DNA from: Roseovarius litoreus
Lineage (GTDB): Bacteria > Pseudomonadota > Alphaproteobacteria > Rhodobacterales > Rhodobacteraceae
Direction: 5' to 3'
Assembly (NCBI RefSeq): GCF_900142765.1
Contig: NZ_FRCB01000006.1
Coordinates: 1-64,000 of the forward strand
DNA length: 64,000 nucleotides
Part shown: in pieces, positions 1-64,000 of the stretch
Layout of the letters: every line of letters starts with the position of its first letter
Position numbering within the stretch: position 1 is the stretch's first letter
Notes under the pieces: generated by a model
Seen by the model: only the letters and a program-made list of their open reading frames with translations
What the model was told of the DNA's origin: nothing
Databases searched by the model: none
Translations under genes and position numbers: made by a program

Positions 1-79
1 CGGCGAAAAATCCCAGACCCAGCAAGAGGCTCGGCACACATACAGGTCCGATGATGCGAAAGAATGCCGCCGGTTTCAC
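1..79 (-). CDS. 5' end of an unidentified gene with an N-terminal membrane segment (partial)
   Basis: A GTG codon reading leftward is preceded by a GGGAGGG ribosome binding site a few bases upstream and opens a frame with no stop to the window edge. The 26 visible residues begin MKPAAFF and contain a hydrophobic run (VPSLLLGLGFFA), so the product probably has an N-terminal transmembrane helix or signal anchor. Short single-pass proteins such as FtsB look like this, but too little is visible to name it. Confidence 0.5.
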   Translation of the reverse strand, partial: MKPAAFFRIIGPVCVPSLLLGLGFFA

Positions 80-308
80 AGGCCCTCCCTGACGGTTTCT
101 CTGGTTTGGAAGTGTGGCTTCCATAATTCGCTACGATTTTACAGGCCCCGTCAATCTCTTGCGGCGCCTTCCTGGTGACCCCACGGGTTTCATCCAGCTG
201 CATCGACCAACATTGTGAACAACTTGGGGGAATGGGCTGAAGGGCCCGGAAAACGACAGCGGGAAATGTCAGAGTTCTTGCAATAAGCGGCGGTAACTAC
301 ACAATTTT

Positions 309-973
309 TCTAGATCCAAGTATCTGGCTTCAAATAACTCGTGATGCCACTTTGCTGCCGGCCCCGGCAGCCCGAAGAGGGGTGGAGGCGCGCAGCTTGC
401 GGTTCGGCGCCTCATGGATGAGGATTTCGCTCGGATTGTGCGATTGGGGCTGCCTGAAGGCCTGAAGAGGCAAGAGGCGACACGATACGAGTCGGAGGGT
501 TTTGAGGTGGCCGCGGAGGCCGGAATTTTCGAGCGTCCGGTTCTGGCACGTCTCGCACGGCGCCCATACCGGGACGTCGCGTTTAGTGGAAGGTGCGCGA
601 GGCTTACGACGACCGCTGCGCCGTGTCCGGGCTTAAGCTCAGAAACGGCGGAAGGCGCCCGGAGGTGCACGCAGGCCATATCCGCCCGATCCAACGCAAT
701 GGCAGCGACTTCGTAGGAAACGGGCTGGCGCTGTCAGGTACATTGCATTGGATGTTTGATCCCGGGCTGATCTCGGTTGCTGATGACAACGAAACCATCC
801 TCGTGTCTCGCGACAAGGTGCTGGGTGATGTCGTCGACCGGCTGTCAGGTCCGGATGGAAAGATCTGGAAGCCTGAGGGCAAAAGAAACTGGCTACATCC
901 CGCAAATCTGGCATGGCATCGGGAGAACATTTTTGCTCAAATGGCTGCCGCGGGGTCCGCTCCTTGGAAATAA
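309..973 (+). pseudogene. HNH endonuclease pseudogene (frameshifted, N-terminus decayed)
   Basis: The C-terminal half from base 593 reads as an HNH_2-type endonuclease domain: CAVSGLKL, then EVHAGHIRPI (the His-containing core), NGLALSGTLHWMFD and a terminal LHPANLAWHREN. The preceding part of this family (RRLMDEDFARIVRLGLPEG, then IFERPVLARLARRPYRD) lies in a different frame at about 381-590. Adding one base at 588-593 joins them as FSGKVREAYDD, which is what the family has there. Further upstream the same frame carries a TGA at 342-344 and degenerate sequence, so the N-terminal third is missing or scrambled. It ends 14 bases before the helicase gene. Either a real frameshift inactivated it or the base is a sequencing error; the additional upstream stop favours real decay. 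Families with this arrangement are called putative restriction-type HNH nucleases, without a settled role. Confidence 0.75.
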
Positions 974-989
974 AGATTAATCTGGCATT

Positions 990-3900
990 ATGAAAAACAT
1001 AATTTCCCGCGGCATATCGAAAGCGCTTGGCCGTAGCCGACCACAGCAGCCCGAAGCGCCCAAGGCTGATCTGCCGGGAATGAGCAGTATTCAAATGCGG
1101 CGGGAACAATCCAAAATCTTGTCACGCTGTCTGTCGATTGATCTGGAGGTCGATCCCAAGGAGGCCCGGATATTCGCCTTTGCAGCGGTGCCGGAAGGCG
1201 AGGAAGAGGGGGTTGTTCATCGGAAAGGTGACCCGAAGGCCGCGCTCGAAAAACTCGACCTGTATTGCGCCGGTTTCGCACATGTCATTGGACACAATAT
1301 TCTGCGCCATGACCTGCCGCATCTCATGGCGGTCTCGCCGCGCTTCGCAAAGCTTGCGGATGGACCGATTGACACGCTTTGGCTCAACCCCTTGGCGTTC
1401 CCACGCAATCCATATCATCATCTGGTCAAACACTACCGCGATGGGCGGCTTCAAAGTGGTCACGTCAACGATCCTGAGTTCGACGCGCGTCTTGTGTTCG
1501 AGGTCCTTCGCAACCAGATCGATGCGTTCGTATCGCTGAACATGGCGTCGCCAGAGACGATGATTGCCTATCACTGGCTTTGCTGCCGAGGACCCGCTAG
1601 CAACGGGTTTGATCGGTTGTTCAGCGACGTGCGCGGGGCGCCCATCCCGACTGAAGCTGAAGCGCACGTGGCCATTCGGACGCTGCTAAAACGGGCGGTC
1701 TGCGACGTCCAGCTGGACGCTTTGCTCGAGCGGCTCGCCGACACGGGCCTGGGCTGGCCGATGGCATATGCCCTGGCCTGGGTTTCGGTAGCTGGTGGGG
1801 ATTCTGTCATGCCGCCTTGGGTGCGTGCGCAGTTCCGTGACGCAGCACGGCTCGTCAAAGACCTGAGGGACACGAATTGTCGTGATCCGCACTGTGCCTA
1901 TTGCGCGGAGCACAATGATCCCACGCGTGCACTCGAACGCTGGTTCGGCTTTCCAAGTTTCCGCCCGGAACCGGTCGACGAGCACGGACGCCCGCTTCAG
2001 GAAAAGATCGTGGCCGCGGCCATGGAAGGCGACAACCTGTTGGGCATCCTGCCGACCGGCACGGGCAAATCCATCTGCTATCAGATCCCCGCGCTGTCTC
2101 GGTTTGACAAGACCGGGGCCTTGACCGTCGTCATATCGCCGCTTGTGGCGCTGATGGCGGACCAGGTACAGGGTTTGGTACGTGCCGGAATTTCCTCGGC
2201 GGTTACGATAAACGGGTTATTGTCTTTGCCCGAGCGTCAGGATGCGCTCGACAAGGTGCGGCTTGGGGATGCAGCGATCCTTTTGATTTCCCCCGAACAA
2301 TTACGCAGCATAACAGTTCGGTCCGTTCTGGCACAGCGCGAGGTGGGGCTTTGGGTGCTGGACGAGGCACACTGCGTGTCCAAATGGGGACACGATTTCC
2401 GACCCGACTATCGCTACGTTTCGCGGTTTATCAAGGAAAGCTCAGGCGACGAACCGGCTCCGGTGCTTTGTTTGACCGCAACGGCAAAGCCGGACGTTGT
2501 GCAGGACATACGCAGTCATTTCAAAGAGCGGTTGGGGGCCGAACTGGTGTTGATCGACGGTGGCGCATCGCGGTCGAACCTGAGCTTCCAAGTGCTGCCA
2601 ACGCAGCGCGCAACCAAGATGGCCGATATACTCGACACGATAGAGGCCCGGCTTCCGCGCGAGGGCGTGTCGGGGGCTGTTGTTTATTGTGCGACGCGAA
2701 ACGCCACCGAGCGCGTGGCGGAGTTCTTAAAGCAACAAGGCATCGCCGCGGAGCGGTATCATGCGGGACTTAGCGCCGATGACAAGCGAGAGATCCAGGA
2801 GGACTTCCGTATCGGCAATCTGCGCGTGATCGCGGCCACCAATGCCTTTGGGATGGGGGTCGACAAGCCGGACATTCGCCTCGTGGTTCACGCTGACGTG
2901 CCTGGGTCGCTGGAAAACTACCTTCAAGAGGCAGGGCGCGCCGGACGGGATCGCGAGTCTGCAAACTGCGTTCTTCTGTTCAATACCGAAGACGTTGATC
3001 GTCAGTTCAGCCTCAGTGCGCGGTCTCGACTCGCGCGGCATGAAATCGGCGCGATCCTGAAGGCGCTTCGGCGCCTTGATACTCGAACCGGAAAAGGCGG
3101 TGAAATAGTCGCCACTCCCGGTGAGATTGTTCACGAAGAGAAAGAGCGGGATTTCCAGAGGGACAGCAATACCGACGATACGCGGGTGAAAACTGCCGTC
3201 GCCTGGCTGGAAGAATCGCACCTTCTGAACCGCGAAGAAAACCGGGTGCAGGTGTTTCCCGCCTCGCTCCGGGTAAGGAGCATGCAGGAGGTCGTTGACA
3301 TCCTTGCGACCGCCGAGATCACTGAGCGGCGGCGCGGGGATCTGGCCACCATCGTGCAGCATATCATCAACGCGCCGCAAGAAGAGGGCATCACTACGGA
3401 CGAGCTTTGTGGGGTGAGTGGGCTGACGGCGTCTGGCGTGCGCAAGGCTTTGGCGGATCTTGAGGCTCTGGGGATTGCAAAGGATGATACAAACATCACC
3501 ATTTTCGTGCATGTGCGTGTCGAGAACGCCTCGCCGAAGCGGTTCGAAGCGGCATCCCGGTTGGAAGCCGACCTGATTGCGATCCTTAGAGAGCAAGCGC
3601 CGGACACGGACATCAACGAGGCTTGGCCCTGCCACCTGGCCTCGGTGGCGCAGGCCCTGCGGGAGCAGGGACACGCCTCCGTACGGCCCGATATCGTCGA
3701 GGGGTTGCTCCGTGGGATTGCGCAGGATGGCCGCGACATGGATGGCGGCAAAGGCAATATCGGCCTGCGCAAGGTGTCCAAAGGCAGCCTCATGGTGCGG
3801 ATGCAAAGATCATGGGCTGTAATCGAGCAGACCGCTCAGCTTCGCAGGCAGGCCGCAGAGCGGTTGGTTTCATACTTGATCGACAAGGTTCAGGCCGGCC

Positions 3901-6206
3901 TGCGTGGCAAGGATGTTCCTGTCGAGACCACGCTTGGCGACCTTCTTGCGGCGGTCAACAGCGATGCGCTGTTAAGGGCATCCGTCAATGATCCGTCGAA
4001 ACTGATGGACCGCGCGCTTCTTTGGCTGCACGAACAGCAGGTGGTCACTCTGGGCAAGGGATTGTCCGTGTTCCGCTCCGCCATGACGTTGCACATCAAT
4101 CCGAAAGGCGGCGGCTTTACCACCCAGCATTTTGCGCCGCTCGAAGATCACTATAGCGAACAGACCGTCCAGACCCACGTGATGGCGGCTTATGCGACCA
4201 AAGGCATCGACGATATCGATCAGGCCCAACGGCTCGCGCATGACTATTTCGCAATGGAGCAGTCCGATTTCATGAAAGCTTGGATGCCGGGGAAAATTTC
4301 GGAGTTCAGACGGCAGGCAACGCCCCAGTCCTATGCCGAGATCGTCGACAATCTGGGGAACTCGACACAAGAGCAGATCGTGCGTGACGACCGGGAACAG
4401 ACCAATGTTCTAGTGCTCGCGGGGCCCGGATCAGGCAAGACTCGCGTGCTGGTCCATCGTGTTGCCTATCTGGTCAGGATCAAGCGTGAAGATCCAAACG
4501 GTATATTGGTGCTCGCCTACAATCGTCACGCGGCCGCCGAGATCCGGGAACGCCTGCGGCTATTGATTGGTGAAGATGCACGCTTCGTTACGGTCTTGAC
4601 CATCCATGCCTTAGCCATGCGCTTGGTTGGTGCGAGTTTCGCCGGACGGGAAGCGGCCGATGACCCTGATTTTGAGACGCTTCTGACCGATGCGGCGCGT
4701 CTTTTGCGTGGCGACGGGCTGGACAAAGTCGAGGCCGAAGCCTTGCGAGAGACCTTGATCCAGGGATTTCGCTGGATTCTCGTGGACGAATATCAGGACG
4801 TGGGGCCCGAGGAATACGCCTTGATTGCTGCGGTGGCCGGCCGCAGCATCGATGATCCCGATCAACGGATCAGCCTGTTCGCTGTCGGCGATGACGATCA
4901 GAATATCTATGCATTTGCTGGCGCATCGGTGCGCCACATTCGGCAATTCGAACAGGATTATTCAGCCAAGCCGGTCTTTCTGACCGACAATTACCGCTCG
5001 TCGAAAAATATCATCAGCGCAGCGAACGCCGTGATCGAAGGATCTCGGGAACGTATGAAAACAGCGCATGGGATTACAGTAGACCAAGCGCGGCAAAAGG
5101 AGCCGGCTGGGGGTATTATGGAAGACCTCGACCCGGTTGCACAGGGACGGGTCCAAATCCTTGGCTGCCCGGCCGGAAATGACGCGCAGGCCCTTGCGGC
5201 GGTCAACGAGATGATCCGCCTGTCAAAACTGATCCCGGATTGGAGCTGGAAGAGGGCGGCAATCATTTCGCGTGATTGGCGCAAGCTTCTGCCGGTCCGA
5301 GACTTTGCCGAGGCGCATGGAATTCCCGTCGAAATGGCGAACGAGAGCTTGCCTAGTGTGTGGCGCACCCGTGAGATGCAAAGGTTTATCGGTGGCCTGC
5401 GCGAGAGGCACGGGGCCATGGTCAGCTTGGGCGACCTGACCGAAAACCTGAACGCGATACCGGCAAGCCGTTGGACTGACCGGATCGGCGAGGGGCTTGG
5501 TCAACTCGCGCGTGAAGTTGATGGCAAATCGCTCCCGACCCCTGACGTGATTGAATGGTTCGCTGAATGGTCGAAGGATTCATGGGGCGAACAGCGTGGC
5601 CTAAAATTGTTGACAGCACACCGCTCTAAGGGGCTCGAATTCGACGATGTGGTGATCATGGATGGCGGTTGGGAACGGCCCTCGCGAAACGAAGATCAGG
5701 ACGCGCCGAGACGATTGTTCTATGTGGCCATGACACGTGCACGGCGCAATTTGATCGTCATGAGCAACGACAATCACGAATACCTTCCCACCGAGTCGCC
5801 TTCCGTGGTCAAGCGGCACGTGGTGTCCGACTTGGCGACAGTCCCCGGCCCCCGCCGGTTCTTTCAATCTCCAGAAATGAAGATGGTCGACCTGTCATTC
5901 GCAGGGCGCCAGGGTGATCGGCACATTGTTCATGACGCGATTGCCCAAGCACAGGTCGGCGCGCCAGTCAGGCTCTCCAGAGTCGGGGATCGCTGGCAGA
6001 TCGAGGATGTTCGAGGACGGGCCCTCGGGCGGATGTCAAAAGCATTTGCGCCACCGATTGGCACGAAGTTTGTCACCGGCGAGATCGCGGCCATCATTCA
6101 TTGGCGCAAAGAAGATGCCGATGAGCGTTTTCACTACCTGCTGAAACGCGCCAATTGGGAAGTCGTTGTGCCTGAACTGGTCTTCGAAGAGATCAAGCGG
6201 GCTTAA
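990..6206 (+). CDS. Giant fusion protein: DEDD exonuclease-like domain + RecQ helicase + UvrD/Rep-type helicase
   Basis: Predicted 1738-residue protein acting on nucleic acid. Residues about 48-172 resemble a DEDD exonuclease: D51/E53 in SIDLEV, GHNILRHDLPHL (101-112), and NDPEFDARL ending the fold. Where DEDDh enzymes carry His before the last Asp (D165), this protein has N160. A Cys cluster follows (C297, C302, C305). Residues 330-660 are a RecQ helicase: Walker A GILPTGTGKS (352-361), DEAH (458-461), motif VI QEAGRAGRDR (646-655). About 660-1130 is a region I do not recognise, perhaps with winged-helix parts. Residues 1144-1600 are a superfamily 1 helicase: AGPGSGKT (1144-1151), DEYQD (1266-1270), GDDDQNIYAF, and VAMTRAR (1579-1585). 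All key helicase residues look intact. Two complete helicase engines in one chain is unusual. The ATG has only a weak ribosome site; M31 is an alternative start. Neighbouring HNH and IS relics suggest a transferred, possibly defence-related locus; that role is inference. Confidence 0.88.
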   Translation: MKNIISRGISKALGRSRPQQPEAPKADLPGMSSIQMRREQSKILSRCLSIDLEVDPKEARIFAFAAVPEGEEEGVVHRKGDPKAALEKLDLYCAGFAHVIGHNILRHDLPHLMAVSPRFAKLADGPIDTLWLNPLAFPRNPYHHLVKHYRDGRLQSGHVNDPEFDARLVFEVLRNQIDAFVSLNMASPETMIAYHWLCCRGPASNGFDRLFSDVRGAPIPTEAEAHVAIRTLLKRAVCDVQLDALLERLADTGLGWPMAYALAWVSVAGGDSVMPPWVRAQFRDAARLVKDLRDTNCRDPHCAYCAEHNDPTRALERWFGFPSFRPEPVDEHGRPLQEKIVAAAMEGDNLLGILPTGTGKSICYQIPALSRFDKTGALTVVISPLVALMADQVQGLVRAGISSAVTINGLLSLPERQDALDKVRLGDAAILLISPEQLRSITVRSVLAQREVGLWVLDEAHCVSKWGHDFRPDYRYVSRFIKESSGDEPAPVLCLTATAKPDVVQDIRSHFKERLGAELVLIDGGASRSNLSFQVLPTQRATKMADILDTIEARLPREGVSGAVVYCATRNATERVAEFLKQQGIAAERYHAGLSADDKREIQEDFRIGNLRVIAATNAFGMGVDKPDIRLVVHADVPGSLENYLQEAGRAGRDRESANCVLLFNTEDVDRQFSLSARSRLARHEIGAILKALRRLDTRTGKGGEIVATPGEIVHEEKERDFQRDSNTDDTRVKTAVAWLEESHLLNREENRVQVFPASLRVRSMQEVVDILATAEITERRRGDLATIVQHIINAPQEEGITTDELCGVSGLTASGVRKALADLEALGIAKDDTNITIFVHVRVENASPKRFEAASRLEADLIAILREQAPDTDINEAWPCHLASVAQALREQGHASVRPDIVEGLLRGIAQDGRDMDGGKGNIGLRKVSKGSLMVRMQRSWAVIEQTAQLRRQAAERLVSYLIDKVQAGLRGKDVPVETTLGDLLAAVNSDALLRASVNDPSKLMDRALLWLHEQQVVTLGKGLSVFRSAMTLHINPKGGGFTTQHFAPLEDHYSEQTVQTHVMAAYATKGIDDIDQAQRLAHDYFAMEQSDFMKAWMPGKISEFRRQATPQSYAEIVDNLGNSTQEQIVRDDREQTNVLVLAGPGSGKTRVLVHRVAYLVRIKREDPNGILVLAYNRHAAAEIRERLRLLIGEDARFVTVLTIHALAMRLVGASFAGREAADDPDFETLLTDAARLLRGDGLDKVEAEALRETLIQGFRWILVDEYQDVGPEEYALIAAVAGRSIDDPDQRISLFAVGDDDQNIYAFAGASVRHIRQFEQDYSAKPVFLTDNYRSSKNIISAANAVIEGSRERMKTAHGITVDQARQKEPAGGIMEDLDPVAQGRVQILGCPAGNDAQALAAVNEMIRLSKLIPDWSWKRAAIISRDWRKLLPVRDFAEAHGIPVEMANESLPSVWRTREMQRFIGGLRERHGAMVSLGDLTENLNAIPASRWTDRIGEGLGQLAREVDGKSLPTPDVIEWFAEWSKDSWGEQRGLKLLTAHRSKGLEFDDVVIMDGGWERPSRNEDQDAPRRLFYVAMTRARRNLIVMSNDNHEYLPTESPSVVKRHVVSDLATVPGPRRFFQSPEMKMVDLSFAGRQGDRHIVHDAIAQAQVGAPVRLSRVGDRWQIEDVRGRALGRMSKAFAPPIGTKFVTGEIAAIIHWRKEDADERFHYLLKRANWEVVVPELVFEEIKRA

Positions 6207-6389
6207 AGCGTTTTCAGAAAGGACCAAAACAGCAAGTAGGGCAGTCAAGCGGTCGTTCGCTCCACTTGTGATGAGGGACCGCGAAGGGTCGTTCACATTG
6301 ACGCGGGCCAAGCGCTGGCTCTTTTCCATGCATCATCGCCAGAACCGCCACTTTGGGCAGAAAACGGCGTGCTGTGCTATCCATGGATC

Positions 6390-7481
6390 TCATCCGGCGA
6401 TCATTGCTTCGGCAAGGGCCATCCAAAGCGGGATTGACAGGATCGCGATTGGAGTTCCGAGTGCTGTCGAGGTCCCGATATAGGAAGAGGAATTTGCCTC
6501 GGGCAATGCGGCTCTCAGCGTCGGTGGTCCGGAAACATCCGAGCTCGAAGATGCCATCACGGCGAGAAGCACAACGCCACCTGCTGAAAATCCTGTGAAG
6601 TGATTGGCGGCCATACCGATCGCGAACCCGATCGCGCCATGCACGAATGGTGCAAGAATGCCGTAAAGAATATACACATGGGCTACTTTGCGAAGATCCG
6701 CCAGCCGCGCCCAAGCTTCCATTCCCATCACAAGCATCAGCAGTGACAGAAGGCCGTGAAACAGTGGCTCATAGAAGCTGGCGTAGACCGTTTCCGGCCT
6801 TGCAAACAGACCAAGCGCCAAGCCAAGCAAAAGCGCCGATATTGCCGGGCTCTTGAGTGTATCAACCAGGATGTCCTTAACAAACGTTCCGTTGAAGCCA
6901 CTTCCATTGCCGCCCATGGTCATCGTGGCCGTACCGGCCTCATCCGGAGTGGACACAATGCTACGCGCTGCACTCATTCTTGCCAGTGTTATGGCAGTTA
7001 AAAGAGCGGCCACGTCCATGAAGGGATACAAGGCGCCGATAAAGCCTTCATAGGCCACGCCTTCGGCGTCCAACATGCCCATTGCCGCTGCAAGAGTGGA
7101 GGCAGACACGGCTCCGAAGAGACCGGCTGTTGCCATGCCGTCCATTGGAGACACACCTTGCTGCCGCAAGAGAATTGCTCGTCCGATCAAGACGATAACG
7201 ATCCCGGCAATGGTCGCTCCGAGTGCCGGAACCGCCAGTTCCATTAAATTTGCGCCACGCACCGCGATGCCTGCACCCAAGCCGACCTTCATCAACAAAA
7301 GGAGAACGACCAGTTTGTAAACGGGTTCGGGAACCTCGAGGCGGCTGCCAAGGGCTGCCAAAAGCATACCGCCGATCAGAAAGGCAAGTGTTGGCTTCTG
7401 AAACTGAGACAGGATAGTGGTCAAGATTTCGACGATGATTTCCATGAGGGCTAAGCCATTTCTGATTGCGTTGGCCCTCAT
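6390..7481 (-). CDS. SbtA-type sodium-dependent bicarbonate transporter family permease
   Basis: About 363 residues, almost entirely hydrophobic, with roughly ten membrane helices. It shows the two inverted halves of the SbtA (DUF897) family: KPTLAFLIGGMLLAALGSRL then PVYKLVVLLLLMKVGLGAGI, and the glycine/serine-rich stretch GLFGAVSASTLAAAM that marks the ion-binding region. Family members import bicarbonate with sodium into the cytoplasm. The substrate in this organism is not proven. Start choice is uncertain: ATG at 7481, a TTG three codons earlier, or an ATG at 7445 that begins MEIIVEI; none has a strong ribosome site. It is a single-gene unit with a palindrome 47 bases upstream. Confidence 0.78.
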   Translation of the reverse strand: MRANAIRNGLALMEIIVEILTTILSQFQKPTLAFLIGGMLLAALGSRLEVPEPVYKLVVLLLLMKVGLGAGIAVRGANLMELAVPALGATIAGIVIVLIGRAILLRQQGVSPMDGMATAGLFGAVSASTLAAAMGMLDAEGVAYEGFIGALYPFMDVAALLTAITLARMSAARSIVSTPDEAGTATMTMGGNGSGFNGTFVKDILVDTLKSPAISALLLGLALGLFARPETVYASFYEPLFHGLLSLLMLVMGMEAWARLADLRKVAHVYILYGILAPFVHGAIGFAIGMAANHFTGFSAGGVVLLAVMASSSSDVSGPPTLRAALPEANSSSYIGTSTALGTPIAILSIPLWMALAEAMIAG

Positions 7482-7527
7482 TTGGCGCAAAGCGAGTATA
7501 AATAAAAATACATCTTTCGGCCATTTT

Positions 7528-7546
7528 AGTTCTAAAAAATAGAACT
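7528..7546. promoter_or_regulatory. Palindrome upstream of the bicarbonate transporter gene (possible operator)
   Basis: AGTTCTA at 7528-7534 and TAGAACT at 7540-7546 are perfect inverted repeats around AAAAA, in an AT-rich stretch just upstream of the transporter. The symmetry and position fit a regulator binding site. It also contains a TTA-N-TAA layout typical of LysR-type sites, but no regulator gene is adjacent. Confidence 0.4.
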
Positions 7547-7677
7547 TAATTGATCCCTATGAAGGGGGAGGTGTCGAGCCAAAGTTCTTGGATCACCGGG
7601 TTTGCGTGTGCCTTTTGCCATCCGCATTTCTTCCGGCTGAGAACCCCGGCACAAAACCGCGCTACAGCCTCATCGGC

Positions 7678-7803
7678 GCGACCTTCTATACATATAAAAG
7701 CTTGGTTTGGCGGCATGACGTTATTGGATGCCAAGAAGCTGCGGGCGCAGGAAGGTGAGCACAATAAGCTGAAGCCCATATGGGCGGATGCGATGCTGGA
7801 TGT
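7678..7803 (+). pseudogene. IS3-family transposase OrfA remnant
   Basis: Residues ATFYTYKSL (7678-7704) followed, after a one-base slip at 7705, by FGGMTLLDAKKLRAQEGEH and NKLKPIWADAMLD match the helix-turn-helix end and leucine-zipper of IS3-group OrfA proteins. Those normally read as FYKWK..FGGM..DA.RLKALE.EN.KLK..LA.AMLDN. Only about 40 codons survive, both ends are lost, and no OrfB or terminal repeats are visible. It is a dead relic between the bicarbonate transporter and agmatinase genes. Confidence 0.7.
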
Positions 7804-7806
7804 CTG

Positions 7807-8050
7807 GTCGCGACGATAGTCTCGACGTGACAGATCCGGCGCAGAAGCAGACTTGGCGTCACGGGAAAACGGACCCGTGCCGACGGTTCGGAACAGACGC
7901 GCCAAGTCCAGAGTATCGTCCCGCGTGGAGCACAAGGCGGCAAGCCGCGCATCGTTCTTCGTGTCGGACGTGACAGGCTCTCACATACGTAAAAATATAT
8001 ATCTGTGGCGCGATTTACATATATAGGCCATCTCATGCAATCTGGTCCCA
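7807..8050. other. Intergenic sequence with no supported gene; AT-rich promoter region near 7980-8030
   Basis: Minus-strand frames can be read here (for example DARLAALCSTRDD), but none has a recognisable family, start signal or plausible end, and the transposase relic interrupts them. They could be remnants of a displaced gene. The last 60 bases are AT-rich (AAATATATATCTG, ACATATATAGG) and probably hold the promoter of the agmatinase gene. Confidence 0.4.
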
Positions 8051-8078
8051 TTCGGATTTGAAGAAGAGAAAAGCACCT

Positions 8079-9041
8079 ATGGCAAAGGAGTCCAACGTTA
8101 CCCCCAGAACGGGCGATCAGGCCTTTACCCGAACGTCGGACTTTGGGACCGTGGCTGAAGCCAGCTATGCAGGTGCTCTTAGCTTCATGCGGCGGCGTTA
8201 CACCCGCGATCTGAGCGGTGCCGATGTCGCCATTATGGGTGTGCCCTTTGATCTGGCGGTGTCCAGCCGTTCGGGCGCGCGCCTTGGGCCACGGGCTGTC
8301 AGGGCCGCCTCGAGCCATATTGCCTGGTCTGCCCCATGGCCTTGGGAAAAGGACCCGTTCGAGCAACTTGCCGTGGTGGATTACGGGGATTGCCAGTTCG
8401 ATTACGGAAATCCGGCGAATATCCCCAATGAGATCGCCGATCAGGCGCGCGCGGTTCTGGCAACGGATACGGCGCTTCTGTCGATCGGTGGCGATCATTT
8501 CGTCACTTACCCGCTGCTGAAAGCCCATGCCGAGAAACACGGGCCTCTGAGCCTTGTTCAATTCGATGCGCATACCGACACATGGGCCGATGAGGCGGGA
8601 CGGATCGATCATGGCACGATGCTGTGGCACGCAGTCCGCGACGGGCTGGTTGATCCTTCGCGCTCGGTTCAGGTCGGCATCCGGACGCACAATCCCGAGC
8701 CACTTGGCTTCAACATCATAGACGCGATCGAAATGCACCGGACCGGGCCGCAGGCGGTTGCCGAAAAGATCAAGCGCATCGTCGGGGACCAGAAGACCTA
8801 TCTGACCTTTGATATCGACGCGCTGGAACCCGCCTCGGCCCCAGGTACCGGCACGCCGGTGATCGGTGGTCTAAGCCCTTACCAGGCGCAGGAAACGCTT
8901 AGGAATATGGTTGGCGTGAACCTTGTGGGCATGGACGTCGTCGAAGTCGCTCCGGCTTATGATGTGGCCGATATCACGGCATTGGCGGCCGCGACGATCG
9001 CCAATGACATGCTGTGCCTCTACGCCGCTGCGCATGGCTGA
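8079..9041 (+). CDS. speB: Agmatinase-type ureohydrolase
   Basis: A 320-residue arginase-superfamily protein. The manganese-binding motifs are all present: SIGGDHFVTYPLL, FDAHTDTW, and FDIDALEPASAPGTGTP, with the GTGTP ending that fits agmatinases and guanidinobutyrases. These enzymes hydrolyse a guanidino compound (agmatine or similar) to urea and an amine in the cytoplasm. I chose the ATG at 8079, preceded by AAGAAGAGA; a TTG seven codons earlier is open but less likely. It stands alone between the IS relic and torT, so the substrate cannot be inferred from context. Confidence 0.85.
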   Translation: MAKESNVTPRTGDQAFTRTSDFGTVAEASYAGALSFMRRRYTRDLSGADVAIMGVPFDLAVSSRSGARLGPRAVRAASSHIAWSAPWPWEKDPFEQLAVVDYGDCQFDYGNPANIPNEIADQARAVLATDTALLSIGGDHFVTYPLLKAHAEKHGPLSLVQFDAHTDTWADEAGRIDHGTMLWHAVRDGLVDPSRSVQVGIRTHNPEPLGFNIIDAIEMHRTGPQAVAEKIKRIVGDQKTYLTFDIDALEPASAPGTGTPVIGGLSPYQAQETLRNMVGVNLVGMDVVEVAPAYDVADITALAAATIANDMLCLYAAAHG

Positions 9042-9074
9042 GAGCACGCAGATGCGTCGGTATCCTCGCCCCGG

Positions 9075-10121
9075 TCAGGGCGAGAATTCGAAAACCGGTA
9101 TGAAACTGGCTGGCGCAAGGGTTTCGGACAACTGCTCCTCGGTGATCTGGCCTTCCACGACAGGGAAGATGACCGGCCCAGCCTGACGATGGATAAGGCT
9201 GCCTTCGATGGCGCGCACGGCGAATTCCACGGCAAGCCTGCCTTGCAGAACCGGGAAATCCGTCGGCGCGGCAAGGATCTTCTGGCGGTATATTCCGCGA
9301 TAGACCGCATGGGTCATGTAGTCCGAGACGATCTGCACCTGCCCTTCAAGGCCCCGCGTGCGCAGCAAAGACACCGCAGCTTCGGCGGTGGGCGCGGACC
9401 CGACGACATAGTCGAGATCGGGAACTTCCTGCAAGGCCTGCTCGACCAGCAAAACCTGATCCTTGCGGCCTGTATCTCCGTATTTGGTCACCGCGATCTC
9501 GGCTGAACTCGCGGCGATCGCGGCGTGGAAGCCGCGTTCGACGAATTGCACCCAGCCCGCCCCTTTCGGACCGGGAAACCAGGCCACTTTCACTGCCGGG
9601 CTTCCCTTGGGGTGGCGTTGCGCAATGACACGGCCAGCGGCGGCGCCCATTTCCACCCAGGATACGCCCACCTTGGCGGTGATGCCGGGATCGGCGATAT
9701 CATTGACCGCTGCGATCACGGGGATATCCCGGGCGATCTGGAGGATCGTATCGGTCAACGCGTCATAGGCGACGGTTCCGAGGATAAGCGCATCCACACC
9801 TTCGGCCACGCAGTCGATGATCTGCTGTCGTTGACGGTCAAGATTGGGATAGCCGCCCGCCTCGACCAGCTTGAAGGACACACCCAGCCTGCGCGCCTCT
9901 TCGACCATCCCGTGATTGACGCTGAGCCAATAGGCATCCTTGAGATGCGGGTAGGCGACACAAAGCGACCAGTCCTGCTGCGCGGTGTCGAGTGGCGTGT
10001 AGGTCACGATATCGCTTGGCCCCTCGTAGTCGAAAGGCGCCTGAGGAACCTGCAACTGCCAAGGAGAGGATGCGGCCGCCAACGGGGCCACGACGAGAAA
10101 AAGAACACAGAACCAGCGCAT
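9075..10121 (-). CDS. torT: TorT-like periplasmic TMAO-binding protein
   Basis: A 348-residue periplasmic-binding protein of the LacI/RbsB fold with a signal peptide (MRWFCVLFLVVAPLAAASS). The sequence WSLCVAYPHLKDAYWLSVNYGM-like stretch (here VNHGM), ARRLGVSFKLVEAGGYPNL and the late QIVSDYMTHAVYRGI match TorT. TorT binds trimethylamine N-oxide and presents it to the TorS sensor. It is divergent from torS with a short shared upstream region. A far longer open frame continues upstream antisense to torS, but the signal peptide fixes the start at the ATG at 10121. Confidence 0.85.
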   Translation of the reverse strand: MRWFCVLFLVVAPLAAASSPWQLQVPQAPFDYEGPSDIVTYTPLDTAQQDWSLCVAYPHLKDAYWLSVNHGMVEEARRLGVSFKLVEAGGYPNLDRQRQQIIDCVAEGVDALILGTVAYDALTDTILQIARDIPVIAAVNDIADPGITAKVGVSWVEMGAAAGRVIAQRHPKGSPAVKVAWFPGPKGAGWVQFVERGFHAAIAASSAEIAVTKYGDTGRKDQVLLVEQALQEVPDLDYVVGSAPTAEAAVSLLRTRGLEGQVQIVSDYMTHAVYRGIYRQKILAAPTDFPVLQGRLAVEFAVRAIEGSLIHRQAGPVIFPVVEGQITEEQLSETLAPASFIPVFEFSP

Positions 10122-10214
10122 GGGTGATATGGTTGCAGCAATGTGGGTCCGCAGCAACTGTTTCAAGCGGCAAGCCCGCACTTTTGCGGATGGGACGGCA
10201 CTCGGGGCGAACAC

Positions 10215-13142
10215 GTGTTGAGACAAGCGGGATTGCGGGGAAAGCTGCTGTTCGCCTTCGTGTTGATCGCGGGGCTTCCGACCTTGGCGGGTTTTCTCGG
10301 GCTGATCGAGCTGCGCGACCTTGTCAGAAAACAGTCCGACGTGATCCGTCAGACGATCCCGGCAATTACCGATGTCCGTGGCATTGCCGAGGAAAGCACG
10401 AGTATCGTGGCGCTTGTTCCGCGGCTGGCCGATGTGGACAACCAGCCCGATCGCGAGGCGCTGTCGGGTGATCTGCGCAAGCAGGTCGAAGCCCTTGCCA
10501 CACGTCTTGAACGGCTTGAGGGCAACAGCGGTGCCCGTATCGTCACCTTGCGCGAAACCATCGCCCAGGTGGAAACTGCACTTGCGATGCTGGACGATAT
10601 GGTCGAGCAGCGGATTGCGGAACGCGACGTGTTTCATGGCCGCGTTGCGCTGAATCTGGACGCGGCCAACATGCTTCTCGATATGGCCGATACGCTTGTC
10701 GCCAACGCCGAAATGGCGACGACGGCTGTCATCTCCAGTCTCTATGGCGAGACCAATGCCGGGCTGGAAGGCGCAGGCACGGTTGCCGCGCTGGACAAGC
10801 TTCTGGAAGTCGATCTGTTCCAGCTTGGCCTGATGTTCGAACTGCGCTCGCGGGCGGCCGAGGTGGGGTTGTTGATCAACCGCATCGAAGAGACCGCGAC
10901 CGTCGAGGAGCTGGAAGCGGTGGAAGCGGCGTTCCTGCCCGAGCTTGCCGTGGTGTCGCGCCGGATCGCCGCCATCCGTGATCCGGGGCGTCTGCAGCAG
11001 GCGGAGCGCCTTCTGGCGGAATTGCAGTCGGTCACCGAGGATGACGTAACCCTGTTCGATCTGCAGCGCAGCATCCTGTTGAGTGGACTTGGGATCGACG
11101 CCCTGAAAAAAGAGCTTCAGGATGCCGCCATTCGGCTTGGCGAAGAGGCCTCGGCCGTGGCGGACCAGTTGCAGCAGGTCGCTGTCACCTCCGGCGAGAT
11201 CGTTGCACAGGACATGCGGCAGGCGCAGATCCGCAACAGCGCCGCCGCCATTGTGGGGCTTGTTCTTGCAATGGCCGTTCTGTGGTTTTTCGTGCGTGGC
11301 CACATCACCCGTCGGCTTGACCGACTGCATGGGGAGATGACGGCCCTTGCACGGGGCAATCTCGACCGCAAGATCCGTCCGCGCGGCAATGACGAGATCG
11401 CCCGAATGGAAGAAGCGACCGAGGTGTTCCGCCAGCAAGCCATCGCCAAACGCGATCTTGAAAGGCAGCGCGACCGCAACGAACGCGAATTGCTGGAGCA
11501 TCGCAACAATCTGCAGAAAATGGTGTCCGAGCAGACCGAGCGTTTGCGTCTTGAAGTGGCCGCCCATGACGAAGCCCGCCGCGAGGCCGAGGCCGCCGAC
11601 AGAGCCAAGTCGGAATTCCTGGCGATGATGAGCCATGAAATCCGCACGCCGATGAACGGCATGTTGGGCTTGCTGCACAGCCTGTCCGAGGATCGGCTGG
11701 ATCCCGAACAGCGCCATAGACTGGGCGCGGCCTATGCATCGGGGCAGAACCTGCTGCAGATTCTGAATGACATCCTCGATTATTCCAAGATCGAGCATGG
11801 CGGCATTCAGCCGGTGAATGCCACTTTTTCGCTGCATGATCTGGTCACCGACGTGATGGCGCTTATCCGTCCTAGTGCCGATTCAAAGGGTCTGCACTTG
11901 CTTCTGGATATGCCGGATACGCTTGTGGATGTCGTCTGGGGCGATGTCGCCAAGCTGCGGCAGATCCTGTTCAACCTGTTGTCCAACGCGCTCAAATTCA
12001 CCGAGGAAGGAGAAGTGATCCTGCGGCTGCGTGCCGGCTGGGCACAAGGCGATGCGCACCGGGTGATCTTCGAGATCAGCGATACGGGGCGCGGTGTCGC
12101 GCAGGCGGCCAAGGCCCGGATATTCGAGGCCTTCGAACAGGAGGATGGCGCCACGAGCGGCAAGTTTGGCGGCACGGGGCTTGGCCTTGCCATCAGCAAG
12201 CGGTTTGCCGATGCCATCGGTGCGACCCTGACCCTTGAAAGCACCAAGGGGGTGGGGTCGGTCTTTACGCTGGCGGTTGATCTGGAATCCGGCAATCCAT
12301 CGGATCTTGAGGACATGGCCCGCCCCGAAACAATCGACCGTGCCGAGGTCGCACTGGATATTCTGGTGGTCGAGGATAACGAGATCAACCAGATGGTTGC
12401 CCGCGGCTATCTGGAGCGGATGGGGCATACATGCCATTGCCTGTCCGATGCCGAGACGGCGCTCGCGCTTTTGCAGCATCGTCGCTTCGATGTGATCCTG
12501 ATGGATGTGAACCTGCCGGGAGTGAACGGGGTCGAGGCGACACGCCAGATCCGCGCCCATGCGAATGTGGCTGTTTCGGCAACGCCGATCATCGGCATTT
12601 CGGCGCATGTGCAGGAGGAGCAGATCGAAAGCCATTTGCAGGCGGGCATGAACGGCTTTGTGGCCAAACCCGTGGCGCCAGAGCGTCTGGCCCGCGCCTT
12701 GGACAGTGTCAGGCAGGGCCAGCAGGGCGCGGTTTTCCTGTCGTCGCGTATGCCGGTCTCCAAGGCGATGTCGCGCATGGTCTCGCTCGAGACGGTGCTG
12801 CGGCGCAATATCGAGGATTTCGGCGCCGACTCCGCGCGCCGGATCGCCGGGCTTTTCATCGAACAGATCGCGATCGAGCAGGCGGCGCTGGAAGCCGCGC
12901 TCGAGGCCGAAGACTGGGACGAGTTGAAAAAGATCGCGCACCGTTTGAAAGGTGCGATCGGCAACTACGATCAGCATGACGTGGTTCAGGTTCTGGCCCA
13001 GCTCGAGGCCAATGCCAGTGCCGCGCAACATGACCGCGCGCGCATCCTTGTTCAGCGCTTGTCGGCATTGATGCCGCAACTGGGAGACGCCATGGCCGCC
13101 GCATTACGGCAGAACGAAGCCGTCAGGTCACATGCGATGTGA
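10215..13142 (+). CDS. torS: TorS-like hybrid sensor histidine kinase
   Basis: About 975 residues from the GTG at 10215 (GGGGCGA upstream; another GTG in frame at 10143 is possible). Order: N-terminal membrane helix (about 8-28); a long helical periplasmic sensor domain; second helix near 345-365 ([15 protein letters not shown]); HAMP; coiled coil; HisKA with H474 in [11 protein letters not shown]; ATPase motifs [15 protein letters not shown] and [10 protein letters not shown]; receiver with D764 in ILMDVNLPG; and an HPt domain with H909 in [10 protein letters not shown]. This is the TorS phosphorelay layout, responding to TorT-bound TMAO and phosphorylating TorR. Its last 20 bases overlap the end of torR, which is convergent. 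Confidence 0.87.
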
Positions 13143-13815
13143 AAGCATATCCCTCGCCATGCACGGTAGTTATGATCGCGGGGCTTGCCGGGTCCTGCTC
13201 CAGTTTGGTGCGCAGGCGGCGGATCAGAACGTCGACGGTGCGGGGATTGGTGCCATATTGCCGATGTGTGACCCGCGCCATCAGAGCATCACGGCTTGCC
13301 ACCTCGCCGGGGCGTGTCACGAAATGCTGCAGAACCTCGAATTCGGCCCGCGTCAGGGTCACGGCCGCCCCGTCTTCGTTTTCCAGTCGCCGGGCGCGCA
13401 GATCGAAGACATAGCCGGAGAACCGATAAACCTGCCGCGATCCGTGCGCCGACCGGCTGGTGCGGTATAGCAGGTTCTTGATCCGTGCCAAAAGCTCGCG
13501 ACGGTTGAAGGGTTTGCAAACATAATCGTCCGCACCCATCTCCAGCCCGACGATGCGATCGACGTCATCATCGCGCCCGGTGACCAGAATGATACCGATA
13601 TCGGATTTCGCCCGTTGTTCGCGCGTGATCTTCAAGCCGTCCTTGCCCGGCAGATTGATGTCCACAAGAAGCAGATCCACGGGCTGATCCCGAAGGATCC
13701 GCTCGGCGATGTCGGCGCTTGCCGCCTCGGACACGTCATATCCCTGTGCTTCGAGATAACTTGTCAGGGTGGCGCGCGTGACAGGCTCGTCTTCTATGAT
13801 GAGGATGTGTGACAT
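13123..13815 (-). CDS. torR: TorR-like response regulator (OmpR family)
   Basis: 230 residues: receiver domain 1-120 with acidic pocket E8/D9, phospho-acceptor D52 ([13 protein letters not shown]) and K101 ([10 protein letters not shown]), followed by a winged-helix DNA-binding domain ([20 protein letters not shown], then [15 protein letters not shown]). Placement beside torS and torT makes it the output of the TMAO relay. It is divergent from the transporter operon starting at 13997, and two CTGTTCAC repeats lie in the 181-base gap, so it likely controls that operon and perhaps itself. Confidence 0.87.
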
Positions 13816-13873
13816 CTGCCTCGGAGGTATTGGACGACCACTCCATTAACAAATTTATACATCTTAGTATAGG

Positions 13874-13903
13874 CTGTTCACCCCATGCGCCTTACCTGTT
13901 CAC
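13874..13903 (+). promoter_or_regulatory. Candidate TorR binding sites (two direct tor-box-like repeats)
   Basis: CTGTTCAC occurs at 13874-13881 and again at 13896-13903, in the same orientation and 22 bases apart (two helical turns). The Escherichia coli tor box, bound by TorR, is a direct-repeat decamer of the form CTGTTCATAT. The site lies between the torR start and the tmoX start, about 95 bases before tmoX. Match and spacing are seen; binding is inferred. Confidence 0.65.
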
Positions 13904-13969
13904 AAACGATGCCTAGGATTTCCCCAGCACGGGCCTGGTTTGCCAATCATGTCCGCGCTCGAAGAATAA

Positions 13970-14947
<978 letters not shown>

Positions 14948-14974
14948 GTCCCTGCCTTTCAAATCCTGACTGGT

Positions 14975-14998
14975 CGCCCCGCCATGTCTGGCGGGGCG
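14975..14998 (+). repeat. Stable hairpin between tmoX and tmoW
   Basis: CGCCCCGCCA (14975-14984) and TGGCGGGGCG (14989-14998) form a perfect 10-bp stem with a TGTC loop. There is no T-run after it, so it probably stabilises the 3' end of tmoX mRNA or partly terminates, giving more binding protein than membrane parts. Confidence 0.6.
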
Positions 14999-15025
14999 GC
15001 ATGATCTGCGCAAGGAGACCCTTAG

Positions 15026-16057
15026 ATGACCGACACCGATATGGTGATGTCCTGTCGTAAAGTCTGGAAACTGTTCGGGCCGCGGCCGGGCGCCTATCTT
15101 GCCGGTCTCGATCCTGCCGCCAGCTTCGACCAAATCCGGGCCGATGGATATGTGCCCGCCGTCAGGGATGTGTCTCTGGACATTTCCAAGGGCGAAATGC
15201 TGGTCATCATGGGCCTTTCCGGATCGGGCAAGTCGACGCTTGTGCGCTGCCTGTCGCGCCTGATCGAGATCACCGGGGGCGAGGTCCGGGTCGAGGGGCA
15301 GGTGATCGGCGATCTGTCCGAGAAAGAACTGATCGACCTGCGCCGCAACAAGATGGGTATGGTCTTTCAGAGCTTCGGGCTTCTGCCGCACCGCACGGTG
15401 CTCGAGAACGTCGCCTTTCCGCTTGAGATGCGAGGGCAGGATATCCACACCCGCCGTGCCCGCGCCCTCGAGGTGATCGAGCTCGTGGGGTTGGGCGGCC
15501 GCGAGGATTACTTCCCGCGCGAATTGTCCGGTGGCCAACAACAGCGCGTCGGCATCGCCCGCAGCCTCGCGATCGAGCCGGATATCTGGTTTCTGGACGA
15601 GCCATTCTCGGCGCTCGATCCCCTGATCCGCCGCGAGATGCAGGATGAATTCCTGCGCCTGCAGGGGCTGTTGGGCAAGACCATCGTGTTCATTACCCAT
15701 GATTTCGACGAGGCGCTGCGCCTTGCCGACCGGATCGCGATCATGAAGGACGGTGCTGTCGAACAATGCGACCGGCCCGACCGGATCGTGATGGAACCCG
15801 CCACAGAGTATGTCGCGAAGTTCATCGAGGATATCGAGAAAGCCCGCGTGGTTCATGCCAGCGCGATGATGCAACCCGTCAATGGCCATGACCTGACCGG
15901 CGCGGCCGTGGATGGCGGCAAGACCATATCCCAGCTGGCGCGGCTGCTGGTCAATGATGATCGTCTGATCCTGCCGGTGGCCGGACCGGATGGCGCGATC
16001 ATCGGGGGGTTGGACCGGCAAAAGGCGCTTGATGTCCTGCTGGGGGCCAAGGAATGA
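15026..16057 (+). CDS. tmoW: TMAO/betaine ABC transporter, ATP-binding protein (TmoW-like)
   Basis: 343 residues of the ProV/OpuAA type. Walker A GLSGSGKS (63-70), signature LSGGQQQRVGIARSL, Walker B WFLDEPFSALDP and the H-loop FITHDFDEAL are all intact. The C-terminal part (about 285-343, ending GLDRQKALDVLLGAKE) looks like a single CBS-type domain, as in osmolyte importers. The N-terminus has the CRKVWKLFGP stretch typical of this subfamily. Ribosome site AAGGAGA precedes the ATG. Its stop overlaps the permease start (ATGA). Confidence 0.85.
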   Translation: MTDTDMVMSCRKVWKLFGPRPGAYLAGLDPAASFDQIRADGYVPAVRDVSLDISKGEMLVIMGLSGSGKSTLVRCLSRLIEITGGEVRVEGQVIGDLSEKELIDLRRNKMGMVFQSFGLLPHRTVLENVAFPLEMRGQDIHTRRARALEVIELVGLGGREDYFPRELSGGQQQRVGIARSLAIEPDIWFLDEPFSALDPLIRREMQDEFLRLQGLLGKTIVFITHDFDEALRLADRIAIMKDGAVEQCDRPDRIVMEPATEYVAKFIEDIEKARVVHASAMMQPVNGHDLTGAAVDGGKTISQLARLLVNDDRLILPVAGPDGAIIGGLDRQKALDVLLGAKE

Positions 16058-18024
16058 CGGCACTGTCGACAAACGCGCATCATGTCGATGCCCGTCATGA
16101 CGTGCGGATGCGTGTGGCCCAGATCCTGTTGATGGCGGCACTGGTCCTGACGGTGGGCAAGGGCGTTCTGCCCGAGGGTCTTGTGCGTCCACCCGCATGG
16201 ATGGTCTGGCCGTTTGCGGATTGGATCAACGCCTTTTTCGACTTTCTGCGCGACGATCTCGGCCTGATCCACGTCACCCGCGCCTTCGCCGATGGGGTGG
16301 AGTGGCTGCTGGATATCACGGCCAACCTGCTTTACGGCAAGAACCGCTGGCCGAGACTTGGCCCGATCCCCTGGAGCGTGATCGCCATTACCGCCGCCAT
16401 GATCGGCTATTACCTGAGCGGCTGGCGGCTGGCGATGTTCGCCGGGCTGACCTTTGTCTGGGTGGCGGTGATGGGCCAGTGGGAATGGACGATGGAGACC
16501 CTGTCGGTCATCATCGTGGCAGCCCCCTTGTCGATCCTGCTCGGGCTGGTCTTTGGCACGATGGCATGGCGCAGCGCAGGGTTTCGGATGGTGCTCAATC
16601 CCCTGTTGAATGTCGCGCAGTCCCTGCCGCATTTCGCCTATATGATCCCGGTTGTGGTGTTCATCGGGGTCGGGCCGAAGGCCGGCGCGATCGTCACGAT
16701 CATCTTTTCTGTCCCGCCGATGATCCGCATGACCCTGCTGGGTCTTCAAAAAGTCCCGCCCGAAGTGGTCGAGGCGGGGCATATGGCCGGCGCCACGCGC
16801 TGGCAATTGCTGCGCCATGTGCGCCTGCCGACCGCGCGGACCGAAATTCTGGTGGGCGTCAATCAGGTCATCATGCAGTGTCTTGCAATGGTCGTTCTGG
16901 CAAGCTTCATCGGGATGCCGGGACTGGGGCAGAAATTGCTGCAACTTCTGCAGGCGCTCAAGATCGGCCGCTCGATCGAGATCGGCATCACGATCGTGCT
17001 GCTGGCGGTCATGCTGGACCGGTGTTCCAAAGCCTGGGCCACGCGCCAGCCGGAGCATATCGAAAAGGGCACCTCATGGCTGATCCGTCACCGTCTGTTG
17101 TTGGTCTGGGCCGTTCTGGTCGGTGTTTTCTGGGGGCTGTCTTTGATGTTCCCGGTCCTCCATGAAATCGGGCGACGCGACGCGTTCAGTCTGGCGGATC
17201 CTCTGGATGCGATGATGGACTGGGTCATCATGGTTCTGGACCCGGTGACCCAGTGGCTCCGGTGGTTCCTGATCGTCTGGGTGCTGATCCCGTTGCGCGA
17301 TGCGATGCTGTGGTTGCCGTTCTCGGCGGTGCTGGTGTTCCTGATGGCGGTGGGCTGGGCCGTTGGCGGACGGCGCTCGGCGCTGATCTGTCTGGCGTAT
17401 TTCGGCCTGATCGCCATGACGGGATGGTGGGACCGCGCCATGATTACCGTCTACACGGTCACTTTCGCGGTGTTTCTGGCCACGCTGATCGGGTTCCCGC
17501 TTGGCATCTGGGGAAGCCGCAGCGAAAGCCGCGCGCGCGCCGTTCTGCTGATCTGCGACACGCTGCAGACCTTTCCAAGCTTCATCTACCTCATCCCGGT
17601 CATCATGCTGTTCGGTGTCAATGACGTGGCTGTGGTGGGCGCGGTGGTGCTGTTCGCGGCAGTCCCGCTGATCCGCTACACGATCGAGGGGCTGCGCAAT
17701 GTGCCCGTGGCGCAAATCGAGGCGGCGAACATGTCGGGTGCCTCGCGGCGGCAGACCTTGTGGTCGGTGCGCCTGCCGCTGGCCTTGCCGACGATCATGG
17801 TGGGGGTGAACCAGTCGGTGATGTTCTCGCTTTTCATGGTCATTATCGCGGCCTTCATCGGCACGCAGGATCTTGGGCAGGAAATGCAGCGCGCCTTGTC
17901 GTCCAGCGATGTGGGCAAGGGGCTGGTTCTGGGGCTGGCCGTGGCGTTCATGGGGCTGATGGTGGATCATCTGATTACTGTCTGGGCCAATCGCCGCCGC
18001 AAGGCCCTTGGGCTCGAGACGTAA
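16054..18024 (+). CDS. tmoV: TMAO/betaine ABC transporter, fused double permease (TmoV-like)
   Basis: 656 residues made of two ProW-type permease halves joined head to tail. Each has its own cytoplasmic coupling loop: EAGHMAGATRWQLLRHVRLP in the first half and EAANMSGASRRQTLWSVRLP in the second, each followed by a VGVNQ.. helix (ILVGVNQVIMQCLAMV; IMVGVNQSVMFSLFMV). Usual ProW proteins are about half this length and act as homodimers, so one chain here supplies the whole membrane channel. A tandem permease of this size fits TmoV. Translation is coupled to tmoW. Confidence 0.8.
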   Translation: MTALSTNAHHVDARHDVRMRVAQILLMAALVLTVGKGVLPEGLVRPPAWMVWPFADWINAFFDFLRDDLGLIHVTRAFADGVEWLLDITANLLYGKNRWPRLGPIPWSVIAITAAMIGYYLSGWRLAMFAGLTFVWVAVMGQWEWTMETLSVIIVAAPLSILLGLVFGTMAWRSAGFRMVLNPLLNVAQSLPHFAYMIPVVVFIGVGPKAGAIVTIIFSVPPMIRMTLLGLQKVPPEVVEAGHMAGATRWQLLRHVRLPTARTEILVGVNQVIMQCLAMVVLASFIGMPGLGQKLLQLLQALKIGRSIEIGITIVLLAVMLDRCSKAWATRQPEHIEKGTSWLIRHRLLLVWAVLVGVFWGLSLMFPVLHEIGRRDAFSLADPLDAMMDWVIMVLDPVTQWLRWFLIVWVLIPLRDAMLWLPFSAVLVFLMAVGWAVGGRRSALICLAYFGLIAMTGWWDRAMITVYTVTFAVFLATLIGFPLGIWGSRSESRARAVLLICDTLQTFPSFIYLIPVIMLFGVNDVAVVGAVVLFAAVPLIRYTIEGLRNVPVAQIEAANMSGASRRQTLWSVRLPLALPTIMVGVNQSVMFSLFMVIIAAFIGTQDLGQEMQRALSSSDVGKGLVLGLAVAFMGLMVDHLITVWANRRRKALGLET

Positions 18025-18078
18025 ATCCGCTTCGTGCCGCTTGAACTTCGTTTGGCATGGTTCTAGGTTGAGCCGTAT

Positions 18079-18160
18079 CCGTTGGGGTGTCCCGTCATGG
18101 GGCTGAGAGGCGCAGCCAACCCATCGAACCTGATCCGGACAATGCCGGCGTAGGGAACGG
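18079..18160 (+). ncRNA. TPP riboswitch (THI element)
   Basis: The conserved blocks of the thiamine pyrophosphate aptamer are present in order: GGGGTGTCCC, CTGAGAGG (18103-18110), GAACCTGATCCGGA (18126-18139) and GCGTAGGGAA (18148-18157). It lies about 60 bases before thiD, so thiamine pyrophosphate should repress the operon, most likely by blocking translation start, as no T-run terminator follows. Confidence 0.95.
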
Positions 18161-18222
18161 ACCTGACCTGAGGCCACAGAGCCAAGCGTCGGACAATCCG
18201 TCTTCCCTCACCGGGGGAGCGC

Positions 18223-19044
18223 ATGATGACACCATCACCCAAGGCCAGCCCGCCCAAGGCGCTGACGATCGCAGGCTCCGACAGTGGCGGAGGTGCGGGT
18301 ATTCAGGCCGATCTCAAGACCTTTTCGGCGCGCGGAGTCTATGGCGCAAGCGCGATCACTGGCATCACGGCGCAGAACACCATCGGCGTTCAGGCGGTGG
18401 AGCCTGTGTCGGAGGCGATGATCGCCGCGCAGATCGCGTCGGTCCTGACGGACATCCCGCCCGATGCCATCAAGATCGGGATGCTGGGCACCGCGGCGGT
18501 CGCGCAAACCGTGGCGCATGCGCTTGCAGGCTATAGCGGCCCGATCGTGCTGGATCCGGTCATGGTGGCCAAGTCCGGTGATCCGCTTCTGGCCGATGAC
18601 GCGGTTGGCGCTTTGATCGAACACCTGCTGCCTCGTGCCACGGTCCTCACCCCGAACCTGCCCGAAGCCGCGCGCCTTCTGGGGCGCGCGCCGGCGGCCT
18701 CTCCGGAAGAGGTAGAGGCGCAGGGCCATGCGCTGCTGGCGATGGGGCCGGCGGCGGTTCTGATGAAAGGTGGCCATTCCGATGGGCCGGTCTGCACCGA
18801 TATGCTGGTCACGAAGGCGGGTACGGTTTCCATCAAGGCGCCACGCATCGCGACGGGGAATACCCATGGCACCGGTTGCTCGCTATCCTCGGCGATTGCG
18901 GCCGAACTGGCGCATGGGCACCCGCTGGATGAAGCGCTGCGCCGCGCGCATGGCTGGCTGCATGGGGCGATTGCCGCGGCCGATACGCTACAGGTTGGAC
19001 AGGGGCATGGACCGGTACATCACTTCCACGAGCTTTGGACATGA
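18223..19044 (+). CDS. thiD: Hydroxymethylpyrimidine/phosphomethylpyrimidine kinase
   Basis: 273 residues. Phosphorylates HMP and HMP-phosphate to the pyrimidine half of thiamine. Family motifs: IAGSDSGGGAGIQADLKTF near the start, IVLDPVMVAKSG, and TGNTHGTGCSLSSAIAAEL with the anion-hole region near the end. It is the first gene after the riboswitch; ATG codons at 18223 and 18226 follow a GGGGGAGC site. Its stop overlaps the thiO start. Confidence 0.93.
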   Translation: MMTPSPKASPPKALTIAGSDSGGGAGIQADLKTFSARGVYGASAITGITAQNTIGVQAVEPVSEAMIAAQIASVLTDIPPDAIKIGMLGTAAVAQTVAHALAGYSGPIVLDPVMVAKSGDPLLADDAVGALIEHLLPRATVLTPNLPEAARLLGRAPAASPEEVEAQGHALLAMGPAAVLMKGGHSDGPVCTDMLVTKAGTVSIKAPRIATGNTHGTGCSLSSAIAAELAHGHPLDEALRRAHGWLHGAIAAADTLQVGQGHGPVHHFHELWT

Positions 19045-20030
19045 GCGCTGACGTCACCATATTCGGCGCTGGCGTCGCTGGTCTGTGCGTTGCCACGGAG
19101 CTGGTCGCGCGCGGAATAGAGCTGCGTCTGGTCGATCCGCAGCCCAGCCCCGGCGCACATGCCTGTTCGTGGTGGGCCGGGGGGATGCTTGCGCCGTTCT
19201 GCGAGGGCGAGTCAGCCGAAGAACCCGTGGTCAGGCTGGGGCAGGAAGCGGCGGGCTGGTGGCAGGCGCAGGGCGTCGACGTGAGCCACGAAGGCTCGCT
19301 TGTCGTGGCGCTTGGCCGCGACCGCAGCGAGCTTGACCGCTTCGCGCGCCGGACCGAACGGCACGAACGGCTCGACCGCGTGACCCTCGCCGAGAAGGAA
19401 CCGCAGCTCGAAGGGCGCTTCGACCGGGCGCTGTTTTTCCCCGACGAGGCCCATATCGCGCCGCGCGCCGCGCTCGCGCATCTGCGCCAGCGGTTGGATG
19501 ACCGGAATGTGCCGGTGCTCGAGCGCGCCGATGATGTGGGCGGGCTGGTGATCGACTGCCGGGGACTTGCGGCGCGGGATGTGCTGAGCGATCTGCGTGG
19601 GGTAAAGGGGGAAATGGCGGTACTGCGCGCTCCGGACATAGACCTTCGTCGCCCCGTGCGCCTGCTGCATCCGCGCCATCCGCTTTATATCGTGCCGCGC
19701 GGCGACGGGGTGTTCATGCTGGGCGCCACCCAGATCGAAAGCGGCGAACGGCATCGCGCGACCCTGCGCTCGGTGACCGAGCTGTTCAGCGCGGCCTATG
19801 CCCTGCATCCCGCCTTCGGCGAGGCGGAGATCCTCGAGATCGGTGTGGATGCGCGCCCGGCCTTTCCCGACAACCTGCCGCGTATTCGGCGGTGGGGCGA
19901 TACGATCCTTGTCAACGGCCTGTTTCGCCACGGTTTTCTTCTGGCGCCAGCGCTGGCGCGGATGGTGGCGGATCTGGTGCTGGATGGCAAAATTCCGGAG
20001 GTGATGGATGAAGATCACGGTGAACGGTGA
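19041..20030 (+). CDS. thiO: Glycine oxidase ThiO
   Basis: 329-residue FAD enzyme that oxidises glycine to the imine used for thiazole formation. N-terminal Rossmann motif FGAGVAGLCVATELVARG, then SWWAGGMLAPFCE (the FAD/substrate region of ThiO) and a C-terminal PRIRRWGDTILVNGLFRHGF. ATG at 19041 overlaps the thiD stop (ATGA). Overlaps thiS by 23 bases. Confidence 0.88.
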   Translation: MSADVTIFGAGVAGLCVATELVARGIELRLVDPQPSPGAHACSWWAGGMLAPFCEGESAEEPVVRLGQEAAGWWQAQGVDVSHEGSLVVALGRDRSELDRFARRTERHERLDRVTLAEKEPQLEGRFDRALFFPDEAHIAPRAALAHLRQRLDDRNVPVLERADDVGGLVIDCRGLAARDVLSDLRGVKGEMAVLRAPDIDLRRPVRLLHPRHPLYIVPRGDGVFMLGATQIESGERHRATLRSVTELFSAAYALHPAFGEAEILEIGVDARPAFPDNLPRIRRWGDTILVNGLFRHGFLLAPALARMVADLVLDGKIPEVMDEDHGER

Positions 20031-20205
20031 CAGCCACGAGGTTTCGGGCACGACGCTCGATGCGGTGCTGATCGAACTGGGCTATGGTGAGGCCAAGGTC
20101 GCGACGGCAGTGAACGAGGCCTTTGTGCCTGCGGCGAGCCGTGCCGCAACGACCTTGCAGGACGGCGACCGGCTTGAGATCGTCGCACCAAGGCAGGGGG
20201 GCTGA
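20008..20205 (+). CDS. thiS: Sulfur carrier protein ThiS
   Basis: 65-residue ubiquitin-like protein ending in the required Gly-Gly (VAPRQGG). It carries sulfur as a C-terminal thiocarboxylate to ThiG. GGAGG ribosome site lies inside the end of thiO. Confidence 0.92.
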   Translation: MKITVNGDSHEVSGTTLDAVLIELGYGEAKVATAVNEAFVPAASRAATTLQDGDRLEIVAPRQGG

Positions 20206-20208
20206 GAC

Positions 20209-20982
20209 ATGGTGACGTTTTACGGAACCGAGGTGCAGTCGCGCCTGATGCTGGGCACGGCGCTCTATCCGTCGCCCGCCATTCTGGAACAGGCATTTCG
20301 CCGCTCGGGCGCGGGGATCGCCACGGTGTCGGTCCGGCGCGAAGCCGGGACCGAGCGCGCCGGTGCCGCCTTCTGGGATCTGGTGCGCCAGCTTGGCGTC
20401 AAGGTGCTGCCCAATACCGCCGGTTGCCATTCGGTGCGCGAGGCGGTGACGACGGCGCAGATGGCGCGCGAGCTTTTCGAGACCAACTGGATCAAACTCG
20501 AGGTGATCGGCCATGCCGACACGCTGCAGCCCGATCCCTTCGGACTGGTCGAGGCGGCCCGCATCCTGACCGATGATGGCTTCGAGGTGTTTCCCTACAC
20601 CACCGAGGATATCGTGCTGGCCGACCGGCTGCTCGAGGCGGGATGCAAGGTGCTGATGCCATGGGGCGCCCCGATCGGCACAGGCCTGGGGCTCACGAAT
20701 ATCTATGGTTTGCGGACACTTAGGGCGCAGTTTCCCGATGTGCCGATGGTGGTGGATGCCGGGCTCGGCCTGCCCAGTCAGGCCGCTCAGGCGATGGAGA
20801 TGGGGTTTGACGCCGTGCTGCTCAACACCGCCGTGGCCAAGGCCGGAGACCCTGCGGCCATGGCCGAAGGATTTGCCCGCGCGGTCGAGGCCGGGAGGCT
20901 GGCGTATGAGGCCGATCCGATGGAGCCGCGCGATATGGCGGCCCCCTCTACTCCTCTGATAGGAAAGGCCTTTCTGGAATGA
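20209..20982 (+). CDS. thiG: Thiazole synthase ThiG
   Basis: 257-residue TIM-barrel enzyme that builds the thiazole phosphate ring from DXP, the glycine imine and ThiS-bound sulfur. Visible: [35 protein letters not shown], the Schiff-base lysine in [23 protein letters not shown] and [19 protein letters not shown]. Three bases after thiS; overlaps thiE (ATGA). Confidence 0.94.
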
Positions 20983-21575
20983 CGCTGGACCGGTTCTATC
21001 CCATTTTCGACGATGTCCGCTGGCTGGAACGAATGGCGCCCCTTGGCATCAAACTGGTGCAGCTGCGGATCAAGGACCAGCCCGAGCCAGAGCTGCGCGA
21101 TCAGATCGCCAAAGCGAAAACCATCTGTCAGAATTCCGGTATCACATTGATCGTGAACGATTATTGGAAGCTGGCGATGGATCTGGACTGTGACTGGATT
21201 CATCTGGGTCAGGAGGATCTGGATGTGGCCGACATGGCGGCGATTCGCCGGGCCGGTCTGCGGATCGGCATCAGCACCCATGACCGCGACGAGCTGGACC
21301 GGGCGCTTGGCCATGATCCCGACTATGTGGCGCTCGGCCCGATCTATCCCACCAAGCTCAAGAAGATGAAGTGGCATCAGCAGGGGCTGGAAAAACTGAG
21401 CGAATGGAAGGGGTTGATCGGAGATATCCCGCTGGTCGCCATCGGTGGCATGAGCGTGGAACGCGCGCCCGGCGCCTTCGAGGCGGGGGCCGATATCGTT
21501 TCGGCGGTCACCGATATCACATGGCACGACAGCCCCGAAGACCGGGTGCGCGCATGGCTGGACGCGACGCGATGA
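20979..21575 (+). CDS. thiE: Thiamine phosphate synthase
   Basis: 198 residues. Couples HMP-pyrophosphate with thiazole phosphate. Motifs: [40 protein letters not shown] and [10 protein letters not shown]. Coupled to thiG upstream and thiF downstream by ATGA overlaps. Confidence 0.92.
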
Positions 21576-22567
21576 GCCGATATGCCCGCCAGATCGCGGT
21601 CCCCGGCTTTGGCCCGCCGGCACAGACGCGTTTACAGAGCGCGCGCGTGTTGGTCGTGGGCGCAGGCGGGCTGGCAGCCCCGGTGCTGCAGTATCTCGTG
21701 GGGGCCGGGCTGGGACATATCCGGCTGGTCGACGACGATGTGGTGGATGTCACAAACCTGCACCGCCAAACGATTTTCCGCTCCAGCGATGTCGGACGGC
21801 CCAAGGCGGTTGCTGCCGCCGAGGCGATGCGCGCGCTCAATCCCGAGACGGTGATCGAGCCGGTCTGCGACAAGCTGGACCCGGCCACAGCCGCCGATCT
21901 GTGCCATGGCGTTAACCTTGTTCTGGATTGCGCGGACAGTTTCGCCGCCAGTTACATCCTGTCGGATCATTGCCTGGCTCAGACCCTTCCGCTGATCAGC
22001 GCGTCCGTCACGCAAATGTCGGGATATGCAGGCGGGTTTTGCGCAGGTGCCCCGAGTTTGCGGGCGATTTTCCCGGATTTGCCGCAAACCATGGGAAATT
22101 GCGCCGAGGATGGCGTGCTGGGGCCGGTCGTGGGCATGGTCGGCAGCCTTCAGGCGCAGATGGCCCTTTCGGTGCTGGCGGGGCTGGCGCCAAGCCCGCT
22201 TGGGCAGTTGGTGACGGTCGATGCGGTGACGATGCGGTTTGGCGGCTTTCGGTTTTCGGATGCGCCCGAGCCGGACTGGTCGCCGCGCTTCATTGCGCCC
22301 CGGACCATCGAGACCGATGATTTCATTGTGGATTTACGAAGCGAGGACGAAGCCCCGCTGATCCGCGCCGATGCCCACCGCCTGCCCGTCGCGGCTTTCG
22401 GCCCGGACGGGCCGCGTCCCGGTCCGTCACAACGTGCAGTATTGGTCTGCCGGTCGGGGCTGCGATCCTGGCAGGCGGCCGAGCGGTTGCGGCAGGTCTG
22501 GGATGGCGAGATCGCTCTCGTCGCTGTCGGCGATCCTGCGACGCTGCGGGTTTCGTACGATCCGTAA
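21572..22567 (+). CDS. thiF: ThiF-type adenylyltransferase with C-terminal rhodanese-like domain
   Basis: 331-residue E1-like enzyme that should adenylate the ThiS C-terminus. Nucleotide-binding [32 protein letters not shown] with the catalytic R in RQTIF, and [11 protein letters not shown]. Residues about 240-331 look like a rhodanese domain ([13 protein letters not shown], then [16 protein letters not shown] with the active Cys), so this chain could both activate and deliver sulfur. One feature to note: the CXXC zinc pairs of many ThiF/MoeB proteins are not obvious. The ATG at 21572 overlaps the thiE stop; a longer open frame upstream is antisense-type noise. Confidence 0.88.
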
Positions 22568-22653
22568 CAAACCGACACGGCTTTGGTACGAAAAGGCCAC
22601 GGCACGCCCGGATTTGTGTCCATCCCGTACGCAAACGGCTTTGGGCCTGCGGG

Positions 22654-23343
<690 letters not shown>

Positions 23344-23376
23344 CGCGGGTCTCCGTGGCGGGTTGCGGCGCTTTTC

Positions 23377-23433
23377 GAGTATTTGAAGAACGGTGAAATC
23401 TGCAGACAGGCTTTCATCGTTCCCGAAATACTC
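23377..23433. repeat. Inverted repeat of the GAGTATTT...GAACGGTGAAA type
   Basis: GAGTATTTGAAGAACGGTGAAA (split as 23377-23398) faces TTTCATCGTTCCCGAAATACTC (23412-23433), an imperfect hairpin with a 13-base loop between livG and livF. The same arm sequence forms a perfect hairpin at 33943-34018, so this is a dispersed element. Confidence 0.75.
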
Positions 23434-23491
23434 CCGCCGGAGGCATCCGGGGCAAGCCGCCAAGAGGCACGGGCGGGCATGGGGCGGGCGG

Positions 23492-24233
<742 letters not shown>

Positions 24234-24241
<8 letters not shown>

Positions 24242-25217
24242 GGGCCACCTGTCTGCCCGCCAGAAGCCCGATCACCCCGCCGCGCGCGAAGAGCACCACC
24301 AGCAGAAGAAGGAGGCCGAGCCAGATCATCCAGAACTCGGAGAGCCCGCCCAGCATGTGTTCGAGCGTGATGAAGAGCGCCGCGCCCGCGACCGGGCCAT
24401 AGAGCCGCGCGACGCCGCCCAGGATGATGAAGACCATGATCTCGCCGCTCATCTGCCAGGAGAACATCGTGGGGCTGACGAAGCGGTTGAGATCGGCGAA
24501 GAGCGCGCCGGCCAGACCGGTGATCGCGCCGGAGATCACGAAAGCGGTGAGCCGCAGGCGGAACGGGCTGAGGCCGATCGTCTCGACCCTTGTGGGGTTT
24601 TGCCGCGCGGCGTTGAGCGCAAGTCCGAAGGGCGAGCGCGCCAGCCGGGCGTTGAACCATAGCGCCAGGGCAAGGGCGGCGAAGCAGATCCCGAAGAACT
24701 GGATCGGATCGAGCGTGTTGAGGCCCGGAAAGTCGTTGCGCACATAGATCGACAGCCCGTCCTCGCCGCCATAGGCGGGCCATGAGATCGCGAAGAAATA
24801 GAACATCTGCCCGAAGGCGAGTGTGATCATGATGAAATAGACCCCCGAGGTGCGCAGCGACAGGGTGCCGATCACCAGGGCTGCGAGGGCCGATGTGATG
24901 ATGGCGACGAGCCATATCACCGGCATGGATTTGGTTCCTTCGATCAGGACGGGGCTGTCCATCAGGGGGCTGAAGCTTTGGGCATGGCTGGCGAGGATGC
25001 CCATCGCATAGCCGCCGATCCCGAAGAAGGCGGCATGGCCGAGGCTGACCAGACCGCCGAGGCCGAGCGCGATATTGAGCCCGACACCGGCCAGCGCGAG
25101 GATCGCCACGCGGGTGGCAAGGGTGATGGTGAAGGGCTCGTCCGCGACCCAGGCCCAGAGCGGTACCGCCAGAAGCCCCAGCAGAAGGGCCGTGTTGATC
25201 AGGCGTTCGCGGGTCAT
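24234..25217 (-). CDS. livM: Branched-chain-type ABC transporter, permease LivM
   Basis: 327-residue membrane protein with about nine helices. LivM-family signatures: GVGLNIALGLGGLVSLGHAAFFGIG, RTSGVYFIMITLAFGQM, and FVISGAITGLAGALFADLNRFVSP coupling region. Starts with an ATG preceded by AGAGGCAGCC; that ATG overlaps the stop of the small ORF at 25214-25552. Confidence 0.9.
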
Positions 25218-25552
25218 AGGCTGCCTCTGGGATTGTATTTGGGGGTGCCATGGCGCGGGGGAATGGAAGGGCGCGCTGTCCGGGTGCGCGCAGCGGCCAG
25301 GCGCCTTGCGCCGGGGCTGCGCGGGTCGGCGGGCGCTGTGGGGCTGCCGTGGCTGTGGCGCGCGCGTGTCGGGGGCGGGGCGAGGGCTGCGCGGGTCACG
25401 GGCTGTCCATGCACAGAGCCGAGCGTTGGTGTGCTTTGCGGGGCGGTGGTGTGCGTGCCGGTGGCGTCCAGCGTCACGGGGATGCTGGCCCCGGCTTGGC
25501 TCCGAGGCGGGCGCGCAAGCGTCTGATGAGGGGGGCGGGAGAGGGGGGTCAT
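25214..25552 (-). CDS. Unrecognised Pro/Arg/Thr-rich 112-residue ORF inside the liv operon
   Basis: This frame runs from an ATG that overlaps the livH stop (ATGA) to a stop that overlaps the livM start (TGA inside ATGA), with GGAGG seven bases before its ATG. The predicted protein is basic and low in complexity (MTPLSRPPHQTLARPP, TGTHTTAPQSTPTLGS, LAPPPTRARHSHGSPTAPA), with no hydrophobic segment, Cys pair or known domain. livH and livM are usually adjacent or overlapping, so 335 bases appear inserted. Sequence at both joints is similar (GGAGGCAGCGCATGACCC and AGAGGCAGCCTATGACCC). It may be a real coupled gene or GC-rich spacer kept open to preserve translation of livM. No other feature is visible in this gap. 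Confidence 0.4.
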   Translation of the reverse strand: MTPLSRPPHQTLARPPRSQAGASIPVTLDATGTHTTAPQSTPTLGSVHGQPVTRAALAPPPTRARHSHGSPTAPADPRSPGARRLAAARTRTARPSIPPRHGTPKYNPRGSL

Positions 25553-26469
25553 GCGCTGCCTCCGAAGAGGCCGCGGGGACGCCAGATCAGCACGCAGGCC
25601 ATCAGGATATAGATCAGCATCGATGCCAGCGCCGACCCGGTGGTGGAGGCCGAAGAGGTCTCCATGAAGAGCTTGAAGAGTTCCGGCAAGAGCAGCCCGC
25701 CCAGCGTATCGGTCAGACCGACCAGCAGCGCGCCCACGAGGGCGCCGCGAATCGAGCCGATGCCGCCGATCACGATCACCACGAAGGCGAGGATCAGCAC
25801 CGGCTCGCCCATGCCGACCTGCACCGACTGGATCGCGCCCACCATCGCCCCGGCGAGACCGGCAAGGGCCGCGCCAAGCGCGAACACGATCGTGTAGAGC
25901 CGCGAGATGTCGATGCCGAGCGCCGCGATCATCTCGCGGTCCGATTCGCCCGCGCGGATGCGTATGCCCAGCCGGGTGCGGGAGATCAGCCAGAAGAGCG
26001 CCGCCGCCACCGCAAGCCCCGTCCCGATGATCGCCAGGCGATAGAGCGAATATTCGATCCCGCCGGGCAGGCTGACCGGTCCCGAGAGCCAGTCGGGAAT
26101 GTCGAGAAACAGCGGGAAGGACCCGAATATCCAACGGGTGGTTTCCGAAAAGATCAGGATCAGCGCGAAGGTGGCGAGCACCTGATCGAGATGGTCGCGG
26201 TCATAAAGCCTGCGCATCACCAGCATTTCGACCAGCGCGCCCGCGGCGGCCGCTGCCGTCAGCGCCGCAGCGAGCGCCAGCAGGAACGAGCCGGTCGCCC
26301 CGGCCACGGCCGCGGCGGCGAAGGCGCCGATCATGTAGAGCGAGCCATGCGCCAGATTGATCAGCCCCATCACCCCGAACACGAGCGTCAGCCCCGCGGC
26401 CATGAGGAAAAGCATGACCCCGAACTGAAGCCCGTTCAGGACCTGTTCGATGAAAAGCAGCACTGTCAC
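25549..26469 (-). CDS. livH: Branched-chain-type ABC transporter, permease LivH
   Basis: 306-residue membrane protein: EQVLNGLQFGVMLFLMAAGLTL, FGVMGLINLAHGSLYMIGA (the LivH signature) and GIRIRAGESDREMIAALGID coupling region, ending with MLIYILMACVLIWRPRGLFG. It begins shortly after the binding-protein gene. Confidence 0.9.
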   Translation of the reverse strand: MTVLLFIEQVLNGLQFGVMLFLMAAGLTLVFGVMGLINLAHGSLYMIGAFAAAAVAGATGSFLLALAAALTAAAAAGALVEMLVMRRLYDRDHLDQVLATFALILIFSETTRWIFGSFPLFLDIPDWLSGPVSLPGGIEYSLYRLAIIGTGLAVAAALFWLISRTRLGIRIRAGESDREMIAALGIDISRLYTIVFALGAALAGLAGAMVGAIQSVQVGMGEPVLILAFVVIVIGGIGSIRGALVGALLVGLTDTLGGLLLPELFKLFMETSSASTTGSALASMLIYILMACVLIWRPRGLFGGSA

Positions 26470-26523
26470 GAAAAACCGGTCTCCGGTTGCGGGCGGGCGC
26501 GAGGGGCACCCGCCCGAAAGAGG

Positions 26524-27666
26524 TTACATCTTGCACTCGTCCACGTAGACGTTGGAGTGATCCTCGAGCGCGACACCGACGATCTTGTTGGTGAAGATAT
26601 CGCCTTCCTTGATCACTTCGCGCACGTAGATGTCCTGCACCGGGTGGTTGTTGGCGGCAAACGAGAAATCGCCCCGGACGCTGTCGAAATCGGCGGCTTT
26701 CAGGGCCGCGCGGAACGCTTCGGCATCCGAGATGTCGGCGCTGGCCAGTGCCGACAGCAGGAGGTTGGCGGTGTCATAGCCTTGCGCTGCATAGAGCGAG
26801 GGCAGGCGGCCATATTCGGCCTGAAACGCCTCGACGAAGGTGGCGTTGGCGGCGTTGTCGATGTCCTTGTTCCACTGGCTTGTGTTGATCACGCCGAGCG
26901 CCGCGTCGCCGACGGCCTGAAGGATGCCCTGATCGAAGCTGAAGGCGGGGCCGACCACGGGGATGTCCAGACCGCTTTCGGCATATTGCTTGAGGAAGGA
27001 AATCCCCATGCCGCCGGGCAGGAAGAAGAACACGCTGTCGGCGCCCGAGGCCCGGATCTGGGCGATTTCGGCGGCGTAGTCGGTCTGCCCCAGCTGGGTG
27101 TAGATCTCGCCGGCGAGATCCCCGCCATAAAGCCGTTTGAATCCGGTGAGGCTGTCTTGGCCTGCCGGGTAGTTGGGGGCGAGGATGAAGGGGTTGGTGT
27201 AGCCTGCGTTCTTCACATAGGCGCCCGCGGCCTCGTGCAGGTTGTCGTTCTGGTAGGAGACCGAGAAGTAATTGGGATGGCAGCCCTTGCCCGCAAGCGC
27301 CGAAGGAGCGGCGTTGGTGGACAGGTAGAATTTGCCCTGAGCGGTGGCGGCGGGGACCACGGCCATGGCGAGGTTGGACCACACGATGCCGGTGAGCACG
27401 TCGACCTTGTCGGACTGGATCATCTTGTCGGCAAGTTGCACCGCGATGTCGGGCTTGCGCTGATCGTCTTCGATCACCACTTCGGGGGCCGCGTCGCCGG
27501 CCATTTTCATCGCCAGCATGAAGCCGTCGCGGGTGTCGATGCCAAGCCCGGCGCCGCCGCCCGACAGGGTGGTGATCATGCCGACCTTGACCGAGCTGTC
27601 CTGTGCCGTCGCGGCGGTGGCCATGAGGCCCATGCAGGCCGCGGCCACGAGTGATTTGAATGTCAT
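26524..27666 (-). CDS. Branched-chain-type ABC transporter, periplasmic binding protein
   Basis: 380 residues with a signal peptide (cut near ATAATA|QDSS) and the Peripla_BP_6 fold: VKVGMITTLSGGGAGLGIDT, GFMLAMKMAGDAAPEVVIEDD, and TGIVWSNLAMAVVPAATAQG. Binds the solute for the LivHMGF system. Because an acyl-CoA ligase and thioesterase are cotranscribed, the ligand may be a carboxylic acid rather than leucine or isoleucine; that is inference. Confidence 0.87.
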   Translation of the reverse strand: MTFKSLVAAACMGLMATAATAQDSSVKVGMITTLSGGGAGLGIDTRDGFMLAMKMAGDAAPEVVIEDDQRKPDIAVQLADKMIQSDKVDVLTGIVWSNLAMAVVPAATAQGKFYLSTNAAPSALAGKGCHPNYFSVSYQNDNLHEAAGAYVKNAGYTNPFILAPNYPAGQDSLTGFKRLYGGDLAGEIYTQLGQTDYAAEIAQIRASGADSVFFFLPGGMGISFLKQYAESGLDIPVVGPAFSFDQGILQAVGDAALGVINTSQWNKDIDNAANATFVEAFQAEYGRLPSLYAAQGYDTANLLLSALASADISDAEAFRAALKAADFDSVRGDFSFAANNHPVQDIYVREVIKEGDIFTNKIVGVALEDHSNVYVDECKM

Positions 27667-27700
27667 CGGATCGTCTCTCCCTTGAGGTTGTTTTTATGTG

Positions 27701-27937
27701 TCAGAACGCCTTGAAGGTCAGCGTTGTCTCGGTGCGTTCGATCCCGTCGATATCGAGCAGGTGATCGTTGATGTATTTGCCCGTGTCCTGTTCGTCGGGA
27801 ATGTAGAGCTTGAGCAGAAGGTCGAACGGGCCGGAGGTGGAATAAAGCTCGGAATGGATTTCGCGCAGGGCGATATCCTCGGCCACACGGTAGGAGGTGC
27901 CGGGTTTGCAGCGGATGTTGACGAACACGGGGCGCAT
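27701..27937 (-). CDS. Lrp/AsnC ligand-binding (RAM) domain protein without DNA-binding domain
   Basis: 78 residues corresponding only to the C-terminal RAM domain of Lrp/AsnC regulators (VFVNIRCKPGTSYRVAEDI, SGPFDLLLKLYIPDEQD, GIERTETTLTFKAF). There is no helix-turn-helix. Stand-alone RAM proteins bind amino acids and can join Lrp-type oligomers. Lies between the thioesterase and the binding-protein genes, so it may sense the imported compound. Confidence 0.82.
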   Translation of the reverse strand: MRPVFVNIRCKPGTSYRVAEDIALREIHSELYSTSGPFDLLLKLYIPDEQDTGKYINDHLLDIDGIERTETTLTFKAF

Positions 27938-28004
27938 GGTGTGACCTCTTGTGAATCCGGCGGTATTTAAACGCGAAAGCCGGGGGAATGGAAACGGCGA
28001 ATTT

Positions 28005-28454
28005 TCAGGCGCCGGGCGCGCCGCGATAGCGAAACACCCCGGTGCCGGTGGCGATAAGCCGGCCGGTGTCGTCCTGCACCGTGCCTTCGGCGAAAAAGGT
28101 CTTGCGGCCGCCGCCGGTGACGCGGGCCTCGGCGATCAGGCGGTCGCCTTGCGCCTGGCCCAGGTAATTGACCGTGAGCGACAGGGTCAGAGCCATCTGC
28201 CGCAGGTCCGGATCGCCGGTGAAGCAGCCCGAAAACCCCATCGCGGTATCCAGAAGCGTGGCATGCAGCCCGCCATGCGGCAGGCCCTGACGGTTCAGCA
28301 GTTCGGGCATCATGGGCGCCTCGACGCGCGCCCAGCCCTTGCGCCAGCCGGTCATGGCGATACCCAGGTGGGTGGCCAGCGGCGAGGGCGGCTCGAACAG
28401 GTCGGGGGAAACGGAGCCGGTGTCGTGGTCGTGGTGCTGGTCTTTGTCGGTCAT
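28005..28454 (-). CDS. PaaI-family acyl-CoA thioesterase
   Basis: 149-residue hot-dog-fold protein. The family core LLNRQGLPHGGLHATLLDTAMGF contains the HGG motif and the acidic residue; LTVNYLGQAQGDRLIAEARV follows. Hydrolyses acyl- or aryl-CoA esters. Coupled to the phosphotransferase gene by an ATGA overlap. Confidence 0.85.
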   Translation of the reverse strand: MTDKDQHHDHDTGSVSPDLFEPPSPLATHLGIAMTGWRKGWARVEAPMMPELLNRQGLPHGGLHATLLDTAMGFSGCFTGDPDLRQMALTLSLTVNYLGQAQGDRLIAEARVTGGGRKTFFAEGTVQDDTGRLIATGTGVFRYRGAPGA

Positions 28455-29470
28455 TTGCGGGTTGCCTCGAGCCCCTGACGGGCGAATTGCGGAACATATG
28501 CGCCCAGTTGCAGGCCGCGTTCGGGATCGGACGCGTTGCCATCAAGGGCGCGTTTGCGGACCCCCTGAAGGATCGCGGCCATGCGGAAATGACAGAAGGC
28601 GAGGTAAAACTCAAACCGCTCGATCCCGGCAAGGCCGCGACGGGCGCAATAGGCGTCGATGAAGCGCGCATCCTCCCAAAGCCCGAGCGCGGCACGGTCG
28701 ACCCCGGCAAGCCCGCGCCCTTCGGCGGTGTGGGGCATCGACCATTGCATGATGACGGCGGCGAGATCGGCATAGGGATGGCCGATGGTCGACAGCTCCC
28801 AGTCCAGCACGGCGGCGATCCGGGGGCTGTCGGGCGCGAAAAGCAGGTTGTCGAGCCGGTAATCGCCATGCACGAGGCGGCGCTGGCCGTCATCGGCGGG
28901 CATGTTGGCGCCGAGCCAGCCGATCAGCGCGTCCATGTCGGGCAGATCGTCGGTTTGCGTCGCGCGATATTGCTTGGTCCAGCGATCCAGCTGGCGCGCG
29001 TAGTAATTGCCCGAGGGGCCGAAATCCGACAGGCCGACGGCGTCGATATCCACCTCGTGAATCGCGGCAAGGCAGGCATTCATCGCGCCGATCATGGCGG
29101 AGCGGTCACCCGGCGAGACGTCGGGCAGGGCGGGATCGTCGAAATTGCGGCCCGCCACGGCCTGCATCACATAGAAGGCCGAGCCGATCACGTCGGGATC
29201 TTCGCAGAGCACATGCATCCGTGCCACGGGCACATCGGTGGCGCCAAGCGCCTGTTGCACCCGAAACTCACGCTCGACCGCATGGGCGGATTTCAGCAGC
29301 ACGCCGGGCGGCTTGCGGCGCAGAACATAGGCGCCCGAGGGCGTATCCAGCCGGTAGGTCGGGTTCGACTGTCCGCCGGAAAACTTGGTGGCGGTGACCG
29401 GTCCGCGAAACCCCGGAAGATGCGCGGCCAGCCAGAGCGACAGGGCGTCGGTGTCAAGCGGCTGGCTCAT
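28451..29470 (-). CDS. Aminoglycoside-phosphotransferase-like kinase (ACAD10/11 type)
   Basis: 339 residues of the protein-kinase-like APH fold: FSGGQSNPTYRLDTPSGAYVLRRKPPG (nucleotide loop), the catalytic LVHGDYRLDNLLF and metal-binding AVLDWELSTIGHPYADLA. Relatives are fused or adjacent to acyl-CoA dehydrogenases in fatty-acid catabolism and phosphorylate hydroxy-acyl groups. Sits between the acyl-CoA ligase and thioesterase genes, overlapping both, consistent with catabolism of a hydroxylated or branched acid. Confidence 0.83.
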   Translation of the reverse strand: MSQPLDTDALSLWLAAHLPGFRGPVTATKFSGGQSNPTYRLDTPSGAYVLRRKPPGVLLKSAHAVEREFRVQQALGATDVPVARMHVLCEDPDVIGSAFYVMQAVAGRNFDDPALPDVSPGDRSAMIGAMNACLAAIHEVDIDAVGLSDFGPSGNYYARQLDRWTKQYRATQTDDLPDMDALIGWLGANMPADDGQRRLVHGDYRLDNLLFAPDSPRIAAVLDWELSTIGHPYADLAAVIMQWSMPHTAEGRGLAGVDRAALGLWEDARFIDAYCARRGLAGIERFEFYLAFCHFRMAAILQGVRKRALDGNASDPERGLQLGAYVPQFARQGLEATRK

Positions 29471-31110
29471 GTCGTGCCCCCGCGCAGATCGGGCAGGACG
29501 TAATCGGCGAACTGCCGGCGCAGCGTCAGCTTCGAGATCTTGCCGGTCGCGGTCAGCGGCAGCGCATCGACAAAGAGGATATCGTCGGGCAGCTGCCATT
29601 TGGCGAAATGCGGGGCCATATGGGCGTGGATATCGCTCAACGTTGGACGCGCGTCGCCCTGCGGGACGACGACCAGAACGGGCCGTTCGTCCCATTTGGG
29701 ATGGGGCACCGCGATCACCGCACAGGCCCGGATGCCGGGATGCGAGGTGGCCGCGTTTTCAAGGTCGATCGAGCTGATCCATTCGCCGCCCGACTTCACC
29801 AGATCCTTGGCCCGGTCGCGGATCACCAACTGCCCCTGCGCCGAGATCGAGGCGACATCGCCGGTGCCGAACCAGCCTTCGGCATCCATCGCGGCGGCGG
29901 TGGCCTGATCGTTGCGAAAATAGCCGGAAATCACGGTATTGCCGCGCACGTAAAGCTCGCCCGTGGTGGTGCCGTCATGCGGCATCGCGGTGCCGTGATC
30001 GTCGACGATCTTGAACTCCAGCCCGAATTTGCGGCGGCCCGCGCTGGTCTTGATCGGCATTTGCCGGTCCAGAGGCGCGCCCTGCAGAGGGGGCGGGATC
30101 ATGCCATGGGTGCCGATGGGGCTCATTTCCGTCATGCCCCAGGCCTGCGAGACGGTGACGCCATATCCCTCGTAGGCCTCGATCATCGAAGGGGGGGCTG
30201 CCGATCCGCCCACGATCAGGTCGCGAAAGGCCGAAGGCGCGCGGCCCTGCGCCGTGATTTCCGACAAGAGCCCGGCCCAGACGGTCGGCACGCCCCATGA
30301 CGAATAGACATTCTGATCCTCCATCAGCCGCCAGAGGCTGGCGCCGTCGAGATGCGGGCCGGGCATCACCAGCGTCATGCCGGTGAGCGGCGCGGTATAG
30401 GGCAGGCCCCAGGCGTTGACATGGAACATCGGCACCACGGGCATCATCCGCCGTCCGGCGACAAAGCTGGAGGTCTGCGCCAGCGGCACGGTCAGCGCAT
30501 GAAGCACGGTCGAGCGCTGCGAATAAAGCGCGCCCTTGGGGTGGCCGGTGGTGCCCGACGTGTAGCACAGGCCCGAGGCGGTGTCCTCGGGCAGGTGGGG
30601 CCAGTCGAATGTATCGGGCTGGCCCTGCAGCAGATCCTCGTAGCACAGCGTATCGAGCGGCGTTTCGGGCATCGCGCCGGCATCGGTGAGGACGATCACG
30701 CGCATCCCTTCGGGCAGCGCATCGCGCAGCGTCTCGGCCACGGGCACGAGGCTGGCATCGACACAGAGGATGCGGTCCTCGGCATGGGCGATCATATAGG
30801 CCAGCTGTTCGGCGGGCAGGCGGGGGTTGAGCGTATGACACACCGCGCCCATCCCGGAAATGGCGTAATAGAGCTCCACATGGCGGTGACCGTTCCATGC
30901 CAGCGTGGCGACGCGGTCGCCTTGCGCGATGCCCATGGCGCGCAGCGCATGGGCGGCCTGTGCCGCGCGCGCGAGCGTTTCGGGATAGCTCTGGCTGTGG
31001 ATGTCGCCGGTGTCGCGGGCCGAGACGATGCCCTGCTCGGCAAAGGCTTCGGCGGCATGGATCAGGATGTCGATGATCCTCAGCGGGCGGTGCTGCATCA
31101 TGCCTTTCAT
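29467..31110 (-). CDS. AMP-forming acyl-CoA ligase (AlkK/DmdB-like)
   Basis: 547 residues, ANL superfamily. Phosphate loop CYTSGTTGHPKGALYSQRS, VPMFHVNAWGLPY, acyl-site AWGMTEMSPIGTHG, ELYVRGNTVISGYF, FGTGDVASI and the C-terminal lysine in LTATGKISKLTLRRQ. Converts a carboxylic acid to its CoA thioester using ATP. The same subfamily includes medium-chain ligases and DMSP-pathway DmdB, and I cannot choose between them by eye. First gene of the nine-gene leftward unit; start at the ATG at 31110. Confidence 0.87.
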   Translation of the reverse strand: MKGMMQHRPLRIIDILIHAAEAFAEQGIVSARDTGDIHSQSYPETLARAAQAAHALRAMGIAQGDRVATLAWNGHRHVELYYAISGMGAVCHTLNPRLPAEQLAYMIAHAEDRILCVDASLVPVAETLRDALPEGMRVIVLTDAGAMPETPLDTLCYEDLLQGQPDTFDWPHLPEDTASGLCYTSGTTGHPKGALYSQRSTVLHALTVPLAQTSSFVAGRRMMPVVPMFHVNAWGLPYTAPLTGMTLVMPGPHLDGASLWRLMEDQNVYSSWGVPTVWAGLLSEITAQGRAPSAFRDLIVGGSAAPPSMIEAYEGYGVTVSQAWGMTEMSPIGTHGMIPPPLQGAPLDRQMPIKTSAGRRKFGLEFKIVDDHGTAMPHDGTTTGELYVRGNTVISGYFRNDQATAAAMDAEGWFGTGDVASISAQGQLVIRDRAKDLVKSGGEWISSIDLENAATSHPGIRACAVIAVPHPKWDERPVLVVVPQGDARPTLSDIHAHMAPHFAKWQLPDDILFVDALPLTATGKISKLTLRRQFADYVLPDLRGGTT

Positions 31111-31242
31111 CGGCGTCCTGTCTCCTGCCTGTCGCGCGGTGACGGTGACCGTGGCACGAAAGCGGAGCGGGATCAATTCCGCCGGGGTCTTGACCTTGGC
31201 CCGATCAGGCCGCATGTGCAGGACGACCAAGGAGGTGCCGTC

Positions 31243-31932
31243 ATGACATTCGACCGTTCCCTGAAGATCGCGCCGTCGATCCTCTCTGCCGATTTCGCCA
31301 ATTTCGGCGCCGAGATCAGGGCGGTGGAAGCCGAGGGCGCGGATTGGATCCATGTCGATGTGATGGATGGGCATTTCGTGCCCAACCTGACCTTCGGGCC
31401 GCCGATGTGCGCCGCGATCCGCCCGCATATCAAGACGGTGATGGATGTGCATCTGATGATCGCGCCGGTCGATCCCTATATCGACGCCTTCGCCGCCGCG
31501 GGCGCCGATATCCTGACCGCCCATCTGGAGGCGGGACCGCATGTGCACCGCACCCTTCAGGCCATTCGCGGCGCGGGCTGCAAGGCGGGTCTGGCGCTGA
31601 ACCCGGGCACGGGCATCGGCGATATCGAGCATCTGCTGGATATGGTGGATCTGATTTGCGTGATGACGGTGAATCCGGGCTTCGGGGGCCAGAAATTCAT
31701 CCACAGCCAGATCGAGAAGGTCCGCCGCCTGCGCCAGATGATCGGCGACCGGCCCATCCATATCGAGATCGATGGCGGCATCACGCCGGAAACAGCGCCG
31801 TTGATGACGCAGGCCGGCGCCGATGTGCTGGTGGCGGGATCGGCGGTGTTCAAGGGCGGCAGCGTGAGCAACCCGGCCCCTTATGGCGACAATATCCGCG
31901 CCATCAAGGCCGCATGCGCGACCATGGCATGA
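31243..31932 (+). CDS. rpe: Ribulose-phosphate 3-epimerase
   Basis: 229 residues. IAPSILSADFANFGAE, WIHVDVMDGHFVPNLTFGP (metal-binding His/Asp), VMDVHLMI, VNPGFGGQKFI and IEIDGGI are the epimerase signatures. Interconverts ribulose-5-P and xylulose-5-P. Strong ribosome site AAGGAGGT at 31229. Its stop overlaps gph. Confidence 0.95.
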   Translation: MTFDRSLKIAPSILSADFANFGAEIRAVEAEGADWIHVDVMDGHFVPNLTFGPPMCAAIRPHIKTVMDVHLMIAPVDPYIDAFAAAGADILTAHLEAGPHVHRTLQAIRGAGCKAGLALNPGTGIGDIEHLLDMVDLICVMTVNPGFGGQKFIHSQIEKVRRLRQMIGDRPIHIEIDGGITPETAPLMTQAGADVLVAGSAVFKGGSVSNPAPYGDNIRAIKAACATMA

Positions 31933-32600
31933 GCGGCGCTGTCATCTTCGATCTCGATGGCACGCTGGTGGACAGCGCGCCCGACATCTGCGCCGCCGCG
32001 GGCTCGGTGATCGCGCGCCATGGGCTGGAGCCGCTGACACTCGAGCAGACGCGCAGCTATGTGGGCCACGGGGCCGAACAGTTCGTGCAGCGTTGTCTTG
32101 CGGCGCGTGGCGTGGCGGACCGGCCGGGGCTGAAGGCCGAGGTGCTGGCGGGGTTTCTGGACATCTACGAAAGCGCCGTGAGCCTGACGGTGCCCTATCC
32201 CGGGGTTGTCGCGGCGCTCGGGCAGCTGGCGGGCATGGGGCTGAGCCTTGGTGTGTGCACCAACAAGCCCGCGGCCCCGGCGCATGCGGTGCTGCGCCAT
32301 CTGGGGCTGGATGGGCATTTCGCGGTGGTGATCGGCGGCGACAGCCTGGCGCAGCGCAAGCCCGATCCGGCACCCTTGCAGGCGGCGATCGCCGGTCTGG
32401 GGGCAACGGCCACGGTCTTCGTGGGCGACAGCGAGGTGGATGCCGAAACGGCGCAGCGCGCGGGCGTGGCTTTCGCGCTTTATACCGAAGGCTATCGCAA
32501 GGCGCCGGTCTCGGATCTGCCGCATGACGCGGCGTTTGATGATTTCGCCGACCTGCCGGGGATCGTGCAGGGGTGCCTGGGGCTGAACGGCGTGGCGTGA
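31929..32600 (+). CDS. gph: Phosphoglycolate phosphatase (HAD family)
   Basis: 223-residue HAD phosphatase: nucleophile motif VIFDLDGTLVDSAPDI, motif II GVCTNKP, lysine in QRKPDPAPL, and VFVGDSEVDAETA. Removes phosphoglycolate or a similar phosphoester. ATG overlaps the rpe stop, an order common in proteobacteria. Confidence 0.88.
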   Translation: MSGAVIFDLDGTLVDSAPDICAAAGSVIARHGLEPLTLEQTRSYVGHGAEQFVQRCLAARGVADRPGLKAEVLAGFLDIYESAVSLTVPYPGVVAALGQLAGMGLSLGVCTNKPAAPAHAVLRHLGLDGHFAVVIGGDSLAQRKPDPAPLQAAIAGLGATATVFVGDSEVDAETAQRAGVAFALYTEGYRKAPVSDLPHDAAFDDFADLPGIVQGCLGLNGVA

Positions 32601-32648
32601 TGCGGCCTTGGATGCTAGGCTCTGCCATGACCGGATGAGGGAGAGGGC

Positions 32649-33941
32649 ATGAGCATCGCAGACAGGCTGCGGGCCGAGATCGAGGCGCGGCGCGACGATC
32701 TGGTGGCGCTGACGCAGGATCTGATCCGTACTCCGACGCTGAACCCACCCGGCGCGAATTACCGCGAGATCTGCGATTATCTGGACCGCCGGCTCAGGGC
32801 TTCTGGCTTTGCCACCGAGCTTGTCCGCGCGACCGGCGCGCCCGGCGACAGCGACAGATATCCGCGCTGGAACATCGTGGCGCGGAAAAGCGGCGCGCGG
32901 GCCGGGCCTTGCGTGCATTTCAATTCGCATATCGACGTGGTCGAGGCCGGTTACGGCTGGACGGTGGATCCTTTCGGCGGCCTGCTGCGCGAGGGGCGCA
33001 TCTATGGGCGGGGGGCCTGCGACATGAAGGGCGGGCTGGCCGCGAGCATCGTGGCGGCAGAGGCCTTCATCGCCGTGCTGCCCGATTTTGCCGGCGCCAT
33101 CGAGATCAGCGGCACGGCGGACGAGGAATCGGGCGGCTTCGGCGGCGTGGCCTATCTGGCCGAGCGTGGCTGGTTCGACCCTGCGCGCGTGCAGCATGTC
33201 ATCATCCCCGAACCGCTGAACAAGGACCGCATCTGCCTTGGTCATCGCGGCGTCTGGTGGGCCGAGATCGAAACCAAGGGCGAGATCGCCCATGGCTCGA
33301 TGCCGTTTCTGGGCGATTGCGCGGTGCGCCACATGGGCGCCGTGATCGCCGAGATGGAAGCGCGCCTTTTCCCGGCGCTTGCGCAAAAGCGCACCGAGAT
33401 GCCGGTGGTCCCGGAAGGCGCGCGGCAATCCACGCTGAACATCAACTCGATCCATGGCGGCGCGCCCGAACCGCCCGAGGACGATACCGGCCTGCCATCG
33501 CCCTGCGTGCCGGATCGCTGCCGCATGGTGATCGACCGCCGCTTCCTGATCGAAGAGGATATCGCCGAGGTCGAGGCCGAAATCCGCGAGCTGCTGGAGA
33601 CACTGCGCGAAGGCCGGCCCGGTTTCGACTATGACATTCGCGAAATGCACCGGGTGCTGCCCACCATGACCCGCCGCGACGCCCCCGTGGTGGGCGCGGT
33701 GGCGCGCGCCGTCCGCGCCGTCTTCGACCGCGAGGCCGAATACGTGGTCAGCCCCGGCACCTATGACCAGAAGCATATCGACCGTATCGGACGCCTGAAG
33801 AACTGCATCGCCTATGGGCCGGGCATCCTTGATCTGGCGCACAAGCCCGACGAATGGGTTGGGGTCGAGGACATGATGCAATCCGCGACCGTCATGTCGC
33901 TGGCGCTGCACGACCTGTTGACCGAAGGTACCCGGCCCTGA
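32649..33941 (+). CDS. M20-family deacylase (ArgE/DapE type)
   Basis: 430-residue metallohydrolase. Zinc ligands in VHFNSHIDVVEAG, RGACDMKGGLAAS and TADEESGGFGG (catalytic Glu), with the dimerisation insert HGSMPFLGDCAV and a final PGTYDQKHIDRIG. Cleaves an N-acyl amino acid or similar amide; substrate unknown. GGAGAGGG ribosome site. Confidence 0.85.
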   Translation: MSIADRLRAEIEARRDDLVALTQDLIRTPTLNPPGANYREICDYLDRRLRASGFATELVRATGAPGDSDRYPRWNIVARKSGARAGPCVHFNSHIDVVEAGYGWTVDPFGGLLREGRIYGRGACDMKGGLAASIVAAEAFIAVLPDFAGAIEISGTADEESGGFGGVAYLAERGWFDPARVQHVIIPEPLNKDRICLGHRGVWWAEIETKGEIAHGSMPFLGDCAVRHMGAVIAEMEARLFPALAQKRTEMPVVPEGARQSTLNINSIHGGAPEPPEDDTGLPSPCVPDRCRMVIDRRFLIEEDIAEVEAEIRELLETLREGRPGFDYDIREMHRVLPTMTRRDAPVVGAVARAVRAVFDREAEYVVSPGTYDQKHIDRIGRLKNCIAYGPGILDLAHKPDEWVGVEDMMQSATVMSLALHDLLTEGTRP

Positions 33942-33942
33942 C

Positions 33943-34018
33943 TTCACCGTTCCGGAAATACTCAAAGAGCAGGTCGCGGGGCGCAGGGATGCGATATGAG
34001 TATTTCCGGAACGGTGAA
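33943..34018. terminator. Perfect 22-bp inverted repeat between convergent genes
   Basis: TTCACCGTTCCGGAAATACT (from 33943) pairs exactly with its complement ending at 34018 (AGTATTTCCGGAACGGTGAA), 32-base loop. It stands between the M20 gene and panC, both reading into it, and shares its arm with the repeat at 23377-23433. Probable bidirectional terminator or mobile palindrome. Confidence 0.75.
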
Positions 34019-34034
34019 GCCGGGCAGGGGGGGG

Positions 34035-34883
34035 TCAGATCGCGATGTTGTCGATGAGCCGCACGCCGGCCAGCCATGCGGCCGCGAAGAGCCGCGCGGG
34101 GCGGTTCGGGGTATCGAACAGCGACAGGTCGTCATTGGCGCGGATCTCGAGATAGTCGACCTGGGTGAAGCCCGCCCGTTCGAGCCGGGCGATGGCGGCG
34201 GCCTGCAGGGTGGCGAAGGGCTGACCCTCTGCGATGCCGGCGGCGATGGTTTCCATTTCCTCGTGCAGGCGCGGCGCGATGGTGCGGGCACGGTCCGACA
34301 AAAGCAGGTTGCGCGAGGCCATCGCCAGCCCGTCGATCTCGCGGATCGTGGGGCAGCCATGCACGGTGATCGGGATATCGAGATCCGCGGCCATGCGGCG
34401 CACCACCTGCAATTGCTGGAAATCCTTTTCGCCGAAAAAGGCATGATCGGCGGAGGTCTGCAGGAAGAGTTTGGTCACCACGGTGGCCACCCCGTCGAAA
34501 TGGCCGGGGCGGTGCGCGCCTTCCATCACATCCGTCAGCCCGGCGACGGAGACGGTGGTCGCGAAATGCGCGGGATAGATCTGGTCGGCATCCGGCACAT
34601 AGAGCGCATCGACCGAGAAGCGGGCCAGTTTGGCCGCGTCCTCTAGCTCGGTGCGGGGGTAGTTCGCCAGATCCTCGGGATTGTTGAACTGCTTGGGATT
34701 CACGAAGATCGTGACGATCACCCGGTCGCAGCGCGCCTTGGCCGCCGCCACCAGCGACAGGTGCCCGTCATGCAGCGCGCCCATCGTGGGCACCACGCCG
34801 ATCGTCTCGCCGGCCCGGCGCCATCCGTCGGTGGCGGCACGCAGATCGCCCAAGGTGCGGACGATGGGCGCGGGCGTGCTCAT
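34035..34883 (-). CDS. panC: Pantoate-beta-alanine ligase
   Basis: 282 residues. [19 protein letters not shown] (HIGH-type), [45 protein letters not shown] and SSRN-like ASRNLLLS motifs. Final step of pantothenate synthesis. Start overlaps the panB stop. Confidence 0.95.
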
Positions 34884-35707
34884 TGGCCGGGCGCCTTGTC
34901 GGAGAAGGTGTGTTCGGCGGCCGGGAAGCTGCGGGCGCGGACCTCGTCGGCATAGGCACGGATCGCGGCCTCGCCATCGGCGCCGAGCGTGGCATAGCGC
35001 TTGACGAATTTCGGCTTGAAGGCGGTGAAGAGCCCGAGCATGTCGTCGACCACGAGGATCTGCCCGTCGCAGCCCACGGAGGCGCCGATCCCGATGGTGG
35101 GGATGGAGATCTCGGCGGTGATCCGGTCGGCGAGCGTGGCGGGGACTTTTTCGAGCACCACGGAAAACGCGCCGGCATCGGCCACGGCCCGGGCATCGGC
35201 CAGAAGCGCGTCGGCCTGATCGGCACGGCCCTGAACCTTGTAGCCGCCGAGCGTGTTGATCGATTGCGGGGTCAGTCCGATATGGGCCATCACCGGCACG
35301 CCGCGCGCCACCAGAAAGGCGATCGTCTCGGCCATGTGCCGTCCGCCTTCGAGCTTGACCGCCGCGGCACCGGTTTCGCGCATGATCCGCGCGGCATTGG
35401 CGAAGGCCTGTTTGGGGCTTTCCTCGTAAGAGCCGAAGGGCATGTCGATCACCAGCATGGTGGTGGTCAGCCCGCGGGCCACCGCCTGACCGTGCAGGAT
35501 CATCATCTCCATGGTCACCCCGAGGGTCGAGGGCATCCCGTGCAGCACCATGCCCACCGAATCGCCCACCAGGGCGAAATCGCAGACCCCGTCCATCATC
35601 CGGGCCATCGGCGTGGTATAGGCCGTCAGGCTGACGATCGGCGTGGTGCCTTTCATCGACTTGATGTCATCGGGCAGGGGGGCGGTTTTCTTGGCGGTTG
35701 CGCTCAT
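34880..35707 (-). CDS. panB: 3-methyl-2-oxobutanoate hydroxymethyltransferase
   Basis: 275 residues. [50 protein letters not shown] and [11 protein letters not shown] identify PanB, which makes ketopantoate. Operon panB-panC. Confidence 0.95.
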
Positions 35708-35746
35708 GGTCTGGTCACCGGATCAAGGGGGTTGCGGGTCTGATTG

Positions 35747-35862
35747 GAGCGTTCCGCCTGTGAACTGAGACATCAGCGACAGGTGGAACGCGTGCAACGA
35801 TTGGATGCAGCACGGCGTTTCGCGAAAGGCTGCGAGTGAGGGTTTTCGCGCAACGCTTTAGC
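35747..35862. repeat. 116-bp two-hairpin dispersed repeat, copy A
   Basis: First hairpin: CGTTCCGCCTGT (35750-35761) with ACAGGTGGAACG (35780-35791). Second: GCGTTTCGCGAAA with TTTTCGCGCAACGC. The spacer contains GCGTGCAACGATTG. An inverted homologous copy lies at 61245-61360. Occupies most of the gap upstream of panB. Confidence 0.8.
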
Positions 35863-35924
35863 AAGTCGGGCGCGGGAACGCCACTGCCTTGATCATTGCG
35901 GGGGGCGATCACGAAGGGCCGCTT

Positions 35925-36884
35925 TCAGGCGACGCCGGCGCGCAGGGCGTCGTGGATATGGACGAGACCACGCAGCCTGCCCGCGTCATCCACGGCGAAG
36001 AGCGCGCTGATCTTGTTGGCGTTCATGACGCCGAGGGCTTCGGACAGGAGCGCGTCCGGCGAGATGGTGCGCGGGCCGCGGGTGGCCACCTCGCCGGCGG
36101 TGCGCTCCATCAGATTGGTCAGATTGCGGCGCAGGTCGCCATCGGTGATGACGCCGATCAGCCGATCCTCTTCGACCAGGGCTGCCACGCCGAAGCCCTT
36201 GGCGGTCATTTCCAGCAGCGTGTCGCCCATCGGCGTGCCGGCATGGACCACGGGCAGGTCCGCGCCGCTATGCATCACCGAGGAGACCTTGAGCAATTGC
36301 GCCCCCAGCGTGCCGCCGGGATGGAAGGCCAGAAAATTCTCACGCTCGAAGCCACGCAGATGCATCAGCGCCACGGCCAGCGCATCGCCAAGCGCCATGG
36401 TCAGCGTGGTCGAGGTGGTGGGGGCCATGCCGATGGCGCAGGCTTCGGGCGCGTCGGGCAGGGCGAGAAGATGATCGGACTGGGTGCCGAGCGTGCTGTC
36501 GGCGCGTTTGGTGATGCCGATCAGCGGTATGGAAAAGCGCCGGGTATGGGCGATGATGTCGGCCAGTTCGCGGGTTTCGCCGGAATTCGAGATCAGGATC
36601 ACCGCGTCCTGAGCGGTGATCATTCCCAGATCGCCATGGCTGGCCTCGCCGGGATGGACATATTGCGCGGGCGATCCGGTGCTGGCCATTGTGGCGGCGA
36701 TCTTGGCGGCCACATGCCCCGATTTGCCCATGCCCGACACGATCACCCGGCCGGGCACCGTCAGCAGCAGCTCGACCACCGCGTCGAAATCATGCGGCAG
36801 GGCATCCAGCAGGGTGCCCAGGGCGTCGCGCTCGATGGTGAGCACATCGCGGGCGATATCGGAGGGGCGGGGCGTGGATGTCAT
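35925..36884 (-). CDS. kdsD: Arabinose-5-phosphate isomerase (KpsF/GutQ/KdsD family)
   Basis: 319 residues: SIS domain (VSGMGKSGHVAAKIAATMAS, HPGEASHGDLGMI, LISNSGETREL) then two CBS motifs (about 205-319). Makes arabinose-5-phosphate for Kdo and hence lipopolysaccharide. Confidence 0.9.
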   Translation of the reverse strand: MTSTPRPSDIARDVLTIERDALGTLLDALPHDFDAVVELLLTVPGRVIVSGMGKSGHVAAKIAATMASTGSPAQYVHPGEASHGDLGMITAQDAVILISNSGETRELADIIAHTRRFSIPLIGITKRADSTLGTQSDHLLALPDAPEACAIGMAPTTSTTLTMALGDALAVALMHLRGFERENFLAFHPGGTLGAQLLKVSSVMHSGADLPVVHAGTPMGDTLLEMTAKGFGVAALVEEDRLIGVITDGDLRRNLTNLMERTAGEVATRGPRTISPDALLSEALGVMNANKISALFAVDDAGRLRGLVHIHDALRAGVA

Positions 36885-36984
36885 GGACGGGCTCCGGGCA
36901 GGGCTGTGTCAGCTGCGGTCATAGCGCGCGGGCGGATCGAGGCCAAGCCCTGCTCGAGATCGGGCATCGACGAGAGGGCGCGCG

Positions 36985-37049
36985 CCCAGTCCTGTGACCA
37001 GTCCTGTGACCGGGCCTGCAAATCGGGCCTGCAAATTGGGCCTGCAAAT
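36985..37049 (+). repeat. Two adjacent short tandem repeats
   Basis: CCAGTCCTGTGA occurs twice in tandem (36985-37008), then GGGCCTGCAAATC/T occurs three times (37011-37049). They fill the gap between divergent kdsD and the MFS gene. Confidence 0.85.
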
Positions 37050-37089
37050 CGGGCTGGTGCATGGATGCGGGCCGCACTAACGTCGCGCC

Positions 37090-38310
37090 ATGACGGATGC
37101 GGATATTCTCGACAGCCGCTATGCCTGGACAAGGCTGGCCATCTCCTTGGCGATCGCGACGATCGGCAATGTGGGCATGTGGGCGATCATCGTCATCATG
37201 CCCGCGGTGCAGGCCGAGTTCGCGATCGACCGGGCGGATGCCTCGTTGCCCTATACGCTGACCATGGTGGGATTCGCGTTGGGCAATCTGGTGATCGGGC
37301 GAATCGTGGACAGGTTCGGGATCACGCTGGCGCTGAGTGCGGCGGCGGTGCTGATCGCGGGCTCGACGGCGCTGGCGGCCCTTGCCCCGTCGGTTCTGAT
37401 CCTGTCGGCGCTGCAATTCGTGATCGGCTTCGGCACGGCGGCGAGTTTCGGGCCGCTCATCGCGGATGTGTCGCTGTGGTTTCTCAAGCGCCGGGGGATC
37501 GCGGTGGCGATCACCGCCAGCGGCAATTACCTGTCGGGGGCGTTCTGGCCGGTGATCCTGTCGGGGGTGCTGGCCGAACAGGGCTGGCGCGCGGTCTACA
37601 TGGTGCTGGCGGTGGTGACTGTCGCAACCGTTCTGCCGCTTGCGATGTTCCTGCGCCGTCGGGTGCCGATGGCTGCCACCGAGCGGGCCGATGCGGCCTC
37701 GAGCCTGCGGGCCAAGGCGGCGGGGTTTCCGCCGCGCACGCTGATGCTGATGCTGGGGCTCGCCGGTGTGGGATGCTGCGTGGCGATGTCGATGCCGCAG
37801 GTCCATATCGTGAGCCTGTGTGTCGATCTGGGCTATGGTCCGGCGGTGGGCGGGCAGATGCTGTCGCTGATGCTGCTGGGGGGCGTGGCCTCGCGGCTGG
37901 TGTCGGGGTTGCTGGCGGATCGGCTGGGCGGTGTGATGACGCTGCTGATCGGGTCGGCGCTGCAATGCCTGGCGCTGTTTTTGTACCTGCCCTCGGGGGG
38001 GCTTGTGTCGCTTTACATGGTGAGCCTGATCTTCGGTCTGGCGCAGGGCGGGATCGTGCCGAGCTATGCGCTCGTGGTGCGCGAATACATGCCCAGCCAG
38101 GAGGCCGGGCGGCGCGTGGGATTCGTCATCATGGCGACGATCCTCGGCATGGCGCTTGGCGGCTGGATGTCGGGCTGGATCTATGATGTGACGGGGGGCT
38201 ATCACATGGCCTTCATCAACGGGATCGTGTGGAACGTGCTCAATATCGCGATCATGGTGCTGATCCTGATGCGCACCCGGCCGCGCAAGCCGGTGGCGAT
38301 GGCGGCCTGA
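37090..38310 (+). CDS. MFS transporter
   Basis: 406 residues with about twelve hydrophobic segments. The MFS loop motif appears as GNLVIGRIVDRFG (after helix 2) and SGLLADRLGG in the second half. Resembles monocarboxylate/oxalate-type members in its overall layout, but the substrate cannot be read from sequence. Confidence 0.85.
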   Translation: MTDADILDSRYAWTRLAISLAIATIGNVGMWAIIVIMPAVQAEFAIDRADASLPYTLTMVGFALGNLVIGRIVDRFGITLALSAAAVLIAGSTALAALAPSVLILSALQFVIGFGTAASFGPLIADVSLWFLKRRGIAVAITASGNYLSGAFWPVILSGVLAEQGWRAVYMVLAVVTVATVLPLAMFLRRRVPMAATERADAASSLRAKAAGFPPRTLMLMLGLAGVGCCVAMSMPQVHIVSLCVDLGYGPAVGGQMLSLMLLGGVASRLVSGLLADRLGGVMTLLIGSALQCLALFLYLPSGGLVSLYMVSLIFGLAQGGIVPSYALVVREYMPSQEAGRRVGFVIMATILGMALGGWMSGWIYDVTGGYHMAFINGIVWNVLNIAIMVLILMRTRPRKPVAMAA

Positions 38311-38327
38311 AACGGCGATGCGCGCCT

Positions 38328-38373
38328 GAAAATTCTGCGAATTTTCTGGTGTGTGATTTTTCTGCGAAAAATC
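38328..38373. terminator. Two tandem hairpins with identical CTGCG loops
   Basis: GAAAATT-CTGCG-AATTTTC (38328-38346) and GATTTTT-CTGCG-AAAAATC (38355-38373) lie between the convergent MFS and trhO genes. The second has T- and A-rich arms that could terminate in both directions. Confidence 0.6.
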
Positions 38374-38375
38374 TT

Positions 38376-39290
38376 TCAGCCTTCGTGGACGATCTTGATG
38401 TGGCGCTCGCCGCGCGCCTCGGCGAGGGCGATCTGTTTCTGGCGTTCACGGAACCGGGCCTTGTCATCGGCGCTGGTTTCATGGGCGCAGTGATGGCACG
38501 AGACACCGTGTTCATATTCGGGGCGTGTCCTGTCCTCGGGCAGGATCGGGCGGCGGCAGGCATAGCACAGCACATGCGGCCCCTCGCGCAGGCCATGCCC
38601 CACCGAGACACGCGCGTCGAACACGAAACAGTCGCCGCGCCATGTGCTGTCGGCCTCGGGCATCTCTTCGAGATATTTCAGGATGCCGCCCTTGAGGTGA
38701 TACACCTCCTCGACGCCCTGACCGAGCAGGTAATTTGTTGATTTCTCGCAGCGGATGCCACCGGTGCAGAACATCGCGATGCGCTTGTTGTGAAAGCGGT
38801 GCTTGTTGGCCTCCCACCACGCCGGGAAATCGCGGAAGCTGGCGGTTTCGGGGTCGATCGCGCCGTCGAACGTGCCGATCGCCACCTCGTAATCGTTGCG
38901 CGTGTCGATCACCGCCACATCGGGGGCGCGGATCAGGTCGTTCCAGTCGGCGGGATCGACATAATGGCCGACGCGGGCGCGCGGGTCCACGTCGGGCTGG
39001 CCCATGGTCACGATCTCTTTCTTCAGGCGCACCTTGAGGCGGCGGAAGGGCTGATACGCGCTGGTGCTTTCCTTCCACTCCAGATCCGAGCAACCGGGCA
39101 GGGCGCGGATATGCGCGAGCACCGCGTCGATCCCCGAGCGCGGCCCGGCGATGGTGCCGTTGATGCCCTCCTGAGCCAGCAGGAGCGAGCCGGAGATCCC
39201 TTCGGCCTCGCACAGCTTCAGGAGCGGGGCCTGAAGGCTGGCCGGGTCGGGAAACCGTGTGAAATGATAGAGGGCGGCGATCGTGTACAT
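38376..39290 (-). CDS. trhO: tRNA uridine(34) hydroxylase (rhodanese family)
   Basis: 304 residues: N-terminal ferredoxin-like part (LLLAQEGINGTIAG), rhodanese domain (VIDTRNDYEVAIGTFDGA) with active-site CTGGIRCEKS, and a C-terminal four-Cys cluster (CYACRRP, CHHC). TrhO hydroxylates U34 of tRNAs. Length and motifs are complete. Confidence 0.92.
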   Translation of the reverse strand: MYTIAALYHFTRFPDPASLQAPLLKLCEAEGISGSLLLAQEGINGTIAGPRSGIDAVLAHIRALPGCSDLEWKESTSAYQPFRRLKVRLKKEIVTMGQPDVDPRARVGHYVDPADWNDLIRAPDVAVIDTRNDYEVAIGTFDGAIDPETASFRDFPAWWEANKHRFHNKRIAMFCTGGIRCEKSTNYLLGQGVEEVYHLKGGILKYLEEMPEADSTWRGDCFVFDARVSVGHGLREGPHVLCYACRRPILPEDRTRPEYEHGVSCHHCAHETSADDKARFRERQKQIALAEARGERHIKIVHEG

Positions 39291-39395
39291 GGCCGCGATG
39301 TACTAAGTGCCGCGGATTTCGGCAAGTGGACAAACCGGCGCCATTGACGCAGGCTGCGCATCTGACCACCTGTCGGCTGAAGGAGGACCGCCCCT

Positions 39396-39992
39396 ATGAC
39401 CCAAGCCCTGATCGTGATCGATATGCAGAACGATTTCTGTCCCGGCGGCGCGCTGGCGGTGCCCGGGGGGGACGATATCGTGGCGGGGATCAATGCGCTG
39501 ATGGAGGCGTTCGGCGCGGTGATCCTGACGCAGGATTGGCACCCGGCGGGGCATTCGTCGTTCGCGTCGTCCCATCCGGGGCGCGCGCCGATGGAGATGG
39601 CCGAGATGGCTTATGGGCCACAGGTGTTGTGGCCGGATCATTGCGTGCAGGGCAGTGCGGGCGCTGCGTTTCACGCAGCCTTGGACACCACGCGCGCCGA
39701 TCTGATCCTGCGCAAGGGGTTTCGAGCGGCGATCGACAGCTATTCGGCGTTTTTCGAGAATGACCGGCGCACGCCCACGGGCCTGCACGGCTATCTGCAG
39801 GAGCGCGGCATTTCGGAGCTGACCCTGGTGGGGCTGGCCACGGATTTCTGCGTCAGTTACTCGGCGCTGGATGCGGCAAGGCTGGGCTATGACGTGCTGG
39901 TGCGCGAGGGGCTGTGCCGGGCGATCGATCATGACGGCTCGCTCGAGGCGGCGGTGGATGCGATGAAGGATGCGGGGGTCAGGATCAGCTGA
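39396..39992 (+). CDS. pncA: Nicotinamidase
   Basis: 198 residues. Catalytic Asp in VIDMQNDFCPGGALAV, metal ligands in QDWHPAGHSSFAS, Lys in LRKGFRAAIDSYS, and nucleophile Cys in GLATDFCVSYSALDA. Converts nicotinamide to nicotinate for NAD salvage. AGGAGGACC ribosome site. Confidence 0.93.
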   Translation: MTQALIVIDMQNDFCPGGALAVPGGDDIVAGINALMEAFGAVILTQDWHPAGHSSFASSHPGRAPMEMAEMAYGPQVLWPDHCVQGSAGAAFHAALDTTRADLILRKGFRAAIDSYSAFFENDRRTPTGLHGYLQERGISELTLVGLATDFCVSYSALDAARLGYDVLVREGLCRAIDHDGSLEAAVDAMKDAGVRIS

Positions 39993-39995
39993 GCC

Positions 39996-40583
39996 ATGCC
40001 GGACCTGATCGCGGATATCGAGGGCTGTCGTCTGTGTGCCGAGCGCTTTGCGAGGACCGAGACGGGCCATGCGCCGCGCCCGGTGGTGTGGTTTCGGCCC
40101 GGCGCGCGGCTGTTGATCGCGGGACAGGCGCCGGGGGCGCGGGTGCATGCTTCGGGGGTGCCGTTCGACGATCCGTCGGGCGACCGGCTGCGCGACTGGC
40201 TGGGTCTCGAGCGGGCGGAGTTCTACGACCGGGACCGGGTGGCGATCGTACCGATGGCGTTCTGCTTTCCGGGTTATGACGCCAAGGGCGCCGATCTGGC
40301 GCCGCCCGCGATCTGCGGGCGCACATGGCACGCGCAGGTGATGGAGCGGCTGGCCCGTGTCAGGCTGTCGGTGATCGTGGGCGGCTATGCGCAGCGCTAT
40401 CACATGGGGGTGACGGGCAATGTGACCGAGACCGTCGCCGCCTGGCGGGACCACGCGCCGCGCGTCTTTCCCTTGCCGCACCCGTCGTGGCGCAATACGG
40501 CTTGGCTGAAGCGCAACCCGTGGTTCGAGGCGGAGCTTTTGCCGGTGTTGCGCGCGCAGGTGCGGGAGGTTCTGGATGACTGA
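39996..40583 (+). CDS. Uracil-DNA glycosylase family protein
   Basis: 195 residues. Active-site loop LIAGQAPGARVHASGVPFDD and the DNA-binding PLPHPSWRNTAWLKRNPWF mark the UDG superfamily. Cysteines C11, C14, C90 and C107 are placed like an iron-sulfur cluster of the family 4/5 enzymes. Repairs uracil or related bases. It overlaps the next gene by eight bases. Confidence 0.82.
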   Translation: MPDLIADIEGCRLCAERFARTETGHAPRPVVWFRPGARLLIAGQAPGARVHASGVPFDDPSGDRLRDWLGLERAEFYDRDRVAIVPMAFCFPGYDAKGADLAPPAICGRTWHAQVMERLARVRLSVIVGGYAQRYHMGVTGNVTETVAAWRDHAPRVFPLPHPSWRNTAWLKRNPWFEAELLPVLRAQVREVLDD

Positions 40584-41382
40584 CATGACGATGCTCGATC
40601 TTGCCCATGCGGCGATGGAGGCCGCGCAGGACGACGGCCAGGCGCGTCTGAGATTTTACGAGGCACTGGCGGCGAGCGAGCTTTTCGTGCTGCTGGAGGA
40701 GGCCGAGGCCGACCCCGGAACGGGCGACGACAGCGTGGTGCCGCGCAGTTTCGAGGTGGAGGGGCATGCTTTCGTGCTGGCCTTCGACCGCGAGGACAGG
40801 TTGGCGGATTTCGCCGGGGGGCCGGCGCCCTATGCGGCGATGACGGGTCGGGCGGTGGCCGAGGCGCTGACCGAGGGCGGGCTTGGACTGGGCGTCAATC
40901 TGGAGGTGGCGCCATCGTCCATCCTGCTGCCGCCCGATGCGGTCGCATGGCTGGCGGGGATCGTGTCGGAGCGGCCCGTGGAGCTGCAGGCGCGCGCCAG
41001 ATCGTTTCGCCCGCCCGCGGGATTGCCGGAACGGCTGTTGACGGGGCTCGATGCGCGGCTGGCCAGCGCCGGGGGGCTGGCCGATCTGGCTTACCTCGTG
41101 GCGGTGGATTACGACACGGGCGCCACGGGGCACATGCTGGGGATCATCGACGCGCTGCCCGGAGCCGAGGATGCGCTGGCGCGGGCGGTGTCGGAAGTGC
41201 TGAGCTTTTCGGGGCTGGAGGCGGCGGCGCTGGATGTGGCGTTCTTTCGCGCCACGGACCCGGCGGCGGCGCGGCTGGCACGGGTCGGGCTGCGCTTCGA
41301 TCTGCCCAGGCCCGAGATCTCGCAGGTCCGGCCCGGCGCCGGGCCGGGCCGGGACCCCGACAGGCCGCCCCGTCTGAGGTAA
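40576..41382 (+). CDS. SseB-like protein
   Basis: 268 residues. N-terminal part (RLRFYEALAASELFVLLEE, SFEVEGHAFVLAFDREDRLADFAGG) matches the SseB N-terminal domain, and the C-terminal half has the usual hydrophobic beta/alpha pattern. Function of these proteins in alphaproteobacteria is not established. Confidence 0.75.
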   Translation: MTDMTMLDLAHAAMEAAQDDGQARLRFYEALAASELFVLLEEAEADPGTGDDSVVPRSFEVEGHAFVLAFDREDRLADFAGGPAPYAAMTGRAVAEALTEGGLGLGVNLEVAPSSILLPPDAVAWLAGIVSERPVELQARARSFRPPAGLPERLLTGLDARLASAGGLADLAYLVAVDYDTGATGHMLGIIDALPGAEDALARAVSEVLSFSGLEAAALDVAFFRATDPAAARLARVGLRFDLPRPEISQVRPGAGPGRDPDRPPRLR

Positions 41383-41420
41383 AGCGTTTCAGGTTTTGTC
41401 TTTGCCTTGACGAGCGAAGG

Positions 41421-41480
41421 CCGGGGGACGCTGTCCCCCGGACCCCCTGGGATATTTATGGCCAGAAGAAACCCTGGATT
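41421..41480 (+). repeat. Hairpin plus GGGATATTTATGGCCAGAAG dispersed motif
   Basis: CCGGGGGAC-GCT-GTCCCCCGG (41421-41441) is a perfect hairpin, followed by GGGATATTTATGGCCAGAAG beginning at 41450. Related motifs occur at about 60050 and 60112. Lies between convergent sseB-like and ghrA genes and may terminate both. Confidence 0.7.
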
Positions 41481-41515
41481 GCGCCCGAGGACGCGCCGTG
41501 GCGCGGCCGGGATGG

Positions 41516-42454
41516 TCAGTAGCCCAAGGCGCGATCCACCAGATGCAGGAAGGGCTCGCCCGCTTCGCCGCGGCGGATGTTCTCGACGATGACGCGGGCC
41601 GCCGAGGCGGGCCGGGTCGTCGAGGCGATATGCGGCGTGACGGTGACGCGGGGATGCGCCCAGTAGGGATGGTCCGCCGGCAGGGGTTCGGTGCGGAACG
41701 TATCCAGCGTGGCATGGGCGACATGGCCCGTATCGAGGGCTGCGAGAAGTGCTGCGTCATCGATGAGCGTGCCGCGCCCGGGGTTGAGGATCATGGCGCC
41801 GGGCGCCATGAGCGAGAGGGTTTCGGCGTTGAGGATGGACTCGGTCTGTGGCGTGCGGGGGAGCAGCAGGATGACGATTTGCGCGGTCGAGAGGGCCGTG
41901 CGAAGGCCCGCATCGCCCGACAGGCAGGTGATGCCCTCGATGGATTTCTGCGACCGGCTCCAGCCGGTGACGGGAAAGCCGAGGGTGCAGAGCGCCTGGG
42001 CGCAGGCCGAGCCGAGCGCGCCGAGGCCGAGGATCGTCACGGGCCGGTCGCAGGCCAGGGGCGGCACGTCGTCGTTGCGCCAGATCCCGTCCTGGTGGAG
42101 CACATGCAGATCGGTGTTCAGATGGTGGCGCAGGGTGTGGCCGGTCACCCATTCGACCATGCCGCGGGTCAGCCCGTCATCGACCATCCGCGCGAGCGGC
42201 TGGGTCAGGGTGGGATTGGTCACGATATCCTCGACCCCGGCCCAGAGGTTCAGCACGGCCTTGGTGCGGGTGTAAGGCGTGAAATCGCGAAGGTCGGAAT
42301 TGGGGGCGTAGACGATGTAATCCACCTCGGCGGCGGGCAGCTGCGTGGAGAGGATCGCGTCCCCAAGGCCCGCGTCGGACAGGGCGCGGCGCAAGGGCTG
42401 TTCGTAATCGTCCCAGCGCTCCGAAGCGGCTGCGAAGAGGATGTTGAGGGTCAT
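41516..42454 (-). CDS. ghrA: Glyoxylate/hydroxypyruvate reductase A
   Basis: 312-residue D-2-hydroxyacid dehydrogenase. NAD(P) loop VTILGLGALGSACAQAL, catalytic Arg in ILLLPRTPQTE/NPGRGTLIDD region, and Glu/His in FRTEPLPADHPYWAHP and TVTPHIAS. Reduces glyoxylate or hydroxypyruvate. Four bases from rodA. Confidence 0.88.
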   Translation of the reverse strand: MTLNILFAAASERWDDYEQPLRRALSDAGLGDAILSTQLPAAEVDYIVYAPNSDLRDFTPYTRTKAVLNLWAGVEDIVTNPTLTQPLARMVDDGLTRGMVEWVTGHTLRHHLNTDLHVLHQDGIWRNDDVPPLACDRPVTILGLGALGSACAQALCTLGFPVTGWSRSQKSIEGITCLSGDAGLRTALSTAQIVILLLPRTPQTESILNAETLSLMAPGAMILNPGRGTLIDDAALLAALDTGHVAHATLDTFRTEPLPADHPYWAHPRVTVTPHIASTTRPASAARVIVENIRRGEAGEPFLHLVDRALGY

Positions 42455-42458
42455 TGCA

Positions 42459-43598
42459 TTACCTTGGTTTGTGGATATGGGCGCTTTGCACGAGGCCGAA
42501 GGCGATCATCAGCACCAGCATCGCCGATCCGCCATAGCTGACCAGGGGCAGGGGCACGCCGACGACGGGCGCGAGCCCCATGACCATCGACATGTTGACG
42601 GCGAAGAACAGGAAGAACGTGACCGCGACCCCGAGGGTCAGAAGCGAGGAAAAGCGATCGCGGTTGGACAGGGCCGTGGCGATGCAGAACACCAGGATCA
42701 GCGTGTAGAGCCCCAGAAGGGAGATGCCGCCGATGAAGCCGAATTCCTCGGCCAGGGTGGTGAAGATGAAATCGGTATGTTTCTCGGGCAGGAAGTTCAG
42801 GCGCGACTGAGTGCCTTGCATGAAGCCGCGCCCCGTCCAGCCGCCCGAGCCGAGGGCGATCTTGGACTGGGTGATGTGATAGCCCGCGCCCAGCGGATCG
42901 GAGGAGGGATCGAGAAACGTGTCGATGCGGCGATACTGGTAATCGGCCAGCATCTGCCAGTCGGTGCCGCGGCTCTGGAACACGGCGGCGATCAGCGAGA
43001 TCCCCAGCGCCACCACCACGGCGAAATAGGCCCAGTGGACGCCGGCCACGAACATCAACATGCCCCCGGCCGCGAGCAGCAGGATCGAGGTGCCCAGATC
43101 GGGCTGGCGCAACACCAGCGCCACCGGCAGAAGGATCAGCCCTACCGGCGCCAGCACCCACAAGGGGCGCGACACACGGCTCATCGGCAGCCAGTCGTAA
43201 TAGGTGGCCAGCATCATTACGAGCGTGATCTTCATCAGCTCGGAGGGTTGCAGCCGCATGAAGCCCAGATCGATCCAGCGCTGCGCGCCCATGCCGACGG
43301 TGCCGAAGAACTCGACCGCGATCAGCAGCACCAGCGACACGCCATAGGCCAGCACGGCCATGTTGCGCCAGAACCAGATCGGCACCATGGCCACGACCAG
43401 CATCACCGAAAGGCCCAGCGCGTAGCGTTTCATCTGCGGCTCGAGCCAGGGGCGGAAAGAGCCGCCGGCCACCGAGTAGAGCATCAGGAAGCCGACACCC
43501 GCCACGGCGGTCAGAAGGATCACAAGGGGCCAGTTGAGATAGAGGATCTTGCGCAGGCCCGTGGGCGTCGTCTTGACGGTGTATTCAAGATAGCTCAT
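42459..43598 (-). CDS. rodA: Peptidoglycan glycosyltransferase RodA
   Basis: 379-residue SEDS membrane protein with about ten helices: RWIDLGFMRLQPSELMKI, LRQPDLGTSILLLAAGG (catalytic Asp), GAGYHITQSKIALGSGG and the C-terminal GVPLPLVSYGGSAML. Polymerises lateral-wall glycan with PBP2. Overlaps mrdA. Confidence 0.95.
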   Translation of the reverse strand: MSYLEYTVKTTPTGLRKILYLNWPLVILLTAVAGVGFLMLYSVAGGSFRPWLEPQMKRYALGLSVMLVVAMVPIWFWRNMAVLAYGVSLVLLIAVEFFGTVGMGAQRWIDLGFMRLQPSELMKITLVMMLATYYDWLPMSRVSRPLWVLAPVGLILLPVALVLRQPDLGTSILLLAAGGMLMFVAGVHWAYFAVVVALGISLIAAVFQSRGTDWQMLADYQYRRIDTFLDPSSDPLGAGYHITQSKIALGSGGWTGRGFMQGTQSRLNFLPEKHTDFIFTTLAEEFGFIGGISLLGLYTLILVFCIATALSNRDRFSSLLTLGVAVTFFLFFAVNMSMVMGLAPVVGVPLPLVSYGGSAMLVLMIAFGLVQSAHIHKPR

Positions 43599-45538
43599 GC
43601 GCGGTCGCTCCCGTCGCGGGAGGGATCCGGGCGGGCGCGGCGCAGCTCTTCCTGCTGGGTCTCGATGCGGGCGCGATCCTTGGCGGGATAGGCGGCAAGC
43701 GGCGGGTCTTCGCCATAGAGCGCCTGCAGGGTGATGTCGCGCGCGATGGGTGCGGCCGCGGTCGAGCCGCCGCCGCCATGCTCGACCACCACCGCCACCG
43801 CGATCCGGGGCGCGTCATAGGGCGCGTAATTCACGTAAAGCGCGTGGTCGCGGCGTTCCCAGGGCAGGTCGGCATTGCGGGTCACGCCGCGCGCGCGTTC
43901 GGCGGCGGTGATGTTGCGCACCTGGCTGGTGCCGGTCTTGCCGGCCATGCGGAAGGCGTCTTCGATGATGCGGCTGGAATAGGCGGTGCCACGACGATGG
44001 TTGGACACGTCGAACATCGCCTTGCGCACCTCGCGCAGGATGTTTTCGTTCAGGCCCAGATCTTCGGGCGGGCGGATCGGTTGTTCGACCCCGTCGATGG
44101 ATTTGACGAGTCGGGGCATGACGGCGCGATTGGTGGCGAGCCGGGCCGTCATCACCGCCAGTTGCAGCGGGGTGGACAGAACGAAGCCCTGACCGATCGC
44201 GGCGTTGACGCTGTCGCCGATCACCCAGTCCTCGCCACGGTTGGCGCGCTTCCAGTCGCGGTCGGGCATGAGGCCGGCGGCGACCGAGGTGAGCGGCAGG
44301 TCGAACTGCTCTCCGAGGCCAAGGCGGCGGGCCATGGCGCTTATCTTTTCGATCCCGGTGCGCAGGGCGACATCGTAGTAATAGACATCGCAGCTTTCGA
44401 CCAGTGATCCGTGCATGTCCATGTTGCCATGGCCCGAGCGTTTCCAGCAGTGAAAGCGGCGGCCACTGACCTCGAGATGACCGGGGCAGTAGACGGTTTC
44501 GTTGAGATCGACCTGCCCGTCTTCGAGTGCGGCGAGCGCGGTGACCATCTTGAAGGTCGAGCCGGGGGGATACATCCCCTGCACCGCCTTGTTGGGCAGG
44601 GGGCGATACTTGTTGTCCAGAAGCGCCTGGTAATCGGCGACCGAGATGCCGCGCACGAAGAGGTTGGGATCGAAGCTGGGTGCCGAGGCGCAGGCCAGCA
44701 GATCGCCGGTTTCGCAATCCATCACCACGGCGGCGGCGCTTTCGCCATAAAGGCGGGCATGGATATAGGATTGCAGGTCGTTGTCTATGGTGATCTGGAC
44801 ATCGGCGCCGGCCTCGCCCTCGACCCGGTCCAGTTCGCGCATGACCCGGCCCGAGGCGTTCACCTCGACCCGCTTTGTGCCGGCCTTGCCACGCAGAAGG
44901 TCTTCTTGGCGGGCTTCGAGGCCGATCTTGCCGATCTGGAAGCGCGGGATCAGCAGCAGTTGGTCGGGCGCGTCGATCCGTTCCAGATCGCGTTCGCTGA
45001 CCGGCCCGACATAGCCCACGACATGGGCATAATCGGGCCCCTGGGGATAGCGCCGCGAGAGGCCCACTTCGGGGGTCACGCCCGGCAGGGCGGGGGTGTT
45101 GACGGCGACGCGGCTTATGTCTTCCCATGTCACGCGGTCGGCGATGGTGACGGGCGTGTCGCCACGCAGCTCGTTCAGGGCGCGGCGGGCGCGCTCGAGT
45201 TCGGCGGGGTCCAGTTCGACCAGTCTGGCCAGCCGGGAAATCACCTCGTCGACATCGCCGGCCTCTTCGCGGACCATGGTGATGCGGTAGCTGGGCACGT
45301 TTTCCGCCACGATGGCGCCGTCGCGATCGAAGATCCGGCCCCGCGCCGGGGGAATGAGGCGGATATTGATGCGGTTTTCATCGGCCAGAAGGCGGAATTG
45401 ATCGGCCTGTTCGACCTGCATGAAGCGCATCCGAAGCGCCAGCAGGCCGACGAAGCCGGCCATCGCGCCGCCCACGATCAGGCCGCGCCGGGTGATCCGG
45501 CGCTGGCTTTCGGCGTTATCCTTGGGAGGGCGTCTCAT
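43595..45538 (-). CDS. mrdA: Penicillin-binding protein 2
   Basis: 647 residues. One N-terminal helix (LIVGGAMAGFVGLLALRM), dimerisation domain (NRINIRLIPPARGRIFDRDG), and transpeptidase with SxxK (PPGSTFKMVT, about residue 327), SxN-type SCD (about 382) and KTGT (about 534). Crosslinks the lateral wall. The ATG at 45538 is preceded by GGGAGGG; a longer antisense-like frame upstream overlaps mreD and is not used. Confidence 0.95.
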   Translation of the reverse strand: MRRPPKDNAESQRRITRRGLIVGGAMAGFVGLLALRMRFMQVEQADQFRLLADENRINIRLIPPARGRIFDRDGAIVAENVPSYRITMVREEAGDVDEVISRLARLVELDPAELERARRALNELRGDTPVTIADRVTWEDISRVAVNTPALPGVTPEVGLSRRYPQGPDYAHVVGYVGPVSERDLERIDAPDQLLLIPRFQIGKIGLEARQEDLLRGKAGTKRVEVNASGRVMRELDRVEGEAGADVQITIDNDLQSYIHARLYGESAAAVVMDCETGDLLACASAPSFDPNLFVRGISVADYQALLDNKYRPLPNKAVQGMYPPGSTFKMVTALAALEDGQVDLNETVYCPGHLEVSGRRFHCWKRSGHGNMDMHGSLVESCDVYYYDVALRTGIEKISAMARRLGLGEQFDLPLTSVAAGLMPDRDWKRANRGEDWVIGDSVNAAIGQGFVLSTPLQLAVMTARLATNRAVMPRLVKSIDGVEQPIRPPEDLGLNENILREVRKAMFDVSNHRRGTAYSSRIIEDAFRMAGKTGTSQVRNITAAERARGVTRNADLPWERRDHALYVNYAPYDAPRIAVAVVVEHGGGGSTAAAPIARDITLQALYGEDPPLAAYPAKDRARIETQQEELRRARPDPSRDGSDRA

Positions 45539-46074
45539 GCGCGGCTCTCGAATGCGTCGATATCGCCGGGGGCGATCTTGCGGACCCCGAAGGCGGTGTG
45601 AGAGATCAGCGCGACCACGGGATAGACCATGAGCGTCAGGACCAGCTGCATCAGGCTGAGGCCGAGCGGCGCCTGATCCACCATCAGGATCGCAAGGATG
45701 ATGCGGTAGCCAAGCGTCATGGCGACCAGCGTCGTGGCGACGCTGACCCATTCCACCGCGAAGGTCAGATCGCGCAGGCCCGGTTCACGGGCGCGCAGGG
45801 TCTGACTGCCGAGCAGGACCAGCGCCGCCCAGAGGCCCGGCGGGCGCTGAAACAGCAGATCGGTCAGCAAAAACAGTCCGGCGATCAGCAGGGGCGGCAC
45901 GAAATCAGGGCGCCTGAGCACCCATGCGAAGGTCAGGGCGAGCATGACATCCGGCCCGGCCCAGCCCCGCGGCAGGAGTTGCAGCGGCAAGAGGTGCAGG
46001 AAGATCAGCAGCAGGCAGAGCACCCCGAAGAGCATGCGCATGGCCCAGCGGCTTTGGTGTCTGCGCTCAGCCAT
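45535..46074 (-). CDS. mreD: Rod shape-determining protein MreD
   Basis: 179-residue membrane protein with five or six helices (LFGVLCLLLIFLHLLPLQLLP, then PDVMLALTFAWVLRRPDFVPP). Position between mreC and mrdA fixes the call; it overlaps both. Confidence 0.88.
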   Translation of the reverse strand: MAERRHQSRWAMRMLFGVLCLLLIFLHLLPLQLLPRGWAGPDVMLALTFAWVLRRPDFVPPLLIAGLFLLTDLLFQRPPGLWAALVLLGSQTLRAREPGLRDLTFAVEWVSVATTLVAMTLGYRIILAILMVDQAPLGLSLMQLVLTLMVYPVVALISHTAFGVRKIAPGDIDAFESRA

Positions 46075-47008
46075 TGCCGGCCTCCACAGGCGTCGGGGCG
46101 GCGTCGGGCGCGGCTTCGGGATCGGGGCCGCCCGAGCTTTCGGGCAGGCTTGCCGGCGCGATCAGGCGGCCCGGATCGCCGATGGTTTCGGTGCCGTAGC
46201 TGCGCAGCACGCGCAGAAACTCGAGCCGTTCGTAATCGGCGGCAAGTCGTGCGCGCATCCGGCCACCGGGATCCTGCGCCAGTTGCCCGACCAGCAGACC
46301 GGCGGGGAACACCCCGCCATCGCCCGAGGTGAGTATGCGGTCGCCGGGGCGCACCTGATCGGGGGTTTCGATGAAATCGACATAGGGCGCTGCGCTGTTG
46401 TCGCCGATCAGCAGGGCGCGTTGGCCCGAGGGCTGCACCGTCACGGGGATGCGGCTGGAGGTGTCGGTCAGCAACACCACCCGGGCGGTCCTGTCGCCCA
46501 CGCCCGAGATGCGCCCCACGAGGCCCAGCCCGTCCATCGCGGCCCAGCCATCGACGATGCCATCGCGCCCGCCGACATTCAGCAGCACCGATTGCCGGAA
46601 GGGCGAGCCGCTATCGGCCATCACGACGCCGGTGACATAGGTCAGGCGCGGATCGAGCTGCACGTTGTTGAGGTCCAGAAGGCGGGCGTTTTCCTGTTCG
46701 AGTTGCAGAGCGGCCTCTCTCCAGGCTTTCATCTGCTGCAATTCGCGGCGCAATTCCTGGTTCTGGCGATAGATGCGCTGATAACTCTGGAAGTCGCGCA
46801 GGATGTTGACCGTCGCGGTCACCGGGGCCATGGCCCAGTCGAAGCTGGGCACGACCGTGTCGATCACCTGAGCGCGGAACCGTTCGACCCGGGGGCTGTC
46901 GATGCGCCACAGAAGGAACAGGGCGATCAGGCACAACAAAATAACACCGATCAGCAGACGCTTGAGCGGTCCGGTGTAGTCGTCAGCCTTTGCGCGGTCC
47001 CTTGCCAA
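46067..47008 (-). CDS. mreC: Cell shape protein MreC
   Basis: 313 residues: N-terminal helix (LLIGVILLCLIALFLLW), coiled coil (YRQNQELRRELQQMKAW) and periplasmic beta domain (VMADSGSPFRQSVLLNVGGRDG, GLVGRISGVGDRTARVVLLTD). The C-terminus is acidic and Pro/Ala-rich. Links MreB to the wall machinery. Confidence 0.92.
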   Translation of the reverse strand: MARDRAKADDYTGPLKRLLIGVILLCLIALFLLWRIDSPRVERFRAQVIDTVVPSFDWAMAPVTATVNILRDFQSYQRIYRQNQELRRELQQMKAWREAALQLEQENARLLDLNNVQLDPRLTYVTGVVMADSGSPFRQSVLLNVGGRDGIVDGWAAMDGLGLVGRISGVGDRTARVVLLTDTSSRIPVTVQPSGQRALLIGDNSAAPYVDFIETPDQVRPGDRILTSGDGGVFPAGLLVGQLAQDPGGRMRARLAADYERLEFLRVLRSYGTETIGDPGRLIAPASLPESSGGPDPEAAPDAAPTPVEAGNG

Positions 47009-47040
47009 CGGTGCCCCCTTCCATGCAAAGGTTGGGTGCT

Positions 47041-48198
<1,158 letters not shown>

Positions 48199-48224
48199 TC
48201 AGCGCCAAACTGCCGTAGGGGAGG

Positions 48225-48299
48225 TGGTGCTGCTGGGGAGGATTGAACTCCCGACCTCACCCTTACCAAGGGTGCGCTCTACCACTGAGCTACAGCAGC
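48225..48299 (-). tRNA. tRNA-Thr (GGT anticodon)
   Basis: The reverse strand folds as a tRNA: acceptor GCTGCTG/CAGCAGC, D arm GCTCAGTGGTAGAGC, anticodon stem CACCC/GGGTG with loop CTTGGTAA (anticodon GGT), T arm GGGAGTTCAATCCTCCC, discriminator A and encoded CCA. Confidence 0.96.
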
Positions 48300-48385
48300 A
48301 ACGTGTGGCGCGGTGCTTAGACCCTAATTCCAAATGGTGCAAGCCCAATCTGGACGCTTTTTGAGCCCTGCTGTAGAGAGGGAGA

Positions 48386-48553
48386 ATGAACCCGAAAGAC
48401 CCCATAAAAAAGGCCGCGACCGCGGCGCAAAGCCGGGAAGACCGTTTGAAATCGGCCTTGAAGGCCAATCTTGCGCGACGTAAGGCGCAGGCACGCGCCC
48501 GATCCGGTGACGAGGCGGCGGACAGGCCAGAGGCCCCCGAGGACAAGGACTAG
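48386..48553 (+). CDS. Small basic protein upstream of murA
   Basis: 55-residue ORF starting ATGAACCCG after a GAGAGGGAGA ribosome site and ending five bases before murA. It is charged and helical ([20 protein letters not shown], then KAQARARSG), with no membrane segment. Similar short Lys/Arg/Ala-rich proteins precede murA in related bacteria, to my recollection. Function unknown. Confidence 0.7.
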
Positions 48554-48558
48554 AGCAG

Positions 48559-49827
48559 ATGGATTCGATTATCGTCACGGGCAATGGTCCGTTGAAGGGC
48601 CAGATCCCGATCGCCGGCGCAAAGAACGCGTGTCTTACACTGATGCCCGCCACGCTTCTGAGCGAAGAACCGCTGACCCTGACCAATGCGCCGCGGCTGA
48701 GCGACATCAAGACCATGTCGCTGCTGCTGCAATCGCTTGGCGCCGAGGTGACGCAATTGCAGGGCGGGCAGGTTCTGGTGATGTCGAGCCATGCGCTGGA
48801 CAATCACGTGGCCGATTACGAGATCGTCCGCAAGATGCGCGCCTCGATCCTCGTGCTGGGGCCGATGCTGGCGCGCGATGGTCATGCGGTGGTGTCGCTG
48901 CCGGGCGGGTGCGCCATCGGCGCGCGGCCCGTCGATTTGCATTTGCGCGCGCTCGAGGCGATGGGCGCGCAGCTTGAGCTGAAGGAAGGCTATGTGCATG
49001 CCCGCGCGCCCGGAGGGTTGAAAGGTGGCATCGTGGAGTTTCCGCTGGTGTCGGTGGGGGCCACGGAAAACGCGCTCATGGCGGCGACGCTGGCCAAGGG
49101 AACGACCGTTCTGAAGAATGCCGCGCGCGAACCCGAAATCGTCGATCTGGCCGTCTGCCTGCGGCGCATGGGCGCGCAGATCGAAGGCGAGGGCACCGGC
49201 ACGATCACCATCGAGGGCGTTGACCGGCTCAACGGGGCGACCCATCCGGTTGTCGCCGACCGCATCGAGTTGGGCACATATATGCTGGCCCCCGCGATCT
49301 GCGGTGGCGAGGTCGAGTGTCTTGGCGGGCGCATGGATCTGGTGGGGGCGTTCTGCGAAAAGCTGCACGAGGCCGGGATCGATGTGACCGAAACCGAAAA
49401 GGGCCTGCTGGTGACGCGCGGCGATGGGCGGGTGAAGGCGGTCGATGTGGTCACCGAGCCTTTCCCCGGCTTTCCCACCGATCTGCAGGCGCAGATGATG
49501 GCGCTGATGTGCACAGCCGAGGGCACCAGCGTTCTGGAAGAGCGGATCTTCGAGAACCGCTTCATGCATGCGCCCGAACTGATGCGGATGGGAGCTCGCA
49601 TCGACGTGCAGGGCGGCGTTGCGCGGGTGACCGGGGTGGAGCGCCTGAAGGGCGCGCCGGTGATGGCCACCGATCTGCGTGCCAGTGTCTCGCTGATTCT
49701 GGCCGGACTGGCCGCCGAGGGCGAGACGATCGTCAATCGGGTCTACCACCTCGATCGGGGATATGAGAGGGTCGAGGAGAAGCTTGGCAATGTGGGCGCC
49801 CATATAGAGCGGGTATCGGGGCAATGA
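48559..49827 (+). CDS. murA: UDP-N-acetylglucosamine 1-carboxyvinyltransferase
   Basis: 422 residues. [17 protein letters not shown] (Lys/Asn of the substrate site), [15 protein letters not shown] containing the PEP-reactive Cys, and [10 protein letters not shown]. First committed step of peptidoglycan synthesis. Overlaps the DUF2948 gene by ATGA. Confidence 0.96.
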
Positions 49828-50294
49828 CACGAGACGCCACATTCGAAGAGGGCCGCGAGGCGCCGCTGAACCTTGGCGCGCTCGATCCGGACGATCTGCA
49901 GGTGATGTCGTCGCTTGCGCAGGATGCGATCTTTCCGATCACCGAGATGACGTGGCGCCCGGCCGAGCGGCGCTTTGCGCTGCTGCTGAACCGGTTTCGC
50001 TGGGAAGACGAGGGGCGGCGGCGGCACGATCCCGAACGGGTGCAGTCGGTTCTGGTGATCGACAATGTTCTGAAGGTGGCGAGCCAAGGCATCGACCGGG
50101 ACGACCGCGACACCATCCTGTCCCTGCTGTCGGTCACCTTCGAGCCGGGCGAGGAAGGCGCGGGGCATGTGCTGCTGACACTGGCGGGCGATGGTGCGAT
50201 CCGGCTTGAGATCGAGGCGCTCGAGGTCACGCTGAAAGACGTGACGCGGCCCTATCGCGCGCCATCGCGCAAGGTGCCGCGCCACGAGCCGTGA
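49824..50294 (+). CDS. DUF2948 family protein
   Basis: 156 residues. [48 protein letters not shown]-type opening and VTFEPGEE are typical of this alphaproteobacterial family, usually found with murA or hisD. Role unknown. Confidence 0.85.
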
Positions 50295-50299
50295 CGGCG

Positions 50300-50698
50300 T
50301 TATTGCTGGATCGATTCCAGATAGAGCGCCAGCGACAGGATACGCCCGCGCACCATCACTTCGCGGCCATAGGGTCCGGCATCTACCATATCCGCCTGGA
50401 ACCGCTTGCCCCAGACCGGCATGGGATAGCCGTGGCCCTTGATGCCCTGTCGTCCGTCGATCGTCTGGATCACGGTCAGCATCGGGAATTCCCCGTCATT
50501 CTGTGCGCTGAGATTGGTCAGCGGCGGCACGGTCACCGTCATCAGATCGGCCAGCGGCCCGTTGCCGTCGGCGGCTTCGCCGTGGCATGAGGCACAACTG
50601 CTCATGTATTCTTCCTTGCCGGTCTCGTCCGCTATTGCGGCCCCCGCCAGTGTGAGGGCTGCCAGAATTCCCAGTCCGTGTTGCTTTGCAAAAAACAT
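50300..50698 (-). CDS. Small periplasmic c-type cytochrome
   Basis: 132 residues with a signal peptide (LGILAALTLAGAAIA|DETG), one haem motif CASCH and the axial Met candidate in GYPMPVWGKRF. Ribosome site AAGGGAGATAAGG fixes the ATG at 50698. Carries electrons in the periplasm; partner unknown. It is opposite in direction to both neighbours. Confidence 0.85.
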   Translation of the reverse strand: MFFAKQHGLGILAALTLAGAAIADETGKEEYMSSCASCHGEAADGNGPLADLMTVTVPPLTNLSAQNDGEFPMLTVIQTIDGRQGIKGHGYPMPVWGKRFQADMVDAGPYGREVMVRGRILSLALYLESIQQ

Positions 50699-50883
50699 CC
50701 TTATCTCCCTTGGTTCAGGTCGCGCGCTTTGCTGATGCGTCTGCCGGTGCCATCTTTGCATCCGTTGGCGTTCATGCTTTGACGGGCGTCAATGGTGCGT
50801 TGTTTTGATTGTGCGGGGTGGGCCATGTGGCTTGTGAAGCGCCCCACTTCGTTCTAAGGGTTCGGCCTGCAAGGAGACGAGAA

Positions 50884-52188
50884 ATGCCCGTTTTTCTGGA
50901 TGCCGACAGCCCGGATTTCGATGCGCGCTTTGCAGCCCTGCTGGGGGCCAAGCGCGAAGAGTCAGCCGATGTGGATGACACGGTGGCCGCGATCATCGCG
51001 GATGTGCGCGCGCGCGGCGACGCGGCTTTGATCGAGTTGACGGCGAAATTCGACCGGTTGGACCTGACACCGGAGACCCTTCGGTTCTCGACCGAAGAAA
51101 TCGATGCGCTGATCGCCGATGTGCCGCGCCATGAGCGCGAGGCGCTGCAGGTGGCGGCGGACCGGATCCGCGCCTATCACGAACGGCAATTGCCGCAGGA
51201 TGCCAGCTGGACCGATGAGGCCGGCGCGACGCTTGGCTGGCGCTGGACGCCGGTGTCGGCGGCGGGGCTTTATGTGCCGGGGGGGCTTGCGTCCTATCCG
51301 TCTTCGGTCCTGATGAACGCGGTTCCCGCCAAGGTGGCGGGCGTCGGGCGGTTGGCCATCACGGTGCCCACGCCCGATGGGCAGGTCAATCCGCTGGTCC
51401 TGCTGGCGGCGCGCATCTCGGGGGTGGACGAGATTTACCGGATCGGCGGCGCGCAGGCGATTGCGGCGCTGGCCTATGGCACCGAGACCATCGCGCCGGT
51501 GGACAAGATCACCGGGCCGGGCAATGCCTATGTGGCGGCGGCCAAGCGGCGGGTGTTCGGGCGTGTGGGCATCGACATGATCGCGGGACCTTCGGAGATT
51601 CTGGTGATCGCGGATCGCGACAACAACCCCGACTGGATCGCGCTGGACCTGCTGAGCCAGGCGGAGCATGACGAAAGCGCGCAGTCGATCCTGATTACCG
51701 ACGATCCGGCGATGGCCAAGGCCGTGGAGGCCGCGATCACGCGCTATCTGCATACGCTGGAACGGCGCGAGATCGCCGGGGCAAGCTGGCGCGACAATGG
51801 CGCGATCATCACCGTGCCTGACATGGAGCGCGCCGCAGAGCTGGCCAACCGCATCGCGCCGGAACACCTGGAATTATGCGTGGCCGATGCCGAAGGTCTG
51901 GCCGACAAGATCCCCCATGCCGGGGCGATTTTCCTTGGCGCATGGACCCCCGAGGCGATCGGCGATTACGTGGGCGGGCCGAACCATGTGCTGCCCACGG
52001 CGCGTTCGGCGCGGTTTTCGTCGGGTCTGAGCGTGATGGATTTCGTGAAGCGGACCACAATGGCCCGCATGACGCCTGCGGCCTTGCGCGCCATCGGTCC
52101 CGCGGCCGAGACGCTGGCCATTTCCGAAAGCCTCGAGGCGCATGGACTGTCGGTCACTGCGCGCCTCAACCATCTGAACGAGCACTGA
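50884..52188 (+). CDS. hisD: Histidinol dehydrogenase
   Basis: 434 residues. GWRWTPVSAAGLYVPGGLA, ITGPGNAYVAAAKR, DMIAGPSEILVIAD, zinc/catalytic QAEHDESAQS and IAPEHLEL. Last two steps of histidine synthesis. AAGGAGACG precedes the ATG. Confidence 0.95.
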   Translation: MPVFLDADSPDFDARFAALLGAKREESADVDDTVAAIIADVRARGDAALIELTAKFDRLDLTPETLRFSTEEIDALIADVPRHEREALQVAADRIRAYHERQLPQDASWTDEAGATLGWRWTPVSAAGLYVPGGLASYPSSVLMNAVPAKVAGVGRLAITVPTPDGQVNPLVLLAARISGVDEIYRIGGAQAIAALAYGTETIAPVDKITGPGNAYVAAAKRRVFGRVGIDMIAGPSEILVIADRDNNPDWIALDLLSQAEHDESAQSILITDDPAMAKAVEAAITRYLHTLERREIAGASWRDNGAIITVPDMERAAELANRIAPEHLELCVADAEGLADKIPHAGAIFLGAWTPEAIGDYVGGPNHVLPTARSARFSSGLSVMDFVKRTTMARMTPAALRAIGPAAETLAISESLEAHGLSVTARLNHLNEH

Positions 52189-52192
52189 GACC

Positions 52193-52672
52193 ATGTCGCG
52201 TATCTGTCATATAGAGTTGGACGACGCCAACCTGCCGCCCCCCACGCCCGAAATCGAACAGGAACGTAAGGTCGCCATGTTCGACCTGATCGAGGAAAAC
52301 TCGTTCGCGCTGCCCAAGCGAGATGACCGGGTGACGCCGGATGGGCCTTACCGGGTTGGTTTGTCGATCCGCGACAAGCGGCTGGTGTTCGACATCCGCA
52401 CCGAGGACGATCAGCCGGCGGCGGAGTTCCATCTGTCGCTCAGCCCGTTCCGGCAGGTGGTCAAGGATTACTGGCAGATCTGCGAAAGCTATTTCGACGC
52501 GGTCAAGAACCTGCCGCCCGCCCAGATCGAGACGATCGACATGGCCCGGCGCGGCATCCACAACGAGGGTGCGCGCATTCTGGAAGAGCGGCTGGACGGC
52601 AAGGCGGATGTGGACACCGATACGGCGCGGCGGCTTTTCACGCTGATTTGCGTCCTGCATTTCGGGGGCTGA
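52193..52672 (+). CDS. UPF0262 family protein
   Basis: 159 residues; RICHIELDD, PPPTPEIEQERKVAMFDLIE and PFRQVVKDYWQICESYFDA mark UPF0262. Alphaproteobacterial family of unknown function, regularly located after hisD. Confidence 0.88.
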   Translation: MSRICHIELDDANLPPPTPEIEQERKVAMFDLIEENSFALPKRDDRVTPDGPYRVGLSIRDKRLVFDIRTEDDQPAAEFHLSLSPFRQVVKDYWQICESYFDAVKNLPPAQIETIDMARRGIHNEGARILEERLDGKADVDTDTARRLFTLICVLHFGG

Positions 52673-52678
52673 GAGAGC

Positions 52679-53140
52679 ATGGCCGAAGAGCTTCCACAAT
52701 CGGTGCTCTTTTGCTGCGACCATAATGCCGTTCGGTCGCCGATGGCCGAAGGCATCATGAAAAAGTTCTATGGGTCAGATACTTACGTCCAGTCCGCCGG
52801 CGTCAAGGGCGATATGGAAATCGACGGTTTCTCGATCGCGGTCTGCAAGGAGATCGGGGTCGAGCTGGCCCGGCACCGCACGCGCAGTTTCGACGAGATG
52901 GAGCAATGGGGCGATGACCTGTCGTCTTTCGATCTGATCGTCGCGCTCAGCCCGGCCAGCCAGCGCAGGGCGCTGGAGCTGACGCGGGTGTTTCATCTGG
53001 ATGTGCTCTATTGGCCGATCATGGACCCGACAGGGCTTGGCGAGACGCGCGAGGCCAAGATGGACGCCTATCGGCAGACCCGCGACCAGATCATCTCTCA
53101 CCTCAAGGACCGGTGGGGCGAACCGAGGGAAATCGAATGA
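52679..53140 (+). CDS. Low-molecular-weight protein tyrosine phosphatase family
   Basis: 153 residues. P-loop CDHNAVRS fits CX5R(S), followed by PMAEG; the late general-acid region is WPIMDPTGLGETREAK. Could be a protein phosphatase or an arsenate reductase-like enzyme. Overlaps the next gene. Confidence 0.85.
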   Translation: MAEELPQSVLFCCDHNAVRSPMAEGIMKKFYGSDTYVQSAGVKGDMEIDGFSIAVCKEIGVELARHRTRSFDEMEQWGDDLSSFDLIVALSPASQRRALELTRVFHLDVLYWPIMDPTGLGETREAKMDAYRQTRDQIISHLKDRWGEPREIE

Positions 53141-53532
53141 ATTCAACAGTCAAAGCCTATTTCGAGGCCTTTGGGCGCGGCGATGTCGAGGGGATGCTGG
53201 CCTGTCTGGACGAGGATGTGGCGCATCATGTCAATGAAGGGCAGGTGCGGCGTGGCAAGGCGGCGTTCCGGGCGTTCTGCGAGCATATGAACCGCTGCTA
53301 TCGCGAGGAGCTGACCGATATGGTCATTTTCGAGGCCGAAGGCGGGACGCGCGCGGCGGCGGAATTCATCGTCAACGGCACCTATCTGCAGACCGATGAG
53401 GGGCTGCCAGAGGCCAGCGGGCAAACCTACCGTTTGCCGGCCGGATCGTTTTTTTCTTTGGAAAACGGGAAGATAACTCGCGTCGTGACCTATTACAACC
53501 TGGCGGACTGGATCCGGCAGGTGGGGGGCTGA
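53137..53532 (+). CDS. NTF2/SnoaL-like protein (ketosteroid isomerase-related)
   Basis: 131 residues. Cone-shaped fold pattern: VKAYFEAFGRGDVEGMLACL, DEDVAHHVNEGQVRRGKAAF, and FFSLENGKITRVVTYYNLADW. Ligand or reaction unknown. ATG overlaps the phosphatase stop. Confidence 0.8.
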   Translation: MNSTVKAYFEAFGRGDVEGMLACLDEDVAHHVNEGQVRRGKAAFRAFCEHMNRCYREELTDMVIFEAEGGTRAAAEFIVNGTYLQTDEGLPEASGQTYRLPAGSFFSLENGKITRVVTYYNLADWIRQVGG

Positions 53533-53533
53533 G

Positions 53534-54118
53534 GTGATCCGCGTCGCGCGGCTGACCGGAGACGATCTGGCGCGGGCGCTGGAGGATGTCGCGAGGCTGA
53601 GGATCGAGGTGTTTCGGGCCTGGCCTTATCTCTATGACGGGGACGCGGCCTATGAGGCGCGGTACCTGCAGACCTACAGGGATAGCGAGGCCGCCATTCT
53701 GGTGGGTGCCTTCGATGGGGACCGGCTGGTGGGGGCGTCGACGGGGACGCCGATGGAGGATCACGCGCAGGATTTCGCGGCGGCCTTTGAGGGGCAAGGT
53801 ATTGATCTGAAAGAGGTTTTCTATTGCGCCGAAAGCGTTCTTCTGCCGGGATATCGCGGGCAGGGGATCGGGCACGCGTTTTTCGACGCGCGCGAGGATC
53901 ATGCGCGTGCGATGGAGCGGCGCTATGCGGCGTTCTGCAGTGTCGTAAGGCCCGCTGATCACCCGCTCAAACCCGAGGAATATCAACCGCTTGACCCGTT
54001 CTGGCGCAAGCGGGGATATGCGCCTCTGGAGGGGGTGGTGGCCCGGTTCGGCTGGAAGGATATCGACCAGCCGGGCGAAACTGAACATGCGCTGCAATTC
54101 TGGTTGCGGGAGCTGTGA
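53534..54118 (+). CDS. GNAT-family N-acetyltransferase
   Basis: 194 residues from a GTG start. Acetyl-CoA loop LLPGYRGQGIGHAFFDAREDHA is the GNAT motif A. Substrate unknown. One base after the NTF2-like gene. Confidence 0.85.
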   Translation: MIRVARLTGDDLARALEDVARLRIEVFRAWPYLYDGDAAYEARYLQTYRDSEAAILVGAFDGDRLVGASTGTPMEDHAQDFAAAFEGQGIDLKEVFYCAESVLLPGYRGQGIGHAFFDAREDHARAMERRYAAFCSVVRPADHPLKPEEYQPLDPFWRKRGYAPLEGVVARFGWKDIDQPGETEHALQFWLREL

Positions 54119-54163
54119 GGGGCGAATCACCCTTAACCTTCTGAAAAATGGCAAAAAACCGCT

Positions 54164-54206
54164 TCGGTATCACGTCGGTATCACGTCGGTATCGCGTCGG
54201 TGCGGG
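54164..54206 (+). repeat. 11-bp tandem repeat (TCGGTATCACG)
   Basis: Three units TCGGTATCACG, TCGGTATCACG, TCGGTATCGCG and a partial fourth, within the 253-base gap before the lpxR-like gene. Nothing else was recognised in this gap. Confidence 0.85.
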
Positions 54207-54371
54207 ATCGGTGCATCGCGCCTGTGAACAGGGCGTGCGTTGCGCCGCCCGCTCAGCCTGCGGCAGAATCGCCACATCCTGTCGATCACCTGCGAAAAAG
54301 GGATCACCGGCGGGGAAATTCCCTGCTAAAAGAAACGCGTCCGGGGGGGCGACAGGTAAAGGGAACTTGGG

Positions 54372-55301
54372 ATGCGCCCCGTCTATGCTTTCTTGACAAT
54401 GTGTCTTCTTTGCGGGGCCATCATGGCGCCGGCTGCGGCGGATGCGAATGGCTACGACCGTTTGGGCCATGGCCGTCTTTTGACCAACGACCTGTTCGGC
54501 GATGGCAATGATCGCTGGCGCACCGGATCGGTGGCGGCGAGCTATGTCTGGAGCCGTGACTGGCAGGGCCGGGCGCCCGAGCGCGCCGGCGACCTTCTGG
54601 AACTGCGCCTGAACGCCGAGATCATCGCGCCCGAGGATCTGCGCCGGCCCGCGGCGGGCGACCGCCCGCTGGCCAATGCGCTGTCCTTCGGCCTGCACAC
54701 GCATTTCAACGCCGGACAGACCGAGGTCGCGCTGGGCGGTGATCTGGTGGTGACCGGATCGCAGACGGGTCTGACGGATATTCAGCGGACGGTTCATAAC
54801 GTGGTCGATGGCACCGATCCATCGTTGCAGGTGCGCCGCGCCCAGATCGGCAACGAGGTCTTTCCAACCGCCGTGGCCGAGATCGGGCGCGAATACCGCA
54901 TGGGCGGGCCGGTGCGCATCCGGCCCTTCATCGAGGGGCGCGTCGGCGCCGAGACCTTGCTGAGAGTGGGCGCCGACATGGTGATCGGGTCGCTGGGCGA
55001 AGGGGGCCTTATGGTGCGCGATCCGGTGTCGGGGCAACGCTATCGCACGATACCGGGCGAGGGGCTGGGCCTGTCGTTCATTCTGGGCGCCGATATCGCG
55101 CATGTGGAGCATAGCGAATTCCTGCCAAAGAGCCGGGGGTATCAGCTGACCGATGCGCGCACGAGGGTCAGGGCCGGGGCGCATTGGCAGGGTGAGGGGG
55201 GCACAGAGCTGTTCTATGGTCTGACCTGGCTGGACAAGGAATTCAAAGCGCAGCGCGAGAACCAATTTGTTGGTTCTGTGCGACTGGGAATAAAATTCTG
55301 A
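54372..55301 (+). CDS. Lipid A deacylase LpxR family protein
   Basis: 309 residues with a signal peptide (about 1-24). Outer-membrane barrel pattern of alternating strands ending in F (VGSVRLGIKF). LpxR motifs: LTNDLFGDGNDRWRTGS (Asn39/Asp40, Thr51/Ser53) and TGLTDIQRTVHNVV with the catalytic-type His. LpxR removes the 3'-acyloxyacyl group of lipid A. Confidence 0.82.
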   Translation: MRPVYAFLTMCLLCGAIMAPAAADANGYDRLGHGRLLTNDLFGDGNDRWRTGSVAASYVWSRDWQGRAPERAGDLLELRLNAEIIAPEDLRRPAAGDRPLANALSFGLHTHFNAGQTEVALGGDLVVTGSQTGLTDIQRTVHNVVDGTDPSLQVRRAQIGNEVFPTAVAEIGREYRMGGPVRIRPFIEGRVGAETLLRVGADMVIGSLGEGGLMVRDPVSGQRYRTIPGEGLGLSFILGADIAHVEHSEFLPKSRGYQLTDARTRVRAGAHWQGEGGTELFYGLTWLDKEFKAQRENQFVGSVRLGIKF

Positions 55302-55389
55302 TTGTTTAGGGGTTTACAGGCTTTGCAGAGTGTGGGCCGTCTGTTATATCTTTAGATAATAAAAAAACTAAAGGCAGGTTATACAGGCA

Positions 55390-56457
55390 ATGAATACGTG
55401 CTTTCGTGGCGCGTTTGTCATCTCCTGGTCGCAGACGGAAGTGGACGGTTTGAACGCCGCTCCCTTACACACGCTTAGCGTCGGGGCCGCATGGTCCTGG
55501 AGCGGTGATGTCGTGAGGGTGGATGGACCGAGCGAAATACTGCGGCTTGAAGGGGCAAACGGAGAGATCGACTGTCGCAAACGGGCTGCGCGGCTGGTGC
55601 GGCGCTTGGTGGGCGCGGTCAAGACCAATACCAGAAATCTGAACGAGGTTACCGTAGACGACCCGCTGATCGATTGCGGCTTCGTGGTGAGTGATGGCGC
55701 GCAGAGTTACACGGTCACGGTGATCGAGATCGGAGGCGGCACGCCGCCCTTGCTGATGTTCGTGGATCGTATCCCGCCCGCGCATACCGAGATGTGGGTG
55801 GTGCATCACACCATGGAGCGGATGGATCATCTGTCGGGTACGGGCCCGGAAACCGGAGGCGTGATCTGTTTCACCCCCGGCACGCGGATCGAGACGCCCG
55901 AGGGGCCGAGGCTGGTGGAAGAGCTGCGCGAAGGCGACATGGTGCAGACCAAGGACGATGGCGCGCAGCCGATCGAATGGGTTGGCTGCCGCCGGATGAG
56001 CGGTGCGCGCCTGTTCGCGATGCCGCATCTGCGCCCGATCCGCATCAGCGCGGGCGCGCTGGGCATCGACCGGCCGCAGAGAGAATTGCTGGTGTCGCCG
56101 GGGCACCGGATGCTGGTCAAGGGCCGGGTGGCGCAGGCGCTGTTCAATACTTCGGAGGTGCTGGTCGCGGCGCGCGATCTGGTCAATAACCGGACGGTGG
56201 TGGTGGATGTCATGGCGCGCGAGGTGACGTATATTCACCTGTTGTTGCCGCGTCATCAGGTCCTGTGGGCCAATGGCGTCGAGACCGAAAGTTTCCATCC
56301 CGCAGGCACGGCCCTGTCCACGTTGAGCGAGAGGGACCGCAAGCGCCTGCTGGAGCGCGAGCCCGATCTGCAAGACCGGCCCGAGAGCTATGGCCGGTTT
56401 GCGCGGCGCTGCCTGAGCACCTCGGAGGCGGCGATCCTGATGCACGAGGCGGCCTGA
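55390..56457 (+). CDS. Hint-domain protein
   Basis: 355 residues. N-terminal 150 residues are unfamiliar beta-rich sequence. The Hint (Hedgehog/intein-like) domain begins at VICFTPGTRIETPEGPRLVEEL, where the Cys is the splice-type nucleophile, and continues through RELLVSPGHRMLV and VTYIHLLLPRHQVLWANGVE to a SFHPAGTAL-type end. Common in Rhodobacteraceae, often several per genome. Upstream region is unusually AT-rich with a CTTTAG/CTAAAG inverted repeat at about 55350. Confidence 0.85.
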   Translation: MNTCFRGAFVISWSQTEVDGLNAAPLHTLSVGAAWSWSGDVVRVDGPSEILRLEGANGEIDCRKRAARLVRRLVGAVKTNTRNLNEVTVDDPLIDCGFVVSDGAQSYTVTVIEIGGGTPPLLMFVDRIPPAHTEMWVVHHTMERMDHLSGTGPETGGVICFTPGTRIETPEGPRLVEELREGDMVQTKDDGAQPIEWVGCRRMSGARLFAMPHLRPIRISAGALGIDRPQRELLVSPGHRMLVKGRVAQALFNTSEVLVAARDLVNNRTVVVDVMAREVTYIHLLLPRHQVLWANGVETESFHPAGTALSTLSERDRKRLLEREPDLQDRPESYGRFARRCLSTSEAAILMHEAA

Positions 56458-56491
56458 ACCGGGCCGCCCCGAGATCAGCTGGCATGGCGGG

Positions 56492-56519
56492 TTGACTCTG
56501 GACCCGACGGGCGTATAAG
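56492..56519 (+). promoter_or_regulatory. Sigma-70-type promoter of rpsD
   Basis: TTGACT (56492-56497) and TATAAG (56514-56519) spaced 16 bases, about 114 bases before rpsD. Confidence 0.6.
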
Positions 56520-56632
56520 CGCGCTTTCATTGGTGTTGGTGGCCCCCGCAAGGGGATGCCTGTCGGCCGCCCGGATCTGATCCGCAACGCAGAGGACAAC
56601 GCCCTTCTGAACCACATAGAAGGAGATCAGCC

Positions 56633-57253
56633 GTGACCAAACGCACGTCTGCCAAGTACAAGATCGACCGCCGCATGGGCGAAAACATCTGGGGTCGCCC
56701 CAAATCGCCCGTCAACCGCCGCGAATACGGCCCCGGCCAGCACGGCCAGCGCCGCAAGGGCAAGATTTCGGATTTCGGCCTGCAGCTGCGCGCCAAGCAG
56801 AAGCTCAAGGGCTATTATGGCGACCTGACCGAAAAGCAGTTCCGCCGCATCTTCCGCGATGCCGAGCGTCAGCGCGGTGACACGGGTGAGCTTCTGGTGG
56901 GTCTGCTGGAGCGTCGTCTGGACGCCGTGGTCTATCGCGCCAAGTTCGTGCCGACCATGTTCGCCGCCCGCCAGTTCGTGAACCATGGCCATGTCCGCGT
57001 GAATGGCCGCAAGGTCAACATCCCTTCCTACCGCGTGCAGGAAGGCGACGTGATCGAGGTGCGCAACCGCTCCAAGCAGCTGGCCGTGCTTCTCGAGGCG
57101 GTGCAGCTGGCCGAGCGTGACGTGCCCGATTATCTCGAGGTGGATCACTCCAAGATGGTTGCGACATTCGTGCGCACCCCCGGTCTGGCCGATGTGCCCT
57201 ATCCGGTGATCATGGAACCGAACCTCGTCATCGAATTCTACGCGCAGAACTAA
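56633..57253 (+). CDS. rpsD: 30S ribosomal protein S4
   Basis: 206 residues. [54 protein letters not shown] and the S4 RNA-binding domain [20 protein letters not shown]. Alphaproteobacterial length. A strong terminator follows. Confidence 0.97.
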
Positions 57254-57276
57254 AGCGTCGCAGATATCTTTCTGAG

Positions 57277-57309
57277 GGCCGCGACGGGGAACCGCCGCGG
57301 CCTTTTTCT
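57277..57309 (+). terminator. Rho-independent terminator of rpsD
   Basis: GGCCGCG (57277-57283) pairs with CGCGGCC (57296-57302), followed by TTTTTCTTT. Confidence 0.85.
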
Positions 57310-57387
57310 TTGCCACGGGATCGGGCTTTTCCGGCTGGTCAAGTCACAGGGGCAAGGCTAGAACACCGAGGGCAAGGAGAACCGATC

Positions 57388-58470
57388 ATGACGAAGATCA
57401 CGCCGCAGCCGGGCATCATGGATATCGAGCTCTACCAGGGGGGCGCAAGCCACGTGGAGGGGCTGACCAATGTGGTCAAGCTGAGTTCGAACGAAAACCC
57501 TTTCGGCCCGAGCGAGGCCGCAAAGGAGGCGTTTCGCAAGGCGGCGTTCGATCTGCATCGCTATCCCTCGACCGATCACGCGTCGCTGCGAGAGGCGATC
57601 GGCCAGGTGCACGGCGTGGACCCCGCGCGGGTGATCTGTGGTGTGGGCAGTGACGAGATCATCGCCTTTCTGTGTCAGGCCTATGCCGGGCCGGGCGATG
57701 AGGTGATCCATACCGAACACGGGTTTGCGCTCTACAAGATCGGGGCGATGGCCAATGGCGCCACCCCCGTCGAGGTGCGCGAGCGTGAGCGGGTGACCGA
57801 TGTGGACGCGATTCTCGCCGCCTGCACCGAGCGGACCCGGCTGGTTTTCGTCGCCAACCCCAACAACCCCACCGGCACGATGATCGGCGAGGGCGAGCTG
57901 ACCCGGCTTGCTGACGGCCTGCCGCCGCAGACCCTGCTGGTGATCGACGGCGCCTATGCCGAATATGTCGAAGGCTATGACGGCGGCGCGGGCCTTGTGG
58001 ACCGGCGCGACAATGTCGTGATGACGCGCACCTTCTCGAAGCTTTACGGTCTGGGCGGTCTGCGGGTCGGCTGGGGCTATGGTCCGGGCCATGTGATCGA
58101 CGTGCTCAACCGTATCCGCGGCCCGTTCAATCTCAGCCAGGCGGCGCTTGTCACCGCCGAGGCCGCGGTGCGCGACACCGCCTGGGCCGAGAAATGCCGC
58201 AACGACAACACCCGCATGCGTGCCTGGCTTGCCGAAGCGCTGGCCGGGCATGGCGTGGCCTCGGATACGTCGATGGCCAATTTCATCCTCGCCCGCTTTC
58301 CAAGCCGCGCCGATGCCGAGGCCTGCGACGAGTATCTGAAATCCGAGGGGCTGATCGTGCGGCGGGTGGCGGGCTACAAGCTGCCCAACTGCCTGCGCAT
58401 CACCGTGGGCGACGAGCCAAGCTGCCGCCGGGTGGCCCATGCGGTGGGGCAGTTCATGGGGGATGAGTGA
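57388..58470 (+). CDS. hisC: Histidinol-phosphate aminotransferase
   Basis: 360-residue PLP enzyme: [54 protein letters not shown] and PLP lysine in [17 protein letters not shown]. Paired with a tyrA-type gene, so it may also act in aromatic amino acid transamination. Overlaps the next gene. Confidence 0.9.
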
Positions 58471-59387
58471 TGGCGCCGGTCTATGACAGGGTCGCGCTGA
58501 TCGGTCTGGGGCTGATCGCCTCGTCGATGTTCTGGGCGATGAAACGCGGCGGCCTTGCCGGCGAGGTGACGGGCTATGCCCGCTCCTCGGAGACCCGCGC
58601 CACCGCGCGCGAGATCGGGCTGTGCGACCGGGTCTGCGACAGTGCTGCCGAGGCGGTCGAAGGCGCCGATCTGGTGGTGCTCTGCGTGCCGGTGGGCGCC
58701 ATGGGCGCTGTCGCCGCCGAGATCGCCCCGGCGCTCAAGCCCGGGGCCACGGTCAGCGATGTCGGCTCGGTCAAGAAGGCGGTGATCGAGGCGGTGGCGC
58801 CGCATCTGCCGCAAGGCGTGCATTTCGTCCCCGCCCATCCGCTGGCCGGGACCGAACATTCCGGCCCGCGCTCGGGCTTTGCCGAATTGTTCGACAACCG
58901 CTGGTGCCTGATCGTGCCCGATACCGGCAGCGACCCCGACGCGGTGGCCCGCGTCGCCCGGCTTTGGCAGGGGATGGGCGCGCAGACCGACGAGATGGAT
59001 GCCGAGCATCACGATCTGGTGCTGGCCGTCACCAGCCATGCGCCACACCTGATTGCCTATACGATGGTCGGCGTGGCCGATGACCTGCGCCGCGTCACCG
59101 ACAGCGAGGTGATCAAGTATTCCGCCGCGGGTTTCCGTGATTTCACCCGGATCGCGGCCAGCGACCCGACCATGTGGCGCGATGTCTTCCTGAACAACAA
59201 GGAGGCGACGCTGGAAATCCTCGGACGCTTCACCGAAGAGCTGTTTGCGCTGCAACGCGCGATCCGCACCGGTGACGGCGATCACCTCTTCGCGTATTTT
59301 ACCCGCACCCGCGCCATCCGGCGCGGCATCATCGAGGCCGGTCAGGACACCGATGCCCCGGATTTCGGACGAGTAAAAAAGGGGTAA
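58470..59387 (+). CDS. tyrA: Prephenate/arogenate dehydrogenase
   Basis: 305 residues. NAD loop VALIGLGLIASSMFWAMKRGG, LCVPVGAMGAVAAEI, HFVPAHPLAGTEHSGPRSGF (catalytic His) and VTSHAPHLIAYTMV. Tyrosine synthesis. No chorismate mutase domain. Confidence 0.9.
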   Translation: MAPVYDRVALIGLGLIASSMFWAMKRGGLAGEVTGYARSSETRATAREIGLCDRVCDSAAEAVEGADLVVLCVPVGAMGAVAAEIAPALKPGATVSDVGSVKKAVIEAVAPHLPQGVHFVPAHPLAGTEHSGPRSGFAELFDNRWCLIVPDTGSDPDAVARVARLWQGMGAQTDEMDAEHHDLVLAVTSHAPHLIAYTMVGVADDLRRVTDSEVIKYSAAGFRDFTRIAASDPTMWRDVFLNNKEATLEILGRFTEELFALQRAIRTGDGDHLFAYFTRTRAIRRGIIEAGQDTDAPDFGRVKKG

Positions 59388-59391
59388 CCCC

Positions 59392-60027
59392 ATGCGTAAA
59401 GCCTTGTTTTTCCCGCTCATTCTGATGGGCTGCTCTCTGCTGCCCGGTGGTGGTGGCGGCCGCGGCGGTGACGAGCCGGTGACTTCCACGCGCGGATCGG
59501 TCTGCGGCAATCCCGCGATCAAGGGCGAAGTCGTGGGCAGCTATCCCGATACCACGCAGGCAAGTTCAGGCGGCTGCGGGGTCTCGAGTGCGGTGCGCGT
59601 GCGCTCGGTCGGCGGGATCACGCTCAGCCAGGGGTCGATCATGAATTGCCAGACAGCGCGCACCCTCAACGACTGGGTCGCGCGCGACATGACGCCCACG
59701 GTGGGCAATATGGGCGGCGGCGCCACCGGCATCCGGGTGGCTGCGCATTACGCCTGCCGGACGCGCAACCATCAGCCTGGCGGGCGCCTGTCGGAACATG
59801 CCAAGGGCCGCGCCATCGACATCGCTGCGATCCAACTGGCCGATGGATCGGAAATCTCGGTGCTCGAGGATTGGGACAAGGGCCGCAAGGGGCGCGTGCT
59901 GCGCAAGCTGCACCGCTCGGCCTGTGGCCCCTTCGGCACGGTGCTTGGCCCCGAATCCGATCGCCACCACCGCGATCATTTTCATTTCGACACCGCCGAT
60001 CACGGATACGGCCCCTATTGCCGGTGA
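59392..60027 (+). CDS. Extensin-like family lipoprotein
   Basis: 211 residues. N-terminal LILMGCSLLPG is a lipobox (Cys14), followed by Gly-rich linker. Extensin-like C-terminal domain contains GRLSEHAKGRAIDIAA and RHHRDHFHFD, the metal site of M15-like peptidases, so peptidoglycan or protein hydrolysis is plausible. Confidence 0.85.
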   Translation: MRKALFFPLILMGCSLLPGGGGGRGGDEPVTSTRGSVCGNPAIKGEVVGSYPDTTQASSGGCGVSSAVRVRSVGGITLSQGSIMNCQTARTLNDWVARDMTPTVGNMGGGATGIRVAAHYACRTRNHQPGGRLSEHAKGRAIDIAAIQLADGSEISVLEDWDKGRKGRVLRKLHRSACGPFGTVLGPESDRHHRDHFHFDTADHGYGPYCR

Positions 60028-60048
60028 CCTGTCGTAACTCGACCGGTG

Positions 60049-60184
60049 GGATTTGGATACTTAAAGCCAGAAGAAACGCAGTTTTGTTCTTTTGCCTGCA
60101 CCGGCGGCGGCTTCTTCTGGCCCCAAGTATCCCGGGGGCACGTTGAAATCCCCAAGGATTTCAACGTCGGGGGCAGGGCCCCCG
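60049..60184. repeat. Facing copies of the CCAGAAGAA motif with two hairpins
   Basis: GGATACTTAAAGCCAGAAGA (from 60055) faces an inverted copy (TTCTTCTGGCCCCAAGTATC, from 60112). Then CGTTGAAATCC-CCAA-GGATTTCAACG (60141-60166) and GGGGGC-AGG-GCCCCC (60169-60183) hairpins. Lies between convergent genes and probably terminates both. Confidence 0.75.
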
Positions 60185-60200
60185 TCTTTGGGAGGGCGGC

Positions 60201-61211
60201 TTACCGCAGGCGCAACACCGGGGCAGGGCCGATCGGCACGGGGCCAAGCAGCATGCGCCCGTTGCGGAATCCAAGCGGAATATCCAGCGTGTTGGGATTG
60301 CCCGACAGCTGCGACAGCAGCGACAGACCATCTTCGAGCGCCCCGGCCAGACCCGGTGAAATCGCGCCCGCCGCGACCGAAACCTGAAGGATTTCACGCC
60401 AGTTGCGGGCCTTGATGGTGATCTCGCCGGTGGGCAGGCCCTGGGCATCGACGCTGAGCTCGCCGGCGGCCTGAAGCTCCAGCCGGCCCCAACGGGCCTC
60501 GGCCAGTTTCAGGGTGATCTGCCGGGGTTGCGGGCGGGCGACCTCGATGGCGCTGCGATCCCATGGTTTGTCGAACTCGACCGTCATGTCGGCGCTGACC
60601 GCATCGAAACTTTCGGGCAGCGAGCCGTCGGGATCGACCGTTCTGCGCCATGGCAGCGACGGGACCAGACCCTCGGCGGCCAGACCAAGGCGGTAGGTGG
60701 CGGCGTTCTGTATCGGCACATGCTCGGCCGCGAGACGCAGCGCCTGTATCCTGGTCTGGCCTTCGCCCGCGAGCGCGCGGATCACCAGCGTCTCGGCGGT
60801 CAGCGCCGTGCGGTCGATCTGCAACTGGGCGTCGGGGGCGAGCACCAGGCTCGCGCGCATGTCGGAACTTTCGATCTCGTATTTCTCGAGCGGGGTGGCG
60901 AGGCGCTGGCTGTTCGGCCAGACGGCGATGACGTGATTGGGCCGGTAGCTGAGGGCGTTGATCTGGAAGCGCGGCGCGCTCCAGGCGAGCCCGGTGTCGG
61001 GATCGGCGAGGTCAAGATCGTCGATCACCGTGTCGATCCGGTTGGGAAAGCCCTGAACGCCGAGCGCGCCGTAATCGGCCACCCAGCCTTCGGCGCGACG
61101 CGCGTCGAACCAGTCCTCGAAGCCCTGCTGAAGGCTGGAGGATATGATGAACCAATAGCCCGACCACGCCAATGCCGCGACCATCATAAGACCGATAAGA
61201 CCTCTGAGCAT
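60201..61211 (-). CDS. DUF2125 family protein
   Basis: 336 residues with an N-terminal signal/anchor (LIGLMMVAALAWSGYWFI). Typical DUF2125 phrases: WFDARRAEGWVADYGALGV, GFPNRIDTVIDDLDLADP. Probably periplasmic; role unknown. I prefer the ATG at 61211 with GAGGCAGGA upstream; another ATG lies five codons earlier at 61226. Confidence 0.85.
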   Translation of the reverse strand: MLRGLIGLMMVAALAWSGYWFIISSSLQQGFEDWFDARRAEGWVADYGALGVQGFPNRIDTVIDDLDLADPDTGLAWSAPRFQINALSYRPNHVIAVWPNSQRLATPLEKYEIESSDMRASLVLAPDAQLQIDRTALTAETLVIRALAGEGQTRIQALRLAAEHVPIQNAATYRLGLAAEGLVPSLPWRRTVDPDGSLPESFDAVSADMTVEFDKPWDRSAIEVARPQPRQITLKLAEARWGRLELQAAGELSVDAQGLPTGEITIKARNWREILQVSVAAGAISPGLAGALEDGLSLLSQLSGNPNTLDIPLGFRNGRMLLGPVPIGPAPVLRLR

Positions 61212-61244
61212 TCCTGCCTCTTTCATGCTGTCTGCGCATGGTGT

Positions 61245-61360
61245 TTAAAGCGTTTCGCGGAAAACCTGAATCACAGATTTTCGCGAAATGCAGTGTTCCG
61301 TTCAATCGTTGCACGCGTTCCGCCTTTAGCTGATGCCTCAGGTCAAAGGCGGACCGCTTT
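61245..61360. repeat. 116-bp two-hairpin dispersed repeat, copy B
   Basis: Inverted relative to copy A at 35747-35862. Shares GGAACGCGTGCAACGATTG and both hairpins; the first stem is CCGCCTTT/AAAGGCGG here and CCGCCTGT/ACAGGTGG in A. Lies between divergent DUF2125 and cyclotransferase genes. Confidence 0.8.
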
Positions 61361-61389
61361 AAGGCGTCCAAAGCAAGAGGAACAGCAAA

Positions 61390-61920
61390 ATGCAGATGTG
61401 GGTGTTCGGTTATGGATCGCTGGTGTGGAACCCGGGCTTCGAGGTGCAGGACAGGGTGATCGCGACGCTGCCGGGCTATCACCGCAGTTTCTGCATGCGC
61501 TCGATCCATCATCGCGGCACGCCCGAAGAGCCGGGGCTGGTGCTGGCGCTGGATGCGCAGGCGGAGGCGCAATGCCACGGTGTCGCGCTGTCGGTGGCGG
61601 AGGATCGGTCCGAGGCGGTTCTGGCCTATCTGCGCGAGCGCGAGCTGGTGTCGTCGGCCTATCTGGAGAAGATGCTCGAGATCGATCTGGCGGATGGCCG
61701 CAGGGTCGAGGCGGTGACCTATGTGATCGACCCCGATCACGTGCAGTATTGCGGGGGTCTGGACCTTGAGGAACAGGCGCGGATCATCGCGCGGGCGGTC
61801 GGCGGGCGGGGGCCGAACACCGAATATCTGTTCAACACCGCCGCACACTTGGGCGAGTTGGGCATCATCGATGCGGAGTTGGACTGGCTCGCGCGCAGAG
61901 TGCGCGCCTTGAGCGTATAA
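61390..61920 (+). CDS. Gamma-glutamylcyclotransferase (ChaC type)
   Basis: 176 residues. VFGYGSLVWNPGFE is the YGSL substrate loop; acidic catalytic residue in YLREREL. ChaC-type enzymes degrade glutathione to 5-oxoproline and Cys-Gly. Confidence 0.88.
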   Translation: MQMWVFGYGSLVWNPGFEVQDRVIATLPGYHRSFCMRSIHHRGTPEEPGLVLALDAQAEAQCHGVALSVAEDRSEAVLAYLRERELVSSAYLEKMLEIDLADGRRVEAVTYVIDPDHVQYCGGLDLEEQARIIARAVGGRGPNTEYLFNTAAHLGELGIIDAELDWLARRVRALSV

Positions 61921-61988
61921 ATCCTTGGCTTGACCGGTCCGTGCGCGTAGGGTTGGCCCAACGAAAGTCAGAGCCGGGAGCCGTCCAG

Positions 61989-63221
61989 ATGGGCCAGCCG
62001 GACCGTGAGGTCGAGCCGCATTTTTCACGTCCCGTACGCCAGATCGTTCTGATGCTGGTGGTGCTTGGCCTGACCGGGGCCGGGGCCGTTCTGGCGGCGC
62101 CGAGGGTGATGCCGGTCTTCGAGGCGAACCCGTGGCTGAACGGGTTCATCCTGTTCGTCTTCTGCATCGGGGTGGTGGCCTGTTTCTGGCAGGTGGTTCA
62201 GCTGATCGGATCGGTGCGCTGGATCGAAGGATTCGCCGCACAGCATCCCGGCCACGAGATGGTCAAGGCGCCGCAATTGCTGGCGCCGCTGGCCACCTTG
62301 CTGCGCCAGCGCGGCAAGCGGATGCAGATCGCTTCGGGATCGGCGCGGTCGATCCTCGATTCGGTGGCGCAGCGGATCGACGAAGAGCGGGAGATCACCC
62401 GGTATATCGTCAACATGCTCATCTTCCTTGGTCTTCTGGGCACGTTCTATGGTCTTGCGACCACGGTTCCGGCCGTGGTGGACACCATCCGCAGCCTTGC
62501 GCCGCAGGAGGGTGAGGGCGGTGTGGATGTGTTCAACCGCCTGATGACCGGGCTTGAGGCGCAGCTGGGCGGGATGGGCGTGGCCTTTGCCTCGTCGCTG
62601 CTGGGGCTGGCGGGATCGCTGGTGGTGGGTCTTCTGGAGCTATTCGCAAGCCATGGGCAGAACCGGTTCTATCGCGAGTTGGAGGAATGGATGTCCACCA
62701 TCACGCGGGTGGGATTTTCCAGTGGTGACGGCGAACAGGGCGGCGAGGCGCATGTCATGGCCCCCGTGCTGGACCAGATGGCCGAGCAGATGGAAAGCCT
62801 GCAGATGATGCTGACCCAATCGGATGTCAGCCGCGCCATGGTGGATGAAAAGCTGGGCGTGCTGGCGGATTCGATCGAACGTCTGACGCACCGGATGAGC
62901 GATACAAACCCGATCACCGCCGCGTTGAGCCGGGTTGCCGAGGGGCAGGAGCGGTTGATCGAAGTCATGTACGAGCGTCAGGCCCATGGCGGTGACGGTC
63001 TGGATGCCGAAAGCCGGATGCGGCTCCGGTCGATCGATGTGCAGATGCTGCGCATCCTCGAAGAAATCAGCGCCGGCCGGCAGGAGACGATGACCGAGTT
63101 GCGCACCGATCTGGCGGCGCTGACGCGGGTGTTCAACCAGATGCGCAGCCCGGCCCGTGATCTGGCCCGTGATACGGCGCGCGATCCGGCGCAGGGTCCG
63201 GGCGACAGGCAGGAGAGCTAG
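61989..63221 (+). CDS. MotA/TolQ/ExbB-like membrane protein
   Basis: 410 residues: three or four membrane helices (IVLMLVVLGLTGAGAVLAA, NGFILFVFCIGVVACFW, IVNMLIFLGLLGTFYGLAT, GMGVAFASSLLGLAGSLVVG); the last two carry the ExbB/TolQ-type proton-channel pattern. Then a long helical cytoplasmic tail. ATG at 61989 with GGGAG upstream. Pairs with the next gene. Confidence 0.78.
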   Translation: MGQPDREVEPHFSRPVRQIVLMLVVLGLTGAGAVLAAPRVMPVFEANPWLNGFILFVFCIGVVACFWQVVQLIGSVRWIEGFAAQHPGHEMVKAPQLLAPLATLLRQRGKRMQIASGSARSILDSVAQRIDEEREITRYIVNMLIFLGLLGTFYGLATTVPAVVDTIRSLAPQEGEGGVDVFNRLMTGLEAQLGGMGVAFASSLLGLAGSLVVGLLELFASHGQNRFYRELEEWMSTITRVGFSSGDGEQGGEAHVMAPVLDQMAEQMESLQMMLTQSDVSRAMVDEKLGVLADSIERLTHRMSDTNPITAALSRVAEGQERLIEVMYERQAHGGDGLDAESRMRLRSIDVQMLRILEEISAGRQETMTELRTDLAALTRVFNQMRSPARDLARDTARDPAQGPGDRQES

Positions 63222-63224
63222 GCG

Positions 63225-64000
63225 ATGGCGCTTTCCCGGCGCACAGGTGCACGGTTCCAGGCCTCGATCTGGCCGGGTTTCGTGGATGCGATGACCGGGC
63301 TTTTGCTGGTGCTGATGTTCGTTCTGACGATCTTCATGGTCGTGCAATTCGTGCTGCGCGAAACCATCAGCGGACAGGCGAGCGAATTGGACGAGCTGTC
63401 CGCCGAAGTGGCCGCACTGGCCGAGGCGCTGGGGCTGGAGCAGGACCGCAATGCCACGCTGACCGAACGGGTCGGGGAACTGAGCAGCACCTTGAGTGAT
63501 GCGCGCGAGCGCCAGGAGGCGCAGGCGGCGCTGATCGCCTCGCAGGAGTTGGCCCTGGACGAGGCCCGCACCCGGATCGCCAGTTTCGAGGAACAGGTGG
63601 CCGGGTTGTTGGCCGCGCGCGATCAGGCGCTCGGGCAGGTGGCCGATCTGGAAGGACAACGCGCCGAGCTGTTGTCCGAGCAGGAGGCTTTGCAACTGGC
63701 GCTGGCGGATCTGCGCGGCGAGGTGGATGCACAGGCCGAGGCCGCGCGACTGGCCGCGGCCCGCCGCGAGGCGCTGGAGGCGCTGATCGCCGATCTGCGG
63801 ACCGAGGCCGAGCAAAGCGACGAGGCGCGCGCCGCGCTGAGTGCGCAAGTGGCCGATCTGGAGGCCGAACTGAGCCAAGAGGAACAGGCGCGACTGGCCG
63901 AGGCCGCCGCCGCCGAGGCGCTGCGCGCAAGATTGCAGAACGCCGATGCGGAACTGACCGCCATGACCCTTGCGCTGGAGGAACAGCGCCGCCGCGCCGA
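63225..64000 (+). CDS. MotB/OmpA-type coiled-coil membrane protein (partial)
   Basis: Cut by the window end. One N-terminal helix (FVDAMTGLLLVLMFVLTIFMVV) with a MotB-like Asp (D22 region) and then more than 200 residues of coiled coil. An OmpA-like peptidoglycan-binding domain would be expected beyond the end. Three bases after the ExbB-like gene, so the two probably form an ion-driven envelope complex. Confidence 0.75.
   Translation, partial: MALSRRTGARFQASIWPGFVDAMTGLLLVLMFVLTIFMVVQFVLRETISGQASELDELSAEVAALAEALGLEQDRNATLTERVGELSSTLSDARERQEAQAALIASQELALDEARTRIASFEEQVAGLLAARDQALGQVADLEGQRAELLSEQEALQLALADLRGEVDAQAEAARLAAARREALEALIADLRTEAEQSDEARAALSAQVADLEAELSQEEQARLAEAAAAEALRARLQNADAELTAMTLALEEQRRRA

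Follow-up and report, generated by a model that had tools for sequence, protein, structure and literature searches.

The gap between torR and tmoX in Roseovarius litoreus contains four tor-box positions at the offsets of the E. coli torC promoter, followed by a -10 element at the same place as in E. coli. These sites lie within a window of 64,000 nucleotides, the whole stretch that was analysed, in which torT, torS and torR adjoin tmoXVW, the genes of a TMAO importer (Table 1). The array is conserved among relatives and accompanies the linkage of torR to tmoX. We consider it very likely that TorTSR senses TMAO in this organism and that TorR activates tmoXVW for TMAO catabolism, probably along with control of its own gene. 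The switch itself is of a known kind; what differs is the lineage and the target, and the layout is unusually exact. TorR becomes a specific candidate regulator of tmoXVW in lineages that carry torTSR alongside, and the promoter layout has stayed in register between distant classes despite the changed target.

Table 1. Genes and promoter features of the torTSR-tmoXVW locus; box and promoter elements are predicted sites.
Feature	Position	Strand	Details
torT, periplasmic TMAO-sensing partner	9075..10112	-	NF008185 392.6 vs 200; TIGR02955 325.6 vs 310
torS frame, hybrid sensor kinase	10143..13142	+	TIGR02956 643.9 vs 676.5 bits, below cut-off
torR, OmpR-family response regulator	13123..13815	-	NCBIfam NF008034, 280 bits against a cut-off of 275, passed narrowly
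tor-box position 1	13843..13852	+	CCATTAACAA, 5/10 to CTGTTCATAT; degenerate here; TTAA in 34/34 distinct arrays
tor-box position 2	13853..13862	+	ATTTATACAT, 5/10; abuts box 1 as in E. coli
tor box 3 (first repeat)	13874..13883	+	CTGTTCACCC, 7/10
-35-like CTTACC	13891..13896	+	17 bp before the -10; absent in E. coli; putative role
tor box 4 (second repeat)	13896..13905	+	CTGTTCACAA, 8/10; most conserved box
-10 element TAGGAT	13914..13919	+	TAnnnT here in 33/34 distinct arrays; E. coli TAAGAT, same place
tmoX, TMAO-binding protein of ABC importer	13997..14947	+	231/305 aligned residues identical to PDB 4XZ6
tmoV, importer ATPase	15026..16057	+	
tmoW, importer permease	16054..18024	+	

Genes of the locus and the four-box array

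TorS, searched as 10230-13142, contains HisKA, HATPase, receiver and Hpt domains as well as the TorS sensor domain of Pfam, which scores 104.8 vs 27, and it aligns to the solved structure of the TorS sensor region. The genes torS and torR converge, overlapping by 20 bases at their 3′ ends (13123-13142). TmoX keeps all seven TMAO-pocket residues (7/7) of R. pomeroyi TmoX; its best solved relative, 4XZ6, is identified as that protein in PMC8918994, from which the seven residues were also taken. The three-gene order is likewise that of R. pomeroyi TmoXVW, whereas the R. pomeroyi locus examined (strain SZCCDBG043) differs in having no torTSR match and no array. On the far side of torT, an agmatinase-family gene (8058-9041) adjoins it, a neighbour seen, among the loci compared, only in the nearest relative besides, with flanks that mostly extend about 1 kb past torT. 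Further out are a membrane-protein-like frame with no NCBIfam match (6390-7490) and a 1738-aa frame (990-6206) that resembles a RecQ-type helicase fused to a UvrD-type helicase, by motifs judged by eye.

The initial annotation of this DNA had described two same-strand CTGTTCAC repeats 22 bases apart, read as tor boxes suited to TorR control of tmoX. Both repeats are present on the + strand, at 13874-13881 and 13896-13903, with their starts 22 bp apart, within the gap of 181 bp that separates the torR start (13815, - strand) from the tmoX start (13997, + strand). They prove to be only half of the arrangement. In the torR-torC gap of E. coli K-12, CTGTTCATAT, CTGTTCATAT, CCGTTCATCC and CTGTTCATAT stand at offsets 0, 10, 31 and 53 (the E. 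coli tor box sequences are also given in PMC9239176). When this array was slid along the locus, its best placement in the window fell on 13843, 13853, 13874 and 13896, at offsets 0/+10/+31/+53, so the repeats correspond to the third and fourth boxes of an array of four that has the E. coli torC geometry and a fixed -10 behind it. The window array scores 25/40 (5, 5, 7 and 8 for the four boxes, the first two being weak), a value reached in none of 5000 base-composition shuffles of the gap, and the runner-up anywhere in the 64 kb scores 21.

Single copies of the CTGTTCAC 8-mer are ordinary, with three in the window against 1.07 expected and at least three in 12 of 100 shuffles. The pair is another matter: CTGTTCAC-N10..18-CTGTTCAC occurs once in the whole genome (3,928,183 bases; 3.93 Mb), as does TGTTCAC-N0..30-TGTTCAC, and at spacing 22 the pair scores 15/20 to E. 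coli CTGTTCATAT, which was matched in 10/5000 base-composition shuffles of the gap. A chance origin of the repeats, or a site for some unrelated regulator, would accommodate the frequency of lone copies, which are no rarer than chance allows, but is scarcely credible in view of the genome-wide uniqueness of the pair, the E. coli geometry, and the conservation and torR linkage described below.

Conservation of the array and its linkage to torR

We compared 110 tmoX loci, the window's own copy included: 80 were the best 80 of 430 relatives, and 30 came from a second genome search, which matched 41 of 60 genomes at E ≤0.001, often through distant paralogues. The window turned up twice more, and these extra copies were left out; the two sets of loci, which overlap, were kept unmerged. 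In 38 of the 110 loci, torR is divergent from tmoX across a gap of less than 700 bp; in the other 72 it is not. The 38 linked gaps reduce to 34 distinct arrays and, by shared 8-mers, to 24 representatives. Among the loci, two (L104 and L105) have tandem tmoX-like genes before tmoV, the first copy being partial in L105. A torTSR-tmoXVW cluster also occurs on one contig that bears the title Enemella evansiae (Actinomycetota). The TorR of this cluster falls among Roseobacteraceae rows in the tree, and the contig's label or assembly is probably wrong.

At every linked locus (38/38), the best E. coli-type four-box place of the whole locus, with both strands considered, lies in the torR-tmoX gap and is directed towards tmoX. 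Of 8581 offset sets applied to the 24 representative gaps, that of E. coli (0,10,31,53) ranks first, with a mean of 27.8/40 against 19.8 (sd 1.05) for all sets and 18.0 (sd 0.26) for 200 shuffles; the gap shuffles of the offset and array tests preserve base composition only. A strict core, defined as box, 22 bp, box, 10 nt and TAnnnT with at least 13/20, was found in 35 of the 38 torR-linked loci and in none of the 72 unlinked loci (655,046 bases). The reading as tor boxes thus gains support from the spacing in relatives and from the torR linkage, as predicted sites. Absence of the repeats from relatives with the same gene order had been named as what would refute it; of the 34 distinct arrays, 33 carry TTCA in both boxes. 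That conserved TTCA is the part of the repeat that stands; the literal CTGTTCAC pair occurs in 1/34 arrays, that of the window.

Across the 34 distinct arrays, mean conservation is 0.90, 0.84, 0.80 and 0.92 for boxes 1-4 and 0.68 for the six -10 positions, with 0.57 to 0.70 elsewhere between boxes and elements and 0.43 downstream. At the -10, T71 and A72 never vary and T76 is present in 33 arrays, giving TAnnnT 10 nt after the TTCAY of box 4. The offset profile and the gapless array alignments owe part of their regularity to the way the stretches were excised, at these very offsets; the offset rank test, the profile search, and the strict-core and whole-locus placement tests are free of this effect. 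A profile of the 34 alphaproteobacterial arrays, with E. coli left out, recovers the E. coli tor boxes at 14.5 bits (E 0.0046), where E-values are rough and the alignment, on its way from box 3 to box 4, inserts 2 nt and deletes 2 nt in compensation. The same profile matches the window (and its own-genome copy), L134 (24.2 bits), L133 (15.0 bits, boxes 1-3 only) and L137 (12.9 bits), with no other match at E ≤10 over 18 sources (217,271 bases, including seven unlinked tmoX loci). By the E. coli consensus, L133, L134 and L137 have no four-box geometry and are weak profile matches only.

The TorR family cut-off is not diagnostic, since six paralogue-like regulators (L197-L202) pass it without the core and five tmo-linked TorRs of the genus fail it (250.7-268.3 bits). 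In the recognition helix and wing, E. coli and tmo-linked TorRs have RRLR (KRLR in four) and HGEGY, the TorR of the window being of the RRLR kind, while the TorR-like regulators L197-L213 have NRLR in 16/17 and HGVGY or HGAGY. This signature is not exclusive: L138 combines RRLR with HGMGY, and L185-L191 and L194 combine RRMR with HGEGY. The tree, built from 63 of the 84 collected TorR rows and containing several long-branched outgroup rows, places 25 tmo-linked rows in one group (100/98) and 8 E. coli-type rows in another (100/98). Both join L133, L134 and L137 in a 36-row group with moderate support (87/82, not starred by the program).

Promoter layout and the expected action of TorR

By analogy mostly with E. 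coli, periplasmic TMAO would be detected by TorT together with TorS, and TorS would phosphorylate TorR. TorR would then bind the boxes, occupying the strong box 4 together with box 3 first; positioned just upstream of the sigma-70 -10, it would recruit RNA polymerase to a predicted tmoXVW start near 13926. With tmoXVW transcribed, the cell would import TMAO and break it down with TMAO demethylase. TorR on boxes 1-3 would probably cover the torR promoter as well and keep torR expression down. We infer activation because E. coli TorR activates from the same geometry: it is called an activator in PMC9239176, and the E. coli torC -10 is placed at TTGCT(nnnn)AAGAT in PMC10845959. Autoregulation is suggested by a plausible torR promoter on the - strand, which boxes 1-3 overlap.

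Two promoter features admit other readings of the same array. CTGAC is complete at the place of 13891-13895, beside box 4, in 25 of the 34 distinct arrays, and its bases C, T, G, A and C, at array offsets 48-52, recur in 33, 33, 26, 34 and 33 of 34, exactly 17 bp before the -10. This -35-like element places box 4 between -35 and -10, an arrangement that would also fit repression, with TorR on the same boxes blocking RNA polymerase until TMAO releases it. The strong conservation and exact spacing of the element favour such a mechanism, but E. coli TorR activates torC with the same box 4 to -10 geometry (PMC9239176 and PMC10845959) and the window's own CTTACC is a poor -35; we regard repression as unlikely.

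The second feature is a promoter-like match at 13940-13967, downstream of the array. It was the one match in a promoter scan, agrees with the sigma-70 consensus at 9/12 positions, and is better than the array's own promoter. As the main promoter it was set aside, since none of the 33 other distinct gaps has such a match after the array; it could be a TorR-independent promoter in the window. It would also suit a model in which the array serves torR autoregulation alone and tmoX is expressed from an independent, unregulated promoter. Boxes 1 and 2 appear to overlap a plausible - strand torR -10, which tor-box position 2 may contain, and E. coli torR is said to be autoregulated through its high-affinity site. 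Such a restricted role nevertheless seems very improbable, given boxes directed towards tmoX at all linked loci, no core at the unlinked tmoX loci, a best-conserved box 4 that lies with the -10 on the tmoX side, and a downstream promoter-like match confined to 1/34 arrays.

Targets, further sites and other lineages

The target of the array is tmoXVW and not a TMAO reductase such as that of torCAD. A TMA monooxygenase (Tmm, 819 bits, cut-off 675) and a TMAO demethylase (Tdm, 1236.5, cut-off 1100) are encoded side by side on contig C4 of the genome. No BisC-family reductase in the genome exceeds the model cut-off, the best match reaching 156 bits against 1017.55, a strict threshold, given that what is probably a genuine reductase, encoded in the L192 genome, scores 1010.5. 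Among five torR-carrying relatives, four have no BisC-family match at E 1e-100 and the fifth (G014) has five, at 812 to 944 bits, so that a TorR system occurs without a strong BisC-family match in five of six genomes, the present one among them. The array precedes genes of TMAO import rather than TMAO respiration, and the same sensor thus appears connected to a different job. Induction of tmoX by TMAO is reported for a SAR11 strain. Among the literature matches listed, from a search that took in few subscription journals, none names a regulator of tmoXVW and none describes a torTSR-tmoXVW arrangement with tor boxes.

The genome-wide search proposed in the initial annotation for further pairs yielded no other convincing TorR site in this genome. 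With up to three mismatches, the 22-bp pair has 471 sites and its reversed pattern 157, a difference that probably reflects composition. Two one-mismatch pair sites among the matches listed were judged noise, one lying inside open frames (L114) and the other overlapping an open-frame start (L115). The 44-nt core, allowing at most one mismatch, has three sites in the genome: the known one, which is exact, and two with one mismatch each (C7:11168 and C11:82814). The full-array profile gives one match at E ≤1 under strict filters, by which 75 of 1547 candidates were scored and weak sites may be missed.

Across 12 genomes of the genus, the exact 44-nt core occurs once, always in this gap, in five of the six with a TorR match of at least 250 bits beside tmoX; the sixth has it with one mismatch. 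The other six genomes, where TorR matches reach 198 bits at most, have no exact copy. Additional one-mismatch sites appear singly in G014, G035 and G008, the last being a genome without a TorR match above 198 bits. Compared by sequence across genomes, none of the extra sites was recognised as common to two. With the pattern reversed as a control, a single match was obtained over all 12.

The tmm-tdm cluster has no array (best 21/40), a best pair of 14/20 and no core, which gives no support to the idea that TorR controls the catabolic genes. In G014, whose genome also has the torR-tmoX array, a second TorR-like regulator (L236, 235 bits) is transcribed divergently from a BisC-family reductase gene. 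The gap between them has tor boxes neither at a spacing of 22 bp nor in the arrangement of four, and this regulator therefore seems to use other sites. Related regulators within one cell may read different sites.

The likeness to E. coli torR-torCAD extends beyond the four decamers and the TAnnnT 10 nt after the TTCAY of box 4, as torR is divergent from the target in both and torT and torS are linked. The target differs, a TMAO reductase there and a TMAO importer here, and boxes 1 and 2 are TTAACA-type here, with a -35-like CTGAC added in most relatives. The gene order is torS, torT, torR, torC in E. coli and torT, torS, torR, tmoX here, and the convergent 3′ overlap is 28 bases between torT and torR in E. 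coli as against 20 between torS and torR here. As judged from the sequences, torR and its promoter gap stayed together while the sensor genes swapped places and the target differs.

Beyond the class, we examined 12 loci of the same phylum with TorR matches above 375 bits (L185-L196), taken as gammaproteobacterial from their likeness to E. coli TorR. Nine of the 12 (L185-L191, L194 and L196) show no convincing four-box array in the stretch examined. Of these, L194 and L196 have the last two boxes and the -10 at the same place only, and L187 does so weakly; the remaining six have no core there, although L188, L189 and L191 among them reach 24-25/40 near torR, equal to the window, without the TTC of box 4 or the core. 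The strict core is likewise found in 0/17 of the L197-L213 loci, whose TorR-like regulators score 263 to 293 bits.

The four-box offsets recur in the other three, with 37/40 in L195 before torC, 30/40 in L192 and 32/40 in L193, and with -10 elements TAAAAT, TATAGT and TATAGT, respectively. The operon behind the array differs by lineage, being a reductase in E. coli, a putative porin in L192 and L193, and an importer here. With slightly more for it than against it, we propose that the four-box array and its -10 form a portable promoter unit, which has kept step with TorR in different classes of Pseudomonadota although the operon it drives was exchanged, and that in this lineage the TMAO-respiration sensor has lost respiration and become a single-target switch for eating TMAO under air. 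The porin case represents a third kind of target: in L193, a putative TorF-family porin (550-1308) lies directly behind the array, next to torR and torT, the gene start in L192 is nearly identical, and both promoters keep the same offsets with TATAGT at the same place.
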